Shown: piece after piece, positions 1-64,000 of the stretch
Layout: every line of letters starts with the position of its first letter
How positions within the stretch are numbered: position 1 is the first letter of the stretch
NCBI RefSeq assembly: GCF_015751895.1
Contig: NZ_JADOTZ010000001.1
Coordinates: 434,001 to 498,000 of the forward strand
Length of the DNA: 64,000 bases
From: Zhihengliuella flava
GTDB lineage: Bacteria > Actinomycetota > Actinomycetes > Actinomycetales > Micrococcaceae
Reading direction: 5' to 3'
The notes under the pieces: model-generated
The model's database searches: none
What the model was told of the DNA's origin: nothing
Seen by the model: only the letters and a program-made list of their open reading frames with translations
Position numbers and translations under genes: made by a program

Positions 1-74
1 CGATGCCGCCCCGGTGCATCCGGATTGGCAGGTTGGTTCCGTTGTTGTCGACCCCCGCGAAGAGGGACAGCTAT

Positions 75-884
75 TTAGTGGGCCTCTGAAATCGAGCCCT
101 GGATGTAGACCGCGGTCAGCAGCACGAAGACGTAGGCCTGCAGCACCTGGATGAAAATCTCAAACAGGTACATGCCGACGCCACCGGCCATGGTCAGGAC
201 ACCGAGTACCGGCATGGCGCCGGAGGTTTCAGTGAGCAGAAAGGCCGACCCGGAGGCCGCCAAAGCAATAATCATGTGCCCCGCGAGCATGGTGGCGAAG
301 AGTCGCAAGGAATGCGTCAGCGGGCGGACCAAGAAGGTGGAGACGATCTCGATCAGGATCACGGGCACCAGGAACGCCTTGGGGACACCGGACGGGACCA
401 CGGCCACCTTGAAGTAACCGATGCCGTGACGCTTGATGCCGAGGACAATCCACGTGATGTACACCATGCCGGCCAGCGCGTAGGCGGTTCCAACGTGCGA
501 GGTGGTCGGCAGCTGGATGAACGGGATCGAGCCAAAGAGATTATTGACAAGAATGAAGAAGAACAGCGAGACGAGAACGGGAACGAAGGGCTTGAAGTCC
601 TTCTCACCGATCAGGTCCTTCGCCACGTTGTTGCGCACGAAGTTGTAGCCGGACTCGCCCAAGAACTGGAACTTCCCCGGCACCATCTGACGACGGCGCG
701 ATGCGGCCACCAAGAACCAGGAAATTAGTGCCACCGAGAGCAGCACCAGCAGCATCTGCTTGCCAAAGCCCTCCCCGTAGTGGGCGCCCCACGGAAGAAT
801 TTCCGGTAGGTGCAAGTCATCGATCGTCGGGGCAACGAATCCTCCGGATTCATTGGTAGCCGCCGGAAGCGCAAGCGGGATCAA
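75..884 (-). CDS. atpB: ATP synthase F0 subunit a
   Basis: Membrane subunit a of the F0 rotor-stator interface, which forms the proton half-channels against the c-ring. The 269-residue product has several hydrophobic helices and the subunit-a signature in its fourth-fifth helix region, where RPLTHSLRLFATMLAGH contains the conserved Arg that faces the c-ring carboxylate. The start is TTG at 884, preceded by a GAGAGGAA ribosome-binding site about six bases upstream. It follows the atpI/atpZ-like genes on the same strand, the usual order at the head of an actinobacterial atp operon; atpE and the rest lie beyond the left edge. Length is normal for the family. Confidence 0.97.
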   Translation of the reverse strand: MIPLALPAATNESGGFVAPTIDDLHLPEILPWGAHYGEGFGKQMLLVLLSVALISWFLVAASRRRQMVPGKFQFLGESGYNFVRNNVAKDLIGEKDFKPFVPVLVSLFFFILVNNLFGSIPFIQLPTTSHVGTAYALAGMVYITWIVLGIKRHGIGYFKVAVVPSGVPKAFLVPVILIEIVSTFLVRPLTHSLRLFATMLAGHMIIALAASGSAFLLTETSGAMPVLGVLTMAGGVGMYLFEIFIQVLQAYVFVLLTAVYIQGSISEAH

Positions 885-962
885 CGCGTTTCCTCTCTGC
901 AGTGTCCGTCTTTGGGCATGTAGGTCTTCCGCTGGACGCGGGATTCCTTAACTTTGAAGTTG

Positions 963-1211
963 TTAGTTCCTGTTGCCGGTTTCGTCTTCGTTCCGCCGTC
1001 GATAGGCGGTGCGATGGGCGTTGGCGAGGAGTCCGCCCGCCAGAGCGCCGATGGCGACCCCGGCAATCCATATCCAGCGGGTCTGCAACAGGAAATCCAG
1101 ACCCCAGCCTACCAAACCGAAGGCGATCGCCCCGCCCACGATGTAGTTGATGAATTCGCGGGTCCACGAGCCATTTGTCGGCTCACGGTAGACCGACTCA
1201 AACCGTTCCAT
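963..1211 (-). CDS. AtpZ/AtpI-family small membrane protein
   Basis: An 82-residue protein with two predicted transmembrane helices (YIVGGAIAFGLVGWGLDF and a following WIWIAGVAIGALAGGLL), matching the pattern of the ATPase gene1/AtpZ family encoded ahead of F0 genes. Such proteins assist F0 assembly or ion supply; the exact role here is inferred. The chosen ATG at 1211 gives a start inside the end of the upstream atpI-like gene, overlapping by 14 bp, so translation is probably coupled. The frame stays open further upstream, but that part reads as an out-of-frame shadow of the atpI-like gene. The C-terminus is hydrophilic and Arg/Asn-rich. Confidence 0.75.
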   Translation of the reverse strand: MERFESVYREPTNGSWTREFINYIVGGAIAFGLVGWGLDFLLQTRWIWIAGVAIGALAGGLLANAHRTAYRRRNEDETGNRN

Positions 1212-1680
1212 GCGCACCTCGCTCCCCCGCGCTAGCCCCGTCGTCGTACAGCTGGAAACGGAAGCGTGAGAAGACCACCATTTCGGTGGCTTGCCACACG
1301 ATGACGGCCCCCACCGCCGCTCCCAAGAACCACTCACGGACAAGCCAATCGGGCGTGCCCATGAGGAAAACGACCGCGCCAAAACCCACCACCTTGACCA
1401 GGTATCCGGCCATAAAAGCCCCGAGGGCGGCGCGGGGGTGGCGCAGGCCAACGAAGTGGCCGATCAGGAGGGTGATGCCAAAGAACACGACGACGAGCGC
1501 AGCAGCTGCGAGGACGGAGTACACGGCGTTGAGACCCGAGATGAGGCCCGCCGGGAGAATCGCCGCAACGGTAGCGATGGTGATGACCAGTGCACTGGCG
1601 CGCAGAAGGCGCAGCCACGGCTGCGTCGTTTCCCCGGCAGCCGAGGGACGCATCGCTGCGTCGGCTCGAGTCTGGCTCAT
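1198..1680 (-). CDS. AtpI-like membrane protein, first gene of atp operon
   Basis: A protein of about 160 residues with four predicted transmembrane helices, consistent with the ATP synthase I (AtpI) family that precedes F0 genes and aids c-ring assembly. Evidence is topology and position rather than a sharp motif. ATG at 1680 is taken as the start; a TTG directly before it is also possible. The C-terminus (FSRFRFQLYDDGASAGERG) is hydrophilic and its last codons overlap the next gene. A TAGAAT -10 box lies about 65 bp upstream, suggesting that the atp operon promoter is here and not further up at wecA. Confidence 0.7.
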   Translation of the reverse strand: MSQTRADAAMRPSAAGETTQPWLRLLRASALVITIATVAAILPAGLISGLNAVYSVLAAAALVVVFFGITLLIGHFVGLRHPRAALGAFMAGYLVKVVGFGAVVFLMGTPDWLVREWFLGAAVGAVIVWQATEMVVFSRFRFQLYDDGASAGERGAHGTV

Positions 1681-1744
1681 CAATGTCCCGTCGGTACGTG
1701 GTGCTGGCGGAATGAGTCATGTGCCCGTATGGGCACCGAGAGAA

Positions 1745-1750
1745 ATTCTA
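1745..1750 (-). promoter_or_regulatory. Candidate -10 box of the atp operon
   Basis: The minus strand reads TAGAAT here, fitting the actinobacterial TANNNT -10 pattern, about 65 bp before the atpI-like start in the gap after wecA. No good -35 is visible at 17-18 bp. A short perfect hairpin, GTGCCCGTATGGGCAC (about 1720-1735), sits between the box and the gene. Confidence 0.4.
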
Positions 1751-1771
1751 CACGACGTAGAGACGTTCGTG

Positions 1772-2893
1772 CTACATGCCACGTCTCTGACGGCGCGCAC
1801 TGACGCTGCGGCGCAACCACGGCCACATGGTCAGGATGGCTGCTCCTACCGTCAGCAAGGCGTTGACGCCGACAATGATATGCCAATCGAACTCTTTGAA
1901 AATGAAAGCGACTGAACCGAAGGCGACGATGGCAGACCAGAGATACAAGACGAGGACCGCCTGGCGCTGCGTGTAGCCGCCGTCAACCAACTTATGGTGT
2001 AAGTGGCCCCGGTCAGCGGAAAACGGGGAGCGGCCGTTCGCCGTGCGACGGATGACGGCCAGCGCCAGATCTAGGAGCGGCAGCAAGATGACTGCCACGG
2101 GGAGCAGGATGGGCATATAGGCCGGAATGTTCCGGAACCGATAGCCCTCCTGTGCACCCACGTCGCCAGTGACCATGATGGCCGCGACGGCCATGAGCAG
2201 CCCGATCACCATCACGCCGGACTCGCCCATGAAGATTTTGGCAGGGTTGAAGTTGTGCGGCAGGAATCCGAGGCACGCACCGAGCAGCAGCGCCATCAGC
2301 AACGCGGCAAAGTTTGAATTGTCGTACTGATTGATCGTGCGAGCCAGCCAATAGCAGTAGACAAAGAACGCTGTCGCCCCAATGGCACCGACGCCGGCAG
2401 CTAACCCGTCGAGTCCGTCGACGAAATTAATGGCGTTCATGGTGAGCACGATGAGAAAGACCGTGAGTAACCACTGCGCTGGCCCAGAAGGGATCCCGAT
2501 CCAGCCCACCGGCATCGCTTCGAGCCGGATTCCGCCGGAGACGGCCACGGCCCCGATGAGGATCTGGCCGCCCAGCTTGTAGTACCAAGACAGGTCCCGC
2601 AGATCGTCGATCACACCGATCACGAGGGCCAAGATGGCCGCGGCGAGGACGCCAAGAACCGGACCGGGATCGCGGAAGGAGCCTTGCAGGAAATCCATGC
2701 GAGACGCCACGGCGAGGCCGAGGAGAATCGCCACGATCATGGCAACGCCGCCGAGTTTGGGGATCGGCGACTTGTGGACATCACGTTCGCGGACCTCGGA
2801 CGGTCCCACGCGCGCTCCGATGCGGCGGACGAGCGGCGTCAGCAGAAAGGAGATCGCAAACGTCAGCCCAATCAGCAGCAGATAGAGTCGCAT
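1772..2893 (-). CDS. WecA/MraY-family undecaprenyl-phosphate GlcNAc-1-phosphate transferase
   Basis: Polytopic membrane enzyme of 373 residues that transfers a sugar-1-phosphate from a UDP-sugar to undecaprenyl/decaprenyl phosphate, the first step of lipid-linked glycan synthesis. Family hallmarks are the GVIDDLRDL Asp pair on a cytoplasmic loop, the NAINFVDGLDGLAAG motif and the DRGHLHHKL His motif typical of the WecA/Rfe branch rather than MraY. In actinobacteria this gene sits between sua5 and the atp operon and acts in arabinogalactan or teichoic-acid linker synthesis; which polymer is used here cannot be told. Gap to the upstream Sua5 gene is only 6 bp, so they are probably co-transcribed. 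Confidence 0.9.
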   Translation of the reverse strand: MRLYLLLIGLTFAISFLLTPLVRRIGARVGPSEVRERDVHKSPIPKLGGVAMIVAILLGLAVASRMDFLQGSFRDPGPVLGVLAAAILALVIGVIDDLRDLSWYYKLGGQILIGAVAVSGGIRLEAMPVGWIGIPSGPAQWLLTVFLIVLTMNAINFVDGLDGLAAGVGAIGATAFFVYCYWLARTINQYDNSNFAALLMALLLGACLGFLPHNFNPAKIFMGESGVMVIGLLMAVAAIMVTGDVGAQEGYRFRNIPAYMPILLPVAVILLPLLDLALAVIRRTANGRSPFSADRGHLHHKLVDGGYTQRQAVLVLYLWSAIVAFGSVAFIFKEFDWHIIVGVNALLTVGAAILTMWPWLRRSVSARRQRRGM

Positions 2894-2899
2894 CGAGCG

Positions 2900-3661
2900 T
2901 CAGGACCTCTCGTCGCCGGAGGTCTTTCCTGTTGACTCGGCGATCTCCGCGCCGCTGTCCCCTGCCTCACCGTCAGATTCAGCCACCGTCTCGGCCGCAT
3001 CCTCACCTTCGCCCAGGAGGTCGGGAATCACCTCGCGCAGTGCCGCCAAGGAAATCGCGCCTTGGCGAACCACCGCGGGCGGCTCGGCTGTGAAGTCGAT
3101 GATCGTCGAGGGCAACGCATCCGTCCCCCGGTCGCCGTCGGACAAATAGACGGCCACCGATTCGCCCAGCATGTCTTCGGCCGCATCTGCATGCGTTGCC
3201 GCTGGGTGTCCCGTCCGATTGGCCGAGGAAACGGCCAGCGGACCCGTCCGCCGCAGCAGTTCCAAGGCGGCGCCGTCGTCGGGCATTCTCAGGGCCACCG
3301 TGCCCTTGGTTTCTCCCAAGTCCCACGTGAGCGAGGGCTGTGCGTGCAGGATGAGCGTCAGCGCGCCCGGCCAGAATCGCTGCGCAGCGGCGCGGGCACT
3401 TTCGGGGACATCGACGGCTAGGCCATCGAGCGTCTCTGGCCGCGGGATCAACACGGGCGGCGGCATGGTGCGGCCACGCCCCTTGGCCGCCAACAGGGTC
3501 GCGACGGCCTGCGGCGAGAACGCGTCTGCGCCGATCCCGTACACGGTGTCGGTCGGTAGGACGATGCACTGCTTGGCGGAAATGGCCGCCTCGGCGGCCT
3601 CCATCCCTGCCTCGCGATCCTGCGGGTCCTGGCAATCAAAACGAGATGTCACGAAGGTCAT
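2900..3661 (-). CDS. L-threonylcarbamoyladenylate synthase (Sua5/YrdC/YwlC family)
   Basis: Makes threonylcarbamoyl-AMP from Thr, bicarbonate and ATP, the first step of the t6A37 modification of ANN-decoding tRNAs. The YrdC fold is visible in the TDTVYGIGADAF segment, the KGRGRTMPPPVLI substrate loop and LAVSSANRTGHPAATHADA. The protein has 253 residues; after the YrdC domain (about 1-205) there is a low-complexity acidic tail rich in Glu, Ala, Ser and Gly rather than a structured Sua5 C-terminal domain. A GGAAGA ribosome-binding site precedes the ATG. It lies directly after prmC, as is common in actinobacteria. Confidence 0.92.
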   Translation of the reverse strand: MTFVTSRFDCQDPQDREAGMEAAEAAISAKQCIVLPTDTVYGIGADAFSPQAVATLLAAKGRGRTMPPPVLIPRPETLDGLAVDVPESARAAAQRFWPGALTLILHAQPSLTWDLGETKGTVALRMPDDGAALELLRRTGPLAVSSANRTGHPAATHADAAEDMLGESVAVYLSDGDRGTDALPSTIIDFTAEPPAVVRQGAISLAALREVIPDLLGEGEDAAETVAESDGEAGDSGAEIAESTGKTSGDERS

Positions 3662-3733
3662 TCTTCCATGTAGATCGACTATTCCGGCTCAAGGAACCGG
3701 CTGAGTGACGGAGCATCCCGCTGCCGTCACGGA

Positions 3734-4612
3734 TCACACTTTGACAGCGGAAGTGCAGCGTGGACGCCCGGTCAGGTCCAGATGCGATTGCGCCCTCACC
3801 CACCGACGACGATCCGCAAAGAGGCCTAACGCCAAGCGCTCCTGAACTTCAGCATGCTCCATGGCCACGACACCCCCGGGCCGCAGCAGCCGCCCCGCGC
3901 TCTGCTCCACCGCTCGCGGAAGATCCATACCATCCGCTCCCCCGCCATAGAGTGCAAGCTGAGGGTCATGCGTGCGGACCTCGGGTTCCTGAGGCACCGC
4001 ATCGGGCGGTATGTACGGAGGGTTGGAGACGACGACGTCGAATTCCGCCTCGAGATCGGCATACGCCGTCCGCAGGTCCCCCACCCGCAGCTCCACGCCC
4101 CAGGGCGAGAGATTACGCTCGGCCCAGGCGGCGGCGAGCTCGCTCACTTCCACCGCGTACACCCGCGCCTCAGGGACCTCTGCGGCCACCGAAGCGGCCA
4201 CAGCGCCCGATCCGGTTCCCAAGTCGACGACGATGGCGCGGCCGCTGTGCTCAAGCGCCTGACGAGCGGCATCGATGGCCAGCTGGGCGAGCGTCTCCGT
4301 CTCGGGGCGAGGAACGAAGACTCCCGGACCGACGTGTAGCTCCAGATTCCGGAAGTACGCCCGACCGGTCAGATGTTGAAGAGGGATGCGGTCGGCCCGC
4401 TGGAGCACGAGCTCCTCGAAGTGGTCCGGGACCTCGGTCCCCAGCAACGCGAGCGCCCCCACGCGGCCACGGCTCACCTCCAAGACGTGCGCCGCCAGCA
4501 GCTCCGCATCGGCACGGGGGCTCGGGACGCCGGCGGCAGCCAGTCGAGCCGTGGCCCAGCGGAGGGCCTCGTCGAGGTCCGCACCGGTGCCACCAGAAAA
4601 TGGGGTATTCAC
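3734..4612 (-). CDS. prmC: Peptide chain release factor N5-glutamine methyltransferase
   Basis: SAM-dependent enzyme that methylates the Gln of the GGQ motif in RF1 and RF2. The 292-residue product has an N-terminal helical factor-binding domain and a Rossmann methyltransferase domain with VVDLGTGSGAVAASVAAEVP (SAM loop) and the diagnostic NPPY motif in VVSNPPYIPPDAV. The GTG start at 4612 leaves 7 bp after the prfA stop, so the enzyme is co-expressed with one of its substrates. The frame is open further upstream, but that stretch lies antiparallel within prfA codons and is not family-like. Also known as HemK. Confidence 0.94.
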   Translation of the reverse strand: MNTPFSGGTGADLDEALRWATARLAAAGVPSPRADAELLAAHVLEVSRGRVGALALLGTEVPDHFEELVLQRADRIPLQHLTGRAYFRNLELHVGPGVFVPRPETETLAQLAIDAARQALEHSGRAIVVDLGTGSGAVAASVAAEVPEARVYAVEVSELAAAWAERNLSPWGVELRVGDLRTAYADLEAEFDVVVSNPPYIPPDAVPQEPEVRTHDPQLALYGGGADGMDLPRAVEQSAGRLLRPGGVVAMEHAEVQERLALGLFADRRRWVRAQSHLDLTGRPRCTSAVKV

Positions 4613-4619
4613 GTGGTGA

Positions 4620-5702
4620 CTACCCGTTGCTTTCGCCCAGCTCCGCGAGGCGCTCGGCCTCGTCCATCTCGATGCAGGAGGCAATGACTGGGTCGATATC
4701 ACCGCCGAGCACGGCATCCAAGTTGTACGCCTTGTATCCCGTGCGATGATCCGCGATGCGGTTTTCCGGGAAGTTATAGGTGCGGATGCGCTCGGAGCGA
4801 TCCATGGTCCGGATCTGCGAGGCGCGAGCCGCGGAATTCTCCGCGTCGATTTCGGCCTGCTGATGGGCCAGCAGGCGCGAGCGAAGTACGCGCATGGCCG
4901 CTTCACGGTTTTGAATCTGCGATTTTTCGTTCTGCATGGCCACCACGATGCCCGTCGGTAGGTGGGTGATGCGCACCGCGGAGTCGGTGGTGTTGACGGA
5001 CTGACCACCGGGTCCTGAGGACCGGTAGACATCGATCTTCAAATCGTTCTGGTGAATCTCGATTTCTTCCGGTTCGTCGACCTCCGGCAGCACCAATACT
5101 CCGGCGGCCGAGGTGTGGATGCGCCCCTGAGACTCCGTCACCGGAACGCGCTGGACGCGGTGGACGCCACCTTCAAATTTCAGGTGCGCGTACACGCCCT
5201 CCGCCGGGTCGCTGGAGGAACCCTTGATGGCCATCTGGGCGTCCTTGTAGCCTCCGAGATCGGACTCGGTGTAGGAGATCAGCTCGGTCTTCCACCCCTT
5301 CGACTCGGCGTAGCGGGTGTACATCCGCAACAGGTCTCCAGCGAACAGGGCCGCCTCATCGCCACCTTCGCCGCCCTTGACCTCCAAAATGACGTCGCGT
5401 CCGTCGTTCTCGTCCCGCGGAATCAGCAGGCGTCGGAGACGCTCTTCGGCCTCAGGCAACGCGGCCTCGAGCTCTTGAGCCTCCTCGGCAAACTCTGGAT
5501 CCTCGTCGGCCATCATCTGGGCGGTTTCCAGATCATCGCGCAGGCGCGTCCAGCGCTTGTGGGCCTCGACGATGCCGCCCAGCTGCGCGCTGCGGCGACC
5601 CAGTTTCCGGGCGCGGGCCTGGTCCGCGTACACGGCAGGATCGGAAAGCTCCTTCTGGAGCTCGTCATACTCGTCGAGAAGGCCCTGAACGGATTCGAAC
5701 AT
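4620..5702 (-). CDS. prfA: Peptide chain release factor 1
   Basis: Class I release factor that reads UAA and UAG and triggers peptidyl-tRNA hydrolysis. The 360-residue protein carries the RF1 codon-recognition tripeptide PVT (PxT type) at residues 187-189 and the catalytic GGQ at 232-234 within [18 protein letters not shown]. These two features separate it from the RF2 gene near 51 kb, which has SPF. The ribosome-binding site is GGAAAGAAG. It is followed closely by prmC, which modifies the GGQ glutamine. Length is standard. Confidence 0.97.
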
Positions 5703-5769
5703 CTCTTACTTCTTTCCAGTTGTGCTCAGCTGGCGGTGCCGCTCATGGCAGAACAGCGGCGTCGTCGAC

Positions 5770-5775
5770 AGTTTA
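5770..5775 (-). promoter_or_regulatory. Candidate -10 box ahead of prfA
   Basis: TAAACT on the minus strand fits TANNNT and lies about 67 bp before the prfA ATG, downstream of the rho hairpin. The matching -35 is weak. If real, prfA-prmC-sua5 can be transcribed separately from rho. Confidence 0.3.
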
Positions 5776-5821
5776 GTGCGCCCCGCTCGCCGGAAGGACG
5801 AGTGGGCGGTGTTAATGGCAG

Positions 5822-5872
5822 AACGCCCGGGGTGGCCGGTGCGCATGGTGCGCACGGGCCACCCCGGGCGTT
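5822..5872 (-). terminator. Large GC-rich hairpin after rho
   Basis: An inverted repeat with outer arms AACGCCCGGGGTGGCC and GGGCCACCCCGGGCGTT, plus an inner GTGCGCA/TGCGCAC pair, begins 8 bp after the rho stop codon. The tail has no long T run, so it may act as an actinobacterial-style terminator, a processing site or an attenuator between rho and prfA. Confidence 0.6.
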
Positions 5873-5879
5873 GACGAAG

Positions 5880-7952
5880 CTAGTTGTCGTTCTTAGAGCC
5901 CAGCGTCGTTTTGGAGACAGTCATCAAGAATTCGGCGTTGGATTGCGTCTCCTTGATCTTCGTCGTAAGCACCTCCAAGGCCTGCTGAGTCTCAAAGCCG
6001 GAGAGCAAACGACGCAGGCGCCACATGATACGCACCTCGTCTGCGGAGAGGAGGTTTTCCTCGCGGCGAGTACCGGACGCGTTGACATCGACCGCCGGGA
6101 AGATCCTCTTGTCCGCGAGCTGGCGGGAGAGGCGCAGCTCCATATTGCCAGTCCCCTTGAACTCCTCGAAGATGACCTCGTCCATCTTGGAACCCGTCTC
6201 CACCAGAGCCGTGGCCAAGATCGTCAACGAGCCGCCGTTTTCAATGTTGCGGGCCGCGCCAAAGAACCGCTTCGGCGGGTACAGCGCGGACGAGTCGACA
6301 CCGCCGGAGAGGATGCGGCCGGACGCGGGTGCGGACAGGTTGTACGCGCGGCCGAGGCGCGTCATGGAGTCGAGGAGTACGACGACGTCCATCCCCATCT
6401 CCACGAGGCGCTTGGCGCGCTCAATCGCCAGCTCCGCGACCGTCGTGTGATCATCCGCAGGGCGGTCGAAGGTGGAGGCAATGACCTCGCCCTTGACGGA
6501 CCGCTGCATATCGGTGACTTCCTCGGGGCGCTCGTCCACGAGGACCATCATGAGATGGACTTCAGGGTTGTTGAGCGTGATCGAGTTCGCGATCGACTGC
6601 AGGATCATCGTCTTGCCAGCCTTGGGCGGTGACACGATCAGGCCGCGCTGGCCCTTGCCGATGGGAGCCACCAGATCGATGACACGCGGGCCAACCTTCT
6701 TCGGCTCGGTTTCCAGCCGCAGGCGCTCCTGCGGGTAAAGCGGAACCAGCTTGTTGAACTCGACCCGGCCCTTGTTTTCTTCCGGCGTCTTACCGTTGAT
6801 CGTGGTCAGCTTGACCAAGGCGTTGTACTTCTGGCGGCCTCCCCCGGAGGAGTTTTCGCCGTCGCGCGGGGCACGGATGGCGCCTGCCACCGCGTCGCCC
6901 TTGCGCAGGTTGTACTTCTTCACCTGGTTCAGCGAAAGGTAGACGTCATTGGGGCCGGGGAGGTAGCCGGAGGTCCGCAGGAAGGCGTAGTTCTCGAGCA
7001 CGTCGAGGATGCCCGCCACCGGGAGCAAGACGTCGTCCTCACTGAGCTCGGTCTCGTCCACATCCGGCTGATTGCGGTTGCGCCCGCGACGACGATCGTT
7101 CCGGTTGTTCCGGTCGCGGTCCCGCCGATTGCGGTTATTCCGGTCGCGGCGGTTCCGCCCACCCCGGCCGTCGTTATCGTCGCGCTGTTCGCGGTTGTCC
7201 TCGCGCTGCTCGCGCTTGTCGCCCTCGCGCTTGTCACCGTCGCGCTTGTCGTCGCTCGCGTCGCCGTTGCCCCGCTGGTCGTCGCCTGAACCACCGCGGC
7301 GGTTACGTCCACGACGGTTGCGCCCGGAGCGTTCGGGACGATCGCCGTCGTTCTTCTCCTGCTCGGAGGCCTCCTGCTGGTCGGCCGACCGATCGGCGGA
7401 CTTCTCCGCCGTCGACTCGCCGGCCGCAGCTGAGGCGTCAGCAGCCTCTTCCTTGCCCTGCGGCTGCGGCTCTCCGGCTGGCTGGGAGGCCTTGCGGGAG
7501 CCACGGCGTCCGCGTGAGCGCGGCGCAGCGTCCTCCGCCGCGGCGGAGTCTTCCGCAGGAGCGGCCTGCTTCGGGCTCTGCTGCTCACCCTGGGTACCGG
7601 ACTCGGCCGGCTTTTCGGTCTTGGCAGCGGCGCGGGAACGCGTGCGCTTCTTCTGGGGCTCTTCCGACGCGGCTTCTCCCGAGTCGGCCTTCGCGTCAGC
7701 CTGCGGTGCCGAGGCGTCGCTGGCTGCGGCCTTCGCCGCCTGAGGCGCGGACTTCTTGGCGACCGAACCGCCGCGCTGGTGCTCGGAAATGGCGTCCACG
7801 AGGGCGCTCTTGCGCATCCGGGATCCGCCGGTAATGCCCAGCTGCGAGGCGAGGGCCTGCAATTGAGCCAGCTTGAGGCCGGCCAGTCCGGCGTTTTGTG
7901 GTGCAGATGATTTGGTGTCCACGCCCGATTCTGGGCTAGTGGTTTCAGTCAC
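5880..7952 (-). CDS. rho: Transcription termination factor Rho with extended N-terminal insert
   Basis: Hexameric RNA-dependent ATPase/helicase that terminates transcription. The ATPase core holds the P-loop APPKAGKTMIL, the VDERPEEVTDM segment and the MTRLGRAYN stretch. GTG at 7952, with a GAGAAGGAA ribosome-binding site, is chosen; the frame is open for another 102 codons, but that stretch has no family features and overlaps the end of thrB. The 690-residue product is much longer than the enterobacterial protein because of a low-complexity insert (about residues 60-270) that is Ala/Glu-rich and then Arg/Asp/Asn/Gly-rich with tandem KRDGDKREGDKREQRED-type repeats. Such inserts are known in high-GC actinobacteria and add RNA binding. 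A 256-bp gap separates it from thrB. Confidence 0.96.
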   Translation of the reverse strand: MTETTSPESGVDTKSSAPQNAGLAGLKLAQLQALASQLGITGGSRMRKSALVDAISEHQRGGSVAKKSAPQAAKAAASDASAPQADAKADSGEAASEEPQKKRTRSRAAAKTEKPAESGTQGEQQSPKQAAPAEDSAAAEDAAPRSRGRRGSRKASQPAGEPQPQGKEEAADASAAAGESTAEKSADRSADQQEASEQEKNDGDRPERSGRNRRGRNRRGGSGDDQRGNGDASDDKRDGDKREGDKREQREDNREQRDDNDGRGGRNRRDRNNRNRRDRDRNNRNDRRRGRNRNQPDVDETELSEDDVLLPVAGILDVLENYAFLRTSGYLPGPNDVYLSLNQVKKYNLRKGDAVAGAIRAPRDGENSSGGGRQKYNALVKLTTINGKTPEENKGRVEFNKLVPLYPQERLRLETEPKKVGPRVIDLVAPIGKGQRGLIVSPPKAGKTMILQSIANSITLNNPEVHLMMVLVDERPEEVTDMQRSVKGEVIASTFDRPADDHTTVAELAIERAKRLVEMGMDVVVLLDSMTRLGRAYNLSAPASGRILSGGVDSSALYPPKRFFGAARNIENGGSLTILATALVETGSKMDEVIFEEFKGTGNMELRLSRQLADKRIFPAVDVNASGTRREENLLSADEVRIMWRLRRLLSGFETQQALEVLTTKIKETQSNAEFLMTVSKTTLGSKNDN

Positions 7953-8208
7953 GAAGGTTCCTTCTCCCTCGTCGGGCGGGCTGTTCAGAGGCAAGCCCGC
8001 GAGATGTCGTCTCGTCGGCACCGCGTCAGATACGGCAGCCGACTGTTGTCGAGAACACGCCACGGAGGCGCTAATACTCACGATGTTCCGGTCATCAGTG
8101 ATGCACGAACCACGGACAGTGGTAGTCGATGACGCAGTGAGAGCCGCACTAGGGCTGCGGGGCTCAAAGAACGACCCGATCCGCAGCGATACCGATGACT
8201 TCCGGTCT

Positions 8209-9195
8209 CTAGTGCGCCTCCACCATAACACCCGTAGTGCAAACGCCCGGAATTTCAACGCGCCACAGACCTAAACGCGCCGATTCGGACTCAATCCACT
8301 GGGCCACGTGCCCTGCCCGGTCGGCGCCGCGCGCCAGAATCAGGACGGTCGGTCCTGCTCCGGAGACGACGGCGGCGTGCCCGTCCGCACGCAGTGCGCG
8401 GATGAGTTTCGCTGAACCGCCCATGGCCGCAAAGCGGTACTGCTGGTGCAAATAGTCCTCGGTGCCTACGTGCAGTAGGTCCGGCTCGTGTGTCAGCGCC
8501 GTGACGAGGAGGCCAGCCCGGGCCGCGTTGGCGCACGCATCCGCGTGCGGCACGGAGGCTGGCAACAGACCGCGCGCGGCCTTCGTGGACAACTCGACGT
8601 CAGGAATCGCGACCACGGGCACGACGTCGTCGTGCAGGTCCAACGGCACCGTGTGCATGGCGCCATGCTCGGCGCCCGCACGAGCGGCTTCCTCGTAGGA
8701 AAGGGTGAGGCCCCCGTAAACCGCTGGCGCCACGTTGTCCGGGTGTCCCTCCAGCGCGGCGGCCGCCGCGAAGACGCCGTCGCGCCCCCCAGCTCGCTCG
8801 GCCACCTCGGCCGGTAGCAGGGCGTCCGCTGCGGCCAGCGCAGACACGATCGCCGCGGCCGACGAGCCGAGGCCGCGCCCATGCGGGATGCGGTTCGTGG
8901 CATCGAGTTCGAGGCCAGCCGGATCCACGCCCAGGTCGCGCCAGCGCTGCAGGATGGTGGCGGCGACGAGGTGGGACTCATCGGAGGGCAATCCCTCGGC
9001 GCCTTCGCCGGTGACCCGGACGGTGACGCCGTCGCGCTCCACGGTGCGGACGGTGAGCGTGTCCGTTAGTCCGAGCGCCAGGCCCATACAGTCGAAGCCG
9101 GGCCCGAGATTGGCGCTGGTGGCCGGGACGGTGACCGTGACGCCCCGGCCGGGCGCGATCGCTGCGTGCTTCATGACGGGAGCTGTGCCCTCCAC
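8209..9195 (-). CDS. thrB: Homoserine kinase
   Basis: GHMP-family kinase that phosphorylates homoserine, the penultimate step of threonine synthesis. The GHMP ATP loop PHGRGLGSSAAAIVSALAA is clear, and the N-terminal VPATSANLGPGFDCMGLAL matches the family start. The 328-residue length is slightly above the E. coli protein. It lies 3 bp after thrC in the lysA-hom-thrC-thrB run, so it is the distal gene of the threonine branch. Two ATG options exist (9195 and 7 codons later). Confidence 0.95.
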   Translation of the reverse strand: MEGTAPVMKHAAIAPGRGVTVTVPATSANLGPGFDCMGLALGLTDTLTVRTVERDGVTVRVTGEGAEGLPSDESHLVAATILQRWRDLGVDPAGLELDATNRIPHGRGLGSSAAAIVSALAAADALLPAEVAERAGGRDGVFAAAAALEGHPDNVAPAVYGGLTLSYEEAARAGAEHGAMHTVPLDLHDDVVPVVAIPDVELSTKAARGLLPASVPHADACANAARAGLLVTALTHEPDLLHVGTEDYLHQQYRFAAMGGSAKLIRALRADGHAAVVSGAGPTVLILARGADRAGHVAQWIESESARLGLWRVEIPGVCTTGVMVEAH

Positions 9196-9198
9196 GGT

Positions 9199-10299
9199 TT
9201 AGTTCAACCCGAGCGCTTCGGCCACCGCGACGACGTCGAAGGCGACCTTGGTGGGCTCGGCGTCCGTGCCGTCCAGATTCTTCAACGCCCACTGCGGGTC
9301 CTTCAGACCGTGGCCAGTGACCGTGATGACGATCGTCTTGCCGGTCGGAGCCGTGCCGGCCTCGTGGTGCTTCAGCAGTCCGGCCACACCGGCGGCGGAG
9401 GCCGGTTCGACGAAGACGCCTTCCTTGGAGGATAGCCAACGGTGCGCGGCGAGGATTTCCTCGTCCGTGACGGCATCGATGAGTCCCCCAGACTCGTCAC
9501 GCGCCTGCTCAGCGAGCTCCCACGAGGCGGGATTGCCGATCCGGATCGCCGTGGCGACCGTTTCCGGCTCCGTGATCGGGTAGCCCTTGACGATCGGCGA
9601 AGCGCCCTCCGCTTGAAAGCCCCACATGGTCGGGGTCTTCGTCGCGACCGCCGGCAGCACGTCGCCGGTAGTCGTGGTGTACTCGGCGGCGTACTCCTTG
9701 TAACCCTTCCAGTACGCGGTGATATTTCCCGCATTGCCTACCGGAAGCAGGTGGTAGTCCGGAGCGTCGCCCAAAAAGTCCACGACCTCGAACGATCCGG
9801 TTTTCTGGCCTTCGATGCGAGCCGGGTTCACGGAGTTCACGAGGAACACCGGGTAGGACTCGCTCAGTTTACGCGCGATGTCGAGGCAGTTATCAAAGTT
9901 GCCATCGACCTGGAGCAGCTCGGCGCCGTGAGCAATCGCCTGCGAGAGCTTGCCCATGGCGATCTTTCCGTCCGGCACCAGCACGGCGCAGGTCAGTCCG
10001 GCCTGCGCGGCGTAGGCGGCAGCGGAGGCCGAGGTATTGCCGGTTGACGCGCAAACCACGGCCTTCGCGCCGGCCTCAACGGCGGCGGTCATGGCCATCG
10101 TCATGCCGCGGTCCTTAAAGGAGCCGGTGGGGTTCATGCCCTCCACCTTGAGGTACACCTCGTTGCCGGTGTGCTCGGAGAGCTTGGGAGCGTGAACCAG
10201 CGGAGTGCCGCCCTCCCCCAGCGTAATAACCCGGGTGTCTTTGGTGACCGGCAGACGGTCGGCGTATTCGCGGATGACACCGCGCCACTGATGTGCCAT
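9199..10299 (-). CDS. thrC: Threonine synthase
   Basis: PLP-dependent enzyme converting O-phosphohomoserine to threonine. The Schiff-base lysine is in [15 protein letters not shown] and the phosphate-binding glycine-rich loop is [16 protein letters not shown]. At 366 residues it is the short actinobacterial/Bacillus type rather than the longer E. coli type. Its ATG follows the hom stop codon with no gap (TAA then ATG), so translation is likely coupled. Confidence 0.95.
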
Positions 10300-11598
10300 T
10301 TATTTTCCTTCGACTCGCACAACGGAAGAGACCGTCTTGACGACGGGGAGCTGTTCGATTTCTGTGACGGTGGCCGTCAGTGCCGACTCACGGCCAGCGT
10401 GGGTGATGATGCGCAGACGCGCCGCGCCGTCGTGGGCCTCGGAGCCTACGGTCTGCCGCATCGTTTCAATCGAGACGCCATGGCGGGAGAAAATGCCCGC
10501 GATCTCCGCCAACACGCCGGTCTGGTCGGCGACTTCGAGACTGATGCTGTAGCGCGTCGTGGACTCGGCGATGTCCAGCGCGCGGGTGGGCCGCGGCTGA
10601 GCTTCCTTCGCCGCGCCACCTCCAGCTGCCACGTCCCGGGCAATAGAGACGACGTCGCCCATGACCGCCGACGCGGTCGGAGCGCCACCGGCTCCCTGGC
10701 CGTAGAACATCAGCTCTCCGGCGTTCTCTGCCTCAACGAAGACGGCATTAAAAGCGCCGCGGACGGCGGCGAGCGGGTGCTGACGCGAGAGCAACGTCGG
10801 ATGCACGCGGACGTTGATGCCTTCGGCACCCGAAGAATCCGTGGTCTTCTCTGCGATGGCCAAGAGCTTAACGACCATGCCAGCGTCCGCTGCGGCGGCG
10901 ACGTCGTCCGCGGAAATCTCCGTGATGCCCTCGCAATACACGTTCTCCAAATCGAACGTGGTGTGGAAGGCCAATGAGGCCAAGAGCGCAGCCTTCGCGG
11001 CGGCGTCGTGCCCGGCCACGTCTGCCGTCGGGTCGGCTTCGGCGTAGCCGAGCCGCTGCGCCTCGGCGAGAACATCCTCAAACTGCGACCCGTGGGTATC
11101 CATGGCGTCGAGGATGAAGTTGGTGGTGCCGTTGACGATGCCGAGGACCTTAGTGATGTGGTCTCCGGCGAGGGACTCGCGGATGGGGCGCAGGATCGGG
11201 ATGGCGCCAGCGACGGCCGCCTCATACAGCAGCTGGGCGCCGCCGGTGTGCGCCGCGGCCGTCAAGTCCGGCAGCTGGGCGGCGAGCAGCGCCTTATTGC
11301 CGGTCACCACCGAGGCGCCGCGGTTCAGGGACCGCTTGATGAGGGTGCCTGCCGGCTCGAGGCCTCCCATGAGCTCAATGACGACGTCCGCGCCATCGAT
11401 GAGTCCTTCGGCGTCCGTGGTGAACAGCTCGCGCGGCAAGTCCCCCTCGCGCGGCGCATCCACATTGCGAACGGCGATGCCCGTCAGCTCGAGCGTGGCT
11501 CCGATGCGTGCGGCGAGCTCAGCCTGCTCGTCGAGCAGGATGCGTGCCACCTGCGATCCAACGTTTCCACAGCCGAGCAGCGCAACCTTCAGTGTCAT
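10300..11598 (-). CDS. hom: Homoserine dehydrogenase
   Basis: Reduces aspartate semialdehyde to homoserine at the branch between lysine and the threonine/methionine pathways. The N-terminal GCGNVGSQVARIL is the NAD(P)-binding loop, followed by the substrate domain with GIVNGTTNFILDAM. The C-terminal ACT domain (about 350-432, YSISLEVADQTGVLAEIAG) is the usual site of threonine feedback inhibition. Length of 432 residues is typical of the monofunctional form. Gap to lysA is 8 bp. Confidence 0.96.
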   Translation of the reverse strand: MTLKVALLGCGNVGSQVARILLDEQAELAARIGATLELTGIAVRNVDAPREGDLPRELFTTDAEGLIDGADVVIELMGGLEPAGTLIKRSLNRGASVVTGNKALLAAQLPDLTAAAHTGGAQLLYEAAVAGAIPILRPIRESLAGDHITKVLGIVNGTTNFILDAMDTHGSQFEDVLAEAQRLGYAEADPTADVAGHDAAAKAALLASLAFHTTFDLENVYCEGITEISADDVAAAADAGMVVKLLAIAEKTTDSSGAEGINVRVHPTLLSRQHPLAAVRGAFNAVFVEAENAGELMFYGQGAGGAPTASAVMGDVVSIARDVAAGGGAAKEAQPRPTRALDIAESTTRYSISLEVADQTGVLAEIAGIFSRHGVSIETMRQTVGSEAHDGAARLRIITHAGRESALTATVTEIEQLPVVKTVSSVVRVEGK

Positions 11599-11606
11599 CA
11601 GTGTCT

Positions 11607-13022
11607 CTAAGCTCCCATGTCGCGGGCCAACAAGTCGTCTTCGGTCTCCCGCCGGATCATCAATCGCGTCTGCCCCTCACGCACCGCCACGACAGCAGGG
11701 CGGGCTAGGTAGTTGTAGTTGCTCGACAGGGCCCAGCAGTAGGCGCCCGTGGCGGGCACGGCGATCAGGTCGCCGGCAGCGACATCCTCCGGCAGGTAGA
11801 CGTCCCGCACGACTATGTCACCGGACTCGCAATGCTTGCCAACTACACGAGAAATAATTGCGTCAGTTTCCGTCACACGACTCGCCAGCGTGGCGGTGTA
11901 GTCCGCTCCATAGAGCACGGGGCGCGCGTTATCGCTCATGCCACCGTCAACGGAGACGTAGCGCCGTGGCAGGGTCCCCCCGTCGTGTTCCACCGCAACC
12001 GTCTTCGTGACGCCTGCCTCGTAGACGGTCATGCCCGCGGGCCCGGAGATCGCCCGGCCCGGCTCGATGGAGATCCGAGGGCACCGAATGGGTAGTTCCG
12101 CGATGGTCGAGCGGACGACGGCGGCCAACGCCTCGGCGAGTTCGCTCGCGGGCCGTGGGGTATCCGCCTCGGTGTAGGCAATGCCATGGCCACCGCCCAG
12201 ATCCAATTCAGGAAGTTCGACGCCGTGCTCATCAGCGATGGCGGCCATAAACCGCAGCATTTTTTGGGCGGCGACGGCAAAGCCGTCCGCTTCGAAGATT
12301 TGCGATCCGATGTGGGCGTGCAGCCCCACGAGATTCAGGCGTGGGTGGGACAGCGCCGCGGCCACGGCGCGCTCGGCGGGCGAGCCATCGCCGTCGTCCA
12401 CCATGGACAGGCCAAACTTTTGATCCTCGTGGGCCGTCGCAATGAACTCATGCGTCGAGGCGTGGACCCCCGGGGTCAGTCGGAGCATGATGTTGGCCCG
12501 CTGGCCCGTGGCCTCGGCCACGCGGCCGATGCGCTCCAACTCGTCCAAGCTGTCGACGACGATGCGGCCCAGACCCAACTCGAGAGCCATCTCAATCTCA
12601 GCGATCGACTTGTTGTTTCCGTGCAGACCCAACTCTGATGCGGAGACCCCAGCGCGGCGCGCGACAGCGAGCTCGCCGCCCGAGCAGGTGTCCAGACGCA
12701 GTCCTTCCTCCGTGACCCAGCGGGCGACGTCGACCGTCAGGAAGGCCTTGGACGCGTAGTAGACGTCGACTCCCCCACAGAGGTCCGCAAAGGCCGCATT
12801 AAAAGCGTCACGAAAAGCAACGGCCCGAGCGCGGAGGTCTTCCTCGTCGATGACGAAGAGGGGTGTGCCGAATTCGCGGACGAGGTCGGTGACGCCGACG
12901 CCCGCGACGGTGAGCTCACCCGAGCTCGACCGACGCGTGTGGGCAGACCAAATCTTCTCCTCCAGCGCACTGGTGTCTGCGGGGAAGCTCAACCATGCCG
13001 GGGCGAGAGGCGATGCGGGCAT
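11607..13022 (-). CDS. lysA: Diaminopimelate decarboxylase
   Basis: PLP enzyme of fold type III that decarboxylates meso-diaminopimelate to lysine. The PLP lysine is in YYASKAFLTVDVARW, and the later GGGHGIAYTE loop and CESGDIVVRDVYLPED segment (active-site Cys from the partner subunit) are present. At 471 residues it is slightly longer than most because of a roughly 35-residue N-terminal segment. It sits 3 bp after argS, the argS-lysA pairing found in many actinobacteria. Confidence 0.96.
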   Translation of the reverse strand: MPASPLAPAWLSFPADTSALEEKIWSAHTRRSSSGELTVAGVGVTDLVREFGTPLFVIDEEDLRARAVAFRDAFNAAFADLCGGVDVYYASKAFLTVDVARWVTEEGLRLDTCSGGELAVARRAGVSASELGLHGNNKSIAEIEMALELGLGRIVVDSLDELERIGRVAEATGQRANIMLRLTPGVHASTHEFIATAHEDQKFGLSMVDDGDGSPAERAVAAALSHPRLNLVGLHAHIGSQIFEADGFAVAAQKMLRFMAAIADEHGVELPELDLGGGHGIAYTEADTPRPASELAEALAAVVRSTIAELPIRCPRISIEPGRAISGPAGMTVYEAGVTKTVAVEHDGGTLPRRYVSVDGGMSDNARPVLYGADYTATLASRVTETDAIISRVVGKHCESGDIVVRDVYLPEDVAAGDLIAVPATGAYCWALSSNYNYLARPAVVAVREGQTRLMIRRETEDDLLARDMGA

Positions 13023-13025
13023 GCG

Positions 13026-14666
13026 TTACATCCTCTCCGGTGCGGTGACACCGAGCAGGTGCAGGCCGTTGGCCAGCACCTGGGTGGTGGCGTCGTTCAA
13101 CCACAAACGGGTGCGGTTCAGGTCGGTCACGCTCTCATTACCCTGCGGGGCCACACGGCAGGCGCCGTACCAGCGGTGGTAGGCGCCGGCCAGCGACTCG
13201 AGGTAGCGGGCAATGCGGTGCGGCTCGCGGAACTCGGCGGCCGAGGCCACCTGATTCGGGTACTGGGCCAGCAGGGCCAGCAACTCGTTCTCCGTCTCGT
13301 GGGTCAGCAGCGCGGCGTCGAATGCTGTACGGTCTACGCCCTTCTCGCCGGCGTTACGCGCGGCCGCGCAGGAGCGGGCGTGCGCGTACTGGACATAGAA
13401 GACCGGGTTGTCGTTCGTCTTGGACTGCAGCAGCTCCGGGTCGATAGCAATGGGTGAATCGGCCGGGTAGCGGCCCAAGGAGTAGCGCAGCGCATCGGCA
13501 CCGAGCCAGTTGATCAGGTCACGCAGCTCGATGATATTGCCGGCCCGCTTGGACAGCTTGGCGCCGTTGACTGAGATGAGCTGACCAATGAGGATCTCGA
13601 TGTTCGCTTCGGCGTCGTCACCCGCGCAGGACGCGATGGCCTTCAAGCGGCCAACATAGCCGTGGTGGTCGGCGCCGAGCAGGTAGATCTTCTCTGTGAA
13701 GCCGCGGTCCTTTTTGGACAGGTAGTAGGCGGCGTCGGCGGCAAAGTACGTCGGCTCACCGTTGGCGCGGATCATCACGCGATCCTTGTCATCGCCGAAA
13801 TCCGTGGTGCGCAGCCAGACGGCGCCGCCGTCGTCGAACACGTGCCCTTGCTCACGCAACCGATCCACCGCCTGGCCCACGGCGCCGGAGGCATGCAGGG
13901 TCTGCTCCGAGAAGTACACGTCGAATTCGACGCCGAAGTCGCTGAGGGTCTGCTTAATGTCGGCCAGCTGGGCCTGGTAGGCCAGCTCGCGGATCACCGG
14001 CAGAGCCGCCTCGGCGTCGAGGTCGCGGATGTCCGGGCGCTCGGCGAGGACGGCGTCGGCGAGTTCGCGCACGTACTCCCCGGGGTATCCGCCCTCGGGC
14101 ACCGGAAGGTCGTGCATGCGGTTGTAGACCGACTGGGCAAAGACGTTCATCTGGTTGCCCGCGTCGTTGATGTAGTACTCACGGGTGATGCTGGCGCCCG
14201 AGGCGCGCAGCACGCGGCCGATCGAATCGCCGAGCGCGGCCCAGCGGGTGTGACCGATGTGGAGCGGTCCCGTGGGATTCGCGGAAACGAACTCGAGGTT
14301 CACCACGCGCCCGGACATCGAGTCATTTCTGCCGTAGGAGTCGCCGGCCTCCACGATGGTGCGGGCGAGCTCGCCGGCCGACGCGGCGTCGAGCGTGATG
14401 TTCAAGAAGCCGGGACCTGCGATGTCGACGCTCGCGATGCCCTCGGCCGACTCCAGACGGCCCTTGAGGAGCGTAGCGAACTCGCGCGGATTCATGCCGG
14501 CTCGCTTGGCCAGCTGCAGCGCGACGTTCGTGGCCCAGTCGCCGTGATCGCGGCTCTTCGGGCGCTCAACCTTCACCGTGTCCGGCAGGTCGACCGAGAA
14601 TTCGCCCGCAGCAACGGCGTCGGAAAGGGCATGGGAAATGGCGTCGGAAAGCTGTTCTGGTCTCAC
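13026..14666 (-). CDS. argS: Arginyl-tRNA synthetase
   Basis: Class I aminoacyl-tRNA synthetase charging tRNA-Arg. The HIGH motif is in NPTGPLHIGHTRWAALGDS and the KMSKS-equivalent loop is AKLSKRAGN; the N-terminal Add-1 domain and the C-terminal DALR anticodon-binding domain (LESLAGAYHRWYGACRV region) are both there. The protein has 546 residues. The start is GTG at 14666. A TATCCT box six bases before it and no clear ribosome-binding site suggest a leaderless mRNA. It heads the long argS-lysA-hom-thrC-thrB run, next to a tRNA-Arg gene on the other strand. Confidence 0.97.
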   Translation of the reverse strand: MRPEQLSDAISHALSDAVAAGEFSVDLPDTVKVERPKSRDHGDWATNVALQLAKRAGMNPREFATLLKGRLESAEGIASVDIAGPGFLNITLDAASAGELARTIVEAGDSYGRNDSMSGRVVNLEFVSANPTGPLHIGHTRWAALGDSIGRVLRASGASITREYYINDAGNQMNVFAQSVYNRMHDLPVPEGGYPGEYVRELADAVLAERPDIRDLDAEAALPVIRELAYQAQLADIKQTLSDFGVEFDVYFSEQTLHASGAVGQAVDRLREQGHVFDDGGAVWLRTTDFGDDKDRVMIRANGEPTYFAADAAYYLSKKDRGFTEKIYLLGADHHGYVGRLKAIASCAGDDAEANIEILIGQLISVNGAKLSKRAGNIIELRDLINWLGADALRYSLGRYPADSPIAIDPELLQSKTNDNPVFYVQYAHARSCAAARNAGEKGVDRTAFDAALLTHETENELLALLAQYPNQVASAAEFREPHRIARYLESLAGAYHRWYGACRVAPQGNESVTDLNRTRLWLNDATTQVLANGLHLLGVTAPERM

Positions 14667-14772
14667 CCGTCAAGGATAACGGCCCGGCCCGCCCGGTGCC
14701 GCATTGCGGCGGGCCCAGCCGTCCCGCGGCGCGCCGGGCCACCTCGGTTCCACGTGAGCGCCGAGTTACTGC

Positions 14773-14778
14773 TAAGCT
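14773..14778 (+). promoter_or_regulatory. Candidate -10 box for tRNA-Arg
   Basis: TAAGCT fits TANNNT and lies 34 bp before the mature tRNA 5' end. The -35 is poorly conserved. Confidence 0.35.
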
Positions 14779-14811
14779 CTTCTAGGTCCTGATGCGAACA
14801 GCTGATGGCAC

Positions 14812-14884
14812 GCCCTCGTAGCTCAGGGGATAGAGCGTCCGTCTCCGGAACGGAAGGTCGAAGGTTCGAATCCTTTCGAGGGCA
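14812..14884 (+). tRNA. tRNA-Arg (anticodon CCG)
   Basis: A complete cloverleaf folds by eye: acceptor arm GCCCTCG pairs with CGAGGGC, D-stem GCTC/GAGC, anticodon stem TCCGT/ACGGA around the loop CTCCGGA (anticodon CCG, reading CGG), and T-arm GAAGG-TTCGAAT-CCTTT with one G-T pair. The discriminator is A. The 3' CCA is not encoded (the following bases are CCC). Confidence 0.97.
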
Positions 14885-14915
14885 CCCACCGATTCAGCGG
14901 TAGCTGAAGCACACG

Positions 14916-14955
14916 AGCCGCGGGGCGGAACCTTTCTTGGTTCCGCCCCGCGGCT
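14916..14955 (+). terminator. Strong bidirectional-looking terminator after tRNA-Arg
   Basis: A 17-bp near-perfect stem (AGCCGCGGGGCGGAACC / GGTTCCGCCCCGCGGCT) with loop TTTCTT, followed by TTCTTG on the plus strand. It lies between the convergent tRNA gene and ABC transporter operon and can serve both. Confidence 0.85.
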
Positions 14956-14975
14956 TTCTTGTGGGCACTTCTCGA

Positions 14976-15767
14976 CTATTGAAGCATCGTCTTATCGTCG
15001 AGCTGGGCGCCCTTGATCTTTTCGAACTCGCCGAGCAACCCCTTCACGGTCATCTGGGCCTTTTCCTCAGCGTTCAAGTCCAGAATGATCTGGCCGTCGT
15101 GCATCATGATCAGCCGGTTGCCGACCTGCAGCGCCTGCTCCATGTTGTGCGTCACCATGAGCGTGGTGAGCTGGTGGCGCTCCACGATCTCGCGGGTTAG
15201 GCGCGTCACGAGCGCGGCACGCTGCGGGTCAAGAGCCGCTGTGTGCTCATCCAGCAAGAGAATCTTGGGCCCGGTGAGCGTGGCCATCAGCAGGCTCAAG
15301 GCCTGTCGCTGCCCGCCCGAGAGCAGGCCCACCTTCGTCTTCAAGCGCTTCTCGAGGCCCAACTCGAGGCTCTTGAGCTCCTCCATAAAGCGCTCGCGCT
15401 TGGTGGTCGTCACACCAGTGGCCAGGCCGCGGAAGGTCCCGCGCCCGAGTGCGAGGGAGAGATTCTCTTCGATCGTCATGGTCGGGGCCGTACCGGCCAT
15501 CGGATCTTGGAAGACCCGGCCCAAGTACTTGGCGCGTTTGAAGTCGGCCAGCTTCGTGACCTCTTGGCCGTCGATACTAACGCTGCCAGTATCCGGAAAC
15601 AGTTTTCCCGCCACCATGTTCAGCACGGTCGACTTGCCAGCACCATTGGAACCAATCACAGTCACGAAGTCGCCCTCGTGAAGCGTCAGGTTGATCCCGC
15701 GCAGCGCCTTGCGTTCGTTGACGGTACCGGGAAAGAACGTCTTGTTGAGGTCTTTAATCTCAAGCAT
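14976..15767 (-). CDS. ABC importer ATP-binding protein
   Basis: Nucleotide-binding subunit of an importer that also includes the next two genes. The Walker A SNGAGKST, signature LSGGQRQALSLL and Walker B LLLDEHTAALDP (Glu replaced by the usual DEH variant of this subgroup) are all present. ATG at 15767 was chosen because the protein then begins MLEIKDLNKTF at the canonical beta-strand; it overlaps the permease stop by 8 bp. Its closest recognised relatives are the ATPases partnered with COG2984 binding proteins, some of which import tryptophan or tyrosine; the substrate here is not determinable. Confidence 0.9.
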   Translation of the reverse strand: MLEIKDLNKTFFPGTVNERKALRGINLTLHEGDFVTVIGSNGAGKSTVLNMVAGKLFPDTGSVSIDGQEVTKLADFKRAKYLGRVFQDPMAGTAPTMTIEENLSLALGRGTFRGLATGVTTTKRERFMEELKSLELGLEKRLKTKVGLLSGGQRQALSLLMATLTGPKILLLDEHTAALDPQRAALVTRLTREIVERHQLTTLMVTHNMEQALQVGNRLIMMHDGQIILDLNAEEKAQMTVKGLLGEFEKIKGAQLDDKTMLQ

Positions 15768-16704
15768 TCTGCTTCGCCTCCTGCTGCGATTCGGACGTCT
15801 CGTCGATGGCCGAGCTCCCGCCGAACCGGGAGGTGATCTGAATTCGCGATCCAAGCTTCTTGAAGAACTTGAGCTGCGGCAGGATCAGTGCCAGCACCAC
15901 GAGAACAGCCGAGATGAGCTTCATGTCATTCACCTCAAGGCCGGCGCCGAGGGCGAACTGAATCACCACGCGGTAGATGACGGCACCAAAGACGACGGCG
16001 AGCGCAGCGAGCCAGATCCAGCGCTGCGAGAAGATCGCCTGACCGACGATGACGGATGCAAGGCCGATCAGGATCAGGCCGATGCCCATACCGATGTCGG
16101 CGTACCCCTGAAACTGCGCGATCACGGCACCGGAAAGAGCCACGAGGCCATTGGACAGGGCCAGACCAAGGATTTTCTGGTTGTCCGTGCTCACACCGAA
16201 GGACCGGATCATTTCCGGGTTATCGCCGGTGGCGCGCATGGCCATGCCTACGTCGGTGTGCAGGAACCAGACGATGAAGGCGACGGCCACGAGGCAGCCG
16301 ACGAACAAAACGCCGATCGAGACCCAGCTACCGAGCAGACCGTTGTCCCGCAGCGGAGAGAGGACGGTGTCCTCGCCCAGCAGGGGCACGTTGGCCTTGC
16401 CCATGATGCGCAGATTGATGGAATAGAGGCCGATCATGGTCAAAATACCGGCGAGCAGGCCGTCGATATTGCCCTTCGTGTGCAGGAGGCCGGTGATGAC
16501 ACCGGCCGCTGCTCCCGCGAAAAAGGCGCAGATCGTGGCGAGGACGGGGTTGGTCCCGTTGACGATCAGGATGGCTGCGGTGCCGGCGCCCGTGGTGAAG
16601 GAGCCGTCGACCGTCAGGTCGGGGAAGTCGAGAATGCGGAACGTCAGGTAGACGCCGAGGGCCATGATCGCGTAGATCAGTCCCAGCTCAACCGCTGTGA
16701 TCAT
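15760..16704 (-). CDS. ABC importer permease (COG4120-like)
   Basis: Single-polypeptide permease of 314 residues with about eight hydrophobic helices and the branched-chain-type segments LTFRILDFPDLTVDGSFTTG and GDNPEMIRSFGVSTDNQKIL, the latter like the EAA coupling loop region. These are typical of permeases working with PF04392-type binding proteins. It forms an operon with the ATPase (overlap) and with the lipoprotein upstream. A GC-rich hairpin in the 125-bp gap before it may lower its expression relative to the binding protein. Confidence 0.88.
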   Translation of the reverse strand: MITAVELGLIYAIMALGVYLTFRILDFPDLTVDGSFTTGAGTAAILIVNGTNPVLATICAFFAGAAAGVITGLLHTKGNIDGLLAGILTMIGLYSINLRIMGKANVPLLGEDTVLSPLRDNGLLGSWVSIGVLFVGCLVAVAFIVWFLHTDVGMAMRATGDNPEMIRSFGVSTDNQKILGLALSNGLVALSGAVIAQFQGYADIGMGIGLILIGLASVIVGQAIFSQRWIWLAALAVVFGAVIYRVVIQFALGAGLEVNDMKLISAVLVVLALILPQLKFFKKLGSRIQITSRFGGSSAIDETSESQQEAKQNA

Positions 16705-16762
16705 GGGTGGATCCTTGTGTTGTCTTACGTGCTGCAGCGTCAGGTGCAGTCGGTGGCATAGT

Positions 16763-16797
16763 GCGCGGCCGGGGCGTTGAAGACGGCCCGGCCGCGC
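16763..16797 (-). other. Intergenic hairpin between binding protein and permease genes
   Basis: An 11-bp perfect GC stem (GCGCGGCCGGG / CCCGGCCGCGC) with a 13-base loop lies inside an operon gap. There is no T run, so it looks like a stability or partial-termination element that favours more binding protein than permease, as known for other importer operons. That role is inferred. Confidence 0.6.
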
Positions 16798-16829
16798 TCA
16801 GAGGCGGCGCGATTCGGCCGCGTCGGGGC

Positions 16830-17837
16830 TTACTCTTCGGTGGCTTCGTAGACCTCGGCCGCCTCGTCCAGCAGTTCCTGGGGCACCTCGAGGCCCAAGT
16901 TCTCTGCCGCAGCGGTGTTGACGTAAAGCTCAACCTCTGACAGTTCCTCGACCGGCATCGTGGCCGGATCCTCGCCCTCGAGAATCCGCACGGCCATCTG
17001 CGCGGTCTGCTCGCCGAGCTTCTCGTAGTTGATGCCATAGGTAGCCAACGCGCCGCGCTTGACGGACTCGCCGTCGGCGGAGATCACGGGGACCTCCTTA
17101 TCGCCAGCAACCTGAAGCAGGCCTTCCAGCGCAGAGACCACCTGGTTATCGGTCGGCACGTAGAACGCGTCCACGTCGAGGCTGGCCGCGGCCTGCTGCA
17201 CCTCGGAAGCGGCTGAAATGGCCGTCTCTTCGATGGTGAGGCCCAGTTCCTCTGCCGCTTCCTTGGCCCACTTGACCTGAACCTCGGAATTTACCTCACC
17301 GGAGGAATACACGATGCCGACCGACTCGGCGTCCGGCGCGAATTGCTGGATCAGCTCAAGCTGCTCCATGACCGGGTTCTTGTCGCTCGTGCCCGTCACG
17401 TTGGCACCGGGCGCCTCAAGGGAATCGACGAGCTTGGCTTCGACGGGATCGGTGACGGCGGAGAACAGCACCGGTACGTCAGAGAGAGCCTGAGCGGAGG
17501 CCTGAGCCGAAGGAGTGGCGATAGCGAGAGCTAGGTCCAGATCGCCATCCGCGGCAAACTGACCCGCAATGGCGGTGTTCGTCGCCTGATCGGCCTGGGG
17601 GTTCTGCTCGTCGTACTCGACGTCCTCGTAGCCGGCGGCCTCCATGCCGGCCTTGAAGCCCTCGGCGACGGCGTCAAGCGACGGGTGTGTGACGAACTGG
17701 TTGATGCCGATCTTGATCTCTTCACCGGCCGCGCCTCCCGAGCCATCGGCCGGCTCTTCGGAGCCGCCGCACGCGCTCAGGACGAGAGCCGACGCCGCCA
17801 GGCCAGCGGTCAGCTGGAATGCTTTTGCGAGTTTCAT
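16830..17837 (-). CDS. ABC importer substrate-binding lipoprotein (PF04392-type)
   Basis: Extracytoplasmic binding protein anchored through an N-terminal lipid: the signal peptide MKLAKAFQLTAGLAASALVL ends in the lipobox LSAC, followed by a Gly/Ser/Glu linker. Internal features (NPQADQATNTAIAGQF, DVPVLFSAVTDPVEAKLVDS, PTDNQVVSALEGLL, GESVKRGALATYGINYEKLG) match the COG2984 family. ATG at 17837 with ribosome-binding site GGAAAGGACC is chosen; a second ATG five codons upstream is unlikely. First gene of the importer operon, preceded by a promoter at 17954-17982 and a leader of about 110 bases with two hairpins. Confidence 0.9.
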   Translation of the reverse strand: MKLAKAFQLTAGLAASALVLSACGGSEEPADGSGGAAGEEIKIGINQFVTHPSLDAVAEGFKAGMEAAGYEDVEYDEQNPQADQATNTAIAGQFAADGDLDLALAIATPSAQASAQALSDVPVLFSAVTDPVEAKLVDSLEAPGANVTGTSDKNPVMEQLELIQQFAPDAESVGIVYSSGEVNSEVQVKWAKEAAEELGLTIEETAISAASEVQQAAASLDVDAFYVPTDNQVVSALEGLLQVAGDKEVPVISADGESVKRGALATYGINYEKLGEQTAQMAVRILEGEDPATMPVEELSEVELYVNTAAAENLGLEVPQELLDEAAEVYEATEE

Positions 17838-17880
17838 GGTGGTCCTTTCCACGCGGGGCGCCTCGCCCCCGACTGAAGCC

Positions 17881-17930
17881 GAGTCGTCGTCGACTCGTTC
17901 ACGAACAACGCCACCGTCTCTCGGCGGTGG
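17881..17930 (-). other. Two small hairpins in the importer operon leader
   Basis: In the 5' leader of the importer operon, CCACCG and CGGTGG form one stem (17911-17930) and GAGTCG/CGACTC another with a 4-base loop (17881-17896). They may be a simple mRNA structure or a small regulatory leader; no known riboswitch class was recognised. Confidence 0.4.
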
Positions 17931-17953
17931 GGATTCATGCTTGGTACTCCAGC

Positions 17954-17982
17954 ATCCTACCTGTGCTGAACATCACTTTGAA
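17954..17982 (-). promoter_or_regulatory. Promoter of the ABC importer operon
   Basis: The minus strand reads TTCAAA, 17 bp, TAGGAT, a reasonable sigma-70-type promoter about 117 bp before the lipoprotein ATG. Confidence 0.55.
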
Positions 17983-18228
17983 TCACGTATCGGCCCGGTC
18001 TTGGACCTTTTTCTGCTCCATCGCACGATGTGACGACAGATTGGATCTCAGAGGCCGCCAAGTTCCACTGATCATCTCCAGCAGGGGCCAACTTGCATGC
18101 GGGTCACTGGACGAACCGACTATTTGACGCCGCTCGGCGGGCTCTGCCTCGGAACTCTGTTCAAGCAGCCGGAGTGGCGCTAGATTGTGGTGGGCTGACA
18201 GGCCCGACAACGTTTTGGAGGGCACATT
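17983..18228. other. Intergenic remainder between importer operon and vanY-like gene
   Basis: The gap between the divergent genes spans about 390 bp. Apart from the importer promoter and leader and a candidate TAGATT -10 (18181-18186) for the plus-strand gene, nothing clear is seen. An 80-codon minus-strand frame here has no family features and is not called. Confidence 0.4.
18181..18186 (+). promoter_or_regulatory. Candidate -10 box for the carboxypeptidase gene
   Basis: TAGATT fits TANNNT and lies about 43 bp before the start codon; GGAGGG at 18217-18222 is the ribosome-binding site. The -35 is weak. Confidence 0.35.
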
Positions 18229-19539
18229 TTGGTGGATCAGGTCCGGTCGCCGCGGCGAAGCAGCTCACCAACCTCACGGCACACGACGGCACGGCGGTGG
18301 GTGCGCACGAGTCTGGCCTGTTGTTTGGCGGTCTGGCTCTTCATCGCAGGAGTCTTTCCGGCACGCGCCGCCGATCCGCTGTTTGAAACCGCACCCCCGG
18401 TAACAGTGGAGCAGACCCGAACGACGGGACACACGGCCTTATTGACCAACCGTTCGCGACCGATCTCCCCCTCACGCTACGTTCCATCCCACCTGACGAG
18501 CGTCTACGGCGTGTATCTCACGGCGCCTGCCGCGTCGGCGCTGCGAGACTTGGTCGGAGCAGCCAGCCGCAACGGTCACTCGCTACGCGTCGTCAGCGGT
18601 TATCGCTCCTACGATCGGCAGCAACAGCTCTATAACGCCTACGTATCCCAGTACGGCCAAGCGTATGCGGACAGCATTTCTGCCCTGCCCGGCACCAGCG
18701 AACATCAACTGGGCTTAGCCGTCGACGTCGGATCGCTCAGCGGCTCCTTCGGCTCGTCCCCCGCCGGACGCTGGGTGGCTGCTCACGCGCACGAGTTTGG
18801 GTTCGTCATTCGCTACCCGCAGGGGCTGGAGCACATCACTGGATACCGGTACGAACCGTGGCACCTGCGGTACCTCGGCAAACCGCTGGCCCAGCATCTG
18901 ACGTCGTCCCGCTATCCGACCTATGAACAGTATGTCTCGGCGCTGACCACGTGGGAGGCTACGCCCCGCCCCGATACCGTCGGGCACACGTTCAAGCGTT
19001 CCATCGACTGGCTCTACTCCCAGCACATCACCGGCGGCTACTCGAATGGGCTGTTTGGACCGGATGATCCCGTAAGCCGTCTGGAGATGGCAACCTTCCT
19101 GTACCGCTACGCCAGCCGCTACCCCGCCGCGCAAACCGGGGCGCCCCCTACTCAGCCGCCGTACGTGGGTATCGGGATCGACCATTCCTACGCGGAGGAA
19201 CTCGGGTGGTCCAAGCGTTGGCGCATCGCGAACGGATACACGGACGGCTCCTTCGGCACCGGCGACCCCATCACCCGTGGCCAGCTGGCCGCGTTCCTCA
19301 TGAATTACGCGGAGAATGTCCACGGCGTTTCCGCACCCGAGCCTCCTCGCTCCTCGCCCTTCACGGATGTTCGGCCCGGCGGTGCGCACTACGAAGCCAT
19401 TACTTGGCTGGCCTCCACCCGAATTACGGGCGGCTACGCTGACGGGGCCTTCCGGCCCTGGAAAACGACGACGCGCGGCGAAATAGCCGCCTTCCTTCAG
19501 CGCCTCGATACGTACCTACGCCATCACGCTTCAGCGTAG
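18229..19539 (+). CDS. Secreted VanY-type D-alanyl-D-alanine carboxypeptidase with SLH repeats
   Basis: A cell-wall peptidase of 436 residues. The N-terminus (Arg-rich, then a hydrophobic stretch ending VFPARA-AD) is a Sec-type signal peptide. Residues about 75-220 form a peptidase M15B/VanY domain: the zinc site is visible as SEHQLGLAVDVG (His and Asp) and EPWHLRYLG (second His), with SGYRSYDRQQQLY before them. The C-terminal half has three SLH-like repeats, each with ITGGY or IANGY followed by DGxFxxxDPxxRxxxAxFL, which suggest non-covalent anchoring to wall polymers. Start is TTG 18229 or GTG 18232. Likely trims D-Ala from peptidoglycan stems. VanY fused to SLH repeats is a less usual arrangement. 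Confidence 0.88.
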   Translation: MVDQVRSPRRSSSPTSRHTTARRWVRTSLACCLAVWLFIAGVFPARAADPLFETAPPVTVEQTRTTGHTALLTNRSRPISPSRYVPSHLTSVYGVYLTAPAASALRDLVGAASRNGHSLRVVSGYRSYDRQQQLYNAYVSQYGQAYADSISALPGTSEHQLGLAVDVGSLSGSFGSSPAGRWVAAHAHEFGFVIRYPQGLEHITGYRYEPWHLRYLGKPLAQHLTSSRYPTYEQYVSALTTWEATPRPDTVGHTFKRSIDWLYSQHITGGYSNGLFGPDDPVSRLEMATFLYRYASRYPAAQTGAPPTQPPYVGIGIDHSYAEELGWSKRWRIANGYTDGSFGTGDPITRGQLAAFLMNYAENVHGVSAPEPPRSSPFTDVRPGGAHYEAITWLASTRITGGYADGAFRPWKTTTRGEIAAFLQRLDTYLRHHASA

Positions 19540-19582
19540 GAGTCGCGCGGCGGCTCATGTGCGCCGATAGACTGGTCGGACC

Positions 19583-22500
19583 ATGGCTCTCACCCTGACT
19601 TATCCCGAATCTCTGCCCGTCAGCGCACGCCGCGAGGACATCACCGAAGCCATCCGTGAGAACCAAGTGGTGGTGATCGCCGGCGAGACGGGCTCCGGTA
19701 AGACGACGCAGCTGCCCAAGATGGTGCACGAGGTTTTGGAAGCCGAGCGCGCTGGCCAGAAGAGCGCGCGCCGCCGCGGACAAATCGGCCACACGCAGCC
19801 ACGGCGCATTGCGGCGCGCTCCGTTGCGGAGCGCCTGGCCGAAGAGACGGGCGTGAAGATCGGCGAGGAGATCGGTTACCAAGTCCGCTTTACGGGCGAA
19901 GTCTCCCGGGCGACCCGCATCAAGGTCATGACGGACGGCATTCTGCTCGCCGAGATCCAACACGACCGCCTCCTCCGCCGCTACGACGCGATCATCATCG
20001 ATGAAGCCCACGAGCGCAGCCTCAACATCGATTTCCTGCTCGGATACCTCAAGCAATTACTCCCCCAGCGCCCTGATCTCAAACTCATCATCACCTCGGC
20101 CACCATCGATCCGGAACGATTCGCCCGTCACTTCGGAACGCCATCGGACAACGCGGCAGCCGAGGACGGCGTCGTTCCGGCACCCATCATTGAAGTGTCG
20201 GGACGCACCTTTCCCGTGGAAATTCGCTACCGCCCACTGAACGCGGCGGCCCCCCAGGAACAGGATGGGCTCGAATCCCACACGGCCGAAGACGATCGCG
20301 ATCCACTCGATGCCATGTCCGATGCGGTCGATGAACTGACGGCCGAGGACCCGGGCGACATCCTCGTCTTCCTCTCGGGCGAGCGCGAGATCCGCGATGC
20401 GGCCGATGCGCTGCGCGCCAAGGTCGCCGCGTCCAACCGCCTGCGCGGAACCGACGTGCTGCCGCTGTTTGGGCGCCTCTCCATGGCTGAGCAGCACCGG
20501 GTCTTCTCCCCCGGCGCGAACCGACGCATCGTGTTGGCGACCAACGTCGCAGAAACCTCGCTCACCGTCCCCGGCATCAAATACGTGATTGATGCCGGCA
20601 CGGCCCGGATATCTCGCTATTCGCATCGCACCAAGGTCCAGCGCCTCCCGATCGAGCGCATCTCCCAGGCCAGCGCCAACCAGCGCTCGGGCCGCTGTGG
20701 CCGCGTCTCCGACGGCATCGCCATCCGGCTGTATTCCGAGGAGGACTTCACCTCCCGCCCCGAATTCACCGATCCCGAAATCTTGCGCACCAACCTCGCC
20801 GCCGTCATCCTGCAGATGACGTCCATGGGCATCGTGTCCTCCCCCGCCGACGTGGCCGCTTTTCCGTTTGTGGAGGCACCTGACGCTAAGGCCGTGAACG
20901 ACGGCGTAACCCTCCTGCGCGAGCTCGGGGCCGTGACGAGTCGAGGCGACGTCAAGATCACGAAGATTGGACGGCAGCTAGCCCAATTGCCTCTCGACGT
21001 GCGACTCGGGCGCATGATCGTCGAAGCGGGACGCCGCGGGGTGGCCAAAGAAGTCATGGTTCTCGCCGCAGCGCTGACCATTCAGGATCCGCGCGAACGC
21101 CCCAGCGAGGAAACCGGCCTGCGCACCCAAGCGGCAGAATCGCATGCACGCTTCAAGGATGAACGCTCCGATTTTTCCTCATTCCTGTTGCTGTGGCAGT
21201 ACCTACAGGAACAACAGAAGGAACTGTCCTCCTCAGCCTTCCGGAGGATGTGTAAGCGGGAATTCATCAACTACCTGCGGGTCCGCGAGTGGCAGGACCT
21301 CTTTGCCCAATTGCGCCAGCTCGCCAAGCCACTCGGCCTGACGCTCACCTCTGGCCCCGTCGACCCTGTCGGGACTGAAGAGCCCGTGCACCAGAGCCTG
21401 CTCGCGGGCCTGCTCGGACACATTGGCCTGTGGGACGAACGTCAGCGCGAGTACGCGGGCGCCCGGGGCACGCGATTCGCCATCTTCCCCGGTTCGGCGC
21501 TCTTCAAGAAGCGGCACGAGTGGGTCATGGCCGCCGAGCTCGTCGAAACCTCCCGACTCTGGGCGCGGACAGCCGCCGTCTTCAAGCCGGAATGGGTCGA
21601 GGAAGTCGCCCCCGACCTCGTGAAACGCAGCTACTCGGAACCACACTGGTCCCGCAAGCAGGGCTCCGTCATGGGGTATGAAAAGGTCACGCTCTTTGGC
21701 GTACCCCTCGTGGCGCAGCGCCGCATTCAGTACCGACGCGTCGACAAACGCGCCGCGCGTGAGCTCTTCATTCGCCACGCCCTCGTTGAGGGGGACTGGC
21801 GCACGCGCCACACATTCTTCCATCGAAACCGCAAGCTACTCGCTGAAGTCGAGGAACTCGAGAGCAGGATGCGCCGCCGCGACCTGCGCATTTCCGACGA
21901 GGACTTGTTTGAGTTCTACGCTGCCCGCGTCGGCGAGGACGTGACGAGCGAGCGGCACTTCGACCGCTGGTGGAAGCAGGCTCGCGCGAAAGATCCATCA
22001 CTGCTCGACTTCGACCCGGACGCGGTCCTCGCCGTGAATGCCGACGACGTCGACGAGTCCGCCTACCCCACCAAGTGGCGCCACGGCGACCTCGAACTGG
22101 ACCTCACCTACGATTTCAATCCCACCGCAGCCACCACCACCAGGGGGACGGGCGGTCACGGAGCGGGCCCGGGCCAGGCGCTCCCCCGCGACGGCGTGAC
22201 CGTCCGCGTGCCGGTCCTGTTCCTTAACCAGCTGGATCCGGAGAGATTCCGCTGGCAAGTCCCCGGCCTGCGCACCGAGCTCGTCACCGCGCTCATCAAG
22301 TCGCTGCCGAAGCAGGTCCGCAAGAACTTTGTGCCGGCGCCGGACGTTGCCGCGCAGGCGGTCGCCGCCCTGACCACGGACTTCGACGCCGCAACAGACC
22401 GCATGGAGGAATCACTCGAGTTGGCGCTGCGCCGGCTGCGCGGATTCGTCATCCCGCCGGGTTCGTGGGACTGGTCGGCGGTGCCCGCCTACCTGCTGCC

Positions 22501-23665
22501 GACCTTCCAAGTGGTGGATAGTCAAGCCAAGATTGTGGGCGAGAACAAGGATCTGGCCGGGCTGCAGGAGCGCCTCGCCGACGCCAACCGTTCGGCCCTC
22601 GCCGCCTCGCTCGGTGCCGGAGGCGAACGATTGGCGGCCTTTGCTGGGGAGCACACCGGGAACGGAAAGACCGGCGGCACCACGCCTCGAGCCGCTCGGC
22701 CTGCCCCCGCCGCCTCCACGACGACTGCAGCGGCGCACGGCCAACGCGCGACGTCGTCGCCCGCCCCGTCAACTACTCGCTGGGAGGCCACCGGCCTGAC
22801 CACCTGGACCGACGCGCTAGGATCCGCAGGCACCATTGAACGGAAGGTCAGTACCACGGTGGCCGGACAGACCGTGACTGGCTTTCCGGCGCTGATCGAT
22901 GCTGGCTCCAGCGCGTCGCTCACGGTCTTCCGCAACGAGGCCGAACAGCTCGCGGCCCACCGTGGCGGCGTGATCCGCCTCCTGCAACTGCGCGTTCCGT
23001 CGCCCAACCGCTACGTCACCGATCACCTCAACAACCGGGAGAAGCTGGTCTTCACGCAGAATCCGCACGGTTCGGTGGATTCGCTCATCGCTGACTGTGC
23101 TGATGCGGCGATTGACAGGCTCGTGCCCGAGGAATTGCCGTTCACGCAAGCCGCGTTCGATGCGCTCTACGAGCACGTGCGGGCCGAGCTGATCGACACG
23201 GTCTTTTCCGTCACCGCGATCGTCGCGGACGTCCTAGACTCCGCCCGGCGCATCGAAAAACGCATCAAGAAGTCGTCCTCGCTGGCCCTCATGCATGCCT
23301 TGGCAGACGTCCGGGCCCAGCTCGAACAACTGGTGTACCCGGGCTTCATCGCGGCCACCGGGTATACCCAGTTGGCGCACTTGCCCCGCTACCTCAAAGC
23401 CATCGAGCTACGCCTCGACAAATTGGAAGGCGGCGCCGTCACGCGCGACAACCAGCACATGCTCGCCGTGCAAGCCCTCGAGGATGAGTACGACGCCGCC
23501 TTGGATCGGGTGCCAGCCGGCGCCCGAACTCCCCCGGCGCTGGCGGCCGTCAAATGGATGATCGAGGAACTGCGCGTCAGCCTGTTTGCGCAAGAGCTCG
23601 GCACGGCGCACTCAGTGTCCGCCAAGCGCATCCGCACGGCTTTGCGCCAAGCGACAGCGAGCTAG
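19583..23665 (+). CDS. hrpA: ATP-dependent RNA helicase HrpA
   Basis: Very long (1360 residues) DEAH-box helicase. Motif I is AGETGSGKTTQ, motif II DEAH in IIIDEAHERS, motif III SATIDPERFA and motif VI QRSGRCGRVSDG; after the two RecA-like domains come the winged-helix and helicase-associated domains and the long C-terminal DUF3418-type region typical of bacterial HrpA. It acts in mRNA processing or in rescue of stalled or collided ribosomes in other bacteria. An Ala/Thr/Pro-rich linker (about residues 1030-1075) is low-complexity. A TAGACT box nine bases before the ATG and lack of a strong ribosome-binding site hint at a leaderless transcript. The stop codon overlaps the convergent HIT gene by 4 bp. 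Confidence 0.96.
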   Translation: MALTLTYPESLPVSARREDITEAIRENQVVVIAGETGSGKTTQLPKMVHEVLEAERAGQKSARRRGQIGHTQPRRIAARSVAERLAEETGVKIGEEIGYQVRFTGEVSRATRIKVMTDGILLAEIQHDRLLRRYDAIIIDEAHERSLNIDFLLGYLKQLLPQRPDLKLIITSATIDPERFARHFGTPSDNAAAEDGVVPAPIIEVSGRTFPVEIRYRPLNAAAPQEQDGLESHTAEDDRDPLDAMSDAVDELTAEDPGDILVFLSGEREIRDAADALRAKVAASNRLRGTDVLPLFGRLSMAEQHRVFSPGANRRIVLATNVAETSLTVPGIKYVIDAGTARISRYSHRTKVQRLPIERISQASANQRSGRCGRVSDGIAIRLYSEEDFTSRPEFTDPEILRTNLAAVILQMTSMGIVSSPADVAAFPFVEAPDAKAVNDGVTLLRELGAVTSRGDVKITKIGRQLAQLPLDVRLGRMIVEAGRRGVAKEVMVLAAALTIQDPRERPSEETGLRTQAAESHARFKDERSDFSSFLLLWQYLQEQQKELSSSAFRRMCKREFINYLRVREWQDLFAQLRQLAKPLGLTLTSGPVDPVGTEEPVHQSLLAGLLGHIGLWDERQREYAGARGTRFAIFPGSALFKKRHEWVMAAELVETSRLWARTAAVFKPEWVEEVAPDLVKRSYSEPHWSRKQGSVMGYEKVTLFGVPLVAQRRIQYRRVDKRAARELFIRHALVEGDWRTRHTFFHRNRKLLAEVEELESRMRRRDLRISDEDLFEFYAARVGEDVTSERHFDRWWKQARAKDPSLLDFDPDAVLAVNADDVDESAYPTKWRHGDLELDLTYDFNPTAATTTRGTGGHGAGPGQALPRDGVTVRVPVLFLNQLDPERFRWQVPGLRTELVTALIKSLPKQVRKNFVPAPDVAAQAVAALTTDFDAATDRMEESLELALRRLRGFVIPPGSWDWSAVPAYLLPTFQVVDSQAKIVGENKDLAGLQERLADANRSALAASLGAGGERLAAFAGEHTGNGKTGGTTPRAARPAPAASTTTAAAHGQRATSSPAPSTTRWEATGLTTWTDALGSAGTIERKVSTTVAGQTVTGFPALIDAGSSASLTVFRNEAEQLAAHRGGVIRLLQLRVPSPNRYVTDHLNNREKLVFTQNPHGSVDSLIADCADAAIDRLVPEELPFTQAAFDALYEHVRAELIDTVFSVTAIVADVLDSARRIEKRIKKSSSLALMHALADVRAQLEQLVYPGFIAATGYTQLAHLPRYLKAIELRLDKLEGGAVTRDNQHMLAVQALEDEYDAALDRVPAGARTPPALAAVKWMIEELRVSLFAQELGTAHSVSAKRIRTALRQATAS

Positions 23666-24090
23666 TCCGCAGGAACGGCCGTTCCGTGGCCGTCCTCGCG
23701 CAAGCCGCTGCGAAGCCGCTCCGCAGCTACGTCGAGCGCTGCGGCGTCGGCATCGCCACGGGGATTCGCGAAGTCGTAGTCAGCCATGGAATTCACGGGC
23801 CACACATGCACGTGGAGGTGCGGGACCTCAAATCCCATGATGGTGGTACCAGCGCGCTCGGACCCGAAGACGCGCACCTGACTCGCGCCGATCTTCTGGG
23901 CTACCGCTGTGATCTTGGCGTAGAGCCCGGCGTCGGCCTCCGTCCACTTGTCCACGTGGGCCCGGGGAACGACGAGCACGTGGCCGTCCGTTTGCGGGCG
24001 CACGTCGAGAAACGCCACGACGTCGTCGTCCTGCCACACAAATCGGGCCGGAATCTCGCCCGCAATGATCTTGCTAAACAAAGTGCTCAT
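23662..24090 (-). CDS. HIT-family nucleotide-binding protein
   Basis: 142-residue histidine-triad protein. The active-site triad is HLHVHVWP, preceded by the N-terminal SKIIAGEIPARFVWQDDDV segment common to Hint-like hydrolases of AMP-lysine or nucleoside phosphoramidates. The minus strand has TAGGAT six bases before the ATG with no ribosome-binding site, a probable leaderless start. Physiological substrate unknown. Convergent with hrpA (4-bp overlap). Confidence 0.93.
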   Translation of the reverse strand: MSTLFSKIIAGEIPARFVWQDDDVVAFLDVRPQTDGHVLVVPRAHVDKWTEADAGLYAKITAVAQKIGASQVRVFGSERAGTTIMGFEVPHLHVHVWPVNSMADYDFANPRGDADAAALDVAAERLRSGLREDGHGTAVPAD

Positions 24091-24231
24091 AGCCGCATCC
24101 TAGGCGAGGCGGCGGGGTTCCAGCACCTATGGATCGTTCCATTGCTGCCCGCCCCACCACGCTTGGTAGGCTAGAACCGTTCTCAATTTTGGAGCTCACC
24201 GCCCCATCACCGCGTCAGGAGCCTCTTCAGC

Positions 24232-24675
24232 ATGACCAACTCTCCGTCCGGCGCCACGCGCGTGACGAAGCAGCGCTTGGCCGTCAGCGGCGCGCTGGAG
24301 GAACTTACGGACTTCGTCAGTGCCCAGGAGCTCTACCGATGGCTGCACGAGCAGGGCCACAAGGTCTCGCTGGCCACGGTGTACCGAATTCTGCAGTCCA
24401 TGGCGGACGACGGCGCAGTGGACGTGTTGCGCTCAGGAGATGGCGAGGCCGTGTACCGGCAATGCGCGGTGGAGGCCCACCATCACCACATTGTGTGCCG
24501 GTCCTGCGGCACGGCCGTGGAGATCGAGGCACCCTCGATTGAAACCTGGACGCGGCAGATCGCAGCGGAACACGGTTTCACTGCCCCAGGCCACACGATC
24601 GAGATTTTTGGCCTCTGCCCAGACTGCACAGCGGCCGCGGGTGCCTCCACTGAGGACCACCCAGCACAGACCTAG
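24232..24675 (+). CDS. zur: Fur-family zinc uptake regulator (Zur-like)
   Basis: 147-residue Fur-family repressor. The winged helix (LYRWLHEQGHKVSLATVYRILQ) is followed by the His-rich hinge HHHHIVCRSCG and a second CPDC pair, giving the two CxxC structural zinc sites. The zinc assignment is inferred from context: it is convergent with znuBCA, whose promoter bears a 21-bp palindrome of the actinobacterial Zur type. A plain Fur role cannot be excluded. Stop codon overlaps the znuB-like stop by 4 bp. Confidence 0.85.
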   Translation: MTNSPSGATRVTKQRLAVSGALEELTDFVSAQELYRWLHEQGHKVSLATVYRILQSMADDGAVDVLRSGDGEAVYRQCAVEAHHHHIVCRSCGTAVEIEAPSIETWTRQIAAEHGFTAPGHTIEIFGLCPDCTAAAGASTEDHPAQT

Positions 24676-25547
24676 GCCGCGGCCGCCACCTGCTTCCGGC
24701 GGCGAGTCCGCGTACGCCGGTAGGCGATGATGCGGCACACCACGTAGATTGCAAAAGAAATCGTGGTCACGTACGGGCTGATCGGCAGCCTCCCGGCCAG
24801 GGCCAACATGATGCCGCCGACCACCGATGTGCACGCGAAGAGAACGGACAAGACGACGGACAGCCCTGGACGCGCGGTGATCCGCAGCGCCGCGGCCGCG
24901 GGAGTAATCAGCAGGCTGAGCACCAGCAAGGCACCAACAATCTGAATCGACAGCGCCACCGCGAGCCCCAACAACACCATGAAGGCGGCTGAGAGCCAGC
25001 CGGCCGGGACGCCGCGGGCAGCCGCCACCGCAGGATCGACGCTGACGAACGTCAACGGTCGCCACAGGATGATGAGCCCCACAATGACGATCACGGAACA
25101 GGCCGCGAGCAGGCCCAGCTGCACGTCGTCGACGGCGACGATTTGGCCGGTGAGTAGACCGAACTTATTGGCACTGCGGCCTTGATACAGGGCGAGGAAC
25201 AGAATGCCGAGGCCCAGCCCAAAGGGCATCATGACGCCGATGATGGAATTGCGATCCTTGGCGCGCGCGCCCATAATCCCGAGCACCAGGGACGCCACAA
25301 TGGACCCGATAATGGACCCGCCCACCACGTTGGCACCGATCAACAGGGCGAAGGCGGCACCGGCGAAACTGAGCTCCGCGATGCCGTGCACGGCGAAGGC
25401 CATGTCCCTCATCATGACAAAGACGCCAATCAGCCCGCCGACCACCCCCAGCATGGCACCCGCAATGATGGAGTTCGCCACGAGCGGGAGCAGCTCGGAG
25501 TAATTCTCGAACGTAAAGATGGTGTTGAAGAGTTCATTCGGCGTCAT
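24672..25547 (-). CDS. znuB: Zinc/metal ABC transporter permease (ZnuB-like)
   Basis: 291-residue ABC-3 family permease with about eight transmembrane helices; the cytoplasmic coupling segment is around GIAELSFAGAAFALLIG and the C-terminus is Arg/Lys-rich. It overlaps the ATPase gene by 4 bp (ATGA), so the three subunits are translated from one mRNA. Zinc specificity is inherited from the His-rich binding protein and the Zur-type operator. Confidence 0.88.
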   Translation of the reverse strand: MTPNELFNTIFTFENYSELLPLVANSIIAGAMLGVVGGLIGVFVMMRDMAFAVHGIAELSFAGAAFALLIGANVVGGSIIGSIVASLVLGIMGARAKDRNSIIGVMMPFGLGLGILFLALYQGRSANKFGLLTGQIVAVDDVQLGLLAACSVIVIVGLIILWRPLTFVSVDPAVAAARGVPAGWLSAAFMVLLGLAVALSIQIVGALLVLSLLITPAAAALRITARPGLSVVLSVLFACTSVVGGIMLALAGRLPISPYVTTISFAIYVVCRIIAYRRTRTRRRKQVAAAA

Positions 25548-26389
25548 CGCAGGTGCCCTTCGTCGAGTGCGTCCGAATGACCCGTTCCGTGGGGGTGTTC
25601 CACGGCCTCGGGGATGCCAAGGACCACGATCCGCCCGCGCGTGCGGAAGACCTCGATGGGGCTCTGGTACAAATCGGACAGCACCTCGGAGGTCATGACT
25701 TCGTCGACGGTGCCGATGTGGAAGCGGCCACCGGCAAGGTACAGCACACGATCGATATTCTGCAGGATCGGATTGATTTCATGCGTGACAAAGACAACGG
25801 CGGCGCCATGATCACACGCTTCGTGATGAATCATCGACGTCACGGCCCGCTGGTGGTGCATGTCCAAGGACAACAACGGCTCATCGCACAGCAGAAGGTC
25901 CGGGTTGTCGGCCAAGGCCTGAGCCGCCCGCAGGCGCTGTTGCTCTCCCCCGGAGAGAATGCCAACGGGCTGGTCCGCGTAGTCGGACGCCCCCACGCGT
26001 TCCAGCAACGCGTCCACGGTCCGATTAATCTGCCGGCGATGAAAGAGGCGAGGCCCCCAGCGATGGCCGTCGATTCCGAGTGCCACAAGGTCCCTTGCAC
26101 GCAACGGGGTGTCCTCGGCGAACGTCTTTTGCTGCGGAATCGTTCCGATGCGGCGGGACCCCGCGCGGGCGGGCTTGCCCGCAATCTCGACGGTTCCGGC
26201 GGAGAGTGGCCGCAGGCCAAGGAGGACCTTGAGAAACGTGGACTTGCCGGAGCCGTTCGGCCCGAGGACGGCGAGGAACTCACCGGGAGCCACATCGAGA
26301 TCGAGCCCCTCCCACAACACTCGGTCGCCGAAGGCCATGCTCGCGCCGCGTAAGCGGATCGCGGGCGGTGTCTCACTCGGCAAGTGCAT
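25544..26389 (-). CDS. znuC: Zinc/metal ABC transporter ATPase (ZnuC-like)
   Basis: 281-residue ATPase. Walker A is [13 protein letters not shown], the signature is [18 protein letters not shown] and Walker B is LLLCDEPLLSLDMHHQ, with the switch His in VFVTHEINPILQ. The long middle loop IDGHRWGPRLFHRRQIN is typical of manganese/zinc importers. Start overlaps the znuA-like gene by 17 bp. Confidence 0.9.
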   Translation of the reverse strand: MHLPSETPPAIRLRGASMAFGDRVLWEGLDLDVAPGEFLAVLGPNGSGKSTFLKVLLGLRPLSAGTVEIAGKPARAGSRRIGTIPQQKTFAEDTPLRARDLVALGIDGHRWGPRLFHRRQINRTVDALLERVGASDYADQPVGILSGGEQQRLRAAQALADNPDLLLCDEPLLSLDMHHQRAVTSMIHHEACDHGAAVVFVTHEINPILQNIDRVLYLAGGRFHIGTVDEVMTSEVLSDLYQSPIEVFRTRGRIVVLGIPEAVEHPHGTGHSDALDEGHLR

Positions 26390-27395
26390 CCTCCAAGGCG
26401 GTCAGGTTGGCATCCATCCACTCAATATAGTCCTGCTGCTCAGGCAAGGTCTCCGTAAATTCAACCACGGGCACGCCTGCGGCCTCGGCGGCCTCGCGGG
26501 CGGCCTCCGTTTGCGGGCTCGAGGTCTGCGGATTGTAGGCGAGAACGACGACGTCGCCGCCGTCGAGGAGTTCTACCAGTTCGCGCTGGATCAGCGGTGC
26601 CACGTCGTCACCGTGCTCGATCGCCTCGCTGTATCCCTCGGGCGTCGCGTTAGACAAGCCCGCTTCCTCGAGCAGGTAGTACGGCACCGGCTCGGTCATC
26701 GCGTAGTCGCCGTCGATGCCTAGCCCGCTCTGGCGTTCTTCAAGTTCCGCCAAGCGGTCCGAGAATTCCTGACGATTGGCCTCGAAGGTCTCCGCCTGCT
26801 CGGGCTCTAGTTCGCTGAGCCGCTCGGCGATGTCGGTGGCCACCGCGTCCATGACGTGCAAGTCATACCACACGTGCTCGTTGTACTCGGCGTGGTGGTG
26901 CCCGGCATGCTCGTCGGCGGTTTCCTCGGCGTGGTCGTCGCCGTGATCGTGCTCGTCGCCGTGGTCATCGTCATGGCCCGCACTCTCGGCAGCCTCTTCC
27001 TCTGCGTGCTCGTGGGCAGCCTCGGAATAGTCCACCGCGGTCACCACCTGATCGTCCGCCAGGCCCAGATCCCCGACCAGCTGGTCCATGTAATAGTCGT
27101 ACCCGCCGCCGTTGGCGACCACCAGGTCCGCTTTGGAGAGCGCCAGTTTGTCCTGCGCCGTCGCCTCGTACGAGTGCGGGTCCTGCGCCGTCGTCGTCAC
27201 GATCGACGTGAGCTCAACAGCGTCGCCGGCGATTTGCTCCACGAGGTCCCCATAGACGCTGGTGGAGGCCACGACGCGCGTGACGCCGTCGTCCGCCGCC
27301 TGCTCGGACGACTGGCCTGCGGCACCGCAGGCGGACAGAGCGAGGGCGCCGACGGCGGCGGACGTAACGGCGAGGGGAAAACGGGAGCGGGGCAC
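26373..27395 (-). CDS. znuA: Zinc-binding lipoprotein (ZnuA-like)
   Basis: Cluster A-I substrate-binding protein, 340 residues, with signal peptide and lipobox ALSAC. The metal loop is extremely His/Asp/Glu-rich (residues about 125-170), the hallmark of zinc rather than manganese binders, and is followed by EYNEHVWYDLHVMD with a metal-ligand His. GTG at 27395 is used. The operator at 27489-27509 is just upstream, so expression should rise on zinc starvation. Compare the second binding protein near 40.1 kb, which lacks this loop. Confidence 0.92.
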   Translation of the reverse strand: MPRSRFPLAVTSAAVGALALSACGAAGQSSEQAADDGVTRVVASTSVYGDLVEQIAGDAVELTSIVTTTAQDPHSYEATAQDKLALSKADLVVANGGGYDYYMDQLVGDLGLADDQVVTAVDYSEAAHEHAEEEAAESAGHDDDHGDEHDHGDDHAEETADEHAGHHHAEYNEHVWYDLHVMDAVATDIAERLSELEPEQAETFEANRQEFSDRLAELEERQSGLGIDGDYAMTEPVPYYLLEEAGLSNATPEGYSEAIEHGDDVAPLIQRELVELLDGGDVVVLAYNPQTSSPQTEAAREAAEAAGVPVVEFTETLPEQQDYIEWMDANLTALEDALAE

Positions 27396-27488
27396 GAACT
27401 GGCCTACCTTTCACACACCGCATGCCAAGAGATGCGGACGTCTTGAGTCAGAAGGAGTGCGACGATGCGCACCACTGCACCCTACCCT

Positions 27489-27509
27489 AAATGCGAATCG
27501 TTTGCATTT
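27489..27509. promoter_or_regulatory. Zur-type operator in the znu promoter
   Basis: A 21-bp near-perfect palindrome with arms AAATGC and GCATTT and only two mismatched internal pairs lies 94 bp before znuA. The neighbouring TAGGGT sequences on the minus strand (27479-27489) could be -10 boxes, placing the palindrome over the -35/-10 region. It directly abuts the stop codon of the upstream CNNM gene. The shape agrees with known actinobacterial Zur boxes. Confidence 0.75.
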
Positions 27510-28598
27510 TCACGGGGTGGGTGCCGACGCCGCATTCGCCGACCCGTTGCGGCGACGCTCCCCCTGCGCCTGAGTAGCGTCGCGGATTTCGCCCACCAAC
27601 ACTTCGATGACGTCCTCCAAGAACAGGATTCCGCGCGTGGCACCCTCAGAATCGATGACACGGGCCAAGTGCGACCCCGTTCGCTGCATGACCGAGAGGG
27701 CGTCCTCCACCTCCGTCAGGCCGGACAAGTTGGCCAGGGTGCGCAGGCGCGTCAGGGGAATGGCCTCATCGGACCGATGCGGCGGGATACTCATGACATC
27801 CTTCAAGTGCAGGTAGCCCGCCAAAAGGTCCTCGTCATCGCGCATGACGAAGCGGGAGAACCCGGTCCGCCCGACCGCCCGTTCGAACTCGTTCGGCGTC
27901 GTCGTCGCGGGAAGACTGACCAGGTCATCGAGCGGCACCATTAACGTCTCGGCCGTATACCCCGAGAACTCGAGCGCGCCCGAGATCACGCCCGATTCGT
28001 CCTCCACAAGCCCCTCCCGGCGCGACTCCTCGACGATGTTTTGGACCTCTTCTAGGGTGAAACTCGACGCCACCTCGTCCTTCGGTTCGACCCGCATTGC
28101 GCGCAGCAAGTGGTTGGCGACCCAGTTGAGGCTGGCCACCACCGGATGGACCAGCCGTGCCAGACCCAGCAACGGCGGGGCCAAGACCAGCACCGAGCGG
28201 TCGGCCACCGAGACGGAGATGTTCTTCGGCACCATTTCGCCGAAGGTCACGTGAAGGAACGTGACCAACAACAGCGCGATGACGAAGGCCACGGGCGACG
28301 CCAGCGAGTCGGGCACGCCGAGGGTATGCAGCGGCTCCGCCAAGAGGTGGTGGATGGCCGGTTCGGCAATGTTGAGGATCAACAATGAGCACACGGTGAT
28401 GCCGAGCTGGGCGACAGCCAGCATCAAGGAGACGTTCTCCATGGCCCGCAGGGCGGTCGCCGCCGGCTTACTGCCCGCGTTGGCTTTAGGCTCAATCTGG
28501 CTGCGGCGGGCGGTCATGACGGCGAACTCGGCCCCCACGAAGAAGGCGTTGCCCAAGAGCAGGACGACGAGCCAGACGATTCCCATCCAGTCACTCAT
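27510..28598 (-). CDS. CNNM/CorC-family membrane protein with CBS domains (short form)
   Basis: 362-residue protein with an N-terminal DUF21/CNNM domain (four hydrophobic helices, residues about 1-160) and a CBS pair (about 200-330). Family members are often called hemolysin-like but are thought to move or sense magnesium. The C-terminal CorC/HlyC domain seen in the partner gene is missing or reduced, ending in a short Arg-rich tail. It overlaps the next CNNM gene by 4 bp. Confidence 0.85.
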   Translation of the reverse strand: MSDWMGIVWLVVLLLGNAFFVGAEFAVMTARRSQIEPKANAGSKPAATALRAMENVSLMLAVAQLGITVCSLLILNIAEPAIHHLLAEPLHTLGVPDSLASPVAFVIALLLVTFLHVTFGEMVPKNISVSVADRSVLVLAPPLLGLARLVHPVVASLNWVANHLLRAMRVEPKDEVASSFTLEEVQNIVEESRREGLVEDESGVISGALEFSGYTAETLMVPLDDLVSLPATTTPNEFERAVGRTGFSRFVMRDDEDLLAGYLHLKDVMSIPPHRSDEAIPLTRLRTLANLSGLTEVEDALSVMQRTGSHLARVIDSEGATRGILFLEDVIEVLVGEIRDATQAQGERRRNGSANAASAPTP

Positions 28599-29914
28599 GC
28601 GGCCACCTCCGGACCTTCGGCGTGGTGCACGGGAATGTACCGCAATCGCTCGACGCGGCGCCCTTCCATGCGAACGACGACGAGTTGGCCGCGCTCCAGA
28701 TCCACGCAGTCTCCGACGTCCGGAATGCGCCCGAGTTCCGCCATCATGTATCCACCGGCCGTCTCGTAGGCCCCGTCCTCAGGGATAGTGAGGCCGGCAA
28801 TGTGATCGCCGATCTCATCTGGCCGCAGCATCCCGGGGAAGTACCAATCACCGCTGGCCGCTTGCAAGACGCCCGGCATCGTGCGGTCGTGCTCGTCGGC
28901 CACTTCGCCCACGATCTCCTCGACGAGGTCCTCGAGGGTGACCATGCCGGCCGTGCCGCCGTACTCATCCAGCACCATGGCCACCTGCAGATTAGCCTCA
29001 CGGAGTTCGGCCAGCAGCGAATCCAGATGGACCGTCTCCGGAACGGAAATGATCTCCGACATGACATTAGCGGCCACGAGACCGTGACGACGCTCGCGCG
29101 GCACGGCGACGGCCTTCTTGATGTGGCAAACACCCAACACGTCATCCGGCGACTGGCCAATAACCGGGAACCGGGAGAAGCCCGTCCGGCGCGCCACCTG
29201 AATGATGTGTTCGAGGGGATCTTCAGCCCGCACGGATTCCATGCGGATGCGTGGAGTCATGACGTCCGCCGCCGACCGTTCGGCGAAGCGCAGGGAGCGT
29301 GACAGAAAGTTCGCTGTTTCCTGATCAAGCGTTCCCAAGTCGGCCGAGCGCCGGACCAGAGAAGCCAGCTCCTCGGGGTTACGGGCACTGGAGAGCTCCT
29401 CCTTGGCCTCGAGGCCCATCAGACTCAGGATCCAATTCGAGAATCCATTGAGCACCACGATGGCTGGCTTGAAAACCGCGGTGAACAGCAGCTGCGGGCG
29501 GGCCAAGGCCTTGCCCACGACGAACGCTTTGGCAATGGCCAGGTTTTTCGGCACCAACTCACCGATCAGCATCGAGAGTAAGGTAGCCAAAACCATGGCG
29601 ACGATCAGCGCGGCGGGCCCCGCCGCGGCGTCGAACCCCCACGCCTCGAACACGGGCGCTAGGAGACGCCCGACGGAGGGCTCCATGACATAGCCAGTCA
29701 ACAGCGTGGTGAGGGTAATTCCCAGCTGGCAGGACGACAGCTGCGTGGAAAGAGTCTTCAGGCAACGCAGGAGCGGCTTCGCACCACGATCACCGGCATT
29801 AATCGCTGCCCGCACCGTCGTCTGGTCGAGGGCGACGAGAGAGAACTCAACAGCTACAAAAAATCCTGTCCCGAGGATCAGGAGGAGGCCGAAGCCGAGA
29901 TAGAGCCACTCCAT
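28595..29914 (-). CDS. CNNM/CorC-family membrane protein with CBS pair and CorC domain
   Basis: 439 residues: DUF21/CNNM transmembrane domain (about 1-180), CBS pair (about 200-340, with the signature VAMVLDEYGGTAGMVTLEDL) and a C-terminal transporter-associated CorC/HlyC domain. The pair with the following gene is a common tandem arrangement in actinobacteria and may act as a heteromer in Mg or Co homeostasis. The ATG immediately follows the TGA of a small upstream ORF (TGAATG), suggesting coupled translation. Confidence 0.88.
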   Translation of the reverse strand: MEWLYLGFGLLLILGTGFFVAVEFSLVALDQTTVRAAINAGDRGAKPLLRCLKTLSTQLSSCQLGITLTTLLTGYVMEPSVGRLLAPVFEAWGFDAAAGPAALIVAMVLATLLSMLIGELVPKNLAIAKAFVVGKALARPQLLFTAVFKPAIVVLNGFSNWILSLMGLEAKEELSSARNPEELASLVRRSADLGTLDQETANFLSRSLRFAERSAADVMTPRIRMESVRAEDPLEHIIQVARRTGFSRFPVIGQSPDDVLGVCHIKKAVAVPRERRHGLVAANVMSEIISVPETVHLDSLLAELREANLQVAMVLDEYGGTAGMVTLEDLVEEIVGEVADEHDRTMPGVLQAASGDWYFPGMLRPDEIGDHIAGLTIPEDGAYETAGGYMMAELGRIPDVGDCVDLERGQLVVVRMEGRRVERLRYIPVHHAEGPEVAA

Positions 29915-30088
29915 TCAGCAGCCCGTTTCCAGCGACGGCGGCGCGCTGCGGCGAAAGCTCGGTCTAGAAGGCTCCGCGCTGGCTGCGTCGGCAGCGGGTT
30001 GGTCGGTCAGAGTACACAGGGAGGCGCCGGCGCTGGTGGCCGCGGAATGAACGCGCGCGGCCGGCCGGCTCAGAGAGTGACTGTCCAT
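29915..30088 (-). CDS. Possible 57-residue leader ORF coupled to the CNNM gene
   Basis: Begins at ATG 30088 behind GGGGATTCTT and a TACACT box, and its TGA touches the ATG of the CNNM gene. The product starts MDSHSLSRPAARVHSA, has Ser/Ala/Pro-rich composition and ends ETGC. No database family is recognised. Position and junction fit a regulatory leader peptide or a small coupled protein; it could also be a chance open frame in GC-rich DNA. Confidence 0.35.
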   Translation of the reverse strand: MDSHSLSRPAARVHSAATSAGASLCTLTDQPAADAASAEPSRPSFRRSAPPSLETGC

Positions 30089-30327
30089 AAGAATCCCCAG
30101 TGTACGCAATCAGGATGAATGTGGGTATGGGGACGCGGCCCTGTCCCCGGGCCTGGGGCGTGGGCGGCCGCTCGCCGCGGGAACCAGACCGCTCACGACA
30201 TGGCTGCAGATAGATTCGCAACTGAACGACGGAAGTCACTAGACTGACCGGAGGTCTAAGACTCACGCCCCGCACCACGTTCGCGGGGTCAACGCGGCGA
30301 GGCTATTCAAGGAAGAGGCGTATAGAC
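29915..30327. other. Divergent intergenic region between CNNM genes and kgd
   Basis: 413 bp holding, on the minus strand, the possible leader ORF and a TACACT -10 at about 30099-30104, and on the plus strand a TAGACT box at 30240-30245 and the GGAAGAGG ribosome-binding site of kgd at 30311-30318. A GC-rich stretch (30130-30185) has several short inverted repeats but no clear terminator or riboswitch. Confidence 0.5.
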
Positions 30328-33300
30328 GTGCCAGATCAACCGCACCACCGGCTGACCGAAGAATTCGGCGGAAACGAATGGCTCGTTGATGAGCTATATC
30401 AGCAGTACCGCCGGGACAAGAACTCTGTCGATAAAAAGTGGTGGGACATCTTCGAGTCCTTCGAGGAATCCGGCAACGGTGCCAGCGCGTCGTCGGCGCC
30501 ACAGGCCGAGCCGGCAGCGAAGCCGGCCCCGACCCCCTCAGCCCAGAAGTCGCAGGACTCGGGCCAGTCCACTGAGCCGTCCTCCGCCACCCATGCCCGC
30601 GTCGTCGACACCACGGGCACTACCGCCGGCTCGTCCAGCGAGTCGTCCACGGGGTCCAGCAAGGAACGCCTCCCCGCCGACCCGTCCCCCGACAAGACCA
30701 AGCAAAAGTCCGCACCCAAGACGGCCCCGATCCCGGCCGAGCTGCCGAAATCGCAGGGTGAGGCGCCCACCGAGGAAGACGTGGTCAAGCCCCTGCGCGG
30801 GCCAGCCAAAGCCATCGCCACCAACATGGAAGCCTCCCTGACGGTTCCGACGGCCACCACTGTGCGCGCGGTGCCAGCCAAGGCACTCATTGACAACCGT
30901 GTCGTGATCAATAACCACCTCGCCCGCGCCCGCGGCGGCAAGGTGTCCTTCACGCACCTGATTGGCTTCGCCGTCGTTCGCGCGCTCAAGTTGTTCCCGT
31001 CCCAGAACGTGACATTTGACGACTCCAACGGCAAGCCTTCCGCTGTCCACCCGGCACACGTGAACTTCGGCATCGCCATCGACTTGCCGAAGCCGGATGG
31101 CTCGCGCATGCTGGCCGTGCCGAACATCAAGAAGGCCGAGACGCTCAACTTCTCGGACTACTGGAACGCCTACGAGGACCTGATCCGCCGGGCCCGCAAT
31201 AACAAGCTGACCGCTGACGACTACGCCAACACGACCGTCTCGTTGACGAACCCCGGTGGCATCGGCACGGTGCACTCCGTACCGCGCTTGTCCAAGGGCC
31301 AAGCCACGATCGTCGGCGTCGGGGCCCTCGAGTACCCGGCCGAGTACCGCGGCGCCAGTGAGAAGACCATCGCGCGCGCCGGCGTCGGCAAGATCATCAC
31401 GCTGACCTCCACGTATGACCACCGCGTCATTCAGGGCGCCGGTTCGGGCGAGTTCCTGCGCATCATCGAGAACCTGCTGCTCGGCGCAGACGGCTTCTAC
31501 GACGAGATCTTCGAGGCCCTGCGGATTCCTTATGAGCCCGTGCGGTGGGTCCGGGACAACCAAGTTGATGCCGACTTGGAAGTCAACAAGATCGCCCGGA
31601 TCCAGCAGCTGATTCACGCCTACCGTGTGCGCGGCCACCTGATGGCCGACACCAACCCGTTGGAGTACGTCCAGCGGCGTCACCCGGATCTCGACATTCA
31701 AACCTACGGCCTGACGCTGTGGGATTTGGATCGCGAGTGGGTGACGGGCGGATTCGGCGGCGATCAGCGCCTGCCGCTGCGAAAGATTCTGGGCGTTCTG
31801 CGTGACACGTACTGCCGGACGACCGGCATCGAGTACATGCATATTCAGGATCCCGAAGAGCGGGAGTGGTTCCAGGCGGAACTGGAACACGAATACTCCA
31901 AGCCCACGCGGGAAGAGCAGTTGCGCATTCTGGGCAAGCTCAATGCCGCCGAAGCCTTCGAGACCTTCTTGCAGACCAAGTTCGTCGGGCAGAAGCGCTT
32001 CTCGCTCGAGGGCGGGGAATCGCTGATCCCGCTGCTGGACGCCATCATTTCCGACGCCGCCGACGGCGGACTCGACGAGGTCGCCATCGGTATGGCTCAC
32101 CGCGGCCGTCTGAACGCGCTCACCAACATCGCTGGCAAGACCTATGCCCAGGTCTTCCGCGAGTTCGAGGGGACCCAGGACCCTCGCTCGGTTCAGGGCT
32201 CCGGTGACGTCAAGTATCACCTCGGCACCGAGGGAAGCTACGTCTCGGACCATGGCAACGAGACCAAGGTCTACTTGGCCGCCAACCCGTCGCACCTCGA
32301 GGCGGTCAACCCGGTCCTTGAGGGAATTACCCGCGCCAAGCAGGACCGCCTCGACCGTGGCAGCGATGGCTTCTCCATCCTGCCGATCTTGGTCCACGGC
32401 GACGCGGCGTTTGCGGGCCAGGGCGTCGTGGCTGAGACCCTCAACCTGTCGCAGCTGCGCGGCTACCGCACTGGCGGAACCGTGCACGTCATCGTCAACA
32501 ATCAGGTCGGCTTCACGACGGCACCGACGTCGTCCCGCTCCTCGGTCTACTCCACCGACGTCGCCAAGATGATTCAGGCTCCCGTGTTCCACGTCAACGG
32601 CGATGACCCTGAAGCCGTGGTGCGCGTGGCCCAGTTTGCGTTCAAGTACCGCCAGAAGTTCAACAAGGACGTCATCATCGACCTCGTGTGCTACCGCCGC
32701 CGCGGCCACAACGAGGGTGATGATCCGTCGATGACGCAGCCGATGATGTACAACCTCATCGAGGCCAAGCGCTCGACGCGCAAGCTGTACACCGAGGCGC
32801 TCGTCGGTCGCGGTGACATCACGCAAGAAGAGGCCGATCAGGCACTGCGGGACTATCAGGACCGGCTGGAGCGCGTTTTTGCGGAGACGCACGCCGCGCA
32901 GACGTCGCCGATCCCCGCGGTCAGCTCGGATGGCACCGTCAACGATCTGGAGCTGCCGAATGCTCAGGTGAGCGATGGCATCAACGCCCCCGCCACCACG
33001 GCGATCAGCGCAGAAACCCTCGCCCATATTGGCAGTGCGCACACGCAGATTCCGGAAAACTTCACGGTTCACCCGAAGCTCAAAGCACTGCTGGATCGCC
33101 GGGCCAAGATGTCGGCCGAGGGCGGTATCGACTGGGGCTTCGCCGAGATCGCGGCGTTCGGATCCCTCTCGATGGAGGGCGTCCCCGTTCGGCTGGCCGG
33201 CCAGGACTCCCGCCGCGGCACCTTCGTCCAGCGCCACGCCGTCTTCCACGACCGCAACACTGGCGATGAGTGGATGCCGCTGCAGCATCTTTCCGAGGAT

Positions 33301-34149
33301 CAGGCCAAGCTGTGGATCTACGACTCCCTCCTGAGCGAATACGCCGCAATGGGCTTCGAGTACGGTTACTCCGTCGAGCGTCCCGACGCGCTGGTGCTCT
33401 GGGAAGCGCAGTTCGGCGACTTCGTCAACGGCGCCCAGACGGTCATCGATGAGTTCATCTCGTCGGCGGAGCAGAAGTGGGGCCAAAGCTCCTCGCTCGT
33501 CCTCATGCTCCCGCATGGTTACGAGGGGCAGGGGCCAGATCACTCCTCGGCACGCATCGAGCGTTTCCTGCTGATGTGCGCCGAGAACAATATGGTGGTG
33601 GCCAACCCCACGACGGGCGCCAATCACTTCCACCTGCTGCGCCGACAGGCGTACTCGCGTCCACGCAAGCCGCTGGTGATCTTCACCCCGAAGCAGCTGC
33701 TGCGCCTCAAAGCCGCGGCCTCTTCGGTGGAGGACTTTACCCAGGGCACGTTCCGCTCGGTGATCGGCGATACGGCCGACCTGTCGGCTCAGGACGTCGA
33801 ACGCGTGGTCCTCGTCTCCGGTCGCCTCTACTACGATCTGGCCGCGGCACGGAAGAAGGCCGAAGACACCAAGACAGCGATCGTGCGCGTCGAGCAGTTG
33901 TACCCCCTGCCTGTCGAGGAGATTCAGTCTGAGCTAGCCAAGTACCCGAACGCCGACGTCGTCTGGGCTCAGGACGAGCCGGCCAATCAGGGCCCGTGGC
34001 CCTTCATTGGGCTGAACCTCGCCCCCGAGTTGGACCGGACGCTGCAGCTGGTCTCACGCACGGCCTCGGCCTCGACGGCCGCCGGTTCGCACAAGCGGCA
34101 CGATGCGGAGCAAGCCACCCTGCTCACGCAAATTTTCGACCGCGGATAA
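30328..34149 (+). CDS. kgd: Multifunctional 2-oxoglutarate decarboxylase/dehydrogenase E1-E2 fusion
   Basis: Actinobacterial KGD/OdhA, 1273 residues, the thiamine-diphosphate E1 of the 2-oxoglutarate dehydrogenase complex fused to an E2-type acyltransferase domain. Order: short E1 N-terminal helix (FGGNEWLVDELYQQYRRD), Ala/Ser/Pro-rich linker (about 50-150), acyltransferase domain (about 155-400, with TYDHRVIQGAGSGEFL in place of the classical DHRxxDG), then E1 (about 400-1273) with AHRGRLNALTNI and RGHNEGDDPSMTQP. It feeds succinyl-CoA to the TCA cycle together with separate E3 and the pyruvate-complex E2. GTG start with GGAAGAGG nine bases upstream. In mycobacteria and corynebacteria the E1 is inhibited by an FHA protein (GarA/OdhI), which is not in this window. 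Confidence 0.97.
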   Translation: MPDQPHHRLTEEFGGNEWLVDELYQQYRRDKNSVDKKWWDIFESFEESGNGASASSAPQAEPAAKPAPTPSAQKSQDSGQSTEPSSATHARVVDTTGTTAGSSSESSTGSSKERLPADPSPDKTKQKSAPKTAPIPAELPKSQGEAPTEEDVVKPLRGPAKAIATNMEASLTVPTATTVRAVPAKALIDNRVVINNHLARARGGKVSFTHLIGFAVVRALKLFPSQNVTFDDSNGKPSAVHPAHVNFGIAIDLPKPDGSRMLAVPNIKKAETLNFSDYWNAYEDLIRRARNNKLTADDYANTTVSLTNPGGIGTVHSVPRLSKGQATIVGVGALEYPAEYRGASEKTIARAGVGKIITLTSTYDHRVIQGAGSGEFLRIIENLLLGADGFYDEIFEALRIPYEPVRWVRDNQVDADLEVNKIARIQQLIHAYRVRGHLMADTNPLEYVQRRHPDLDIQTYGLTLWDLDREWVTGGFGGDQRLPLRKILGVLRDTYCRTTGIEYMHIQDPEEREWFQAELEHEYSKPTREEQLRILGKLNAAEAFETFLQTKFVGQKRFSLEGGESLIPLLDAIISDAADGGLDEVAIGMAHRGRLNALTNIAGKTYAQVFREFEGTQDPRSVQGSGDVKYHLGTEGSYVSDHGNETKVYLAANPSHLEAVNPVLEGITRAKQDRLDRGSDGFSILPILVHGDAAFAGQGVVAETLNLSQLRGYRTGGTVHVIVNNQVGFTTAPTSSRSSVYSTDVAKMIQAPVFHVNGDDPEAVVRVAQFAFKYRQKFNKDVIIDLVCYRRRGHNEGDDPSMTQPMMYNLIEAKRSTRKLYTEALVGRGDITQEEADQALRDYQDRLERVFAETHAAQTSPIPAVSSDGTVNDLELPNAQVSDGINAPATTAISAETLAHIGSAHTQIPENFTVHPKLKALLDRRAKMSAEGGIDWGFAEIAAFGSLSMEGVPVRLAGQDSRRGTFVQRHAVFHDRNTGDEWMPLQHLSEDQAKLWIYDSLLSEYAAMGFEYGYSVERPDALVLWEAQFGDFVNGAQTVIDEFISSAEQKWGQSSSLVLMLPHGYEGQGPDHSSARIERFLLMCAENNMVVANPTTGANHFHLLRRQAYSRPRKPLVIFTPKQLLRLKAAASSVEDFTQGTFRSVIGDTADLSAQDVERVVLVSGRLYYDLAAARKKAEDTKTAIVRVEQLYPLPVEEIQSELAKYPNADVVWAQDEPANQGPWPFIGLNLAPELDRTLQLVSRTASASTAAGSHKRHDAEQATLLTQIFDRG

Positions 34150-34163
34150 CCGAATCCACGCGG

Positions 34164-34192
34164 AGGGCGGGCACGACGTTCGTGCCCGCCCT
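34164..34192 (+). terminator. Terminator after kgd
   Basis: 13-bp perfect stem (AGGGCGGGCACGA / TCGTGCCCGCCCT) with loop CGT, 14 bp after the kgd stop codon. The tail is only moderately T-rich (TCGTGTTG). Confidence 0.8.
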
Positions 34193-34262
34193 TCGTGTTG
34201 CACGGCGCCACCGCGTCCACCCACTTGCTAGGGTTGAGCCACCGCCAGCAGAAAGGTCCCTC

Positions 34263-34868
34263 GTGGAACAACGAATTATTCGCCTCGTCGCCGTCGGTGA
34301 CGAGCTTCTGGCCGGGCACGGCGACCCACGTGCCCTCGGATGGTTTGGGCGCGTTTTGGCCCGCACGACGAGCCCCGAGACCCTCGTGGAGCCCTATCAG
34401 TTGGCCGCGCCCCGCGAGGGGACGGAGGCGCTCGCCAAGCGATGGCTGACGGAGGCGCGCCCCCGGTTTTCTGACGCGCGGGAGAACCGCGTCGTCATCG
34501 CCTTGTCCGACGCGGATCTCGACGAAGAACTCTCCACCGCGCGGAGCCGACTCAACCTCGCCAACATGCTCGACGCCGCCTCCCAAGCCAGCATCAAGGC
34601 CATGGTGGTTGGCCCTCCCCCGGGACTCGACGCCGACCGCAACCGCCGTCTCGCCGAATTGTCCGCTGCTTTCGCCGATGTCGCCAGCCGGCGCCACCAT
34701 GCCTACGTCGACACGTTCACGCCCTTGCAACACCATGAACAGTGGCGCAATGATTTGGCGGCAAACGACGGAGCCCCTGGTCAAGCAGGCTACGGACTCA
34801 TCGCTTGGCTGGTTCTGCACCGCGGCTGGTACCAGTGGCTTGGCATGCCGGAGCCAGCTGCCGGTTAG
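34263..34868 (+). CDS. Degenerate GDSL/SGNH-fold protein
   Basis: 201 residues with the recognisable frame of a GDSL hydrolase: block I VGDELLAGHGDPRALGW and the family C-terminus GYGLIAWLVLHRGWYQWLG. However, the nucleophile Ser of GDS(L) is Glu, the block III Asn region reads VIALSDADLDEE, and the DxxH catalytic pair of block V reads DGAPGQAG without the His. It therefore appears unable to act as a serine hydrolase. GTG at 34263 is chosen; the frame continues upstream into kgd only as a shadow. Function unknown; such Glu-type versions are, to my recollection, shared by related Micrococcaceae, so it may be a retained non-catalytic protein. Confidence 0.75.
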   Translation: MEQRIIRLVAVGDELLAGHGDPRALGWFGRVLARTTSPETLVEPYQLAAPREGTEALAKRWLTEARPRFSDARENRVVIALSDADLDEELSTARSRLNLANMLDAASQASIKAMVVGPPPGLDADRNRRLAELSAAFADVASRRHHAYVDTFTPLQHHEQWRNDLAANDGAPGQAGYGLIAWLVLHRGWYQWLGMPEPAAG

Positions 34869-34950
34869 GCCCCAGGACCTCGGTGTGGGAGACTGGTCTG
34901 TAGTCCTTTTCGGATGATCATCCTTTGACGAACCACCTTGAGGAGTCACC

Positions 34951-35028
34951 ATGAGCAGCAAGCGTGCACGTAAGCGCAAGGATCGCAAGCGCGGCGGCGC
35001 CAACCACGGCAAGCGCCCGAACAGCTAA
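34951..35028 (+). CDS. Ribosomal protein bL37 (25 residues)
   Basis: A 25-codon gene, MSSKRARKRKDRKRGG followed by ANHGKRPNS, with ribosome-binding site GAGGAG eight bases before the ATG. It matches the actinobacterial bL37 protein, first seen in mycobacterial 50S subunit structures, including the NHGKRPN C-terminal signature. Over a third of residues are Lys or Arg, fitting rRNA binding. It is normally missed by gene finders. A strong hairpin follows. Confidence 0.9.
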   Translation: MSSKRARKRKDRKRGGANHGKRPNS

Positions 35029-35046
35029 GCGATTCGTTCTGCGAAT

Positions 35047-35086
35047 CACAGGAGGCCGGCACCCCGATGGGTGCCGGCCTCCTGTG
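35047..35086. terminator. 18-bp hairpin terminator between bL37 and rsrA
   Basis: Perfect 18-bp stem starting CACAGGAGGCCGGCACCC with loop CGAT, lying between convergent genes. Neither side has a long T run; a shorter GATTCG/CGAATC stem (35031-35046) precedes it. Probably terminates in both directions. Confidence 0.8.
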
Positions 35087-35106
35087 CCTTCACGGCAGGG
35101 CCCAGG

Positions 35107-35373
35107 CTAGCGGTGCCCACTCTCGACTCGGATTTCACTGATGCGCATCATGATGCGCGATTTTAGCGTGTGCGGGGCTTGCTCCGTGCAGGATCGCTTG
35201 ACCACGGAACGAATGATGCATTCCAAGTCGTACTCCTGCGCGCACTCCGTGCAGTGCTCGAGGTGGCGCTTGACGTCATTGAGGTCGTCGACAGACAAAG
35301 CGCCGTCGAGGTATTCGTAGAGCCGGACGATCCGCGAATCATCGCAGTCGCCCAGAGACTGACAGTCGCCCAT
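35107..35373 (-). CDS. rsrA: Thiol-redox anti-sigma factor (RsrA/RshA)
   Basis: 88-residue zinc-containing anti-sigma factor (ZAS) of the mycothiol system. The zinc/redox motif is H37-x3-C41-x2-C44 (RHLEHCTECAQ) with C10 as the likely fourth ligand and redox partner. Under disulfide stress it releases SigH/SigR. Its ATG directly follows the sigH stop codon (TAA then ATG), ensuring matched synthesis. Confidence 0.95.
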   Translation of the reverse strand: MGDCQSLGDCDDSRIVRLYEYLDGALSVDDLNDVKRHLEHCTECAQEYDLECIIRSVVKRSCTEQAPHTLKSRIMMRISEIRVESGHR

Positions 35374-36018
35374 TTACTTCTTCTCCTGCTTCTTCGCCGC
35401 ACCGCGTGCGGTCCCCTGATCTCCGATACCGCGGTCTGCTGCGTAGTCGGCGAGTAGCTCACGCAACTGTTTGCGACCGCGGTGCAGACGTGACATGACA
35501 GTGCCCATCGGGATGCCAAGGATCTCTGCGACTTCCTTATAGGCATACCCCTCCACGTCGGTGAAGTAGACGGCCAACCGAAATTCCTCAGGGATGGTTG
35601 CCAAGGCGGTTTTCACGTCTGAATCCGGCAGGTGATCCAACGCTTCAGCCTCCGCAGACCGCAATCCCGTCGAGGTGTGCTCGGCGGCTTCGGCCATCTG
35701 CCAGTCTTCAACCGTGTCCGTGCTGGCACGCAGGGGTTCTCTTTGCCGCTTGCGGTAGAGATTGATGTACGTATTGGTCAGGATGCGGTACAGCCACGCC
35801 TTGAGATTGGTTCCAGGCTTGTACTGGTGGAACGCTGAATACGCCTTGGCGTACGCCTCTTGGACCAAGTCCTCGGCGTCGCTAGGATTACGCGCCATCC
35901 GCAGGGCCGCCGAGTACAGCTGATCGACGTACTGCAAGGCGTCCGCCTCGAAGCGCGACCGGCGCTCTTCGGTGGTCTCTTGCGCGGCCGTGTCCGTGCT
36001 GGTCTGTGAATCGGTCAT
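35374..36018 (-). CDS. sigH: ECF RNA polymerase sigma factor SigH/SigR
   Basis: 214-residue group-4 sigma factor that directs the disulfide, oxidative and heat stress regulon of actinobacteria. Region 2 spans [30 protein letters not shown]-type sequence (about residues 35-65) and region 4 holds the [27 protein letters not shown] helix-turn-helix (about 165-190). ATG at 36018 is chosen as the start of the conserved part; an upstream ATG 19 codons away is possible, and in Streptomyces and mycobacteria longer stress-stable isoforms exist. The promoter 36117-36144 matches the SigH consensus, so autoregulation is expected. RsrA is encoded immediately after it. Confidence 0.95.
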
Positions 36019-36116
36019 CACGCGACAGTCTACGCGCGTCGGCCTCTCCATGACGGTCGTGGATGATCCAGCCACCGAGCGCCTCCATATCTCTGACTGT
36101 TCCTTGCAGGTCGTAT

Positions 36117-36144
36117 AACGAACCCGGCCGCCATGCCTATTCCC
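36117..36144 (-). promoter_or_regulatory. SigH-type autoregulatory promoter
   Basis: The minus strand reads GGGAATA, 17 bp, CGTT, an excellent match to the SigH/SigR consensus (GGGAAYA, 16-17 bp, CGTT). It lies about 100 bp before sigH, as expected for the known positive feedback loop of this sigma factor. Confidence 0.85.
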
Positions 36145-36251
36145 GCGAGCTATTTCGGCTCCAGCACGACTCGTCAGCGCGGAAAGAACGCGCCAGCATC
36201 ACAAAGATGTCAGACTAGGGACTGACACGTCGGCTTGACCATGGAGGAAGA

Positions 36252-36770
36252 ATGACTGCTGTCCGCGCGATCGCACGCCCTTTGCTCGCTTCGAGCTACG
36301 TCTACACAGGACTCGAACGGCTACGGAAGCCGCAGCTCGCCGCCGTGCGCTTGCGGACGGTGCTTGATCGGGCCGCTGCCAAGGCGCCGCGCTTGGCGCC
36401 GCTGGCCGAGCGCGCCGAGTTGGTCGTGCGCGCTATTGGCGGGACGCAGATCGCTGCGGGGATTTTGTTCGCCGCAGGAAAAGCTCCTCGTTTCTCCGCC
36501 GCAACCCTCGTCCTCTCCTCTCTCGCGGCCGCCGCGGACGATTACGCCGATACCACCATCGCGGAGAAACTGAAGCACGCTTCCCTCGGCGGCGGAGTCC
36601 TCTTGGCCAGCGTCGACACGGCCGGGCAGCCCTCCATCGCGTGGCGCGCCCAGCATCTCACCAAGGACGTCCGCAAGCAGTTGGCCCGCACCAATCAGGA
36701 CGTCACGAAGGCGGTGCGCTCCACGGCCAAGGATGCGGCCAAGAACGCCGAGGACCTGCTGAACCGTTAA
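36252..36770 (+). CDS. DoxX-family membrane protein
   Basis: 172 residues with four hydrophobic segments and the DoxX/SURF4-like opening ARPLLASSYVYTGLERLRKP. In mycobacteria a DoxX protein works with superoxide dismutase and mycothiol-linked redox defence; the location next to sigH-rsrA fits but does not prove such a role. The C-terminus (about 125-172) is an Ala/Lys/Asp-rich amphipathic helix. aroA starts 5 bp downstream. Confidence 0.8.
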   Translation: MTAVRAIARPLLASSYVYTGLERLRKPQLAAVRLRTVLDRAAAKAPRLAPLAERAELVVRAIGGTQIAAGILFAAGKAPRFSAATLVLSSLAAAADDYADTTIAEKLKHASLGGGVLLASVDTAGQPSIAWRAQHLTKDVRKQLARTNQDVTKAVRSTAKDAAKNAEDLLNR

Positions 36771-36775
36771 CCCAG

Positions 36776-38101
36776 ATGACCACTTCAGGTATCTCTGCCG
36801 ACCTGTGGCCGGCGCCGTACGTCGACGGCCCCGTTGACGCGACGGTTTCCATCCCCGGATCGAAGTCCCTCACAAACCGTTATCTGCTGCTCGCTGCCCT
36901 AGCGGACGGGCCTTCGATCCTGCGGCGCCCCCTCCATTCACGCGACTCCCGTCTCATGATCGAGGCCCTCGAAGCCTTCGGCGCCCGGGTGGAGGAGCTG
37001 CCCGGGCACGGCGAGTATGGGCCGGACCTCCGCGTGACTCCCCCCACCGCAACGATCTCGAACCCCGGCGTCGTCGACGTCGACTGCGGGCTGGCGGGTA
37101 CCGTGATGCGCTTTGTCCCACCCCTTGCGGCAGTGTTGGGGCGCCGCGCCCGGTTCGACGGCGATCCGCACGCCCGCCAGCGGCCCATGTCTCCCATCGT
37201 CGACGCCCTTCGACAACTTGGCGCCACGGTGGACGACGACGGTCGCGGCGGTTTGCCCTTTGAGCTCTCCCCGCAGCCACCACAGGACGCACCGGCACAG
37301 GTGAGCATCGATGCCAGTGGCTCTTCGCAATTTGTCACGGCCCTCCTGCTCGTGGGGTGCGCGCTGCCCGGCGGCCTCACGGTCCACCATGTGGGCCCCA
37401 CGGTCCCCAGCCCGGATCACCTTGCCATGACCCTCGACGTACTCCGCAGCGTCGGCGTTGACGCCACCCAAGTGGGGGCGTCCGCGTGGACGGTGGCTCC
37501 CGGGCGCATCCCGGCGTTCGACACGGTGATCGAGCCAGACCTGTCCAATGCGGGTCCGTTCTTGGCCGCTGCCATGGCAACGGCCGGCACGGTTCGCATT
37601 CCTGATTGGCCGCAGCGCACCACTCAAGTTGGTGACCAGTGGCGCTCCATCCTCACCCGCATGGGCGGAATAGTGAGCTGGGACGATCACGTGCTCACCG
37701 TCTCGGGGCCGGCCGAACTGCTGGGCATCGATGTGCCGGATTCCTCAGAGCTCGCTCCCACGGTGGCCGCGCTAGCGGCCTTGGCCACGACGGAATCCCG
37801 ACTCACGGGAATTGCCCACCTCCGGGGACACGAGACGAATCGCTTGGCGGCCGTGGTCACGGAGATTCGACGCCTCGGTGGCCGCGCCGAGGAACTCGAC
37901 GATGGGCTGGCCATCGCACCGGCGCCGTTGCATGCGGCGGACGTGCAGAGCTATGACGACCACCGCATGGCCACCTTTGGCGCGATCCTCGGCCTCGCGG
38001 TCCCCGGTCTGAGAGTCGAGAACATCGCCACCACGAGCAAGACCATGCCAGATTTCCCGGACATGTGGCAGCAGCTGGTCTCCACCGCGAGGCGCGCGTG
38101 A
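36776..38101 (+). CDS. aroA: 3-phosphoshikimate 1-carboxyvinyltransferase (EPSP synthase)
   Basis: 441-residue enzyme joining phosphoenolpyruvate to shikimate-3-phosphate in aromatic amino acid synthesis. Family signatures are IPGSKSLTNRYLLLAALADG near the N-terminus, DCGLAGTVMRFVPPLAAVLG, IDASGSSQFVTALLL and the C-terminal DVQSYDDHRMATFGAILGL. ATG at 36776 follows the doxX-like stop closely. Its TGA overlaps the rsgA ATG (ATGA), a pairing seen in many actinobacteria between rsrA-sigH and hisN. Confidence 0.96.
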   Translation: MTTSGISADLWPAPYVDGPVDATVSIPGSKSLTNRYLLLAALADGPSILRRPLHSRDSRLMIEALEAFGARVEELPGHGEYGPDLRVTPPTATISNPGVVDVDCGLAGTVMRFVPPLAAVLGRRARFDGDPHARQRPMSPIVDALRQLGATVDDDGRGGLPFELSPQPPQDAPAQVSIDASGSSQFVTALLLVGCALPGGLTVHHVGPTVPSPDHLAMTLDVLRSVGVDATQVGASAWTVAPGRIPAFDTVIEPDLSNAGPFLAAAMATAGTVRIPDWPQRTTQVGDQWRSILTRMGGIVSWDDHVLTVSGPAELLGIDVPDSSELAPTVAALAALATTESRLTGIAHLRGHETNRLAAVVTEIRRLGGRAEELDDGLAIAPAPLHAADVQSYDDHRMATFGAILGLAVPGLRVENIATTSKTMPDFPDMWQQLVSTARRA

Positions 38102-39204
38102 TGGCTCGCTCCCACGACGACTGGGACGAATCAGACGTCCGCGTCCGCCCCAATAAGCGCGGGTCCAAACCCCGAACCAAGAAACGGCCCAAGCACGAAG
38201 ATGCCGTCTCTGGACGCATCGTCACCGTCGACCGCGGCCGTTACACCGCGATGGTTGATGAGGGCGCGTCCACGGAGCGCCTCGTGATCGCCGCGCGCGC
38301 CCGGGCCCTCAACCGCCAGGCCGTCGTGCCTGGAGACGTGGTGGGGCTCGTCGGCGACACCTCAGGTGAGCCCGACACGTTGGCACGCTTGGTCCGCATT
38401 GAACACCGGCGCACGCTGCTGCGCCGCAGCGCCGATGATTCGGACCCCGTCGAACGCGTAGTGGTCGCCAATGCGGACCAGCTCGTCATCGTCGTCGCGG
38501 CTGCCAATCCCGAACCACGCACGGGATTCATCGACCGCGCCCTCGTGGCCGCGTACGACGCCGGAATTCACCCGATCTTGTGCGTCACCAAAGCCGACGT
38601 TAAGGATCCCGCAGAGCTCTTGGCGAACTACGCGCATCTGGATCTCGACGTCGTCGTCAGCCGCAGTACTCACGATGCGGCCAGCGGGACCGACGCACGG
38701 TCCGCGGACGGCGAGTCGGCACGTCTGGACTCGGCTGCGCTCGCTGCTTTGCGGAAGCTCTTGGACGGACAGATCAGCGCCGTGCTGGGTCATTCGGGCG
38801 TCGGCAAGTCGACGCTGGTCAACGCACTCACGGGAGCCGAACGCGCCACGGGCGGGGTCAATGCGGTCACCGGCCGTGGTCGCCACACGTCCTCCTCTGC
38901 GCTGGCTTTGCGGATCGACGACGCGGCCGCGGGCACGTGGATCATCGACACGCCCGGAATCCGCTCCTTCGGCCTTGCCCTCGTCGATCCTGAACACATC
39001 TTGGCCGCCTTCGACGACCTCGCCCCGGCCGCCGCGCACTGCCCTCGCGGCTGCGGGCACAGTGGCGCGGACCCCGGCTGTGCCCTGGATGCGTGGGTGG
39101 CCGATGGGCGCGCCGGTGACTACGGTGCGGACCGGCTGTCCTCCTTCCGGCGCCTGCTCGGCGCGGAAGAGGAGATCGAGACCAAAGAACTCGGTTCTCA
39201 CTAG
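38101..39204 (+). CDS. rsgA: Ribosome small-subunit maturation GTPase RsgA
   Basis: 367-residue circularly permuted GTPase (YjeQ family) that acts late in 30S assembly. An OB-fold (about 40-110) precedes G motifs in the order G4 CVTKADV, G1 GHSGVGKSTLVNAL, G3 DTPGIRS, then a C-terminal zinc finger CPRGCGHSGADPGC. The first 35 residues are very basic. It overlaps aroA by 1 base. Confidence 0.95.
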   Translation: MARSHDDWDESDVRVRPNKRGSKPRTKKRPKHEDAVSGRIVTVDRGRYTAMVDEGASTERLVIAARARALNRQAVVPGDVVGLVGDTSGEPDTLARLVRIEHRRTLLRRSADDSDPVERVVVANADQLVIVVAAANPEPRTGFIDRALVAAYDAGIHPILCVTKADVKDPAELLANYAHLDLDVVVSRSTHDAASGTDARSADGESARLDSAALAALRKLLDGQISAVLGHSGVGKSTLVNALTGAERATGGVNAVTGRGRHTSSSALALRIDDAAAGTWIIDTPGIRSFGLALVDPEHILAAFDDLAPAAAHCPRGCGHSGADPGCALDAWVADGRAGDYGADRLSSFRRLLGAEEEIETKELGSH

Positions 39205-39225
39205 TGCTGGGGTAGGTTGGAGAGT

Positions 39226-40023
39226 ATGACCTCCGACGTGATGACGTACAACGATGATCTGCGCTTGGCCCATGTCATGGCGGACTCCGTCGACTCGATG
39301 ACCATGGAACGGTTCAAGGCGCAGGACCTAGCGGTGGAGACCAAGCCAGATCTCACCCCGGTCACCGACGCCGACCGCTCGGCAGAAGAAGCCATCCGCG
39401 GGCAGCTCAAGCGCTCGCGCCCCCGGGACGCCGTGCTGGGCGAGGAGTATGGAAGCACCGGCCACGGACCCCGCCGCTGGATTATCGACCCGATTGACGG
39501 GACCAAGAACTTTGTCCGCGGGGTCCCGGTGTGGGCCACGCTGATTGCCCTCGTCGACGAGGGGCGGCCCGTCGTCGGCCTGGTCTCCGCGCCGGCCCTC
39601 GGTCGGCGCTGGTGGGCGGCCGAAGGAATGGGGGCCTACACGGGGAAGTCTCTCGCCCGGGCCACTCCCCTCCGCGTCTCAGGCGTATCGGACATCGCCG
39701 ACGCGTCTCTGTCCTATTCCAGCCTGTCCGGGTGGCGCGAGCGCGGCCAGCTGGAGGCCATGCTGGACCTTCATGATCAGGTCTGGCGCACGCGTGCCTA
39801 CGGCGATTTCTGGTCCTACTGCCTTGTCGCCGAGGGCGCCGTCGATATCGCCACCGAGCCCGAGCTCGGCCTTCATGACATGGCCGCCCTCGTCCCAATC
39901 GTCCAAGAGGCCGGCGGCCGGTTTACCTCGCTCGAGGGTGAGGACGGGTGCTTCGGCGGCAACGCGCTGGCGAGCAACTCCCTGCTGCACGAGCAGGCCT
40001 TGAGGATCCTGTCCGCCAGCTAA
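39226..40023 (+). CDS. hisN: Histidinol-phosphatase, inositol monophosphatase family
   Basis: 265-residue phosphatase of the metal-dependent IMPase fold. Motifs are GEEYG (Mg-site Glu), WIIDPIDGTKNFVRGVP and GLHDMAALVPIVQEAGGRF. The aroA-rsgA-hisN order is the standard location of the actinobacterial histidinol-phosphatase that completes histidine synthesis; other IMPase activities cannot be excluded from motifs alone. ATG at 39226 is preceded by TAGGTT and GGAGAG, so either a leaderless or a ribosome-binding-site start is possible. Confidence 0.9.
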   Translation: MTSDVMTYNDDLRLAHVMADSVDSMTMERFKAQDLAVETKPDLTPVTDADRSAEEAIRGQLKRSRPRDAVLGEEYGSTGHGPRRWIIDPIDGTKNFVRGVPVWATLIALVDEGRPVVGLVSAPALGRRWWAAEGMGAYTGKSLARATPLRVSGVSDIADASLSYSSLSGWRERGQLEAMLDLHDQVWRTRAYGDFWSYCLVAEGAVDIATEPELGLHDMAALVPIVQEAGGRFTSLEGEDGCFGGNALASNSLLHEQALRILSAS

Positions 40024-40079
40024 TTTTGGTACCCGTTGTAGTGCCACCGCTGGCCTGACCGCGATATTTCTCCTGCAGG

Positions 40080-40108
40080 TTGTGTTCTCCTCCGCCTCCG
40101 GGCAAAAT
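40080..40108 (+). promoter_or_regulatory. Candidate promoter giving a leaderless Mn-importer mRNA
   Basis: TTGTGT, 17 bp, CAAAAT, then TTAGGC and the ATG of the binding-protein gene. The -10 lies six bases before the start codon and no ribosome-binding site is visible, so transcription probably begins at or next to the ATG. Confidence 0.5.
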
Positions 40109-40123
40109 TTAGGCATGACTAAA
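40108..40123. promoter_or_regulatory. DtxR/MntR-type operator over the start codon
   Basis: TTTAGGCATGACTAAA is a 16-bp palindrome with seven of eight pairs matched. Its centre contains the ATG at 40115 and it overlaps the predicted transcription start. The half-site resembles DtxR-family boxes, and an MntR-type gene ends this operon. Binding is inferred. Confidence 0.6.
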
Positions 40124-41080
40124 ACTTCTCGAGGCCCGGCACGCCTCGTCCGCCGGGTCGCTGCAGCAGCGTTGCTGACGGCACCGCTGATACTCGCTGG
40201 GTGCGGCGCCGATGCCTCGCCCCCGGTGTCCACACCGCCCTCCCCCGGCGCCACAGGATCGACGGACGATCAACCGGTGGTACTGACGACGTTCAGCGTC
40301 CTGGCCGACCTCGTCCAGCACGTCGCGGGCGACCGCGCGGACGTCGTCTCGCTCACCAAGCCCGGCGTAGAGATTCACGGCTACGAGCCCACTCCCTCAG
40401 ACCTTGTCCGCGTCAACGAGGCGGACCTCGTCATCGATAACGGACTCGGGCTGGAGCGCTGGTTCGAACGCTTCATCGAGGATGTCGACGTTCCGCACGC
40501 CGTACTGTCGGAGGGGATCGAGCCCATCGACATCGCCTCAGGCGAGTACTCCGGGACGCCGAATCCCCATGCCTGGATGTCGCCGTCGGCAGCTCAAACG
40601 TACGTTGATAACGCCGTCGCGGCGCTGAGCGACCTCGCACCTGAAGACGCAGACTACTTCGCCGCGAACGGCAAAGACTTCAAAGGCGAACTGCAACAAC
40701 TGGCTCAACAAACGGCGGCCGCGCTTCCAGCCTCCGGCGCACTCGTGACCTGTGAGGGGGCCTTCTCCTACCTCGCGCGGGACCTTGGGCTCGATGAGCA
40801 CTCGCTCTGGCCGGTCAATTCGGATGTCGAAGGCACCCCGCAACAAATCGCCGCCCAGATAGAGTTTGTGCGCTCCCATGATGTCCCCGCGGTCTTTTGC
40901 GAATCTACGGTCAACGACGGCGCCCAACAGCAAGTTGTCGCGGCCACGGGCGCTGACCTCGCCGGGCCACTCTACGTCGACTCGCTCTCGGGCCCCGACG
41001 GTCCCGTCCCGACCTTCTTGGATCTTCTGGAGTACGACCTGCGCATCATCACCGATGCCCTCGGGCAGGAGGCCTCGTGA
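40115..41080 (+). CDS. Manganese-type ABC importer binding lipoprotein
   Basis: 321-residue cluster A-I metal-binding protein. The signal peptide ends in the lipobox ILAGC. Metal-site features are KPGVEIHGYEPTPSD (His ligand), NPHAWMSPSAAQTYVDN (second His) and the late PLYVDSLSGPDG, matching PsaA/MntC-like binders. Unlike the zinc-type protein at 26.4-27.4 kb it has no His-rich loop, which favours Mn or Fe. First gene of the mnt operon; it overlaps the ATPase gene by 4 bp. An in-frame GTG/ATG further upstream (40082) is less likely because the lipobox signal starts here. Confidence 0.85.
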   Translation: MTKTSRGPARLVRRVAAAALLTAPLILAGCGADASPPVSTPPSPGATGSTDDQPVVLTTFSVLADLVQHVAGDRADVVSLTKPGVEIHGYEPTPSDLVRVNEADLVIDNGLGLERWFERFIEDVDVPHAVLSEGIEPIDIASGEYSGTPNPHAWMSPSAAQTYVDNAVAALSDLAPEDADYFAANGKDFKGELQQLAQQTAAALPASGALVTCEGAFSYLARDLGLDEHSLWPVNSDVEGTPQQIAAQIEFVRSHDVPAVFCESTVNDGAQQQVVAATGADLAGPLYVDSLSGPDGPVPTFLDLLEYDLRIITDALGQEAS

Positions 41081-41802
41081 ACGTCATCGACGTCGAGAAT
41101 CTCAGTGTGACCTACGGCAGCGTCAAGGCCCTCGATCAGGTCAGCTTCACGGTGCCCTCCGGGGAACTGTGCGGGTTGATCGGCGTCAACGGAAGCGGCA
41201 AATCCACGCTGTTCAAAGCCCTGATGGGTCTCGTCTCACCGCGCGCGGGCCGCCTTGAGCTATTCGGCCAGTCCCAAGCCGTGGCACGGCGCCAGCAATT
41301 GGTGACCTACGTGCCCCAGGCCGAGGACGTGGACTGGACCTTTCCCGTGAGTGTGCGGGAAGTGGTCATGATGGGACGCTACGGGCACATGGGGCGGGCG
41401 CGACGACCGCAGCCCGTCGATATCGAGGCCGTTGACGTAGCACTTGAACGCGTCGGGCTCACGGAGCTAGCTCACCGCCAGATTGGCCAGCTCTCGGGCG
41501 GCCAGAAGAAGCGCACCTTCGTCGCCCGCGGCATCGCTCAAGGCGCCGACCTCATGCTCTTGGATGAACCGTTCGCCGGTGTTGATGTCACCTCTGAACG
41601 CGTCATCTTGTCCTTGCTGACGGCCTTGACCGCTGAGGGACGCACCATCTTGATGTCGACACACGACCTCGCCGGGGTCCCCTCCTTTTGCACCCAGGCA
41701 CTGCTCTTGCACCGCACCGTCATCGCCTCGGGTCATCCGGACGAGGTCCTGACCGAACACCACCTGGCCCGCGCGTTCGGCGGACCGAGAGAGGAGGCCT
41801 AA
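41077..41802 (+). CDS. Manganese-type ABC importer ATPase
   Basis: 241 residues with Walker A VNGSGKSTLFKALMG, signature QLSGGQKKRTFVARGIAQG and Walker B LMLLDEPFAGVDVTSE. The VPQAEDVDWTFPVSVREVVMMGRYG region, with its aromatic VDWTFP motif, is characteristic of Mn/Zn importer ATPases. Overlaps both neighbours or abuts them (the permease begins one base after its stop). Confidence 0.92.
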   Translation: MNVIDVENLSVTYGSVKALDQVSFTVPSGELCGLIGVNGSGKSTLFKALMGLVSPRAGRLELFGQSQAVARRQQLVTYVPQAEDVDWTFPVSVREVVMMGRYGHMGRARRPQPVDIEAVDVALERVGLTELAHRQIGQLSGGQKKRTFVARGIAQGADLMLLDEPFAGVDVTSERVILSLLTALTAEGRTILMSTHDLAGVPSFCTQALLLHRTVIASGHPDEVLTEHHLARAFGGPREEA

Positions 41803-42657
41803 ATGACACCCTGGGAATGGATCACGCAGCCCCTGTCCTATGGGTTCATGACCGACGCCTTGATCGTGGCCGTTGCCGCGGCCCTCGTCTGTTCCGTTCT
41901 CTCCTGCTGGCTCGTGCTCATGGGCTGGGCGCTCATGGGGGACGCGATCTCCCACGCCGTGTTGCCCGGTGTGGCGCTGTCCTATCTACTGGGGCTGCCG
42001 TTCGCCGTGGGCGCGCTCGCTTTCGGGCTCGGCGCCGTCGCCCTCATTGGCTCCCTGCGTTCCAGAACATCGCTGAAGTCAGACACGGCCATCGGGGTCG
42101 TCTTCACCTCACTCTTCGCCCTCGGTCTCGCGATTGTCTCCAAAACCCCGAGTGATGTCGACCTAGGGCATATCCTCTTCGGAAACGTCCTCGGCGTCAC
42201 GGATGCGGAAATGCTACAGGTGCTCGCCCTCGCGGTGGTGACCCTTGGCGTCCTGCTCTACCTGCGCAAGGACCTGACGCTGTTGGCCTTCGATCGCGTT
42301 CACGCCCACGCCCTCGGCATCAATACCAAGACGCTCCATTTTCTCCTGCTGACTTTGCTCGCCCTCACCGTGGTGACCAGCTTGCAGGCCATGGGAATCA
42401 TCTTGGTCGTGGCTATGCTCATCATCCCCGGGGCCACGTCATTCCTGTGGACACGTTCCTTCGGCAGGATGCTGTCCATCGCCGCCACGCTCGGCGTCAC
42501 CTCCGCCGTGTGCGGCCTGTACCTGAGCTACTATCTGGACGTGTCAGCGAGCGCCGCGATCGTCCTGACGCAGGCTGCGTTCTTCGCCCTCACGCTCGCG
42601 GCGGCCCCCGAACAGGGGCTGGTTTCACAGGCTATCCGCCGGAGGAAAACAGCATGA
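41803..42657 (+). CDS. Manganese-type ABC importer permease
   Basis: 284-residue ABC-3 permease with about eight transmembrane helices; the coupling region is LMGWALMGDAISHAVLPGVAL. Downstream helices contain AMGIILVVAMLIIPGATSFL, conserved in MntB/PsaC/SitC-type permeases. The stop overlaps the start of the regulator gene (ATGA), so regulator and transporter are translated together. Confidence 0.92.
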   Translation: MTPWEWITQPLSYGFMTDALIVAVAAALVCSVLSCWLVLMGWALMGDAISHAVLPGVALSYLLGLPFAVGALAFGLGAVALIGSLRSRTSLKSDTAIGVVFTSLFALGLAIVSKTPSDVDLGHILFGNVLGVTDAEMLQVLALAVVTLGVLLYLRKDLTLLAFDRVHAHALGINTKTLHFLLLTLLALTVVTSLQAMGIILVVAMLIIPGATSFLWTRSFGRMLSIAATLGVTSAVCGLYLSYYLDVSASAAIVLTQAAFFALTLAAAPEQGLVSQAIRRRKTA

Positions 42658-43292
42658 ACGGACCCGATGCTTCTTCCCTCAAACTGACGCCGAGTGAAGA
42701 GAACTACCTGAAGTCGGTCTACAGCTTGCGGGAGTGGGACGCACTCGAAGTCACGACGGGTGCCCTCGCCGGCAAACTCGGCGTGGCGCCCGCCTCCGCT
42801 ACCACGATGGTCACCAAGCTCGTCGCCCGCGGCCTCATGGAGCATCCTCGCTACGGGGCCATCACCCTTACCCCCGAGGGGACTCGTGCCGCCCTCCAAG
42901 TCGTCCGCCGGCACCGGCTCATCGAGACCTTCCTCGTCGAGCAACTGGGCTACACCTGGGACCAAGTCCACGACGAGGCTGAAGTCCTTGAACACACAGT
43001 CTCCGAGCGCTTTATTGAGCGCATTGATGCGTTGTTGAACCATCCTCAGGCGGACCCGCACGGGGACCCTATCCCCACGGCCACCGGCCAGCCACGCCTG
43101 CCGGACGCCGTCCGCCTGGACCGGGCTCCGGCAACCGAAGGCGCCGTCGTCGTGCGCATTTCCGACGATGATCCAGAACTCCTCCGGGCCTGCGCGGAGT
43201 CGGGCGTCGTACCAGGGGCCACGCTCGACACGGCTCAGCACGGCCTGCCCCACGCGACAATGCGTGCCATCTGGGTACGCGTCGAGCGATAA
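42654..43292 (+). CDS. mntR: DtxR-family manganese-responsive regulator (MntR-type)
   Basis: 212-residue metalloregulator: winged helix (TPSEENYLKSVYSLREWD, then LAGKLGVAPASATTMVTKLV), dimerisation/metal domain and C-terminal SH3-like domain (about 150-212), so it is the long DtxR/IdeR form. At the position of the iron-selective Cys102 of DtxR (VHDEACRWEH) this protein has Glu (VHDEAEVLEH), as in manganese-sensing MntR. Mn specificity is therefore likely. It probably represses its own operon through the 40108-40123 palindrome. Confidence 0.88.
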   Translation: MNGPDASSLKLTPSEENYLKSVYSLREWDALEVTTGALAGKLGVAPASATTMVTKLVARGLMEHPRYGAITLTPEGTRAALQVVRRHRLIETFLVEQLGYTWDQVHDEAEVLEHTVSERFIERIDALLNHPQADPHGDPIPTATGQPRLPDAVRLDRAPATEGAVVVRISDDDPELLRACAESGVVPGATLDTAQHGLPHATMRAIWVRVER

Positions 43293-43297
43293 CGCGC

Positions 43298-43795
43298 ATG
43301 TCGAATCACCAGTTGCGCATGACCTGGCCCGTCGTTGCCGCAGTTGCCGCCGCCGGATTCGTGGGCACACTGTTGCGCTACGGACTCAGCCATCTGCTCG
43401 GAGACGCTGCGCGACCCGTGGTCGAGGCCGGCCACGTGCAGTGGGACACCCTACCGTGGGGGACCGTGCTGGTCAACGTCGTCGGATGCCTAGCGTTGGG
43501 CTGGGTGACCGGATGGTGGGTGGCCGCCGGCATCACCCACGGCGGGCGACGGCGGCTCCGGCTGGCGGTCACCGGCGGACTTCTCGGCTCATTCACGTCA
43601 TTTTCCGCGATCGCAGTGATCACACCCGGCGTAGCCCTGTCGGGCGCGGAGCTCAGCGACACCGGCCTGTCAATCATCTGGACACTGGGTGCCGCGCTGG
43701 CGTGCTGCGGTGCCGCGGCCGCGGGCTTACTCGGTGGACGTTGGTCCCACGGCGGATCGCGGCCACACCACGACCCAGCGGAGCCACGCTCATGA
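43298..43795 (+). CDS. crcB: Fluoride channel subunit 1 (CrcB/FluC family)
   Basis: 165-residue dual-topology-type small membrane protein with four helices; NVVGCLALGWVTGWW and GGLLGSFTSFSAIAV are the Fluc pore signatures (conserved Asn and the Phe-box). Begins 5 bp after mntR, so it is probably carried on the mnt transcript. With the next gene it probably forms a heterodimeric fluoride exporter. The C-terminus has a hydrophilic His/Gly/Arg tail. Confidence 0.9.
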   Translation: MSNHQLRMTWPVVAAVAAAGFVGTLLRYGLSHLLGDAARPVVEAGHVQWDTLPWGTVLVNVVGCLALGWVTGWWVAAGITHGGRRRLRLAVTGGLLGSFTSFSAIAVITPGVALSGAELSDTGLSIIWTLGAALACCGAAAAGLLGGRWSHGGSRPHHDPAEPRS

Positions 43796-44178
43796 GTGCG
43801 CTCTGGCTGGCCCTGGCCGTCGGTATCGCCGGGAGCCTCGGTGCCGTGGCACGGGTATGGCTCGATCTCCGGCTGACTCCCCGCGGCTCGCCCACGCTCC
43901 CCCTCGGGACGCTCACGGCTAACGCCGTTGGATGCCTACTCCTGGGTGCGGCGCTCGGCGGCCTACCCGCCGAAGGAGCGGCCGTCTCCCTCCAGCCCGT
44001 GCTCACAGCGGGACTCTGCGGCGGGCTAAGTACGTACAGTTCATTCAGTGTGACGACCATGACCCTCTGGCTCGAGGGCGCCGTCGGCCGCGCCCTCGTC
44101 AACGCCCTCGCGAACCTCGCCCTCGGCGGCGCCTCGGCCGCCACTGGATGGGCACTGATCGACGTGTTGATCCGCTAA
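43792..44178 (+). CDS. crcB: Fluoride channel subunit 2 (CrcB/FluC family)
   Basis: 128 residues, four helices, with TANAVGCLLLGAAL and CGGLSTYSSFSVTTM matching the Fluc signature. Its ATG overlaps the TGA of the first subunit gene. Paired crcB genes encode the two halves of antiparallel heterodimeric channels in many Gram-positive bacteria. No fluoride riboswitch was recognised upstream. Confidence 0.92.
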   Translation: MSALWLALAVGIAGSLGAVARVWLDLRLTPRGSPTLPLGTLTANAVGCLLLGAALGGLPAEGAAVSLQPVLTAGLCGGLSTYSSFSVTTMTLWLEGAVGRALVNALANLALGGASAATGWALIDVLIR

Positions 44179-44217
44179 AGTTCATGTCGAGCCGGAAATC
44201 GACGTCAAGCGCGAAGG

Positions 44218-44679
44218 CTATTTCGAGGCGGCTCGCCGGCCGCGCGGGCGCTCCTTGGCCGCGGCGCGCCGTTCGCGCGCAGCCGTTCTCGATGCCCGCA
44301 CTTGGTGATCTGCGGCGCCCAATACGCGCCGCAAGCGTATGGTCAACACCACGCTGATCGCCGTAAAGGTCACGATGCCCCACCCAAGGGTCAGGAAGTC
44401 CAACGCAATCAGGACGACGCCGGCGGCCGCGAAGAGCGCGTGGCTCACCACCGGCCGCACGGGCCACAACAAGCGCCACGAGGAATGTGCGCTCAGGAGG
44501 ATGGTTGTCACGATAACGGCCGGCAGGCCACAGAGGAGGACCGCCCACACGATCGGCAGATCGACGACGTGGATACCCCACAGGATGACCGCACCAACCA
44601 ACGCGACCTCGAGCACGAACGATAGCGCGTTAGCGACCTTGATCATCCAGCGACCCACCTTCCCCACAACCATGACCAC
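44218..44679 (-). CDS. YrdB-like (DUF2568) membrane protein
   Basis: 153 residues with four hydrophobic helices followed by a basic C-terminal tail (RTAARERRAAAKERPRGRR). The pattern ANALSFVLEVALVGAVILWG and the later helices recall the DUF2568/YrdB family of unknown function; the match is by eye. The actual start may be a few codons further in, at a downstream ATG. Convergent with crcB and separated from ssrA by a terminator. Confidence 0.65.
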   Translation of the reverse strand: MVMVVGKVGRWMIKVANALSFVLEVALVGAVILWGIHVVDLPIVWAVLLCGLPAVIVTTILLSAHSSWRLLWPVRPVVSHALFAAAGVVLIALDFLTLGWGIVTFTAISVVLTIRLRRVLGAADHQVRASRTAARERRAAAKERPRGRRAASK

Positions 44680-44786
44680 GTGACACGTTTGGAAATTCTA
44701 GCTGCGGTCGGCCCCGGTGTCAGGTCACACCACACGCGGCGGTCTGCGGCCGCGCGCTACCGAGACGGCCGGGAAGGGCAACAAAA

Positions 44787-44815
44787 AACCCGCCCAAGCA
44801 GTGCTTGGGCGGGTT
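44787..44815 (-). terminator. Rho-independent terminator of ssrA
   Basis: On the minus strand the stem AACCCGCCCAAGC / GCTTGGGCGGGTT with a 3-base loop is followed by TTTTTT, 6 bp after the tmRNA 3' end. Textbook form. Confidence 0.95.
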
Positions 44816-44820
44816 CGTCG

Positions 44821-45193
44821 TGGAGATGGCGGGAATTGAACCCGCGTCCGATGAGGTGTTGCCTGGTCTTCTCCGGGCGCAGTTTGCTTTGAGGTTTCTC
44901 TGCCCCTCAGGCCGTCACGCAAACAAGCGGCCTGTTCCTCCGGGCACAGTCATCTAAAAGTCCCGAACGTACCGATGACGAATACGTTCAGCAGTGGCTA
45001 TCTAAACGACGCCAGATTCAGAGGCGATAGCAACCCCTGGCTGACGGACTGTCTGGCTGCTTAGGCAGCGAGAGCGAAGTCAGTGCGCTTAGATTCGGCA
45101 CTTATTGGTTTGCAGAGAGCGTTTACGAGATAACTCTGCATCCTCGGCCCGCTTCTCCTGACGCGACTCACATCGTCGAAACCGATCATCCCC
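44821..45193 (-). ncRNA. ssrA: Transfer-messenger RNA
   Basis: 373-nt tmRNA that rescues stalled ribosomes. The 5' end GGGGATG pairs with the 3' CATCTCC (one G-U), and the T-arm GCGGGTTCAATTCCCGC is intact. The tag frame lies at 45061-45099 (minus): resume codon GCC, then ESKRTDFALAA and TAA, giving AESKRTDFALAA, a typical actinobacterial degradation tag. CCA is not encoded. SmpB is encoded just upstream on the same strand. A SigH-type promoter overlaps the smpB stop. Confidence 0.97.
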
Positions 45194-45262
45194 GTATGCG
45201 GTTGTCAATGGCGGTATCCCGCCTCAAACCACCGCAGCGCTAACTGCGGAAGTACCTAGTCT

Positions 45263-45290
45263 AACGCATCCGCCGGGTGGTTTCATTCCC
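45263..45290 (-). promoter_or_regulatory. SigH-type promoter for ssrA
   Basis: Minus strand reads GGGAATG, 17 bp, CGTT, nearly identical in form to the sigH promoter at 36117-36144. The -35 element ends at the smpB stop codon, and the transcript would begin about 65 bases before mature tmRNA. In Streptomyces ssrA is a known SigR target. A TAGACT box inside the same stretch could also be used by the housekeeping sigma factor. Confidence 0.75.
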
Positions 45291-45781
45291 TACGCCGTGT
45301 AACGGTTTCTCTCGCGCATCGCACGCAGCGCTTCGCGGTTGTCCTGCTTTTCCCGCAGCGTCTGCCGCTTATCAAACTCGCGCTTACCCCGCGCCACCGC
45401 AATTTCGACCTTGGCCCTGCCATCTTTGAAGTACAACTGCAGCGGAACGATGGTGTTGCCGGCCTCCTGCAGCTTGCGTTGGATCTTGGTCAATTCCTGA
45501 CGATGCAGGAGGAGCTTACGACGCCGTCGGGCCGCATGGTTGGTCCACGATCCGTTGAGGTACTCGGGGATGTAGATCTGCTCAATGAAGAGCTCGTCCC
45601 CATAGAACTGGGCAAATCCGTCGACGAGCGACGCTTTGCCCTCGCGGAGCGACTTGACCTCGGTCCCGGTGAGGACCATGCCTGCCTCGAATTGCTCTAG
45701 CAACGCGAAGTCGTGCTTGGCCTTCCGGTTGGTCGCCACAACGTGATTTGCCGGATCCTTGGCACTGGTCTTTTTTGCCAT
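45290..45781 (-). CDS. smpB: SsrA-binding protein SmpB
   Basis: 163-residue tmRNA partner that docks the RNA in the A site of stalled ribosomes. Signatures are NRKAKHDFALLEQFEAGMVL, GTEVKSLREGKASLVDGFAQ and the C-terminal KREFDKRQTLREKQDNREA helix region. ATG at 45781 with a strong GAGGGAGG ribosome-binding site is preferred over an ATG ten codons upstream. Next gene on the strand is ssrA. Confidence 0.97.
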   Translation of the reverse strand: MAKKTSAKDPANHVVATNRKAKHDFALLEQFEAGMVLTGTEVKSLREGKASLVDGFAQFYGDELFIEQIYIPEYLNGSWTNHAARRRRKLLLHRQELTKIQRKLQEAGNTIVPLQLYFKDGRAKVEIAVARGKREFDKRQTLREKQDNREALRAMRERNRYTA

Positions 45782-45856
45782 GACAGCCTCCCTCTCAGAC
45801 TCGATGCGCACGCATGACAGAACGTCTATGCTACGCGACGCTCGCCGCCTGGTGGT

Positions 45857-47353
45857 TCAGAGCAAGCCCAGTGGGTTGACGGCCTGCCCGTTGAGAATCG
45901 TCTCGAAATGCAGGTGGCAGCCGGTCGAATTGCCCGTTGTGCCGACATAACCAATGACCTGGCCCCGCGAAACACTTTGGCCGTTGGAGACCGCGAATCC
46001 GGACATGTGATGGTAGTTCGTCGCCAAGGCGTTGCCGTTGATCACCCCGTGGCTCACCGTGACCTTGTTGCCAGAGCTTCCGCCCCAGCCCGCAAACCAG
46101 ACCTCGCCGCTCGCGGCCGCGTAGATCGGCCGTCCGCAGGCGCCGCCGAACCCGTAATCGATGCCAGCGTGGAGGTACCCGCCGGCACCCCCGTAATCGA
46201 TCGTGCCGGAGGGAGTCGGGCGCCATCCAAATCCTGAGGTGATGTAGGCACCCGCCGCAGCGGGGTTCTGCAGCCCCCAGCTGCTGACCGAGCTATCTTG
46301 CGAGGAAACCTTGTCCTCCGCCTCGCGCGCTTCCTCTTCCTTGCGCTCGGCTTCCTGTTCCTTGCGCTCAGCTTCCTCCTGCGCAGCCTGATCCGCCCGC
46401 GCCTGCTCGGCGGCCTCACGAGCCTTGCGCGCTTCCTCGGCCTTTCGACGCGCCTCCTCGCGCTCACGTCGCTCCTGCTCGGCGATCTCCTGCTTGAGCT
46501 GCTCCTGGCGAGCAGCGATGTCGGAGATCACCTGCTCCTGCTCCTGCTCAAAGGCGCTGATCTGGTCCTGGATCTCCGGCCGTTTGGCCTCGAGCTCAGC
46601 ACTGAGCTCCTCGGCTCCGGCAATCAGGCCATCCACTTCTTGCTTTTTGGCGGCTGCTTCATCACGTGCCGCCTGTTCCCGATCCAGCGCGTCCTCGGCT
46701 TCGGCCTTGAGGCTCCGGATCTCTTCCTCGACCGCTTCCAGTCGGACCTGTGCATTGCGCTCTGTCGCGGCCTTTTGGCTCAATTCCGTCAGAACGGCAT
46801 TCTGACTGCGCAGGGCCTGTCCTGCGAGATCGAGGCCATCGGCGAGGTTGCCCTTCTCCCCCGCATTGAGCATCAGGCTCAGGTTGTTATCAACGCCCCC
46901 GCGCTTGTAGGCCTGCGTCGCAATCTGGCCGATGAGCTCGCGAGTTTCATCGATCTTGGCCTGATCTTGCTCCAGCTCGCTCGTGAGGTCGTCACGCGTC
47001 TGCTCGGCATCGGAGACCCGCTGTGTCAGCGTGGCGACCTCTTGAGCCGCGATATCGACGCGCCCTTCAGCCTCTGCGAGAGCTTGACGGGCCCCGGGCA
47101 ATTGCGACTGATAATCCTGCAGTTTGGCCGCGGTTTCCTGAATGTCCTTATCCAGGAACTCCAAGTCGGTCTCGAGTCCGTTGATCTTTCCGTCCAGCTG
47201 GTCTTTTTGGTCCGACTGCTCTTGGATCTGATTCTTGAGCTCGTCGATCTCATCCGCCGTCGCTCCGGCGGCTCCCAACCCAACAGCGAGAACTGCTGCT
47301 AGCGCGCCGGAGAGGACGGCGCGTGAAAGGGTGCAGCTACGTTGCTCTGCCAA
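45857..47353 (-). CDS. Secreted coiled-coil M23 peptidase (FtsEX partner)
   Basis: 498-residue wall hydrolase. A signal peptide (ending ATA-DEID) is followed by a long coiled coil (about 35-345, with Glu/Gln/Ala/Arg heptads and an Arg/Glu/Ala-rich stretch), a Ser-rich linker and a C-terminal LytM/M23 domain with zinc-site motifs HAGIDYGFGG and HLHFETI. The architecture and position after ftsX match the EnvC/CwlO-like hydrolases activated by FtsEX at the septum. The start appears to be TTG at 47353 with an AGGAAGGAA ribosome-binding site. Catalytic residues look intact. Confidence 0.9.
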   Translation of the reverse strand: MAEQRSCTLSRAVLSGALAAVLAVGLGAAGATADEIDELKNQIQEQSDQKDQLDGKINGLETDLEFLDKDIQETAAKLQDYQSQLPGARQALAEAEGRVDIAAQEVATLTQRVSDAEQTRDDLTSELEQDQAKIDETRELIGQIATQAYKRGGVDNNLSLMLNAGEKGNLADGLDLAGQALRSQNAVLTELSQKAATERNAQVRLEAVEEEIRSLKAEAEDALDREQAARDEAAAKKQEVDGLIAGAEELSAELEAKRPEIQDQISAFEQEQEQVISDIAARQEQLKQEIAEQERREREEARRKAEEARKAREAAEQARADQAAQEEAERKEQEAERKEEEAREAEDKVSSQDSSVSSWGLQNPAAAGAYITSGFGWRPTPSGTIDYGGAGGYLHAGIDYGFGGACGRPIYAAASGEVWFAGWGGSSGNKVTVSHGVINGNALATNYHHMSGFAVSNGQSVSRGQVIGYVGTTGNSTGCHLHFETILNGQAVNPLGLL

Positions 47354-47426
47354 GGGTGTTCCTTCCTCATTGATGGCGGCCTAGGCCACCGCAGTGATCG
47401 AGCCGGCTCGTGACCGGAACGAGATC

Positions 47427-48341
47427 TTAGACCTTAAGGTACCGCCTCAACGTTAACATTGACGAGATACCCGCGAGTACGGCGCCAAGAACAAGCAGCG
47501 CTGGCGCGATCACCAAGACATCCGAGCTAGCGATGAACGCCGTTCCTGGATACTGCTGGGCCAAATGTCCTTCGATGAAAAAGTGCGCCACGGCCCACAG
47601 GGCGCCACTGGCTAGGGCAGCTCCAATGAGCGCAGCGATGACGCCTTCCAATACGAAGGGCAGCTGGATCACCAGCTTGGACGCGCCTACGAGCCGCATG
47701 ATGCCCGTCTCGCGCCGACGGCTGAACGCGGAGAGGCGAATGGTGGTCGCGATCAACAGCACCGCGCACACGATCATGACCGCGGCAATGCCGAGCGAGA
47801 CAAGCGAGGCCACATTCATGATGGAGAAGATCTGCTCCAGCAATTCACGCTGGTCAACCACCACATCAACCCCTTCCATGGAGGAGAACAACTCGTTGAT
47901 GACCTCATACTTCTCCGGATCGATCAGGCTGACTCGGAAGGACTCCGGGAGCTGATCCGCGGTCACCGTGTCGACGATGGGAGAGTTCTCAAACTGGTCA
48001 CGGAAGTGTTTCAGCGCCTCGTCTTGAGTCTCGTATTGGTAACTCTCAACGTACTGGCTGACAGCAGGTGAATCCATCATGGATTCGATGGCGGAGCGCT
48101 GCTCGTCCGTCACGGCACCTGCCGCGCACGTCTGAGTGCTCGAATTGTCTGCACAGAGGAAGATGGAGACTTGGACCTTGTCGTACCAGAAATCCTTCAT
48201 CTGATTGATCTGCATCTGCAGCAGCCCGGCGCCACCGATGAAGGAGAGGGACACGAAGGTCACGAGGACGACGGAGACGACCATGGACAGGTTGCGGCGC
48301 AGACCGGAACCAATTTCCCCAAGGATGAATGCGAGCCTCAC
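47427..48341 (-). CDS. ftsX: Cell division protein FtsX
   Basis: 304-residue membrane partner of FtsE: one N-terminal helix, a large extracytoplasmic domain (about 50-170) that binds a wall hydrolase, and three more C-terminal helices (the FtsX/MacB fold, with [20 protein letters not shown]). The extracellular part has two Cys ([15 protein letters not shown]), a possible disulfide. Overlaps ftsE by 4 bp and is followed by the M23 peptidase gene. Confidence 0.94.
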
Positions 48342-49141
48342 AGTTCGTCCTCCTCGGTGTCGAAGGGAGCGATGGCTTGATTTCCGGAACCGACCTCGCC
48401 TTGCGCTTCCTTCGCGGGCCGCAGTTCTCGTGTGCCATCCGCGTTCACGACCGGGATCATCGCGGTGTACTCACCACCTGTTTCATCGCGGACCACGCGC
48501 CCGGCGGACAGCTCGATCACTCGTCGCTTCATGCTGTTGACGATGTCGTCGTCGTGCGTGGCCATGACCACGGTGGTGCCGTTCTGGTTGATGCGATCCA
48601 AAATGTTCATGATGCCCACGCTCGTTGCGGGGTCGAGGTTACCGGTGGGCTCATCCGCGAGGAGAATTCCCGGCTTGTTGACGATGGCGCGGGCAATCGC
48701 CACGCGCTGTTGCTCACCGCCCGACAGTTCGTGCGGCATGCGTCGTTCCTTACCCTCCAGGCCAACGAGCTTGAGCACCTCGGGGACGGTCTCGCGAATC
48801 ATGTGACGGCTCTTGCCGATCACCTGCATGGCGAAAGCTACGTTGCCGAACACGTCCTTATTCGGCAGGAGACGGAAGTCCTGGAAGACGACGCCGATGC
48901 CGCGGCGCAGTCGCGGAACCCGCCACGACGGCACGCGCGCCACATTCTTGCCGGCCACATAAACCTCGCCCGTCGTCGCGCGTTCCTCGCGCAGAACGAG
49001 TCGGAGAAAGGTGGACTTGCCGGAGCCGGACGGGCCCACCAAGAAGGCGAAATCACCATGGTCCACCTCGAGGTCAATACCGTCGAGGGCTGGACGCGAG
49101 GTCGCGTCGTACACCTTCGTGACGTCTTCGAATCTGATCAT
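48338..49141 (-). CDS. ftsE: Cell division ATP-binding protein FtsE
   Basis: ATPase of 267 residues that drives FtsX conformational change. Walker [15 protein letters not shown], signature [17 protein letters not shown] and Walker [17 protein letters not shown] are present. ATG at 49141 starts the protein at [11 protein letters not shown]; the frame is open a further eight codons. A C-terminal extension of about 45 residues beyond the usual FtsE (ending FDTEEDEL, acidic) is notable. Confidence 0.95.
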
Positions 49142-49271
49142 GTCGGTCCTGCCCGCACCAGCCACCGGCTATCGGCTGAGCGCGCGGGTCTTTGCTGGGG
49201 GAAGTGTCAGCACCGGCACTTGAACTTTAGCGTTTCTCGCACCGCACCCCGGGCAGGCGTGGCCGCGTGTC

Positions 49272-49290
49272 GTTATCAGTCTGTTATCAG
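49272..49290. repeat. Direct repeat upstream of ftsE
   Basis: GTTATCAG occurs twice, 11 bp apart start-to-start (one helical turn), about 130 bp before ftsE and just after the CoA-transferase gene. It could be a binding site for a dimeric regulator or chance. Confidence 0.3.
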
Positions 49291-49327
49291 CCGCCGCACA
49301 AGTTCGGCGAGGACGCCAACCTGCGAC

Positions 49328-49972
49328 TCACTGGCGCACGCGTGAGACGTCGAGAGGGGCCGCCGTGGCGGCCAGAACCTCGTCCACACTCACCCCGTCC
49401 GCAGTTTCCACGAGGCGCAGACCGTCGGGCTCGACGTCGATGACCGCGAGGTCCGTGATCATCCGATCGACGACTCCGCGACCCGTCAGTGGCAACGTAC
49501 ATTCGGGGAGAATTTTCGGCTCCCCCGCCTTGGTGACATGCTCCATGAGGATGACCACACGCTCAGCGCCTTGGACGAGATCCATGGCACCGCCGGGCCC
49601 CTTGACCATCTTGCCGGGGATCATCCAATTCGCCAGGTCCCCCGTGGCGGAAACTTGCATAGCACCCAAGATGGCCGCATTGATTTTGCCGCCGCGAATC
49701 ATCCCGAAGCTCGTCGCAGAGTCGAAGAAACTGGCGCCGGCCTTGACGGTCACGGTCTCCTTACCCGCATTGATCAAGTCCGGGTCAACATCGTCCTCGA
49801 CCGGGTAGGGCCCGACGCCGAGGATGCCGTTTTCGGACTGCAGGACCACGGTCACGTCCTCGGGTACATAATTCGGCACCAGCGTTGGGAGGCCAATACC
49901 CAGATTGACGTAGTCGCCGTCGCGCAGCTCGAGGGCCGCGCGACGAGCCATCTCCTGACGGTTCAGTCCCAT
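49328..49972 (-). CDS. 3-oxoacid CoA-transferase subunit B
   Basis: 214-residue beta subunit. The catalytic glutamate is in [14 protein letters not shown] and the CoA-transferase family tail [20 protein letters not shown] is clear. It pairs with the alpha subunit gene upstream (3-bp gap). Such heteromers transfer CoA between succinyl-CoA and 3-oxoacids (ScoAB, PcaIJ or AtoDA type); ketone-body, butyrate or 3-oxoadipate use cannot be told from sequence. No catabolic neighbours are present. Confidence 0.9.
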
Positions 49973-49975
49973 GAA

Positions 49976-50758
49976 TCAGCCCTCTCCCCCGGACGGGCTG
50001 ACCGTCCGCTTCTCGATGCGCTTTTCAATGTCGGTCCCAACCTCGATGATGCGGTGCACGTAGACGCCCGGAAGGTGCACTTGATCGGGGTCGATCTCGC
50101 CGGGCTCGACGAGCTCCTCGACCTGAGCGATGCAGATTCTGCCGGCCATGGCCGCTGGCGGACCGAATTGGCGAGCCGCCATGTTGAAGACAAGATTGCC
50201 GTGCCGGTCACCGCGCCATGCATGGACCAAAGAAAAGTCGGCAACGATCGACTCTTCGAGCACGTACTCGGCGGCCGTCCCTCCGGGCGCGAATTCTCGG
50301 ACTTCTTTGGGCTGCGAGGCTTGGACCACCTGGCCCTCGGCGTCATACACCTGGGGCAATCCGCCGTCGGCCACTTGGGTGCCGACGCCGGCCCGGGTAT
50401 AGAAAGCCGCGATCCCAGCGCCGCCGGCGCGCAGTTTCTCGGCCAGCGTGCCCTGCGGCGTCAGCTCAAGTTCCAGCTCGCCCGTCAGGTAACGGCGCGC
50501 AAACTCCTTATTTTCACCCACGTACGACGACGTCATTTTGCGGATTTGACCGGCCTCGAGCAGCACTCCGAGGCCCCACCCATCGACGCCGCAGTTGTTC
50601 GACACCACCGAGAGTTCGCTGGCACCCTGCTCGCGCAGCGCCTCGATCAGCGCAATGGGATTGCCCGAGAGGCCGAATCCACTGACGGCCAGCGTGGCTC
50701 CACTCGGTATGTCCGCCACGGCAACCGCCGCGGATTCAACCGTTTTGTCGAGTGACAT
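49976..50758 (-). CDS. 3-oxoacid CoA-transferase subunit A
   Basis: 260-residue alpha subunit with the family signature GATLAVSGFGLSGNPIALIEAL and AAFYTRAGVGTQVADGGLP. ATG at 50758 starts at MSLDKTVESAAV, with GGAGGG just before; an ATG seven codons upstream is an alternative. It leads a two-gene operon driven by the promoter at 50808-50836. Confidence 0.9.
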   Translation of the reverse strand: MSLDKTVESAAVAVADIPSGATLAVSGFGLSGNPIALIEALREQGASELSVVSNNCGVDGWGLGVLLEAGQIRKMTSSYVGENKEFARRYLTGELELELTPQGTLAEKLRAGGAGIAAFYTRAGVGTQVADGGLPQVYDAEGQVVQASQPKEVREFAPGGTAAEYVLEESIVADFSLVHAWRGDRHGNLVFNMAARQFGPPAAMAGRICIAQVEELVEPGEIDPDQVHLPGVYVHRIIEVGTDIEKRIEKRTVSPSGGEG

Positions 50759-50807
50759 CGACCCTCCAACCAGACTCATGCTACGGCGTCGTTGCCGCGC
50801 TGGTCCG

Positions 50808-50836
50808 ATCGTAACGAGAACCGCGTCAAATGTTAA
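50808..50836 (-). promoter_or_regulatory. Promoter of the CoA-transferase operon
   Basis: Minus strand TTAACA, 17 bp, TACGAT, the best housekeeping-type promoter by consensus in this window; it lies between the prfB stop codon and the operon. Confidence 0.65.
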
Positions 50837-50849
50837 GGGTCACTAACTT

Positions 50850-51968
50850 TTACGAGGTGGGATTTGTCCGCTCTCCCGCGCGCCAACGAATGCCCGCGTC
50901 AATCAGTCCATCGATGTCGCCATCGAAGACGACGGACGGGTTGCCGACCTCGTATCCCGTGCGCAAGTCCTTGACCAGCTGCTGGCCGTAGAGGAAGTAG
51001 GAACGAATCTGGTCGCCCCAGCTGGCCGTGATATTCCCGGCCAACTCCTTTTTCTTGGCAGCGTCCTCCTCCTGCTGCTGGAGGAGCAGTCGGGTCTGCA
51101 GCACCCGCATGGCGGCGGCCCGGTTTTGGATCTGAGACTTTTCGTTCTGCATCGAGACCACGATGCCGGTCGGTAGGTGCGTCAGGCGCACGGCGGAGTC
51201 GGTTGTATTCACCGACTGGCCGCCAGGGCCCGAAGACCGGAAAACGTCGACGCGGATGTCATTCTCCGGGATCTCGACTTCCTGCGCTTCCTCCATGAGT
51301 GGCAGGACTTCGACGGCCGCAAAGCTGGTTTGGCGCTTGTCCGCCGATCCAAACGGGCTGATGCGCGCCAGGCGGTGGGTACCTGCCTCGACGGAGAGCG
51401 TGCCGTAGGCATACGGTGCGTCCACTTCAAAAGTGGCTGACTTGATGCCCGCACCCTCCGCATAGGACGTGTCCATGACCTTGGTCGAATAGCCGCGGCG
51501 CTCGGCCCAGCGCAGGTACATGCGGAGCAGCATCTCGGCGAAGTCGGTCGCGTCGTCGCCGCCAGCGCCCGAACGGATCGTCACGACGGCGGCGCGCTCG
51601 TCGTACTCACCAGACAGGAGGGTGACGACTTCGAGGTCGGAGAGGCTCTTCTTGAGGCTTGCGAGCTCCTTCTCGGCCTCGGCGAGCGTGTCCTCGTCGT
51701 CTTCTTCCTGAGCGAGTTCAACCATGACCTCGAGGTCGTCAATGCGTGCCGCGGTCCCCTCGAGGCGGCGCAGCTCGGCCTGGCGGTGGGAGAGCTTGGA
51801 CGTGACCTTCTGCGCGGCGTCGGGGTCGTCCCACAGGTCCGGGGCGCCGGCCTTATCGGAGAGGTCGGCGACGTCGGCCCGGATTCGTTCGATGTCGCTG
51901 ACGGACTCGATGGACGCGTACGTCGCGCGCAAAGCGCGGATCTCCTCGGCAAACTCAGATATAAGCAT
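50850..51968 (-). CDS. prfB: Peptide chain release factor 2
   Basis: 372-residue class I release factor reading UAA and UGA. SPF at 204-206 (recognition tripeptide) and GGQ at 249-251 identify it as RF2. The frame is uninterrupted, so it lacks the programmed +1 frameshift that regulates RF2 in enterobacteria and many other bacteria. TAGTCT lies nine bases before the ATG; ribosome-binding capacity is modest (GGGAG), so a short-leader or leaderless start is possible. It follows the Tad operon on the same strand. Confidence 0.97.
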
Positions 51969-51985
51969 GGTGCTCCCAGACTACG

Positions 51986-52414
51986 TCATTGGTCGATCGA
52001 GGGACGCGCGCTCGCGTCGACGCCAATCCCGATTCCATCCGGCACAAACCACCCGATGATCGGCGGTGAAACCGTCGCTTCGAGTCGGATCAGCACGGTT
52101 GTCCCGGAGTCGGACAAAGTGGCCCGCTCAAGCTCGAGGTTTTCGTAGCGTCCGGCCGCGCCGCTCCGCACCAAATGCTGCTCACTGCGCGCCCGGACCA
52201 CAGAGGTCGTCAGCACAGTAGCGGTTACCGAGCCCAGGCCCGAGCCATGGGCCGCTGCGTCGGCCACAGAGTCGGCCTCGGATTGAAGACGACGCGCCTC
52301 GAGGTTCACGGCCGTGGCGGCCAACATGGCGCTGATCGCCAGGAGGGCGATGACCACATACCCAATGATCAGGATGATGGTCTGCCCGTCGTCGCCGCTG
52401 TCGCGAATCTTCAT
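51986..52414 (-). CDS. TadG-like pilus/secretion-associated membrane protein
   Basis: 142 residues with one N-terminal transmembrane helix (DGQTIILIIGYVVIALLAIS) followed by an extracytoplasmic domain with EARRLQSEADSVADAAAHG, a stretch seen in TadG/TadE-type minor pseudopilins. Last gene of the Tad operon, only 2 bp after the TadE-like gene. Probably an initiator or minor component of the Flp-type pilus. Its assignment is from topology and position. Confidence 0.7.
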   Translation of the reverse strand: MKIRDSGDDGQTIILIIGYVVIALLAISAMLAATAVNLEARRLQSEADSVADAAAHGSGLGSVTATVLTTSVVRARSEQHLVRSGAAGRYENLELERATLSDSGTTVLIRLEATVSPPIIGWFVPDGIGIGVDASARPSIDQ

Positions 52415-52416
52415 AC

Positions 52417-52887
52417 CTAGATCCCGCCGAAAATCCGGGTGGCTTGCGCATCAATTGTTCCGACGCGCATGTCAACGCCGGGCGGAGTCAGGGGAAGGTC
52501 AAGGTCCACGGTAATCGTCACGGTCACGACAGCGTCCCGGTCCATACACGTCGGGTGACAGGTGTAAGAGAAATCGACTCTCTGGCCCGAGACGCCCATG
52601 TTCTCAGCTGCTCGCTGCGCCGCATCATGAGCCCACTCCTGGGCCTCTTCCTCGCTCGCCGCCTGCACGAAGGCGTGGGCAGCGTGGTCTGCTGCACCCA
52701 CTGCGGCGTAGCTCGCTGCCTGGATCTGACTCGCCGTGAGAATTAAGTAGACCAAGGGCACGAGCAGCAAGACACCGAGCATGGTGAATTCGACCATCGC
52801 CGACCCGGCGTCATCCTTCCACCAGCCCCACGGACCGGGACGATGTTCGTCCCTCTGCGCATCCTGAGAGCCCGTATTCCTAGTCAT
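52417..52887 (-). CDS. TadE-like minor pilin 2
   Basis: 156 residues: N-terminal cytosolic tail, then the TadE-type segment GSAMVEFTMLGVLLLVPLVY, and an extracytoplasmic part with two Cys (TCHPTC). The Gly before S-A-M-V-E-F with a Glu at +5 is the prepilin-peptidase site pattern. The start ATG at 52887 overlaps the upstream TadE-like gene by 8 bp; codons further upstream in the same frame belong to that gene's antiphase reading. Confidence 0.8.
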   Translation of the reverse strand: MTRNTGSQDAQRDEHRPGPWGWWKDDAGSAMVEFTMLGVLLLVPLVYLILTASQIQAASYAAVGAADHAAHAFVQAASEEEAQEWAHDAAQRAAENMGVSGQRVDFSYTCHPTCMDRDAVVTVTITVDLDLPLTPPGVDMRVGTIDAQATRIFGGI

Positions 52888-53317
52888 AGCCGACTGCTTC
52901 TCCGCTAACGTTGAGCTGACCCATCGAGGGTAAGAAGCCCAAAAGCGGCATGTGGGTGGAGATCTCCACGCGCACTCCCTCAAGGCCGTTGACGGAAATG
53001 GCTGTTGCGGACACATCCTCAGCAAAGCGCGGGGACAGGGAGGTTGAAACGATATCCGCCGTCCGCATCGCCCCTTCTTCGACGGTCCGGTCGGCGAGCG
53101 CACCATACCTGGCGCCGGCCGACGCCGCGTCCATGAGGGTATTGCGCACGTGGAGCACCAGCGCGAGTTGAAGCACTGCGAGAAAGACCGCAGTCAGCAC
53201 AGCCACGGTCATCACAAACTCGGCGACGGCTGACCCACCGTCAAGAGCGGTCGATCGTCGAATCCGAGAAATTCTGACCCAACCCCAGCGCCGTGCTCGT
53301 GTGGTATCCACGTGCAA
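52880..53317 (-). CDS. TadE-like minor pilin 1
   Basis: 145 residues with the TadE motif GGSAVAEFVMTVAVLTAVFLA, a single helix and a small extracytoplasmic domain. TTG at 53317 or GTG at 53311 is the likely start. Encoded between the main pilin gene and the second TadE-like gene, overlapping the latter by 8 bp. Confidence 0.8.
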   Translation of the reverse strand: MHVDTTRARRWGWVRISRIRRSTALDGGSAVAEFVMTVAVLTAVFLAVLQLALVLHVRNTLMDAASAGARYGALADRTVEEGAMRTADIVSTSLSPRFAEDVSATAISVNGLEGVRVEISTHMPLLGFLPSMGQLNVSGEAVGYD

Positions 53318-53343
53318 TGACCTCGTCTAACCGTCGACGTCGA

Positions 53344-53577
53344 TTAACCGAGTCCGGAAACTCGGTCGATGGCTTGCTCAAACAGGGCACTGAGCCGCGG
53401 ACCGGCAATAGCCAGGAGTGCCGCAACGAGAACCGCAGACATCAGCGTGATCATGACCCATCCCGGAACGTCACCCCGTTCTTCTCGACGAATACGCTGA
53501 CTCAAATTAATCACGGCCGTAAGCAAGGCAATGAGGACGACGTGTCCGAGGCCGCCATGTCGAATCAAGTTCTTCAC
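53344..53577 (-). CDS. Flp-type pilin (DUF4244-like)
   Basis: 77 residues, N-terminal basic part, then EERGDVPGWVMITLMSAVLV and a short C-terminus. The Gly-Asp-Val-Pro-Gly-Trp sequence preceding a hydrophobic helix is the processing-site pattern of actinobacterial Tad/Flp major pilins. GTG at 53577 with AAGGGAG. It sits 21 bp after tadC. Confidence 0.8.
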   Translation of the reverse strand: MKNLIRHGGLGHVVLIALLTAVINLSQRIRREERGDVPGWVMITLMSAVLVAALLAIAGPRLSALFEQAIDRVSGLG

Positions 53578-53598
53578 TTTTTCTCCCTTGTTGATGCG

Positions 53599-54540
53599 TT
53601 AGAGGTTGAGGTCAATGAGGGACAACCCGGGAAAGACCGCGAACACAATCGTGAGCGGCAAGACTCCGAAGACGACCGGAGCCAGCATTCCAATTTCTTT
53701 CTTACCAGCCGTCTCCATCAGCTCGCGTTTAGCTGCGTCGCGCACATCTTGGGCTTGGGCTCTGACGACTTCCGCCAGTGGCGTACCCCGCTCCACCGCT
53801 ACGGTGATGGCATCCACGAAACGTGTCATCGCGGAAAGGTCAACCCGATCCGCAAGTCGGCCGAGGGCCGAGCTCAACGTCGCTCCGGCCCTCAAATCGG
53901 CGAGGGTTAGCTCGAACTCGTCAGCCAATTCGCCGTCGACAAGGCGAGAAATGCGCTCAATAGCGCCAGAACTCGTCTCGCCCGCGGCTACGGAAAGCGC
54001 CAATAATTCCGCAATACTGGGAAACTCATGGAGAATTCGTCGGCTTCTTTTCTGAATTTGTTCTCCGAGGTACCACTCGCGCAAGAAGTAGCCGGCCATC
54101 GTCGCCCCCACTATGAGGATCACCGCAGAGACCCAATGCGTCGTCCCGGCGAGGGTTCCGAAAACCGTCCATGCGACGGCGAGCAGGAATCCACTACCAG
54201 CCCACACGACTTGCTCCGCCCGAAATTCGGTGACGGTCATTCGCAGACCCGCTTTTCGCAAGCGCGACTCTAACGTCCCGGATGCCGGATTCACGCGGTG
54301 GAGCCACCGCGTGAGATCGGTTAAGAGCGGACCAAAAACACTTCCGATAGGTCCCAGACCGGAGGCTTCGGCACGTATCCCACCCAAGATTCGGGAGCCG
54401 ACGACATGCGCGCGCAATTGTGGCGCCACCCGTTCGGCAAATGTCATACGGCGCATGGCGGGGAGCCGCATGAGTGCCAACCACAGACCAGCACCCAGGC
54501 AGACTCCCAAGGTGAGTGCCCACGCCATCGGATAGCTCAT
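53599..54540 (-). CDS. tadC: Tad pilus inner-membrane protein TadC
   Basis: 313-residue type II secretion F-domain protein with four or five helices; the conserved SIAELLALSVAAGETSSGAIE segment and the C-terminal MLAPVVFGVLPLTIVFAVFPG are typical. ATG at 54540 overlaps tadB by 4 bp; the longer frame upstream is a shadow. Acts with TadB as the platform for pilin extrusion. Confidence 0.88.
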   Translation of the reverse strand: MSYPMAWALTLGVCLGAGLWLALMRLPAMRRMTFAERVAPQLRAHVVGSRILGGIRAEASGLGPIGSVFGPLLTDLTRWLHRVNPASGTLESRLRKAGLRMTVTEFRAEQVVWAGSGFLLAVAWTVFGTLAGTTHWVSAVILIVGATMAGYFLREWYLGEQIQKRSRRILHEFPSIAELLALSVAAGETSSGAIERISRLVDGELADEFELTLADLRAGATLSSALGRLADRVDLSAMTRFVDAITVAVERGTPLAEVVRAQAQDVRDAAKRELMETAGKKEIGMLAPVVFGVLPLTIVFAVFPGLSLIDLNL

Positions 54541-55391
54541 TTGATGACCCGCTCTTCCTCGGGCAAGGCGCCAATCCGCAACATGATGCGATAGCAGACG
54601 AGGGAAACGACAAGTCCGCCCAACAGTACGCCGGCCCCCGTCCACGTCGAGTAGGCCTCGACAGCCTGCGGCTGCATCGCTAGGAGCAGCAGAATGACCC
54701 ACGGAGCACCCACCGCAAGGCGCGCGGCATTGACTGTCCACGACTGACGAGCCTCGAGCTCGCCGCGCGTCCGAGCACTTTCACGTAAGAAAACGCTCAG
54801 CGTCCTCAGCATCTGACCCAGGTCGGATCCACCTACTTCGCGTGTCATCAGCAACGCGGTGATGATTTTGTCCGCCACGGGATCCGCCAATCGATGCCGT
54901 AGTTTTTCGGCCGCGTCACGGAAGCGACCGCTCGCCCGATAGTCCAACGCGAATTCACGGAAGTGCGGCTGTAAGTCAGGCGGACCTTGCGTGCTGAGCT
55001 GGGCCAGAGCATCAGGCAGCGGCAGTCCTGCACGAATGGCTGAGCGCAAGTGATCAACAACCTCTGGCCATTGCTCACGCAGCGCTGCAGACCTCTTGCC
55101 AGCGCGCCACCGCAAGATCACCCACGGAACTGAGGTACCGAAAATGGCGAAAACCGCTGCTATCAGCGGCGCAGCCGTAACCAGCAACACGATTAAAAAA
55201 CTGACCACAGCACAGATCACCGACGCGGCGATCAATCCACGAACCGTGAGATTGTTGACTCCAGCTCGCAGAATCAACAACTCTGCCCGTCCGCGTCGGC
55301 GTGGCCGTCGGTCGTGCGGCGGAATGACCCAAAGCGAACGCCACACCAAGAACAGGCCCAGGCCGAGCAAGAATCCCAGCAATAGACTCAC
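54537..55391 (-). CDS. tadB: Tad pilus inner-membrane protein TadB
   Basis: 284 residues, type II secretion F-domain, with N-terminal helices, a cytoplasmic loop (AGLPLPDALAQLSTQGP) and the C-terminal pair of helices. Overlaps tadA by 4 bp and tadC by 4 bp, so A-B-C are translated as a unit. Confidence 0.88.
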   Translation of the reverse strand: MSLLLGFLLGLGLFLVWRSLWVIPPHDRRPRRRGRAELLILRAGVNNLTVRGLIAASVICAVVSFLIVLLVTAAPLIAAVFAIFGTSVPWVILRWRAGKRSAALREQWPEVVDHLRSAIRAGLPLPDALAQLSTQGPPDLQPHFREFALDYRASGRFRDAAEKLRHRLADPVADKIITALLMTREVGGSDLGQMLRTLSVFLRESARTRGELEARQSWTVNAARLAVGAPWVILLLLAMQPQAVEAYSTWTGAGVLLGGLVVSLVCYRIMLRIGALPEEERVIK

Positions 55392-56617
55392 GACATGACC
55401 TCAGCCAAGGCGCTGATGTCCACGCCAGCTCGTACCAGTTTCTCGTGATGAAAGTCAGCCTGCGGATTTGCCGTCAGCTCGCCGTTCGTCCGTGAGAACA
55501 CCGTAGAAGATTCAATGATGCCGTTCTCGACTCTGTGGCCCAGCTTGATGATTTCGGCAACTTGTCGGTGCCCCTGCGCCGTCCGCTCACAATGGACCAC
55601 CAAATCAATGCTGGAAGCGACGGTGGGAACCACAAAGTGTGGCGTGATGTTCTCCCCAGCAAGAAGCGGCAACGTGCAGATCTTCGTCACCGCATCCTGT
55701 GCGCTGTTGGCATGGAGGCTTGCCATGCCTGGCAGCCCTGCGTTCATGGCGATGAGCATATCCAGGGCTTCAGCCTCCCGAACTTCGCCAACAACGACTC
55801 TGTCAGGTCGCATGCGCAGTGCCTCTTTGACGAGACGCCGCATGGTGACCTCACCTCCGCCTTCAAGATTCGCCTGCCGACATTGCAAAGCAACCACATC
55901 CCGACGATTAACCTTGAGCTCGAAAATTTCCTCGATCGTGACAACTCGCTCGCGAGTTCCGATGGCCGACGTCAGGCAATTGAGCATGGTCGTCTTACCA
56001 GCTTGAGTCGCGCCAGAAACGAGGACATTCATGCCACTCGATACAGCCGCCTGAAGGTACTGAGCCGCTCCAGGCGTCAGTGATCCCAACTCCACCAGTT
56101 GATCTAGTCGCTGTGCCCTGGCAATGAACTTGCGGATATTGACGGACCAATGGCGTCGGGTGATGTCCGGAATCACGACGTGCAGCCGCGAGCCGTCAGG
56201 CAGCGCGGCGTCAACGAATGGCGACGACAGGTCGAGCCGCCGCCCAGAAGGCTTGAGCATACGCTCGACGAGCGTTTCCACTTGGTCAGCAGTGAGCCGG
56301 ATTGACGTCAGCTCGCTGACTCCGCCTCGGGCACAGAAGATTTCGGTGGGGCTATTGATCCAAATCTCTTCAACTTCAGGATCATCGAGCAGTGGCTGCA
56401 ATGGACCGAAGCCCGCGACGGCGTCAAAGACCTGCCGGGTGACTTCGTCGAGGGCGCCAAGCCGCGGCAACGTCCCCCTCACCGAACGCTCATCATAATC
56501 ACGGACTGCCGCGTACACGATGCGGCGAACTTCCGCGCTTTCCCGCGAGGGGTCTAGACCTCGTAGACGGATTACTTCCCGGACTTCATCTTCAACGATA
56601 CGAACACCGTCCACCAC
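55388..56617 (-). CDS. tadA: Tad pilus assembly ATPase TadA/CpaF
   Basis: 409-residue type II/IV secretion ATPase. Walker A is VSGATQAGKTTMLNCL (variant of GATGSGKTT), the Asp box ERVVTIEEIFELK, Walker B RPDRVVVGEVREAEALD and the His box PGMASLHANSAQDAV. GTG start at 56617 with GGAGGGAGG. Promoter proposed at 56680-56709. It powers Flp pilus assembly or adhesion. No TadZ/CpaE, RcpC/CpaB or prepilin peptidase gene is adjacent. Confidence 0.93.
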   Translation of the reverse strand: MVDGVRIVEDEVREVIRLRGLDPSRESAEVRRIVYAAVRDYDERSVRGTLPRLGALDEVTRQVFDAVAGFGPLQPLLDDPEVEEIWINSPTEIFCARGGVSELTSIRLTADQVETLVERMLKPSGRRLDLSSPFVDAALPDGSRLHVVIPDITRRHWSVNIRKFIARAQRLDQLVELGSLTPGAAQYLQAAVSSGMNVLVSGATQAGKTTMLNCLTSAIGTRERVVTIEEIFELKVNRRDVVALQCRQANLEGGGEVTMRRLVKEALRMRPDRVVVGEVREAEALDMLIAMNAGLPGMASLHANSAQDAVTKICTLPLLAGENITPHFVVPTVASSIDLVVHCERTAQGHRQVAEIIKLGHRVENGIIESSTVFSRTNGELTANPQADFHHEKLVRAGVDISALAEVMS

Positions 56618-56679
56618 GCCTCCCTCCGGCCCTTCGTGCAGAGCTCCATTTCATCCATCCAAAGAATTTGGCATTCACG

Positions 56680-56709
56680 AGGCTATCGACCCATGGGATG
56701 CATAAACAA
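56680..56709 (-). promoter_or_regulatory. Promoter of the Tad operon
   Basis: TTGTTT, 18 bp, TAGCCT on the minus strand, about 65 bp before tadA, in the divergent gap with the FHA-FtsK gene. Confidence 0.45.
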
Positions 56710-56831
56710 CTACATGATCACAATCTGTGGATAACTCGCACCGTCCACTGGTCAACTCCTGTCGCGTCACCGACGGTCCTATTGCTCCTAGGCTCATGAG
56801 CGCATCCCGATTCCATCGAGCGAGGAGTACA

Positions 56832-59800
56832 GTGCGCGGATTCATCTATCTGGATGACCACTTGTCGTATCCCCAGAAGACGCGGATCTTTGCCGTCGAC
56901 ACCTGCCGTGACATCCCCGGGGGGCAGCTGGCAGAGGCATTGACGCAGCTTGGTGCACCACAGAATCTCTACTACGGCGATCGGCAGCTCCAAGACCTCG
57001 AGACCGTCTCACTAGACCGCGCGATTCATGTCTCGCCGGTGCGTCAAACAGCCCTCCCGCTCGGCTTGCCGCGACTCTGGTTGACGGTTGAGTCGGGCCC
57101 CGATGCCGGTCGCAGCCTGACTTTAGACAGGGCGACCATCAGCATTGGACGCGGCGAGGGAACCTTGGACCTTTTAGACCCTGCACTTTCTCGACACCAT
57201 GCGCGCATTGAATCTGACGCACAAGGCGTCCGCTTAGTAGGGACTGACGGCACTCACCGCACCTTGCACGTCGGGGACCGATTCACACTCGGATCCTCGA
57301 GCTTTGCGCTCCAAGAAGTCGCCCCGAGGAGCAACGCCACGACGGCGCCACACCAGCGCTGGCCCCCTCAGCCGCTCGATCCTGGTCCTCCGCCTCCCCG
57401 CCAACGGCCGTGGCTCCTGTTACTCGGCGCCGCTGCGCCCGTCGTTCTCGGATGTGTGCTGGCGCTCATGACCGGCTATTGGTTTTTCCTAGCATTCAGC
57501 GCGTTGGGCCTGCTCACGGGGGGCGTACAAGGAATCGACCACCTGCGGGACCAGCGCCGATTCGCAGCCGAGCTCCGGCGGCTGTCCACCGAGCACGCTT
57601 TACGCTTGGATAACGTGTGCCCCACGTTGGGTCAGCTGGGATTAGACCTACGGCAACCTGCCCAAACGCCTGAAACGGAGCACGCGGATCGAGAAGCTGT
57701 TCCGCCGGCGCTCGAACAACCTCTGCGTCTGGGCATGGGCCGCATCACCACACCACTCATACATCATGCAAGCAAAAACAGCAGTGTGGCACCCCGTCTG
57801 ACCGGGCCTGCAGTCATCACACTACGCGCCGGACTCCACGCCGAATGCACGGGCGCTGCTTCATGGGCGATACTGATCCGCCTTTTGAACTTGGCCGCCG
57901 AGGGCTCAGTGACGGTCGTCCTTGACGAGGAGCTTAACCTCCCGCCTGAATTCTTGACCGTTCCAGGAGTGCTGCTTGGAGGCTCGGTCCCGGACCCTGA
58001 ATTCGACCCCCATCTCTTGGTGGTTCACGTTTGCTCTCGCCGCCATGATCGCCCTCCAGGGCGGGACTCGGTACGCCTAGCGATGGACTGTTCTGATGCC
58101 ACTCACTCCACGTGGAAGCTCATCTCAGCGCCAGAGGAGGTGGAAGCCTCACCAGATCACCCGGATGAACTCTTTCTCGATGGGGCGACGAGAGAGACAG
58201 CGCGCCGCCTCGCCAAGCATTTGTCCACACGTCGGCGTCGGCCGGGACACCGGCGTCGGCTCCCCGCTTCCCTTCCCCTGACGCGCCAAAACCCACCATG
58301 GACGGAATCCGCCCAGCATGGTCTCACGTGCACCGTCGGGCTGACACGTGACGGGCAGCTCGACGTCGACCTCGTCGCTGACGGTCCACACCTTCTGATC
58401 GCAGGAACCACCGGTTCAGGCAAGTCGGAACTGCTGAAGACCATCCTCACCGGCCTGACAGATGCCTACGCACCCCATGAACTCGGCCTCTTCCTCGTGG
58501 ATTTCAAGGGCGGAGCAACCCTGAGCCCCTTCTCGGGCGGCCCGCACGCGCAGGCCTTCGTGACTGACCTGACGCACGAGTCCGCACAGCGCATGTTGGC
58601 TTGCTTGAGATACGAAGTCCGACGACGCGAACACGTTCTATCCACGCTAGAAGCGTCCGACTTTACCGACTACCGGCTCCGGTGTGCCGAGGCCACCTCG
58701 CCCTCAGAGCCCATGCCACGACTTGTCATCGCCGTCGACGAGTTCCGGGTTCTTGCCGAAGAACTACCCGAAGCCCTGACGGAGCTCCTGCGCATCGCCG
58801 CTGTCGGTCGCTCACTGGGGATGCATCTCCTGCTGGCCACCCAGCGTCCCCAGGGCATCATCACTCAAGATATCCGAGCCAATATCAACACCACGCTGTG
58901 CCTGCGGCTCCAGAGCGCCTTCGATGCCCAAGATCTCGTCGGCACTGATGAACCGGCTCTCATCTCAGCGGAAACTCCCGGGCGCGGCATCATCCGCCGC
59001 GGCGGGCGAGAGCCGCAAGAATTTCAGGCCGCCTCGAGTGCAGTCGCTGCGGCGCCATGGACCATCGCGGAGCTCACATCCTCCACCGCGCGTTCGATTG
59101 AGGTGCACGCCGAGCCTGCGCCCATCAGCCTTCCGCCACGTCAGGAACCGCCAGCCGGGCCGAGGCCACAGCTCTTCAGCCCTGCCTTGCCCGATTCCTT
59201 ACACGCCCTAAGCCGCAGCCACTTGCGCTCGCTTCAAGCCACTGATGCGCCGGGCCAAACACACCTTGCCTTGGGGCTCCTCGATGACGTCAGTCGTCAG
59301 CGCCATAGCCCGTTGTTGTGGTCATGCGCCACCATGCCCCGCCTGGCACTCATCGGCGGACCCCTTGCGAACTACGCACAGTTCGTGCGCCGCGTGGCGC
59401 TTGGGGCCTGCTCTCTGAAGCAAGAGCACCACGTCTATCTAGCTGACGGTGCCGGCTGGTTGGCCGGCATCACGGAAGAGGCAACCCCGATCCCCCGCTT
59501 GGCCGGGTGGGCCACACCCGCCGAACCGAGCCGATTGCTGACCCTGTTCGACGTACTGAATAACACCGCAAGCCAGGTGCCCCGCCTCCTCATTGTGACA
59601 GGACTGGCCGAGTGGGCGGGCGCGCTCTCGCCTCCCGAGTACGCTCGCTGCGAGGAGCTTCTGGCGCTATTGGCCCGCACGGCGGAATCTCGGGGGCTCG
59701 CAGTCATCGCAGCCGGAGATCGGGACTTAACGTCGTCTCGATTCTTTCCCCTCGCCGAGCATCGGCTCTACAACAGTGTTGGATTGGGCCCCGAAACCAC

Positions 59801-60521
59801 CATGAGTTGGCCGCGTCTCACGCCCACGCGCCCCGTACCATTAAGGTGCGCGTATACCGGACCAGAGACGGATCCACTGGGTCTGACAGCCCAGCTCCTC
59901 GGCGACGAAGAGCTGATCCAACACGGCGACGTCTACCCCGAGCCGACGCAGCCGATGTCGCGGTGCATTCCCCTTCCTTCGTTCGTCAGAGCCCCGATTC
60001 ACGGCGGACCGACCTCTCGCCCTCACGTGGGCATCGCGTCTCCCGATCACCGTCCGTGGCACTGGAACGGTGAGCAAATCAATCTGATTCTGGGCCATTC
60101 GGGCAGCGGCAAGACAACGCTGCTCCAGCAGATTCACCAGCAATTGCCGGACTCGCTCATCTGGACTGGTCACGAACATGTCTCAGACCGTCCGGCAACG
60201 GTCCTTGTAGACGACGCTGATCAACTCACTGGGGAGTGCCGTTCCCGCCTCGAATCATGGTGCTCCCAGGGGACGACCGTCGTCATGACCGCACGCCCCT
60301 CTGCTCAATTGTTTGCCCGATTACCGCTCGCGCAGGCCGCACGGCAGTCGGGAACCGGAATACTCTTGGGGGCTCGTTCGCCACACGACGGAGATTTTTG
60401 GGGATGGCGCGTCGCGCCAACGACGCCAGCCCCTCCCGGTCGAGCGCTCACCATCATCGACGGAGAGCTCACGTGGGCTCAGGCCTGGGCGCCAGAAGAA
60501 GCCGTGCACGGAGTTGGCTAG
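56832..60521 (+). CDS. Orphan FHA-FtsK/SpoIIIE ATPase (EssC/EccC-like)
   Basis: 1229 residues from GTG 56832 (GAGGAG just before; ATG 56796 or GTG 56727 are alternatives). Order: N-terminal ubiquitin/FHA-like region, FHA domain (about residue 85-150, SIGRGEG and LSRHHARIE), two transmembrane helices (about 195-235), then FtsK/SpoIIIE ATPase modules: D1 with GTTGSGKSELLK (about 525) and LVIAVDEFRVL, a degenerate middle module, and a D3-like module with GHSGSGKTTLLQQ (about 1088) and VLVDDADQL. This layout is that of type VII secretion motors (EssC with FHA; EccC three-ATPase). No WXG100, EccB or EccD gene is near, so its partner is unknown. A role in type VII-like secretion or as a stand-alone translocase is inferred. 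Confidence 0.85.
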   Translation: MRGFIYLDDHLSYPQKTRIFAVDTCRDIPGGQLAEALTQLGAPQNLYYGDRQLQDLETVSLDRAIHVSPVRQTALPLGLPRLWLTVESGPDAGRSLTLDRATISIGRGEGTLDLLDPALSRHHARIESDAQGVRLVGTDGTHRTLHVGDRFTLGSSSFALQEVAPRSNATTAPHQRWPPQPLDPGPPPPRQRPWLLLLGAAAPVVLGCVLALMTGYWFFLAFSALGLLTGGVQGIDHLRDQRRFAAELRRLSTEHALRLDNVCPTLGQLGLDLRQPAQTPETEHADREAVPPALEQPLRLGMGRITTPLIHHASKNSSVAPRLTGPAVITLRAGLHAECTGAASWAILIRLLNLAAEGSVTVVLDEELNLPPEFLTVPGVLLGGSVPDPEFDPHLLVVHVCSRRHDRPPGRDSVRLAMDCSDATHSTWKLISAPEEVEASPDHPDELFLDGATRETARRLAKHLSTRRRRPGHRRRLPASLPLTRQNPPWTESAQHGLTCTVGLTRDGQLDVDLVADGPHLLIAGTTGSGKSELLKTILTGLTDAYAPHELGLFLVDFKGGATLSPFSGGPHAQAFVTDLTHESAQRMLACLRYEVRRREHVLSTLEASDFTDYRLRCAEATSPSEPMPRLVIAVDEFRVLAEELPEALTELLRIAAVGRSLGMHLLLATQRPQGIITQDIRANINTTLCLRLQSAFDAQDLVGTDEPALISAETPGRGIIRRGGREPQEFQAASSAVAAAPWTIAELTSSTARSIEVHAEPAPISLPPRQEPPAGPRPQLFSPALPDSLHALSRSHLRSLQATDAPGQTHLALGLLDDVSRQRHSPLLWSCATMPRLALIGGPLANYAQFVRRVALGACSLKQEHHVYLADGAGWLAGITEEATPIPRLAGWATPAEPSRLLTLFDVLNNTASQVPRLLIVTGLAEWAGALSPPEYARCEELLALLARTAESRGLAVIAAGDRDLTSSRFFPLAEHRLYNSVGLGPETTMSWPRLTPTRPVPLRCAYTGPETDPLGLTAQLLGDEELIQHGDVYPEPTQPMSRCIPLPSFVRAPIHGGPTSRPHVGIASPDHRPWHWNGEQINLILGHSGSGKTTLLQQIHQQLPDSLIWTGHEHVSDRPATVLVDDADQLTGECRSRLESWCSQGTTVVMTARPSAQLFARLPLAQAARQSGTGILLGARSPHDGDFWGWRVAPTTPAPPGRALTIIDGELTWAQAWAPEEAVHGVG

Positions 60522-60964
60522 CTTCGGGCCTCCGTGGCGGCGAGGTGCTGCCGGACGGCCGGACTAAAGAGGGCGATGATTCCTAGGGCGGCAACGGCCA
60601 CCACGGCCCAGGCCACAGCCCGGGTGGCGTTGGTTCCGTCCGGCGAGGTGACGGGAATGGCGAGGATGATCTGAAAAATCTGCCACACCACGATGGCCGC
60701 TCTAGTCCACGCGTACCCCCGCCAGAAGCTCAAGGCCACCCAGAGTTGCGCGATTCCGGCCCCGGCAACCAAAGCCAGGAGGAACAGGCGCCCGGCCATA
60801 CCCACTGGCCCCGGGGCCATGAGCTGCAGCCCCCACACCAACGCGATACCCAGCGCCGCGACAGCTTCCACTAATAGCACCAAGGAAACCAGCCACACGG
60901 CCGGGCTCTTGCGCGGGGCGACCGCACCGTCGTCGTGTGCGCGTGAAACCGGGGACTCACTCAT
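60518..60964 (-). CDS. Small four-helix membrane protein, unknown function
   Basis: 148 residues with four predicted helices and no recognised family. The start ATG at 60964 lies seven bases after TAAGCT with no ribosome-binding site, a probable leaderless mRNA. Converges with the FHA-FtsK gene, overlapping it by 4 bp. The frame extends upstream, but those codons cover the whiB promoter area and look non-coding. Confidence 0.6.
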   Translation of the reverse strand: MSESPVSRAHDDGAVAPRKSPAVWLVSLVLLVEAVAALGIALVWGLQLMAPGPVGMAGRLFLLALVAGAGIAQLWVALSFWRGYAWTRAAIVVWQIFQIILAIPVTSPDGTNATRAVAWAVVAVAALGIIALFSPAVRQHLAATEARS

Positions 60965-61088
60965 ACGCACCAGCTTATCGACACCCCCGGACGTTGGCGC
61001 GGCCCTCTTCCGCACGGCGGGCATCATATGCCATGGTTGTGATGAAGACCTCATCGGGTCGCGCCATTTTCTCCTGTTACACCCTTGT

Positions 61089-61102
61089 TTACGTATACGT
61101 AA
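61089..61102. promoter_or_regulatory. Perfect palindrome upstream of whiB
   Basis: TTACGTATACGTAA, 14 bp, fully self-complementary, lies 139 bp before whiB in the divergent gap with the small membrane protein. AT-rich relative to its surroundings. No promoter with good spacing is clear around it. A likely regulator site; the binding protein is unknown. Confidence 0.5.
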
Positions 61103-61240
61103 CGTGAAACCCTTGATTCTCGGCGTTGGGAAATCGGCCGCTTGTGCCTGAAGGTCCAACGCCGCTCGCAAGCTACCCGAACCCACCACAGCGGGCAGCT
61201 CGCCCCCATCTTTCACCCAGACCAAGGAGCATCATCGAGC

Positions 61241-61489
61241 ATGGATTGGCGTAGTCGCGCAGCCTGCCTAGAGAAGGACCCGGAGCTATTCTTCCCCGTC
61301 GGGAACACCGGCCCAGCCCTGCTCCAGATCGAAGAGGCCAAGAGCGTGTGCCGGACGTGTGAAGTGATTGACACGTGCCTCCAGTGGGCCATTGAGTCCG
61401 GCCAAGATGCCGGCGTGTGGGGCGGCATGAGCGAGGACGAGCGCCGCGCACTCAAGCGCCGCGCCGCTCGCGCCCGCCGCGCGTCCTAG
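61241..61489 (+). CDS. WhiB-family iron-sulfur transcription regulator
   Basis: 82-residue Wbl protein. The four cluster ligands are C9, C37, C40 and C46 (RAACLEKD, CRTCEVIDTC), followed by the GVWGGM turn and a basic C-terminal DNA-binding tail (RRALKRRAARARRAS). Size and layout resemble WhiB1, an essential NO-responsive regulator that contacts the housekeeping sigma factor in mycobacteria; the subfamily call is tentative. AAGGAG ribosome-binding site at 61224-61229. Confidence 0.92.
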   Translation: MDWRSRAACLEKDPELFFPVGNTGPALLQIEEAKSVCRTCEVIDTCLQWAIESGQDAGVWGGMSEDERRALKRRAARARRAS

Positions 61490-61508
61490 GCGCGCAACAC
61501 TTAAGTCC

Positions 61509-61535
61509 GAGGAGCTGGCCGATGGCCGGCTCCTC
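61509..61535 (+). terminator. Terminator after whiB
   Basis: 12-bp stem GAGGAGCTGGCC / GGCCGGCTCCTC with loop GAT and one G-T pair, followed by GTTGTCT, 20 bp after the whiB stop codon. Confidence 0.75.
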
Positions 61536-61618
61536 GTTGTCTATCCGGAGACGGCTGCGGTCCACGATCAGCCGCGTTGGTCCGGCAAGAGCACCGGGAG
61601 TCTCGCTAGGATCGAGGA

Positions 61619-63742
61619 GTGGCAGTGCAGGGAAAGGACCCCCTTTATGGGGTGACGATTGACGGCCGGTATCGGGTGGAGTCCCGACTGGCTCGCGGCG
61701 GCATGTCCACGGTCTACCTCGCTCTCGATCAGCGCCTGCACCGCAAAGTCGCCCTCAAAGTGCTCTATCCTCACTTGGCCCAAGACCCCAAAGTGGTGGC
61801 CCGTTTTGAGGATGAGGCCATTAATGCAGCCAAACTCTCCCACTTCCACATCGTCAACGTCCTCGACCAAGGGGTCGATGGCGAGTATGCCTACCTCGTC
61901 ATGGAATATGTCCCGGGCAAGACCCTGCGCGATGTCCTCGCGCAGCACGGTCGCTTGACGCCGCGCCATGCACTGCAATTAATGGACGCAATCGTCGATG
62001 GCTTAGCGGCAGCGCACGCCGCCGGCTTGGTCCACCGGGACATGAAGCCGGAAAACGTCCTCCTCGCCCCCGATGGGCGCATCAAGGTGGCCGACTTTGG
62101 CCTCGCACGGGCGGCGAGCAACCACACCGCGTCGTCAACGCTGGTGGGCACCGTGGCCTATATCTCTCCGGAGTTGGTCAAGGGAGAGCCGGCCGACGCG
62201 CGCAGCGACATCTACGCCATCGGCATCATGCTCTACGAACTCTTGACCGGCAAGCAGCCGTTCACGGCGGACATGCCCATCAACATCGCCTTCAAGCACG
62301 TCCAAGATGCTGTTCCTCCCCCATCCGAGGTGCTCCCAGGCCTAGCGCGCGACTTAGACGAGCTCGTGGAATGGTGCACCTCCAAAGATCCAGAGAACCG
62401 GCCGCATGACGCCGAAGCCCTCCTCGGCGAGTTGCGGCACATTGCCGGCGAGCTCACGGAGAAAGAGCTTGATTACGGGGCGAGCGAGGACTACACGACC
62501 CCCCTGCCGAGCGGTCCGGTCACTCTCGACCACGGCACGGATCCTGACGAGCAGATCCACAGCGCGACCGAAGTGGTACCTGGCGCGACCGAGGTGATTT
62601 CCCCCGACGCCGCAGCCACCAGCGTGATCTCCCCTGGACTCGCCGAGACGCAGGCCTTGGCAACGCCCACTAACGCGAGCTCAGGTGAGTCCCGCCGGTT
62701 CGACGACCAACCGGCGACGCCCGCCGAGGCCCTGCCCGCGGCCGCAGCCGGCGCCGCACTCACCCCGCGTCAAGCACGGAAAAAGGCCAAGCGCGACCAC
62801 AAGCAGTGGAAAAAAGACGCTCAGGTCCCCCTCGAGTCTTTGGAGAAGAACCCGCGCCGGAAAGGCTGGCTGTGGGCCGGACTCGTCTTTCTCCTCGCGG
62901 CACTCCTGGGCACGGCCGGTTGGTTCTTCGGCATGGGTCCCGGGGCCAGCGTCACCATCCCGGCCTTGCACGGCGAATCGGCCGAAGATGCGACGGCTCG
63001 GCTGGACGAGCTCGGTGTTGCCGCCGCCTCGTCTCCCATCTACGACGACGACATGGCAGCTGGCTACGTGGTCGGCACCGACCCGGAAGCCAACACCACG
63101 ATTCGACGCTTCCAGGGGGTCGAACTCCTCGTCTCCCGCGGACCCGAACTCTTCTCCGTGCCCAACCTGCGCGGCCTGACCTTGGATGCGGCCGAATCGG
63201 AGGTGGCTGAGGCCCAGTTGACCCTTGGGGAGACGACCGAGGACTACAACGAGTCGGTCCCGGCAGGCGAGGTCGTGTCCCAAGATCCCGCGCCAGACGA
63301 GGAATTGCGTCGAGGAACGGAAATCGACGTGGTGCTCTCCGCGGGGCCCGCGCCGGTCGATGTCCCCGATGTCACGGGCCTATCGGCGGAAGACGCGGAG
63401 AATCAACTCACCTCGCTGGGTCTGACCGGCGAGGTCGCCGGCGAGGAGCACAGCACCGAGGTTGCCGAGGGCCTCATCATCGCCCAATCGCCCTCGAGCG
63501 GTCAGGTGGAACGCGGGGGAACCGTCAGCTACACGGTCTCCCTCGGACCGCGCATGGTCGAGGTACCGCGCGTGACCGGCCGGCAGCTTGAGGAAGCCAA
63601 GCGCCTTCTCGAGGAGGCCGGATTCGTCGTCGAGGTCACCGAGGGCACCTTTGGCATCATCTTCAATACAGTGGCCACCCAAGATCCTGGCCGCGGTGAA
63701 CTGCTGCCCGAGGGCTCAACAGTCACCATCGGCGTCGTCTGA
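61619..63742 (+). CDS. PASTA-domain Ser/Thr protein kinase (PknB-type)
   Basis: 707 residues. Kinase domain (about 10-275): Gly-loop LARGGMSTVYLA, VALKVLYP Lys, HRDMKPENVLL catalytic loop, DFGLARA and the APE-like ISPELVK. A Thr/Ala-rich juxtamembrane linker (about 290-410), one transmembrane helix (GWLWAGLVFLLAALLGTAGW) and four extracellular PASTA domains (about 440-707) follow; PASTA units bind peptidoglycan fragments. Start GTG 61619, six bases after TAGGAT, or GTG 61625 with GAGGAG. Probably regulates growth and division. Confidence 0.92.
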   Translation: MAVQGKDPLYGVTIDGRYRVESRLARGGMSTVYLALDQRLHRKVALKVLYPHLAQDPKVVARFEDEAINAAKLSHFHIVNVLDQGVDGEYAYLVMEYVPGKTLRDVLAQHGRLTPRHALQLMDAIVDGLAAAHAAGLVHRDMKPENVLLAPDGRIKVADFGLARAASNHTASSTLVGTVAYISPELVKGEPADARSDIYAIGIMLYELLTGKQPFTADMPINIAFKHVQDAVPPPSEVLPGLARDLDELVEWCTSKDPENRPHDAEALLGELRHIAGELTEKELDYGASEDYTTPLPSGPVTLDHGTDPDEQIHSATEVVPGATEVISPDAAATSVISPGLAETQALATPTNASSGESRRFDDQPATPAEALPAAAAGAALTPRQARKKAKRDHKQWKKDAQVPLESLEKNPRRKGWLWAGLVFLLAALLGTAGWFFGMGPGASVTIPALHGESAEDATARLDELGVAAASSPIYDDDMAAGYVVGTDPEANTTIRRFQGVELLVSRGPELFSVPNLRGLTLDAAESEVAEAQLTLGETTEDYNESVPAGEVVSQDPAPDEELRRGTEIDVVLSAGPAPVDVPDVTGLSAEDAENQLTSLGLTGEVAGEEHSTEVAEGLIIAQSPSSGQVERGGTVSYTVSLGPRMVEVPRVTGRQLEEAKRLLEEAGFVVEVTEGTFGIIFNTVATQDPGRGELLPEGSTVTIGVV

Positions 63743-64000
63743 CGGGCCGTTCAGATCGAACTGCGGTTCGCCCGAAGATTGCTGCGACACGCGCACTCCC
63801 AGGTACCGCCGCCCATCGTCCATGACGAGGTCGACCAGCGCGTCCGCGCCGGTCCACGAATAGGACTCAACGCTGCGCACCTCAGGGAACGCCCGATGAA
63901 TATTGGCGATCATGGCCTCGTCGGCCCGTTGCAGACCCACCAGCCCGCTGGCCACCATCACCAGGGCTAACACCAATGCCGCGGCGCCAACCCCCGCTTG
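63716..64000 (-). CDS. Partial membrane-anchored protein, unknown family
   Basis: The 3' end of a minus-strand gene whose start lies beyond the window edge (the frame is open to base 64000). Visible are one hydrophobic helix (AALVLALVMVASGLVG) and a C-terminal hydrophilic part with RYLGVRVSQQ. Its stop region overlaps the kinase gene end by 27 bp (convergent). No family recognised. Confidence 0.5.
   Translation of the reverse strand, partial: QAGVGAAALVLALVMVASGLVGLQRADEAMIANIHRAFPEVRSVESYSWTGADALVDLVMDDGRRYLGVRVSQQSSGEPQFDLNGPSDDADGDC

Follow-up and report, generated by a model that had tools for sequence, protein, structure and literature searches.

In Streptomyces coelicolor, the ECF sigma factor SigR reads GGAAT-N18-19-GTT promoters and tmRNA belongs to its regulon; tmRNA is a named regulon member in Streptomyces in the discussion of the same paper, whose reference list includes Kallifidas 2010 (PMC4921905, available in part). 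The SigH protein of Corynebacterium glutamicum is likewise an ECF sigma factor with an anti-sigma factor gene and has the same GGAAT-N18-19-GTT consensus (PMC10012870, available in part). It differs as a precedent in that ssrA, tmRNA and smpB are absent from the main text of that paper.

A second group of described systems concerns the transcription of untranslated RNA. The nut sites (boxB-boxA-boxC, acting with NusA, NusB and NusE) stand in a leader upstream of an untranslated structured RNA (PMC6614801 and PMC12781872, both available in part). According to the accessible text of PMC6614801, NusB/E is the binder of boxA and an S1-KH1-KH2 fragment of Mycobacterium tuberculosis NusA binds boxC-like RNA. 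In the accessible text of PMC12781872 the nut sites are placed just downstream of the rrnA start, where NusA boosts read-through of untranslated RNA, and Bacillus subtilis work is cited in which the paused complexes on which NusA acts showed no sequence consensus. Nus-type RNA signals also occur beyond rRNA, at suhB and other loci, whereas the tested cases described in the part of PMC5725501 available to us lie upstream of protein genes and the boxA survey in it left non-coding RNAs out of consideration. A search by title and the beginning of the abstract, with subscription journals mostly outside its range, found no paper describing a signal of the nut or boxA type for ssrA.

The locus studied here lies in a 64-kb stretch of the Zhihengliuella flava genome (the window), in which smpB is followed on the minus strand by ssrA and a sigH-like gene is also found. 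The following features were assigned.

35107-35373, minus strand: anti-sigma-like protein of 88 amino acids with an HxxxCxxC motif (HLEHCTEC), from the ORF and Pfam zf-HC2 (1.1e-7)
35374-36075, minus strand: sigH-like ECF sigma factor (Pfam Sigma70_r2 9.8e-19, Sigma70_r4_2 5.2e-14)
36117-36144, minus strand: further copy of GGGAAT-N18-CGTT, placed 41 bp before the start of sigH in an autoregulation-like arrangement
44786-44816, minus strand: ssrA intrinsic terminator, a 14-pair stem followed by a T-run
44820-45193, minus strand: ssrA (tmRNA) with tag AESKRTDFALAA (ARAGORN; Rfam RF00023, 153.1 bits)
45195-45208, minus strand: rrn-leader-like element TTGACAACCGCATA, a proposed nut/NusA-type site, from sequence and conservation
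45210-45223, minus strand: leader hairpin 2 (GGCGG...CCGCC) in the centroid fold, directly 5' of the conserved element
45233-45248, minus strand: leader hairpin 1 (CGCAG...CTGCG), seen in the centroid structure when the leader RNA is folded (z -2.8)
45250-45257, minus strand: zone in which both sigma factors are predicted to start transcription, judged by the customary spacing of -10 and +1
45258-45263, minus strand: sigma-A-type -10 TAGACT, from sequence, overlapping CGTT by one T
45263-45266, minus strand: SigH-type -10 CGTT, from sequence, kept in relatives
45285-45290, minus strand: SigH-type -35 GGGAAT, from sequence, its initial G being the final base of the smpB TAG
45290-45781, minus strand: smpB (Pfam SmpB 4.4e-56); the ORF tool called 45290-45811, up to GTG 45811

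We read the smpB start off the sequence as ATG 45781. The 88-amino-acid zinc-finger ORF lies immediately 3' of sigH and we take it to encode an RshA/RsrA-like anti-sigma factor. Elsewhere in the window two very long ORFs (30328-34149 on the plus strand, 1273 amino acids; 30538-33633 on the minus strand, 1031 amino acids) overlap on opposite strands and it is likely that one alone is a gene.

The original prediction held that a SigH-type promoter on the minus strand faces ssrA, and a motif of this type was found there: GGGAAT-N18-CGTT runs from 45290 to 45263 in the direction of ssrA, and ARAGORN and Rfam identified both the RF00023 structure and the encoded tag of a tmRNA. The distance from GGAAT to GTT is 19 and thus inside the published 18-19 range. 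The sigH gene that the prediction had placed in the same window is an ECF sigma factor by Pfam and has the same motif 41 bp upstream. The site in front of ssrA has the published consensus GGAAT-N18-19-GTT (PMC10012870, available in part), and tmRNA is placed in the Streptomyces SigR regulon in PMC4921905 (available in part).

The strict motif GGGAAT-N18-CGTT occurred twice in the 64-kb window compared with 0.11 expected, and two or more matches were reached in 1/100 shuffles of the window. The core motif GGAAY-N17..19-GTT was not enriched in the window (11 matches vs 7.5 expected) and counts of the core motif alone were therefore rejected as evidence, so that the case depends on conservation and on the longer form of the motif. 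Across the whole 2.9-Mb genome, GGGAAYN{17,20}CGTT gave 41 matches, compared with 17 for the reversed control. Downstream ORFs were read for 30 of the 41 matches, and among these 30 loci were sites upstream of sigH, of a methionine sulfoxide reductase gene (Pfam PMSR) and of a pyridine nucleotide-disulphide oxidoreductase gene that we take to be trxB-type (thioredoxin reductase). The spacers between GGGAAT and CGTT ahead of these sigH, msrA-type and thioredoxin-reductase-type genes were 17-18. By sequence these three look like classical SigH targets, and many of the remaining genome matches may be due to chance.

Conservation of the promoter was examined in sets of relatives that after removal of duplicates comprised 108 distinct family/order, 98 class/phylum and 63 named ssrA loci, the class/phylum set being an uneven sample drawn from among the matches listed and including one locus (L288) that was kept although its tmRNA start is probably false. 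Loci that had no match to the tmRNA 5'-end pattern were left unscored (28/143 and 40/139 loci, and 14/80 named loci); many of these are smpB loci that have no ssrA close by, or tmRNAs whose 5' end is of a different kind. All genomes searched contained smpB (59/59, source genome included), a same-strand tmRNA was nearby in 32/61 smpB loci, and 16 of these 32 carried GGAAN-N17..20-GTT between smpB and the tmRNA.

The comparison across Micrococcaceae ssrA loci that had been proposed with the original prediction favored it: a SigH-type motif preceded ssrA in 5/5 genus genomes, and GGAAT-N17..19-GTT was present within the 200 nt upstream of ssrA in 49/108 family/order regions, as opposed to a mean of 0.5 and a maximum of 2 in 20 shuffles. 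For the class/phylum regions among the matches listed, the corresponding number was 34/98 (shuffle mean 0.25, maximum 1). These shuffle comparisons overstate the significance because related genomes are not independent. Control by sigma-H is not universal, given that GGAAT was missing from the nearest 140 nt in 45/108 family/order regions. Among the named loci, the motif preceded tmRNA in 27/39 Streptomyces loci in which a tmRNA was found, a further similarity to the Streptomyces system.

The position of the motif relative to smpB bears on another claim, namely that the -35 ends at the smpB TAG and that this embedding constrains the codons at the end of smpB. The -35 in fact begins at the stop codon, since the G at 45290 is the third base of TAG (45292-45290) and the whole of the core GGAAT follows the stop, so that the overlap is a single base outside the core. 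A SigH-only promoter with a functional embedding of this kind would fit the direct succession of TAG and GGAAT in 4/5 genus genomes and the same junction in one Streptomyces (L449). It is contradicted by the fifth genus genome (L035), where the motif lies 112 nt past a TGA stop while the distance from the end of the -10 to the tmRNA is 67-69 nt as in the other four, and by the named loci, where L449 is the only one of 42 placed motifs to abut the stop. The promoter position thus tracks ssrA rather than smpB, which indicates that the junction with the stop codon is incidental; the embedding was rejected as a functional feature and we regard this explanation as very improbable.

The part of the original prediction that concerns a SigH promoter for ssrA stood with respect to the motif and its conservation, but it had missed a sigma-A-type -10. 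The hexamer TAGACT (45263-45258; the sequence of this region is CGTTAGACT) has its first T in common with the end of CGTT and is of the TAnnnT type, at the distance of a -10 from the predicted start site. Of the 49 family/order regions with a SigH motif, 36 have a TAnnnT whose first base is the last T of GTT, whereas no other offset between -20 and +29 was found in more than 4 of the same 49 regions. The Streptomyces arrangement differs from the fusion of the sigma-A -10 with CGTT in Zhihengliuella flava: in the named set, made up largely of Streptomyces, an additional 8 nt usually separate the motif from the first TAnnnT downstream (26/37 regions with the motif). No TTGACA/TATAAT-type pair was found within 44750-45900. 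Actinobacterial promoters often have a weak -35 box. From the sequence, sigma-H is probably not the sole sigma factor for ssrA. This is in line with the assignment of S. coelicolor ssrA to HrdB through ChIP-seq in the accessible part of PMC6344877. A scan of the strand that carries smpB and ssrA revealed nothing resembling a terminator between the two genes, and read-through from smpB is therefore possible; in C. diphtheriae the tmRNA is reported within the same operon as smpB (PMC5784534, available in part).

If TAGACT did the work by itself, as a plain sigma-A promoter, then GGGAAT would be a chance or relic SigH look-alike. This would account for the 11/108 family/order regions in which GGAAT is spaced to GnTAnnnT but GTT is missing, for several others in which a TAnnnT -10 was seen by eye next to a degraded or absent GGAAT/GTT, and for the lack of enrichment of the core motif in the window. 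It is hard to reconcile with the 49/108 regions that carry the motif against 0.5 in shuffles, with motifs of the same type ahead of the sigH, msrA-type and trxB-type genes and with the Streptomyces precedent (PMC4921905, available in part), and we consider it unlikely. We infer instead, with support from the published consensus, the conservation near tmRNA, the presence of sigH and its anti-sigma gene in the window with the same motif and the Streptomyces regulon, that a SigH/SigR-type promoter drives ssrA.

When the upstream regions were aligned at the mature tmRNA 5' end, a conserved stretch became apparent right before GGGG, which reads approximately TTTGRTAACTSAAYA in the family. The Zhihengliuella flava leader ends in TTGACAACCGCATA, part of an element that resembles a block common to rRNA leaders, TTGAGAACTCAAYAG. 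The ssrA element agrees with TTGAGAACTCAAYAG at 10/15 positions, as do 6.8% of family/order leaders after shuffling; three other genus members also score 10/15 and the fifth scores 11. Because this score taken alone is unremarkable, the case for the element is made by its repeated position and conservation. A match of at least 10/15 to TTGAGAACTCAAYAG within 80 nt was present in 93/108 family/order leaders (about 7.3 expected from the shuffle rate of 6.8%), in 61/63 named leaders (about 3.8 expected, shuffle rate 6.0%) and, among the matches listed, in 28/98 class/phylum leaders (about 5.8 expected, shuffle rate 5.9%). In class family f22, six of the seven leaders scored 8-9 of 15 and the seventh (L361) scored 11. 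The shorter pattern AACTSMAYA with at most one mismatch was found in 68/108 family/order leaders (3.6 expected), 42/63 named leaders (2.8 expected) and 57/87 class-search leaders among the matches listed (2.5 expected). As a control we used the regions upstream of rnpB (RNase P RNA), for which 28/30 loci were scored, the other two having short flanks; 0/28 reached 10/15 to TTGAGAACTCAAYAG (shuffle rate 2.1%) and 0/28 contained AACTSMAYA with at most one mismatch. The sequence GAACUCAAUAG, which we take to be the RNA 11-mer of the NusA co-crystal, was matched at 8/11 or better in 35/108 family/order leaders compared with 10.7 expected, a modest enrichment.

The rRNA side of the comparison was characterized at 31 rrn loci. 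The 16S start was recognisable in 29 of them, and TTGAGAAC was present in the leader of 22/29; these 22 leaders, selected by TTGAGAAC, comprised 14 distinct sequences, each of them TTGAGAACTCAAYAGYGTG. Among the other seven, TTGATATCTCAATAG stood in the three whose flanks were complete, and the flanks of four were short (34-156 nt). The rrn block is therefore not invariant. The pattern TTGNNAACNNNATA had a single match in the 64-kb window, at the ssrA element. In the whole genome TTGANAACNNNATA, a pattern chosen after the ssrA site had been seen, gave four matches, which were the three rrn leaders and ssrA, and the reversed control gave none. The looser pattern TTGNNAACTNNAYA had six matches in this genome, three of them in the rrn leaders and the other three some 366 nt past 16S, and missed the ssrA site, which has AACC. 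The latter three matches belong to a second element, TTGGGAACTGCATA, that occurs in all three rrn operons (G000:C1:542068, 1729548 and 2168222), presumably in the 16S-23S spacer.

Neither a boxA 5' half nor a GYGTG tail was found around 45193-45215 of the window. The identification of the leader element with boxA as such was weakened by the fact that the part common to the ssrA and rrn leaders consists of what we take to be the boxA 3' end and the AACTCAAYA block next to it. The ssrA leaders resemble the rrn nut sites in the shared block TTGAnAACtnaayA and in a 5' hairpin in about half of those tested, and differ from them in that the transcript is tmRNA, the Zhihengliuella flava site has no boxA 5' half or GYGTG tail, the element adjoins the mature RNA and binding is putative. 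Residues 105-321 (KH region) of the Zhihengliuella flava NusA align closely with the M. tuberculosis NusA chains 2asb/2atw. The proposal of a NusA/boxC-type site builds on statements in the accessible text of PMC6614801 and PMC12781872 and on GAACUCAAUAG taken as the RNA of the NusA co-crystal.

The location of the element at the very end of the leader allows a different interpretation, in which TTTGRTAACTSAAYA is a context for RNase P or other pre-tmRNA processing and its rrn likeness reflects convergence on unstructured A-rich RNA. The 15-mer started at -15 in 85 of the 93 family/order matches and thus reached the mature 5' end, and the element is mostly unpaired (mean P(unpaired) of 0.70 compared with 0.35 for the rest of the leader in 39 leaders folded without the tmRNA), both as expected for a processing context. 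Against this, in 20 leaders, some of them from close relatives, a copy of the element was displaced and started 27-72 nt upstream of the mature tmRNA end, and the rrn-like GYGTG tail was kept in 11 of these 20, with up to 17/19 positions matching. Examples with the tail are Curtobacterium (L395, L418, L426; L418 reads CTTGGCAACTCAACAGCGTG), Microbacteriaceae (L394), Leucobacter (L430), Mycetocola (L438) and Labedella (L446). Two of the 22 rows (L043, L131) were left out as coincidental weak matches upstream of a -15 element. Displaced copies that retain the GYGTG tail argue against a pure processing signal, as does the control with rnpB, another structured RNA that has no such element upstream. 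A concentration at rrn operons was also seen in six genomes with placed rrn operons, where 34 of the 37 matches to TTGNNAACTNNAYA were at rrn, one was at ssrA and two were elsewhere (placed by hand from 16S and tmRNA coordinates in 6/26 genomes: G000, G003, G005, G015, G018 and G023). We regard a processing context as a substantial possibility, short of an even chance.

In the centroid fold of the Zhihengliuella flava leader the element is unpaired and follows two hairpins, whereas in the minimum-energy fold three of its bases pair with the 5' end of the leader. Among 77 family/order leaders whose element starts at -15, a hairpin directly 5' of it was present in 38, compared with a mean of 12.0 and a maximum of 15 in shuffles. 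RNAalifold gave no consensus structure for 13 related leaders, in which the stems are possibly misaligned.

As a whole, these data seem best explained by a two-sigma ssrA promoter combined with a nut/NusA-type element in the leader, an arrangement predicted from sequence to which we give about an even chance of being right. Sigma-A would read the TAGACT -10 and provide a basal supply of ssrA RNA, and sigma-H would read GGGAAT/CGTT superimposed on the same -10 and boost the supply upon thiol stress sensed by the sigma-H/anti-sigma pair. The two start sites would fall within a few bases of each other, and the pre-tmRNA would carry about 55-65 nt of leader. By analogy with rRNA, the mostly unpaired element, which is related to a block that occurs in rRNA leaders and also 3' of 16S, would most likely load NusA and its partners on RNA polymerase, and NusA loaded on the nascent pre-tmRNA could make the polymerase processive and help the tmRNA ends to fold together, after which the leader would be removed by RNase P. 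The broader proposal that tmRNA is transcribed like an rRNA operon in Micrococcaceae and much of the actinobacterial class, with a nut-type site for NusA (perhaps also NusB/S10) that the leader shares with rrn leaders and spacers, with one antitermination/folding machine for the rescue RNA and rRNA and with stress initiation by sigma-H at the same promoter, is put forward tentatively, and we would sooner expect it to fail than to hold.

If the model is true, sigma-H would link the supply of the ribosome-rescue RNA to thiol stress, and Nus factors would at the same time link it to the machinery that transcribes rRNA. A further non-coding RNA would then be known to use Nus-type RNA signals, and there would be a testable reason for the conservation of the tmRNA leader. 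The sigma-H part alone would extend a known member of the Streptomyces regulon to Micrococcaceae.

Additional copies were noted in several family genomes. One of them (G015, loci L042 and L091) has two smpB-ssrA units about 11 kb apart, with no SigH motif between smpB and the tmRNA in either unit; the SmpB match of the second is 73% identical and spans query residues 113-171 only. A second full-length tmRNA was present in four others (G103, G063, G082 and G035; loci L177-L180), and in the second copy of G103 the rrn-like element is displaced from the mature end. Finally, a contig labelled as an Acidobacteria MAG (JABBNV010000067.1, L389) encodes an SmpB 75% identical to the Micrococcaceae protein studied here. 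The contig seems identical to one in a genome of the same family (G032), and the Acidobacteria title is probably wrong.
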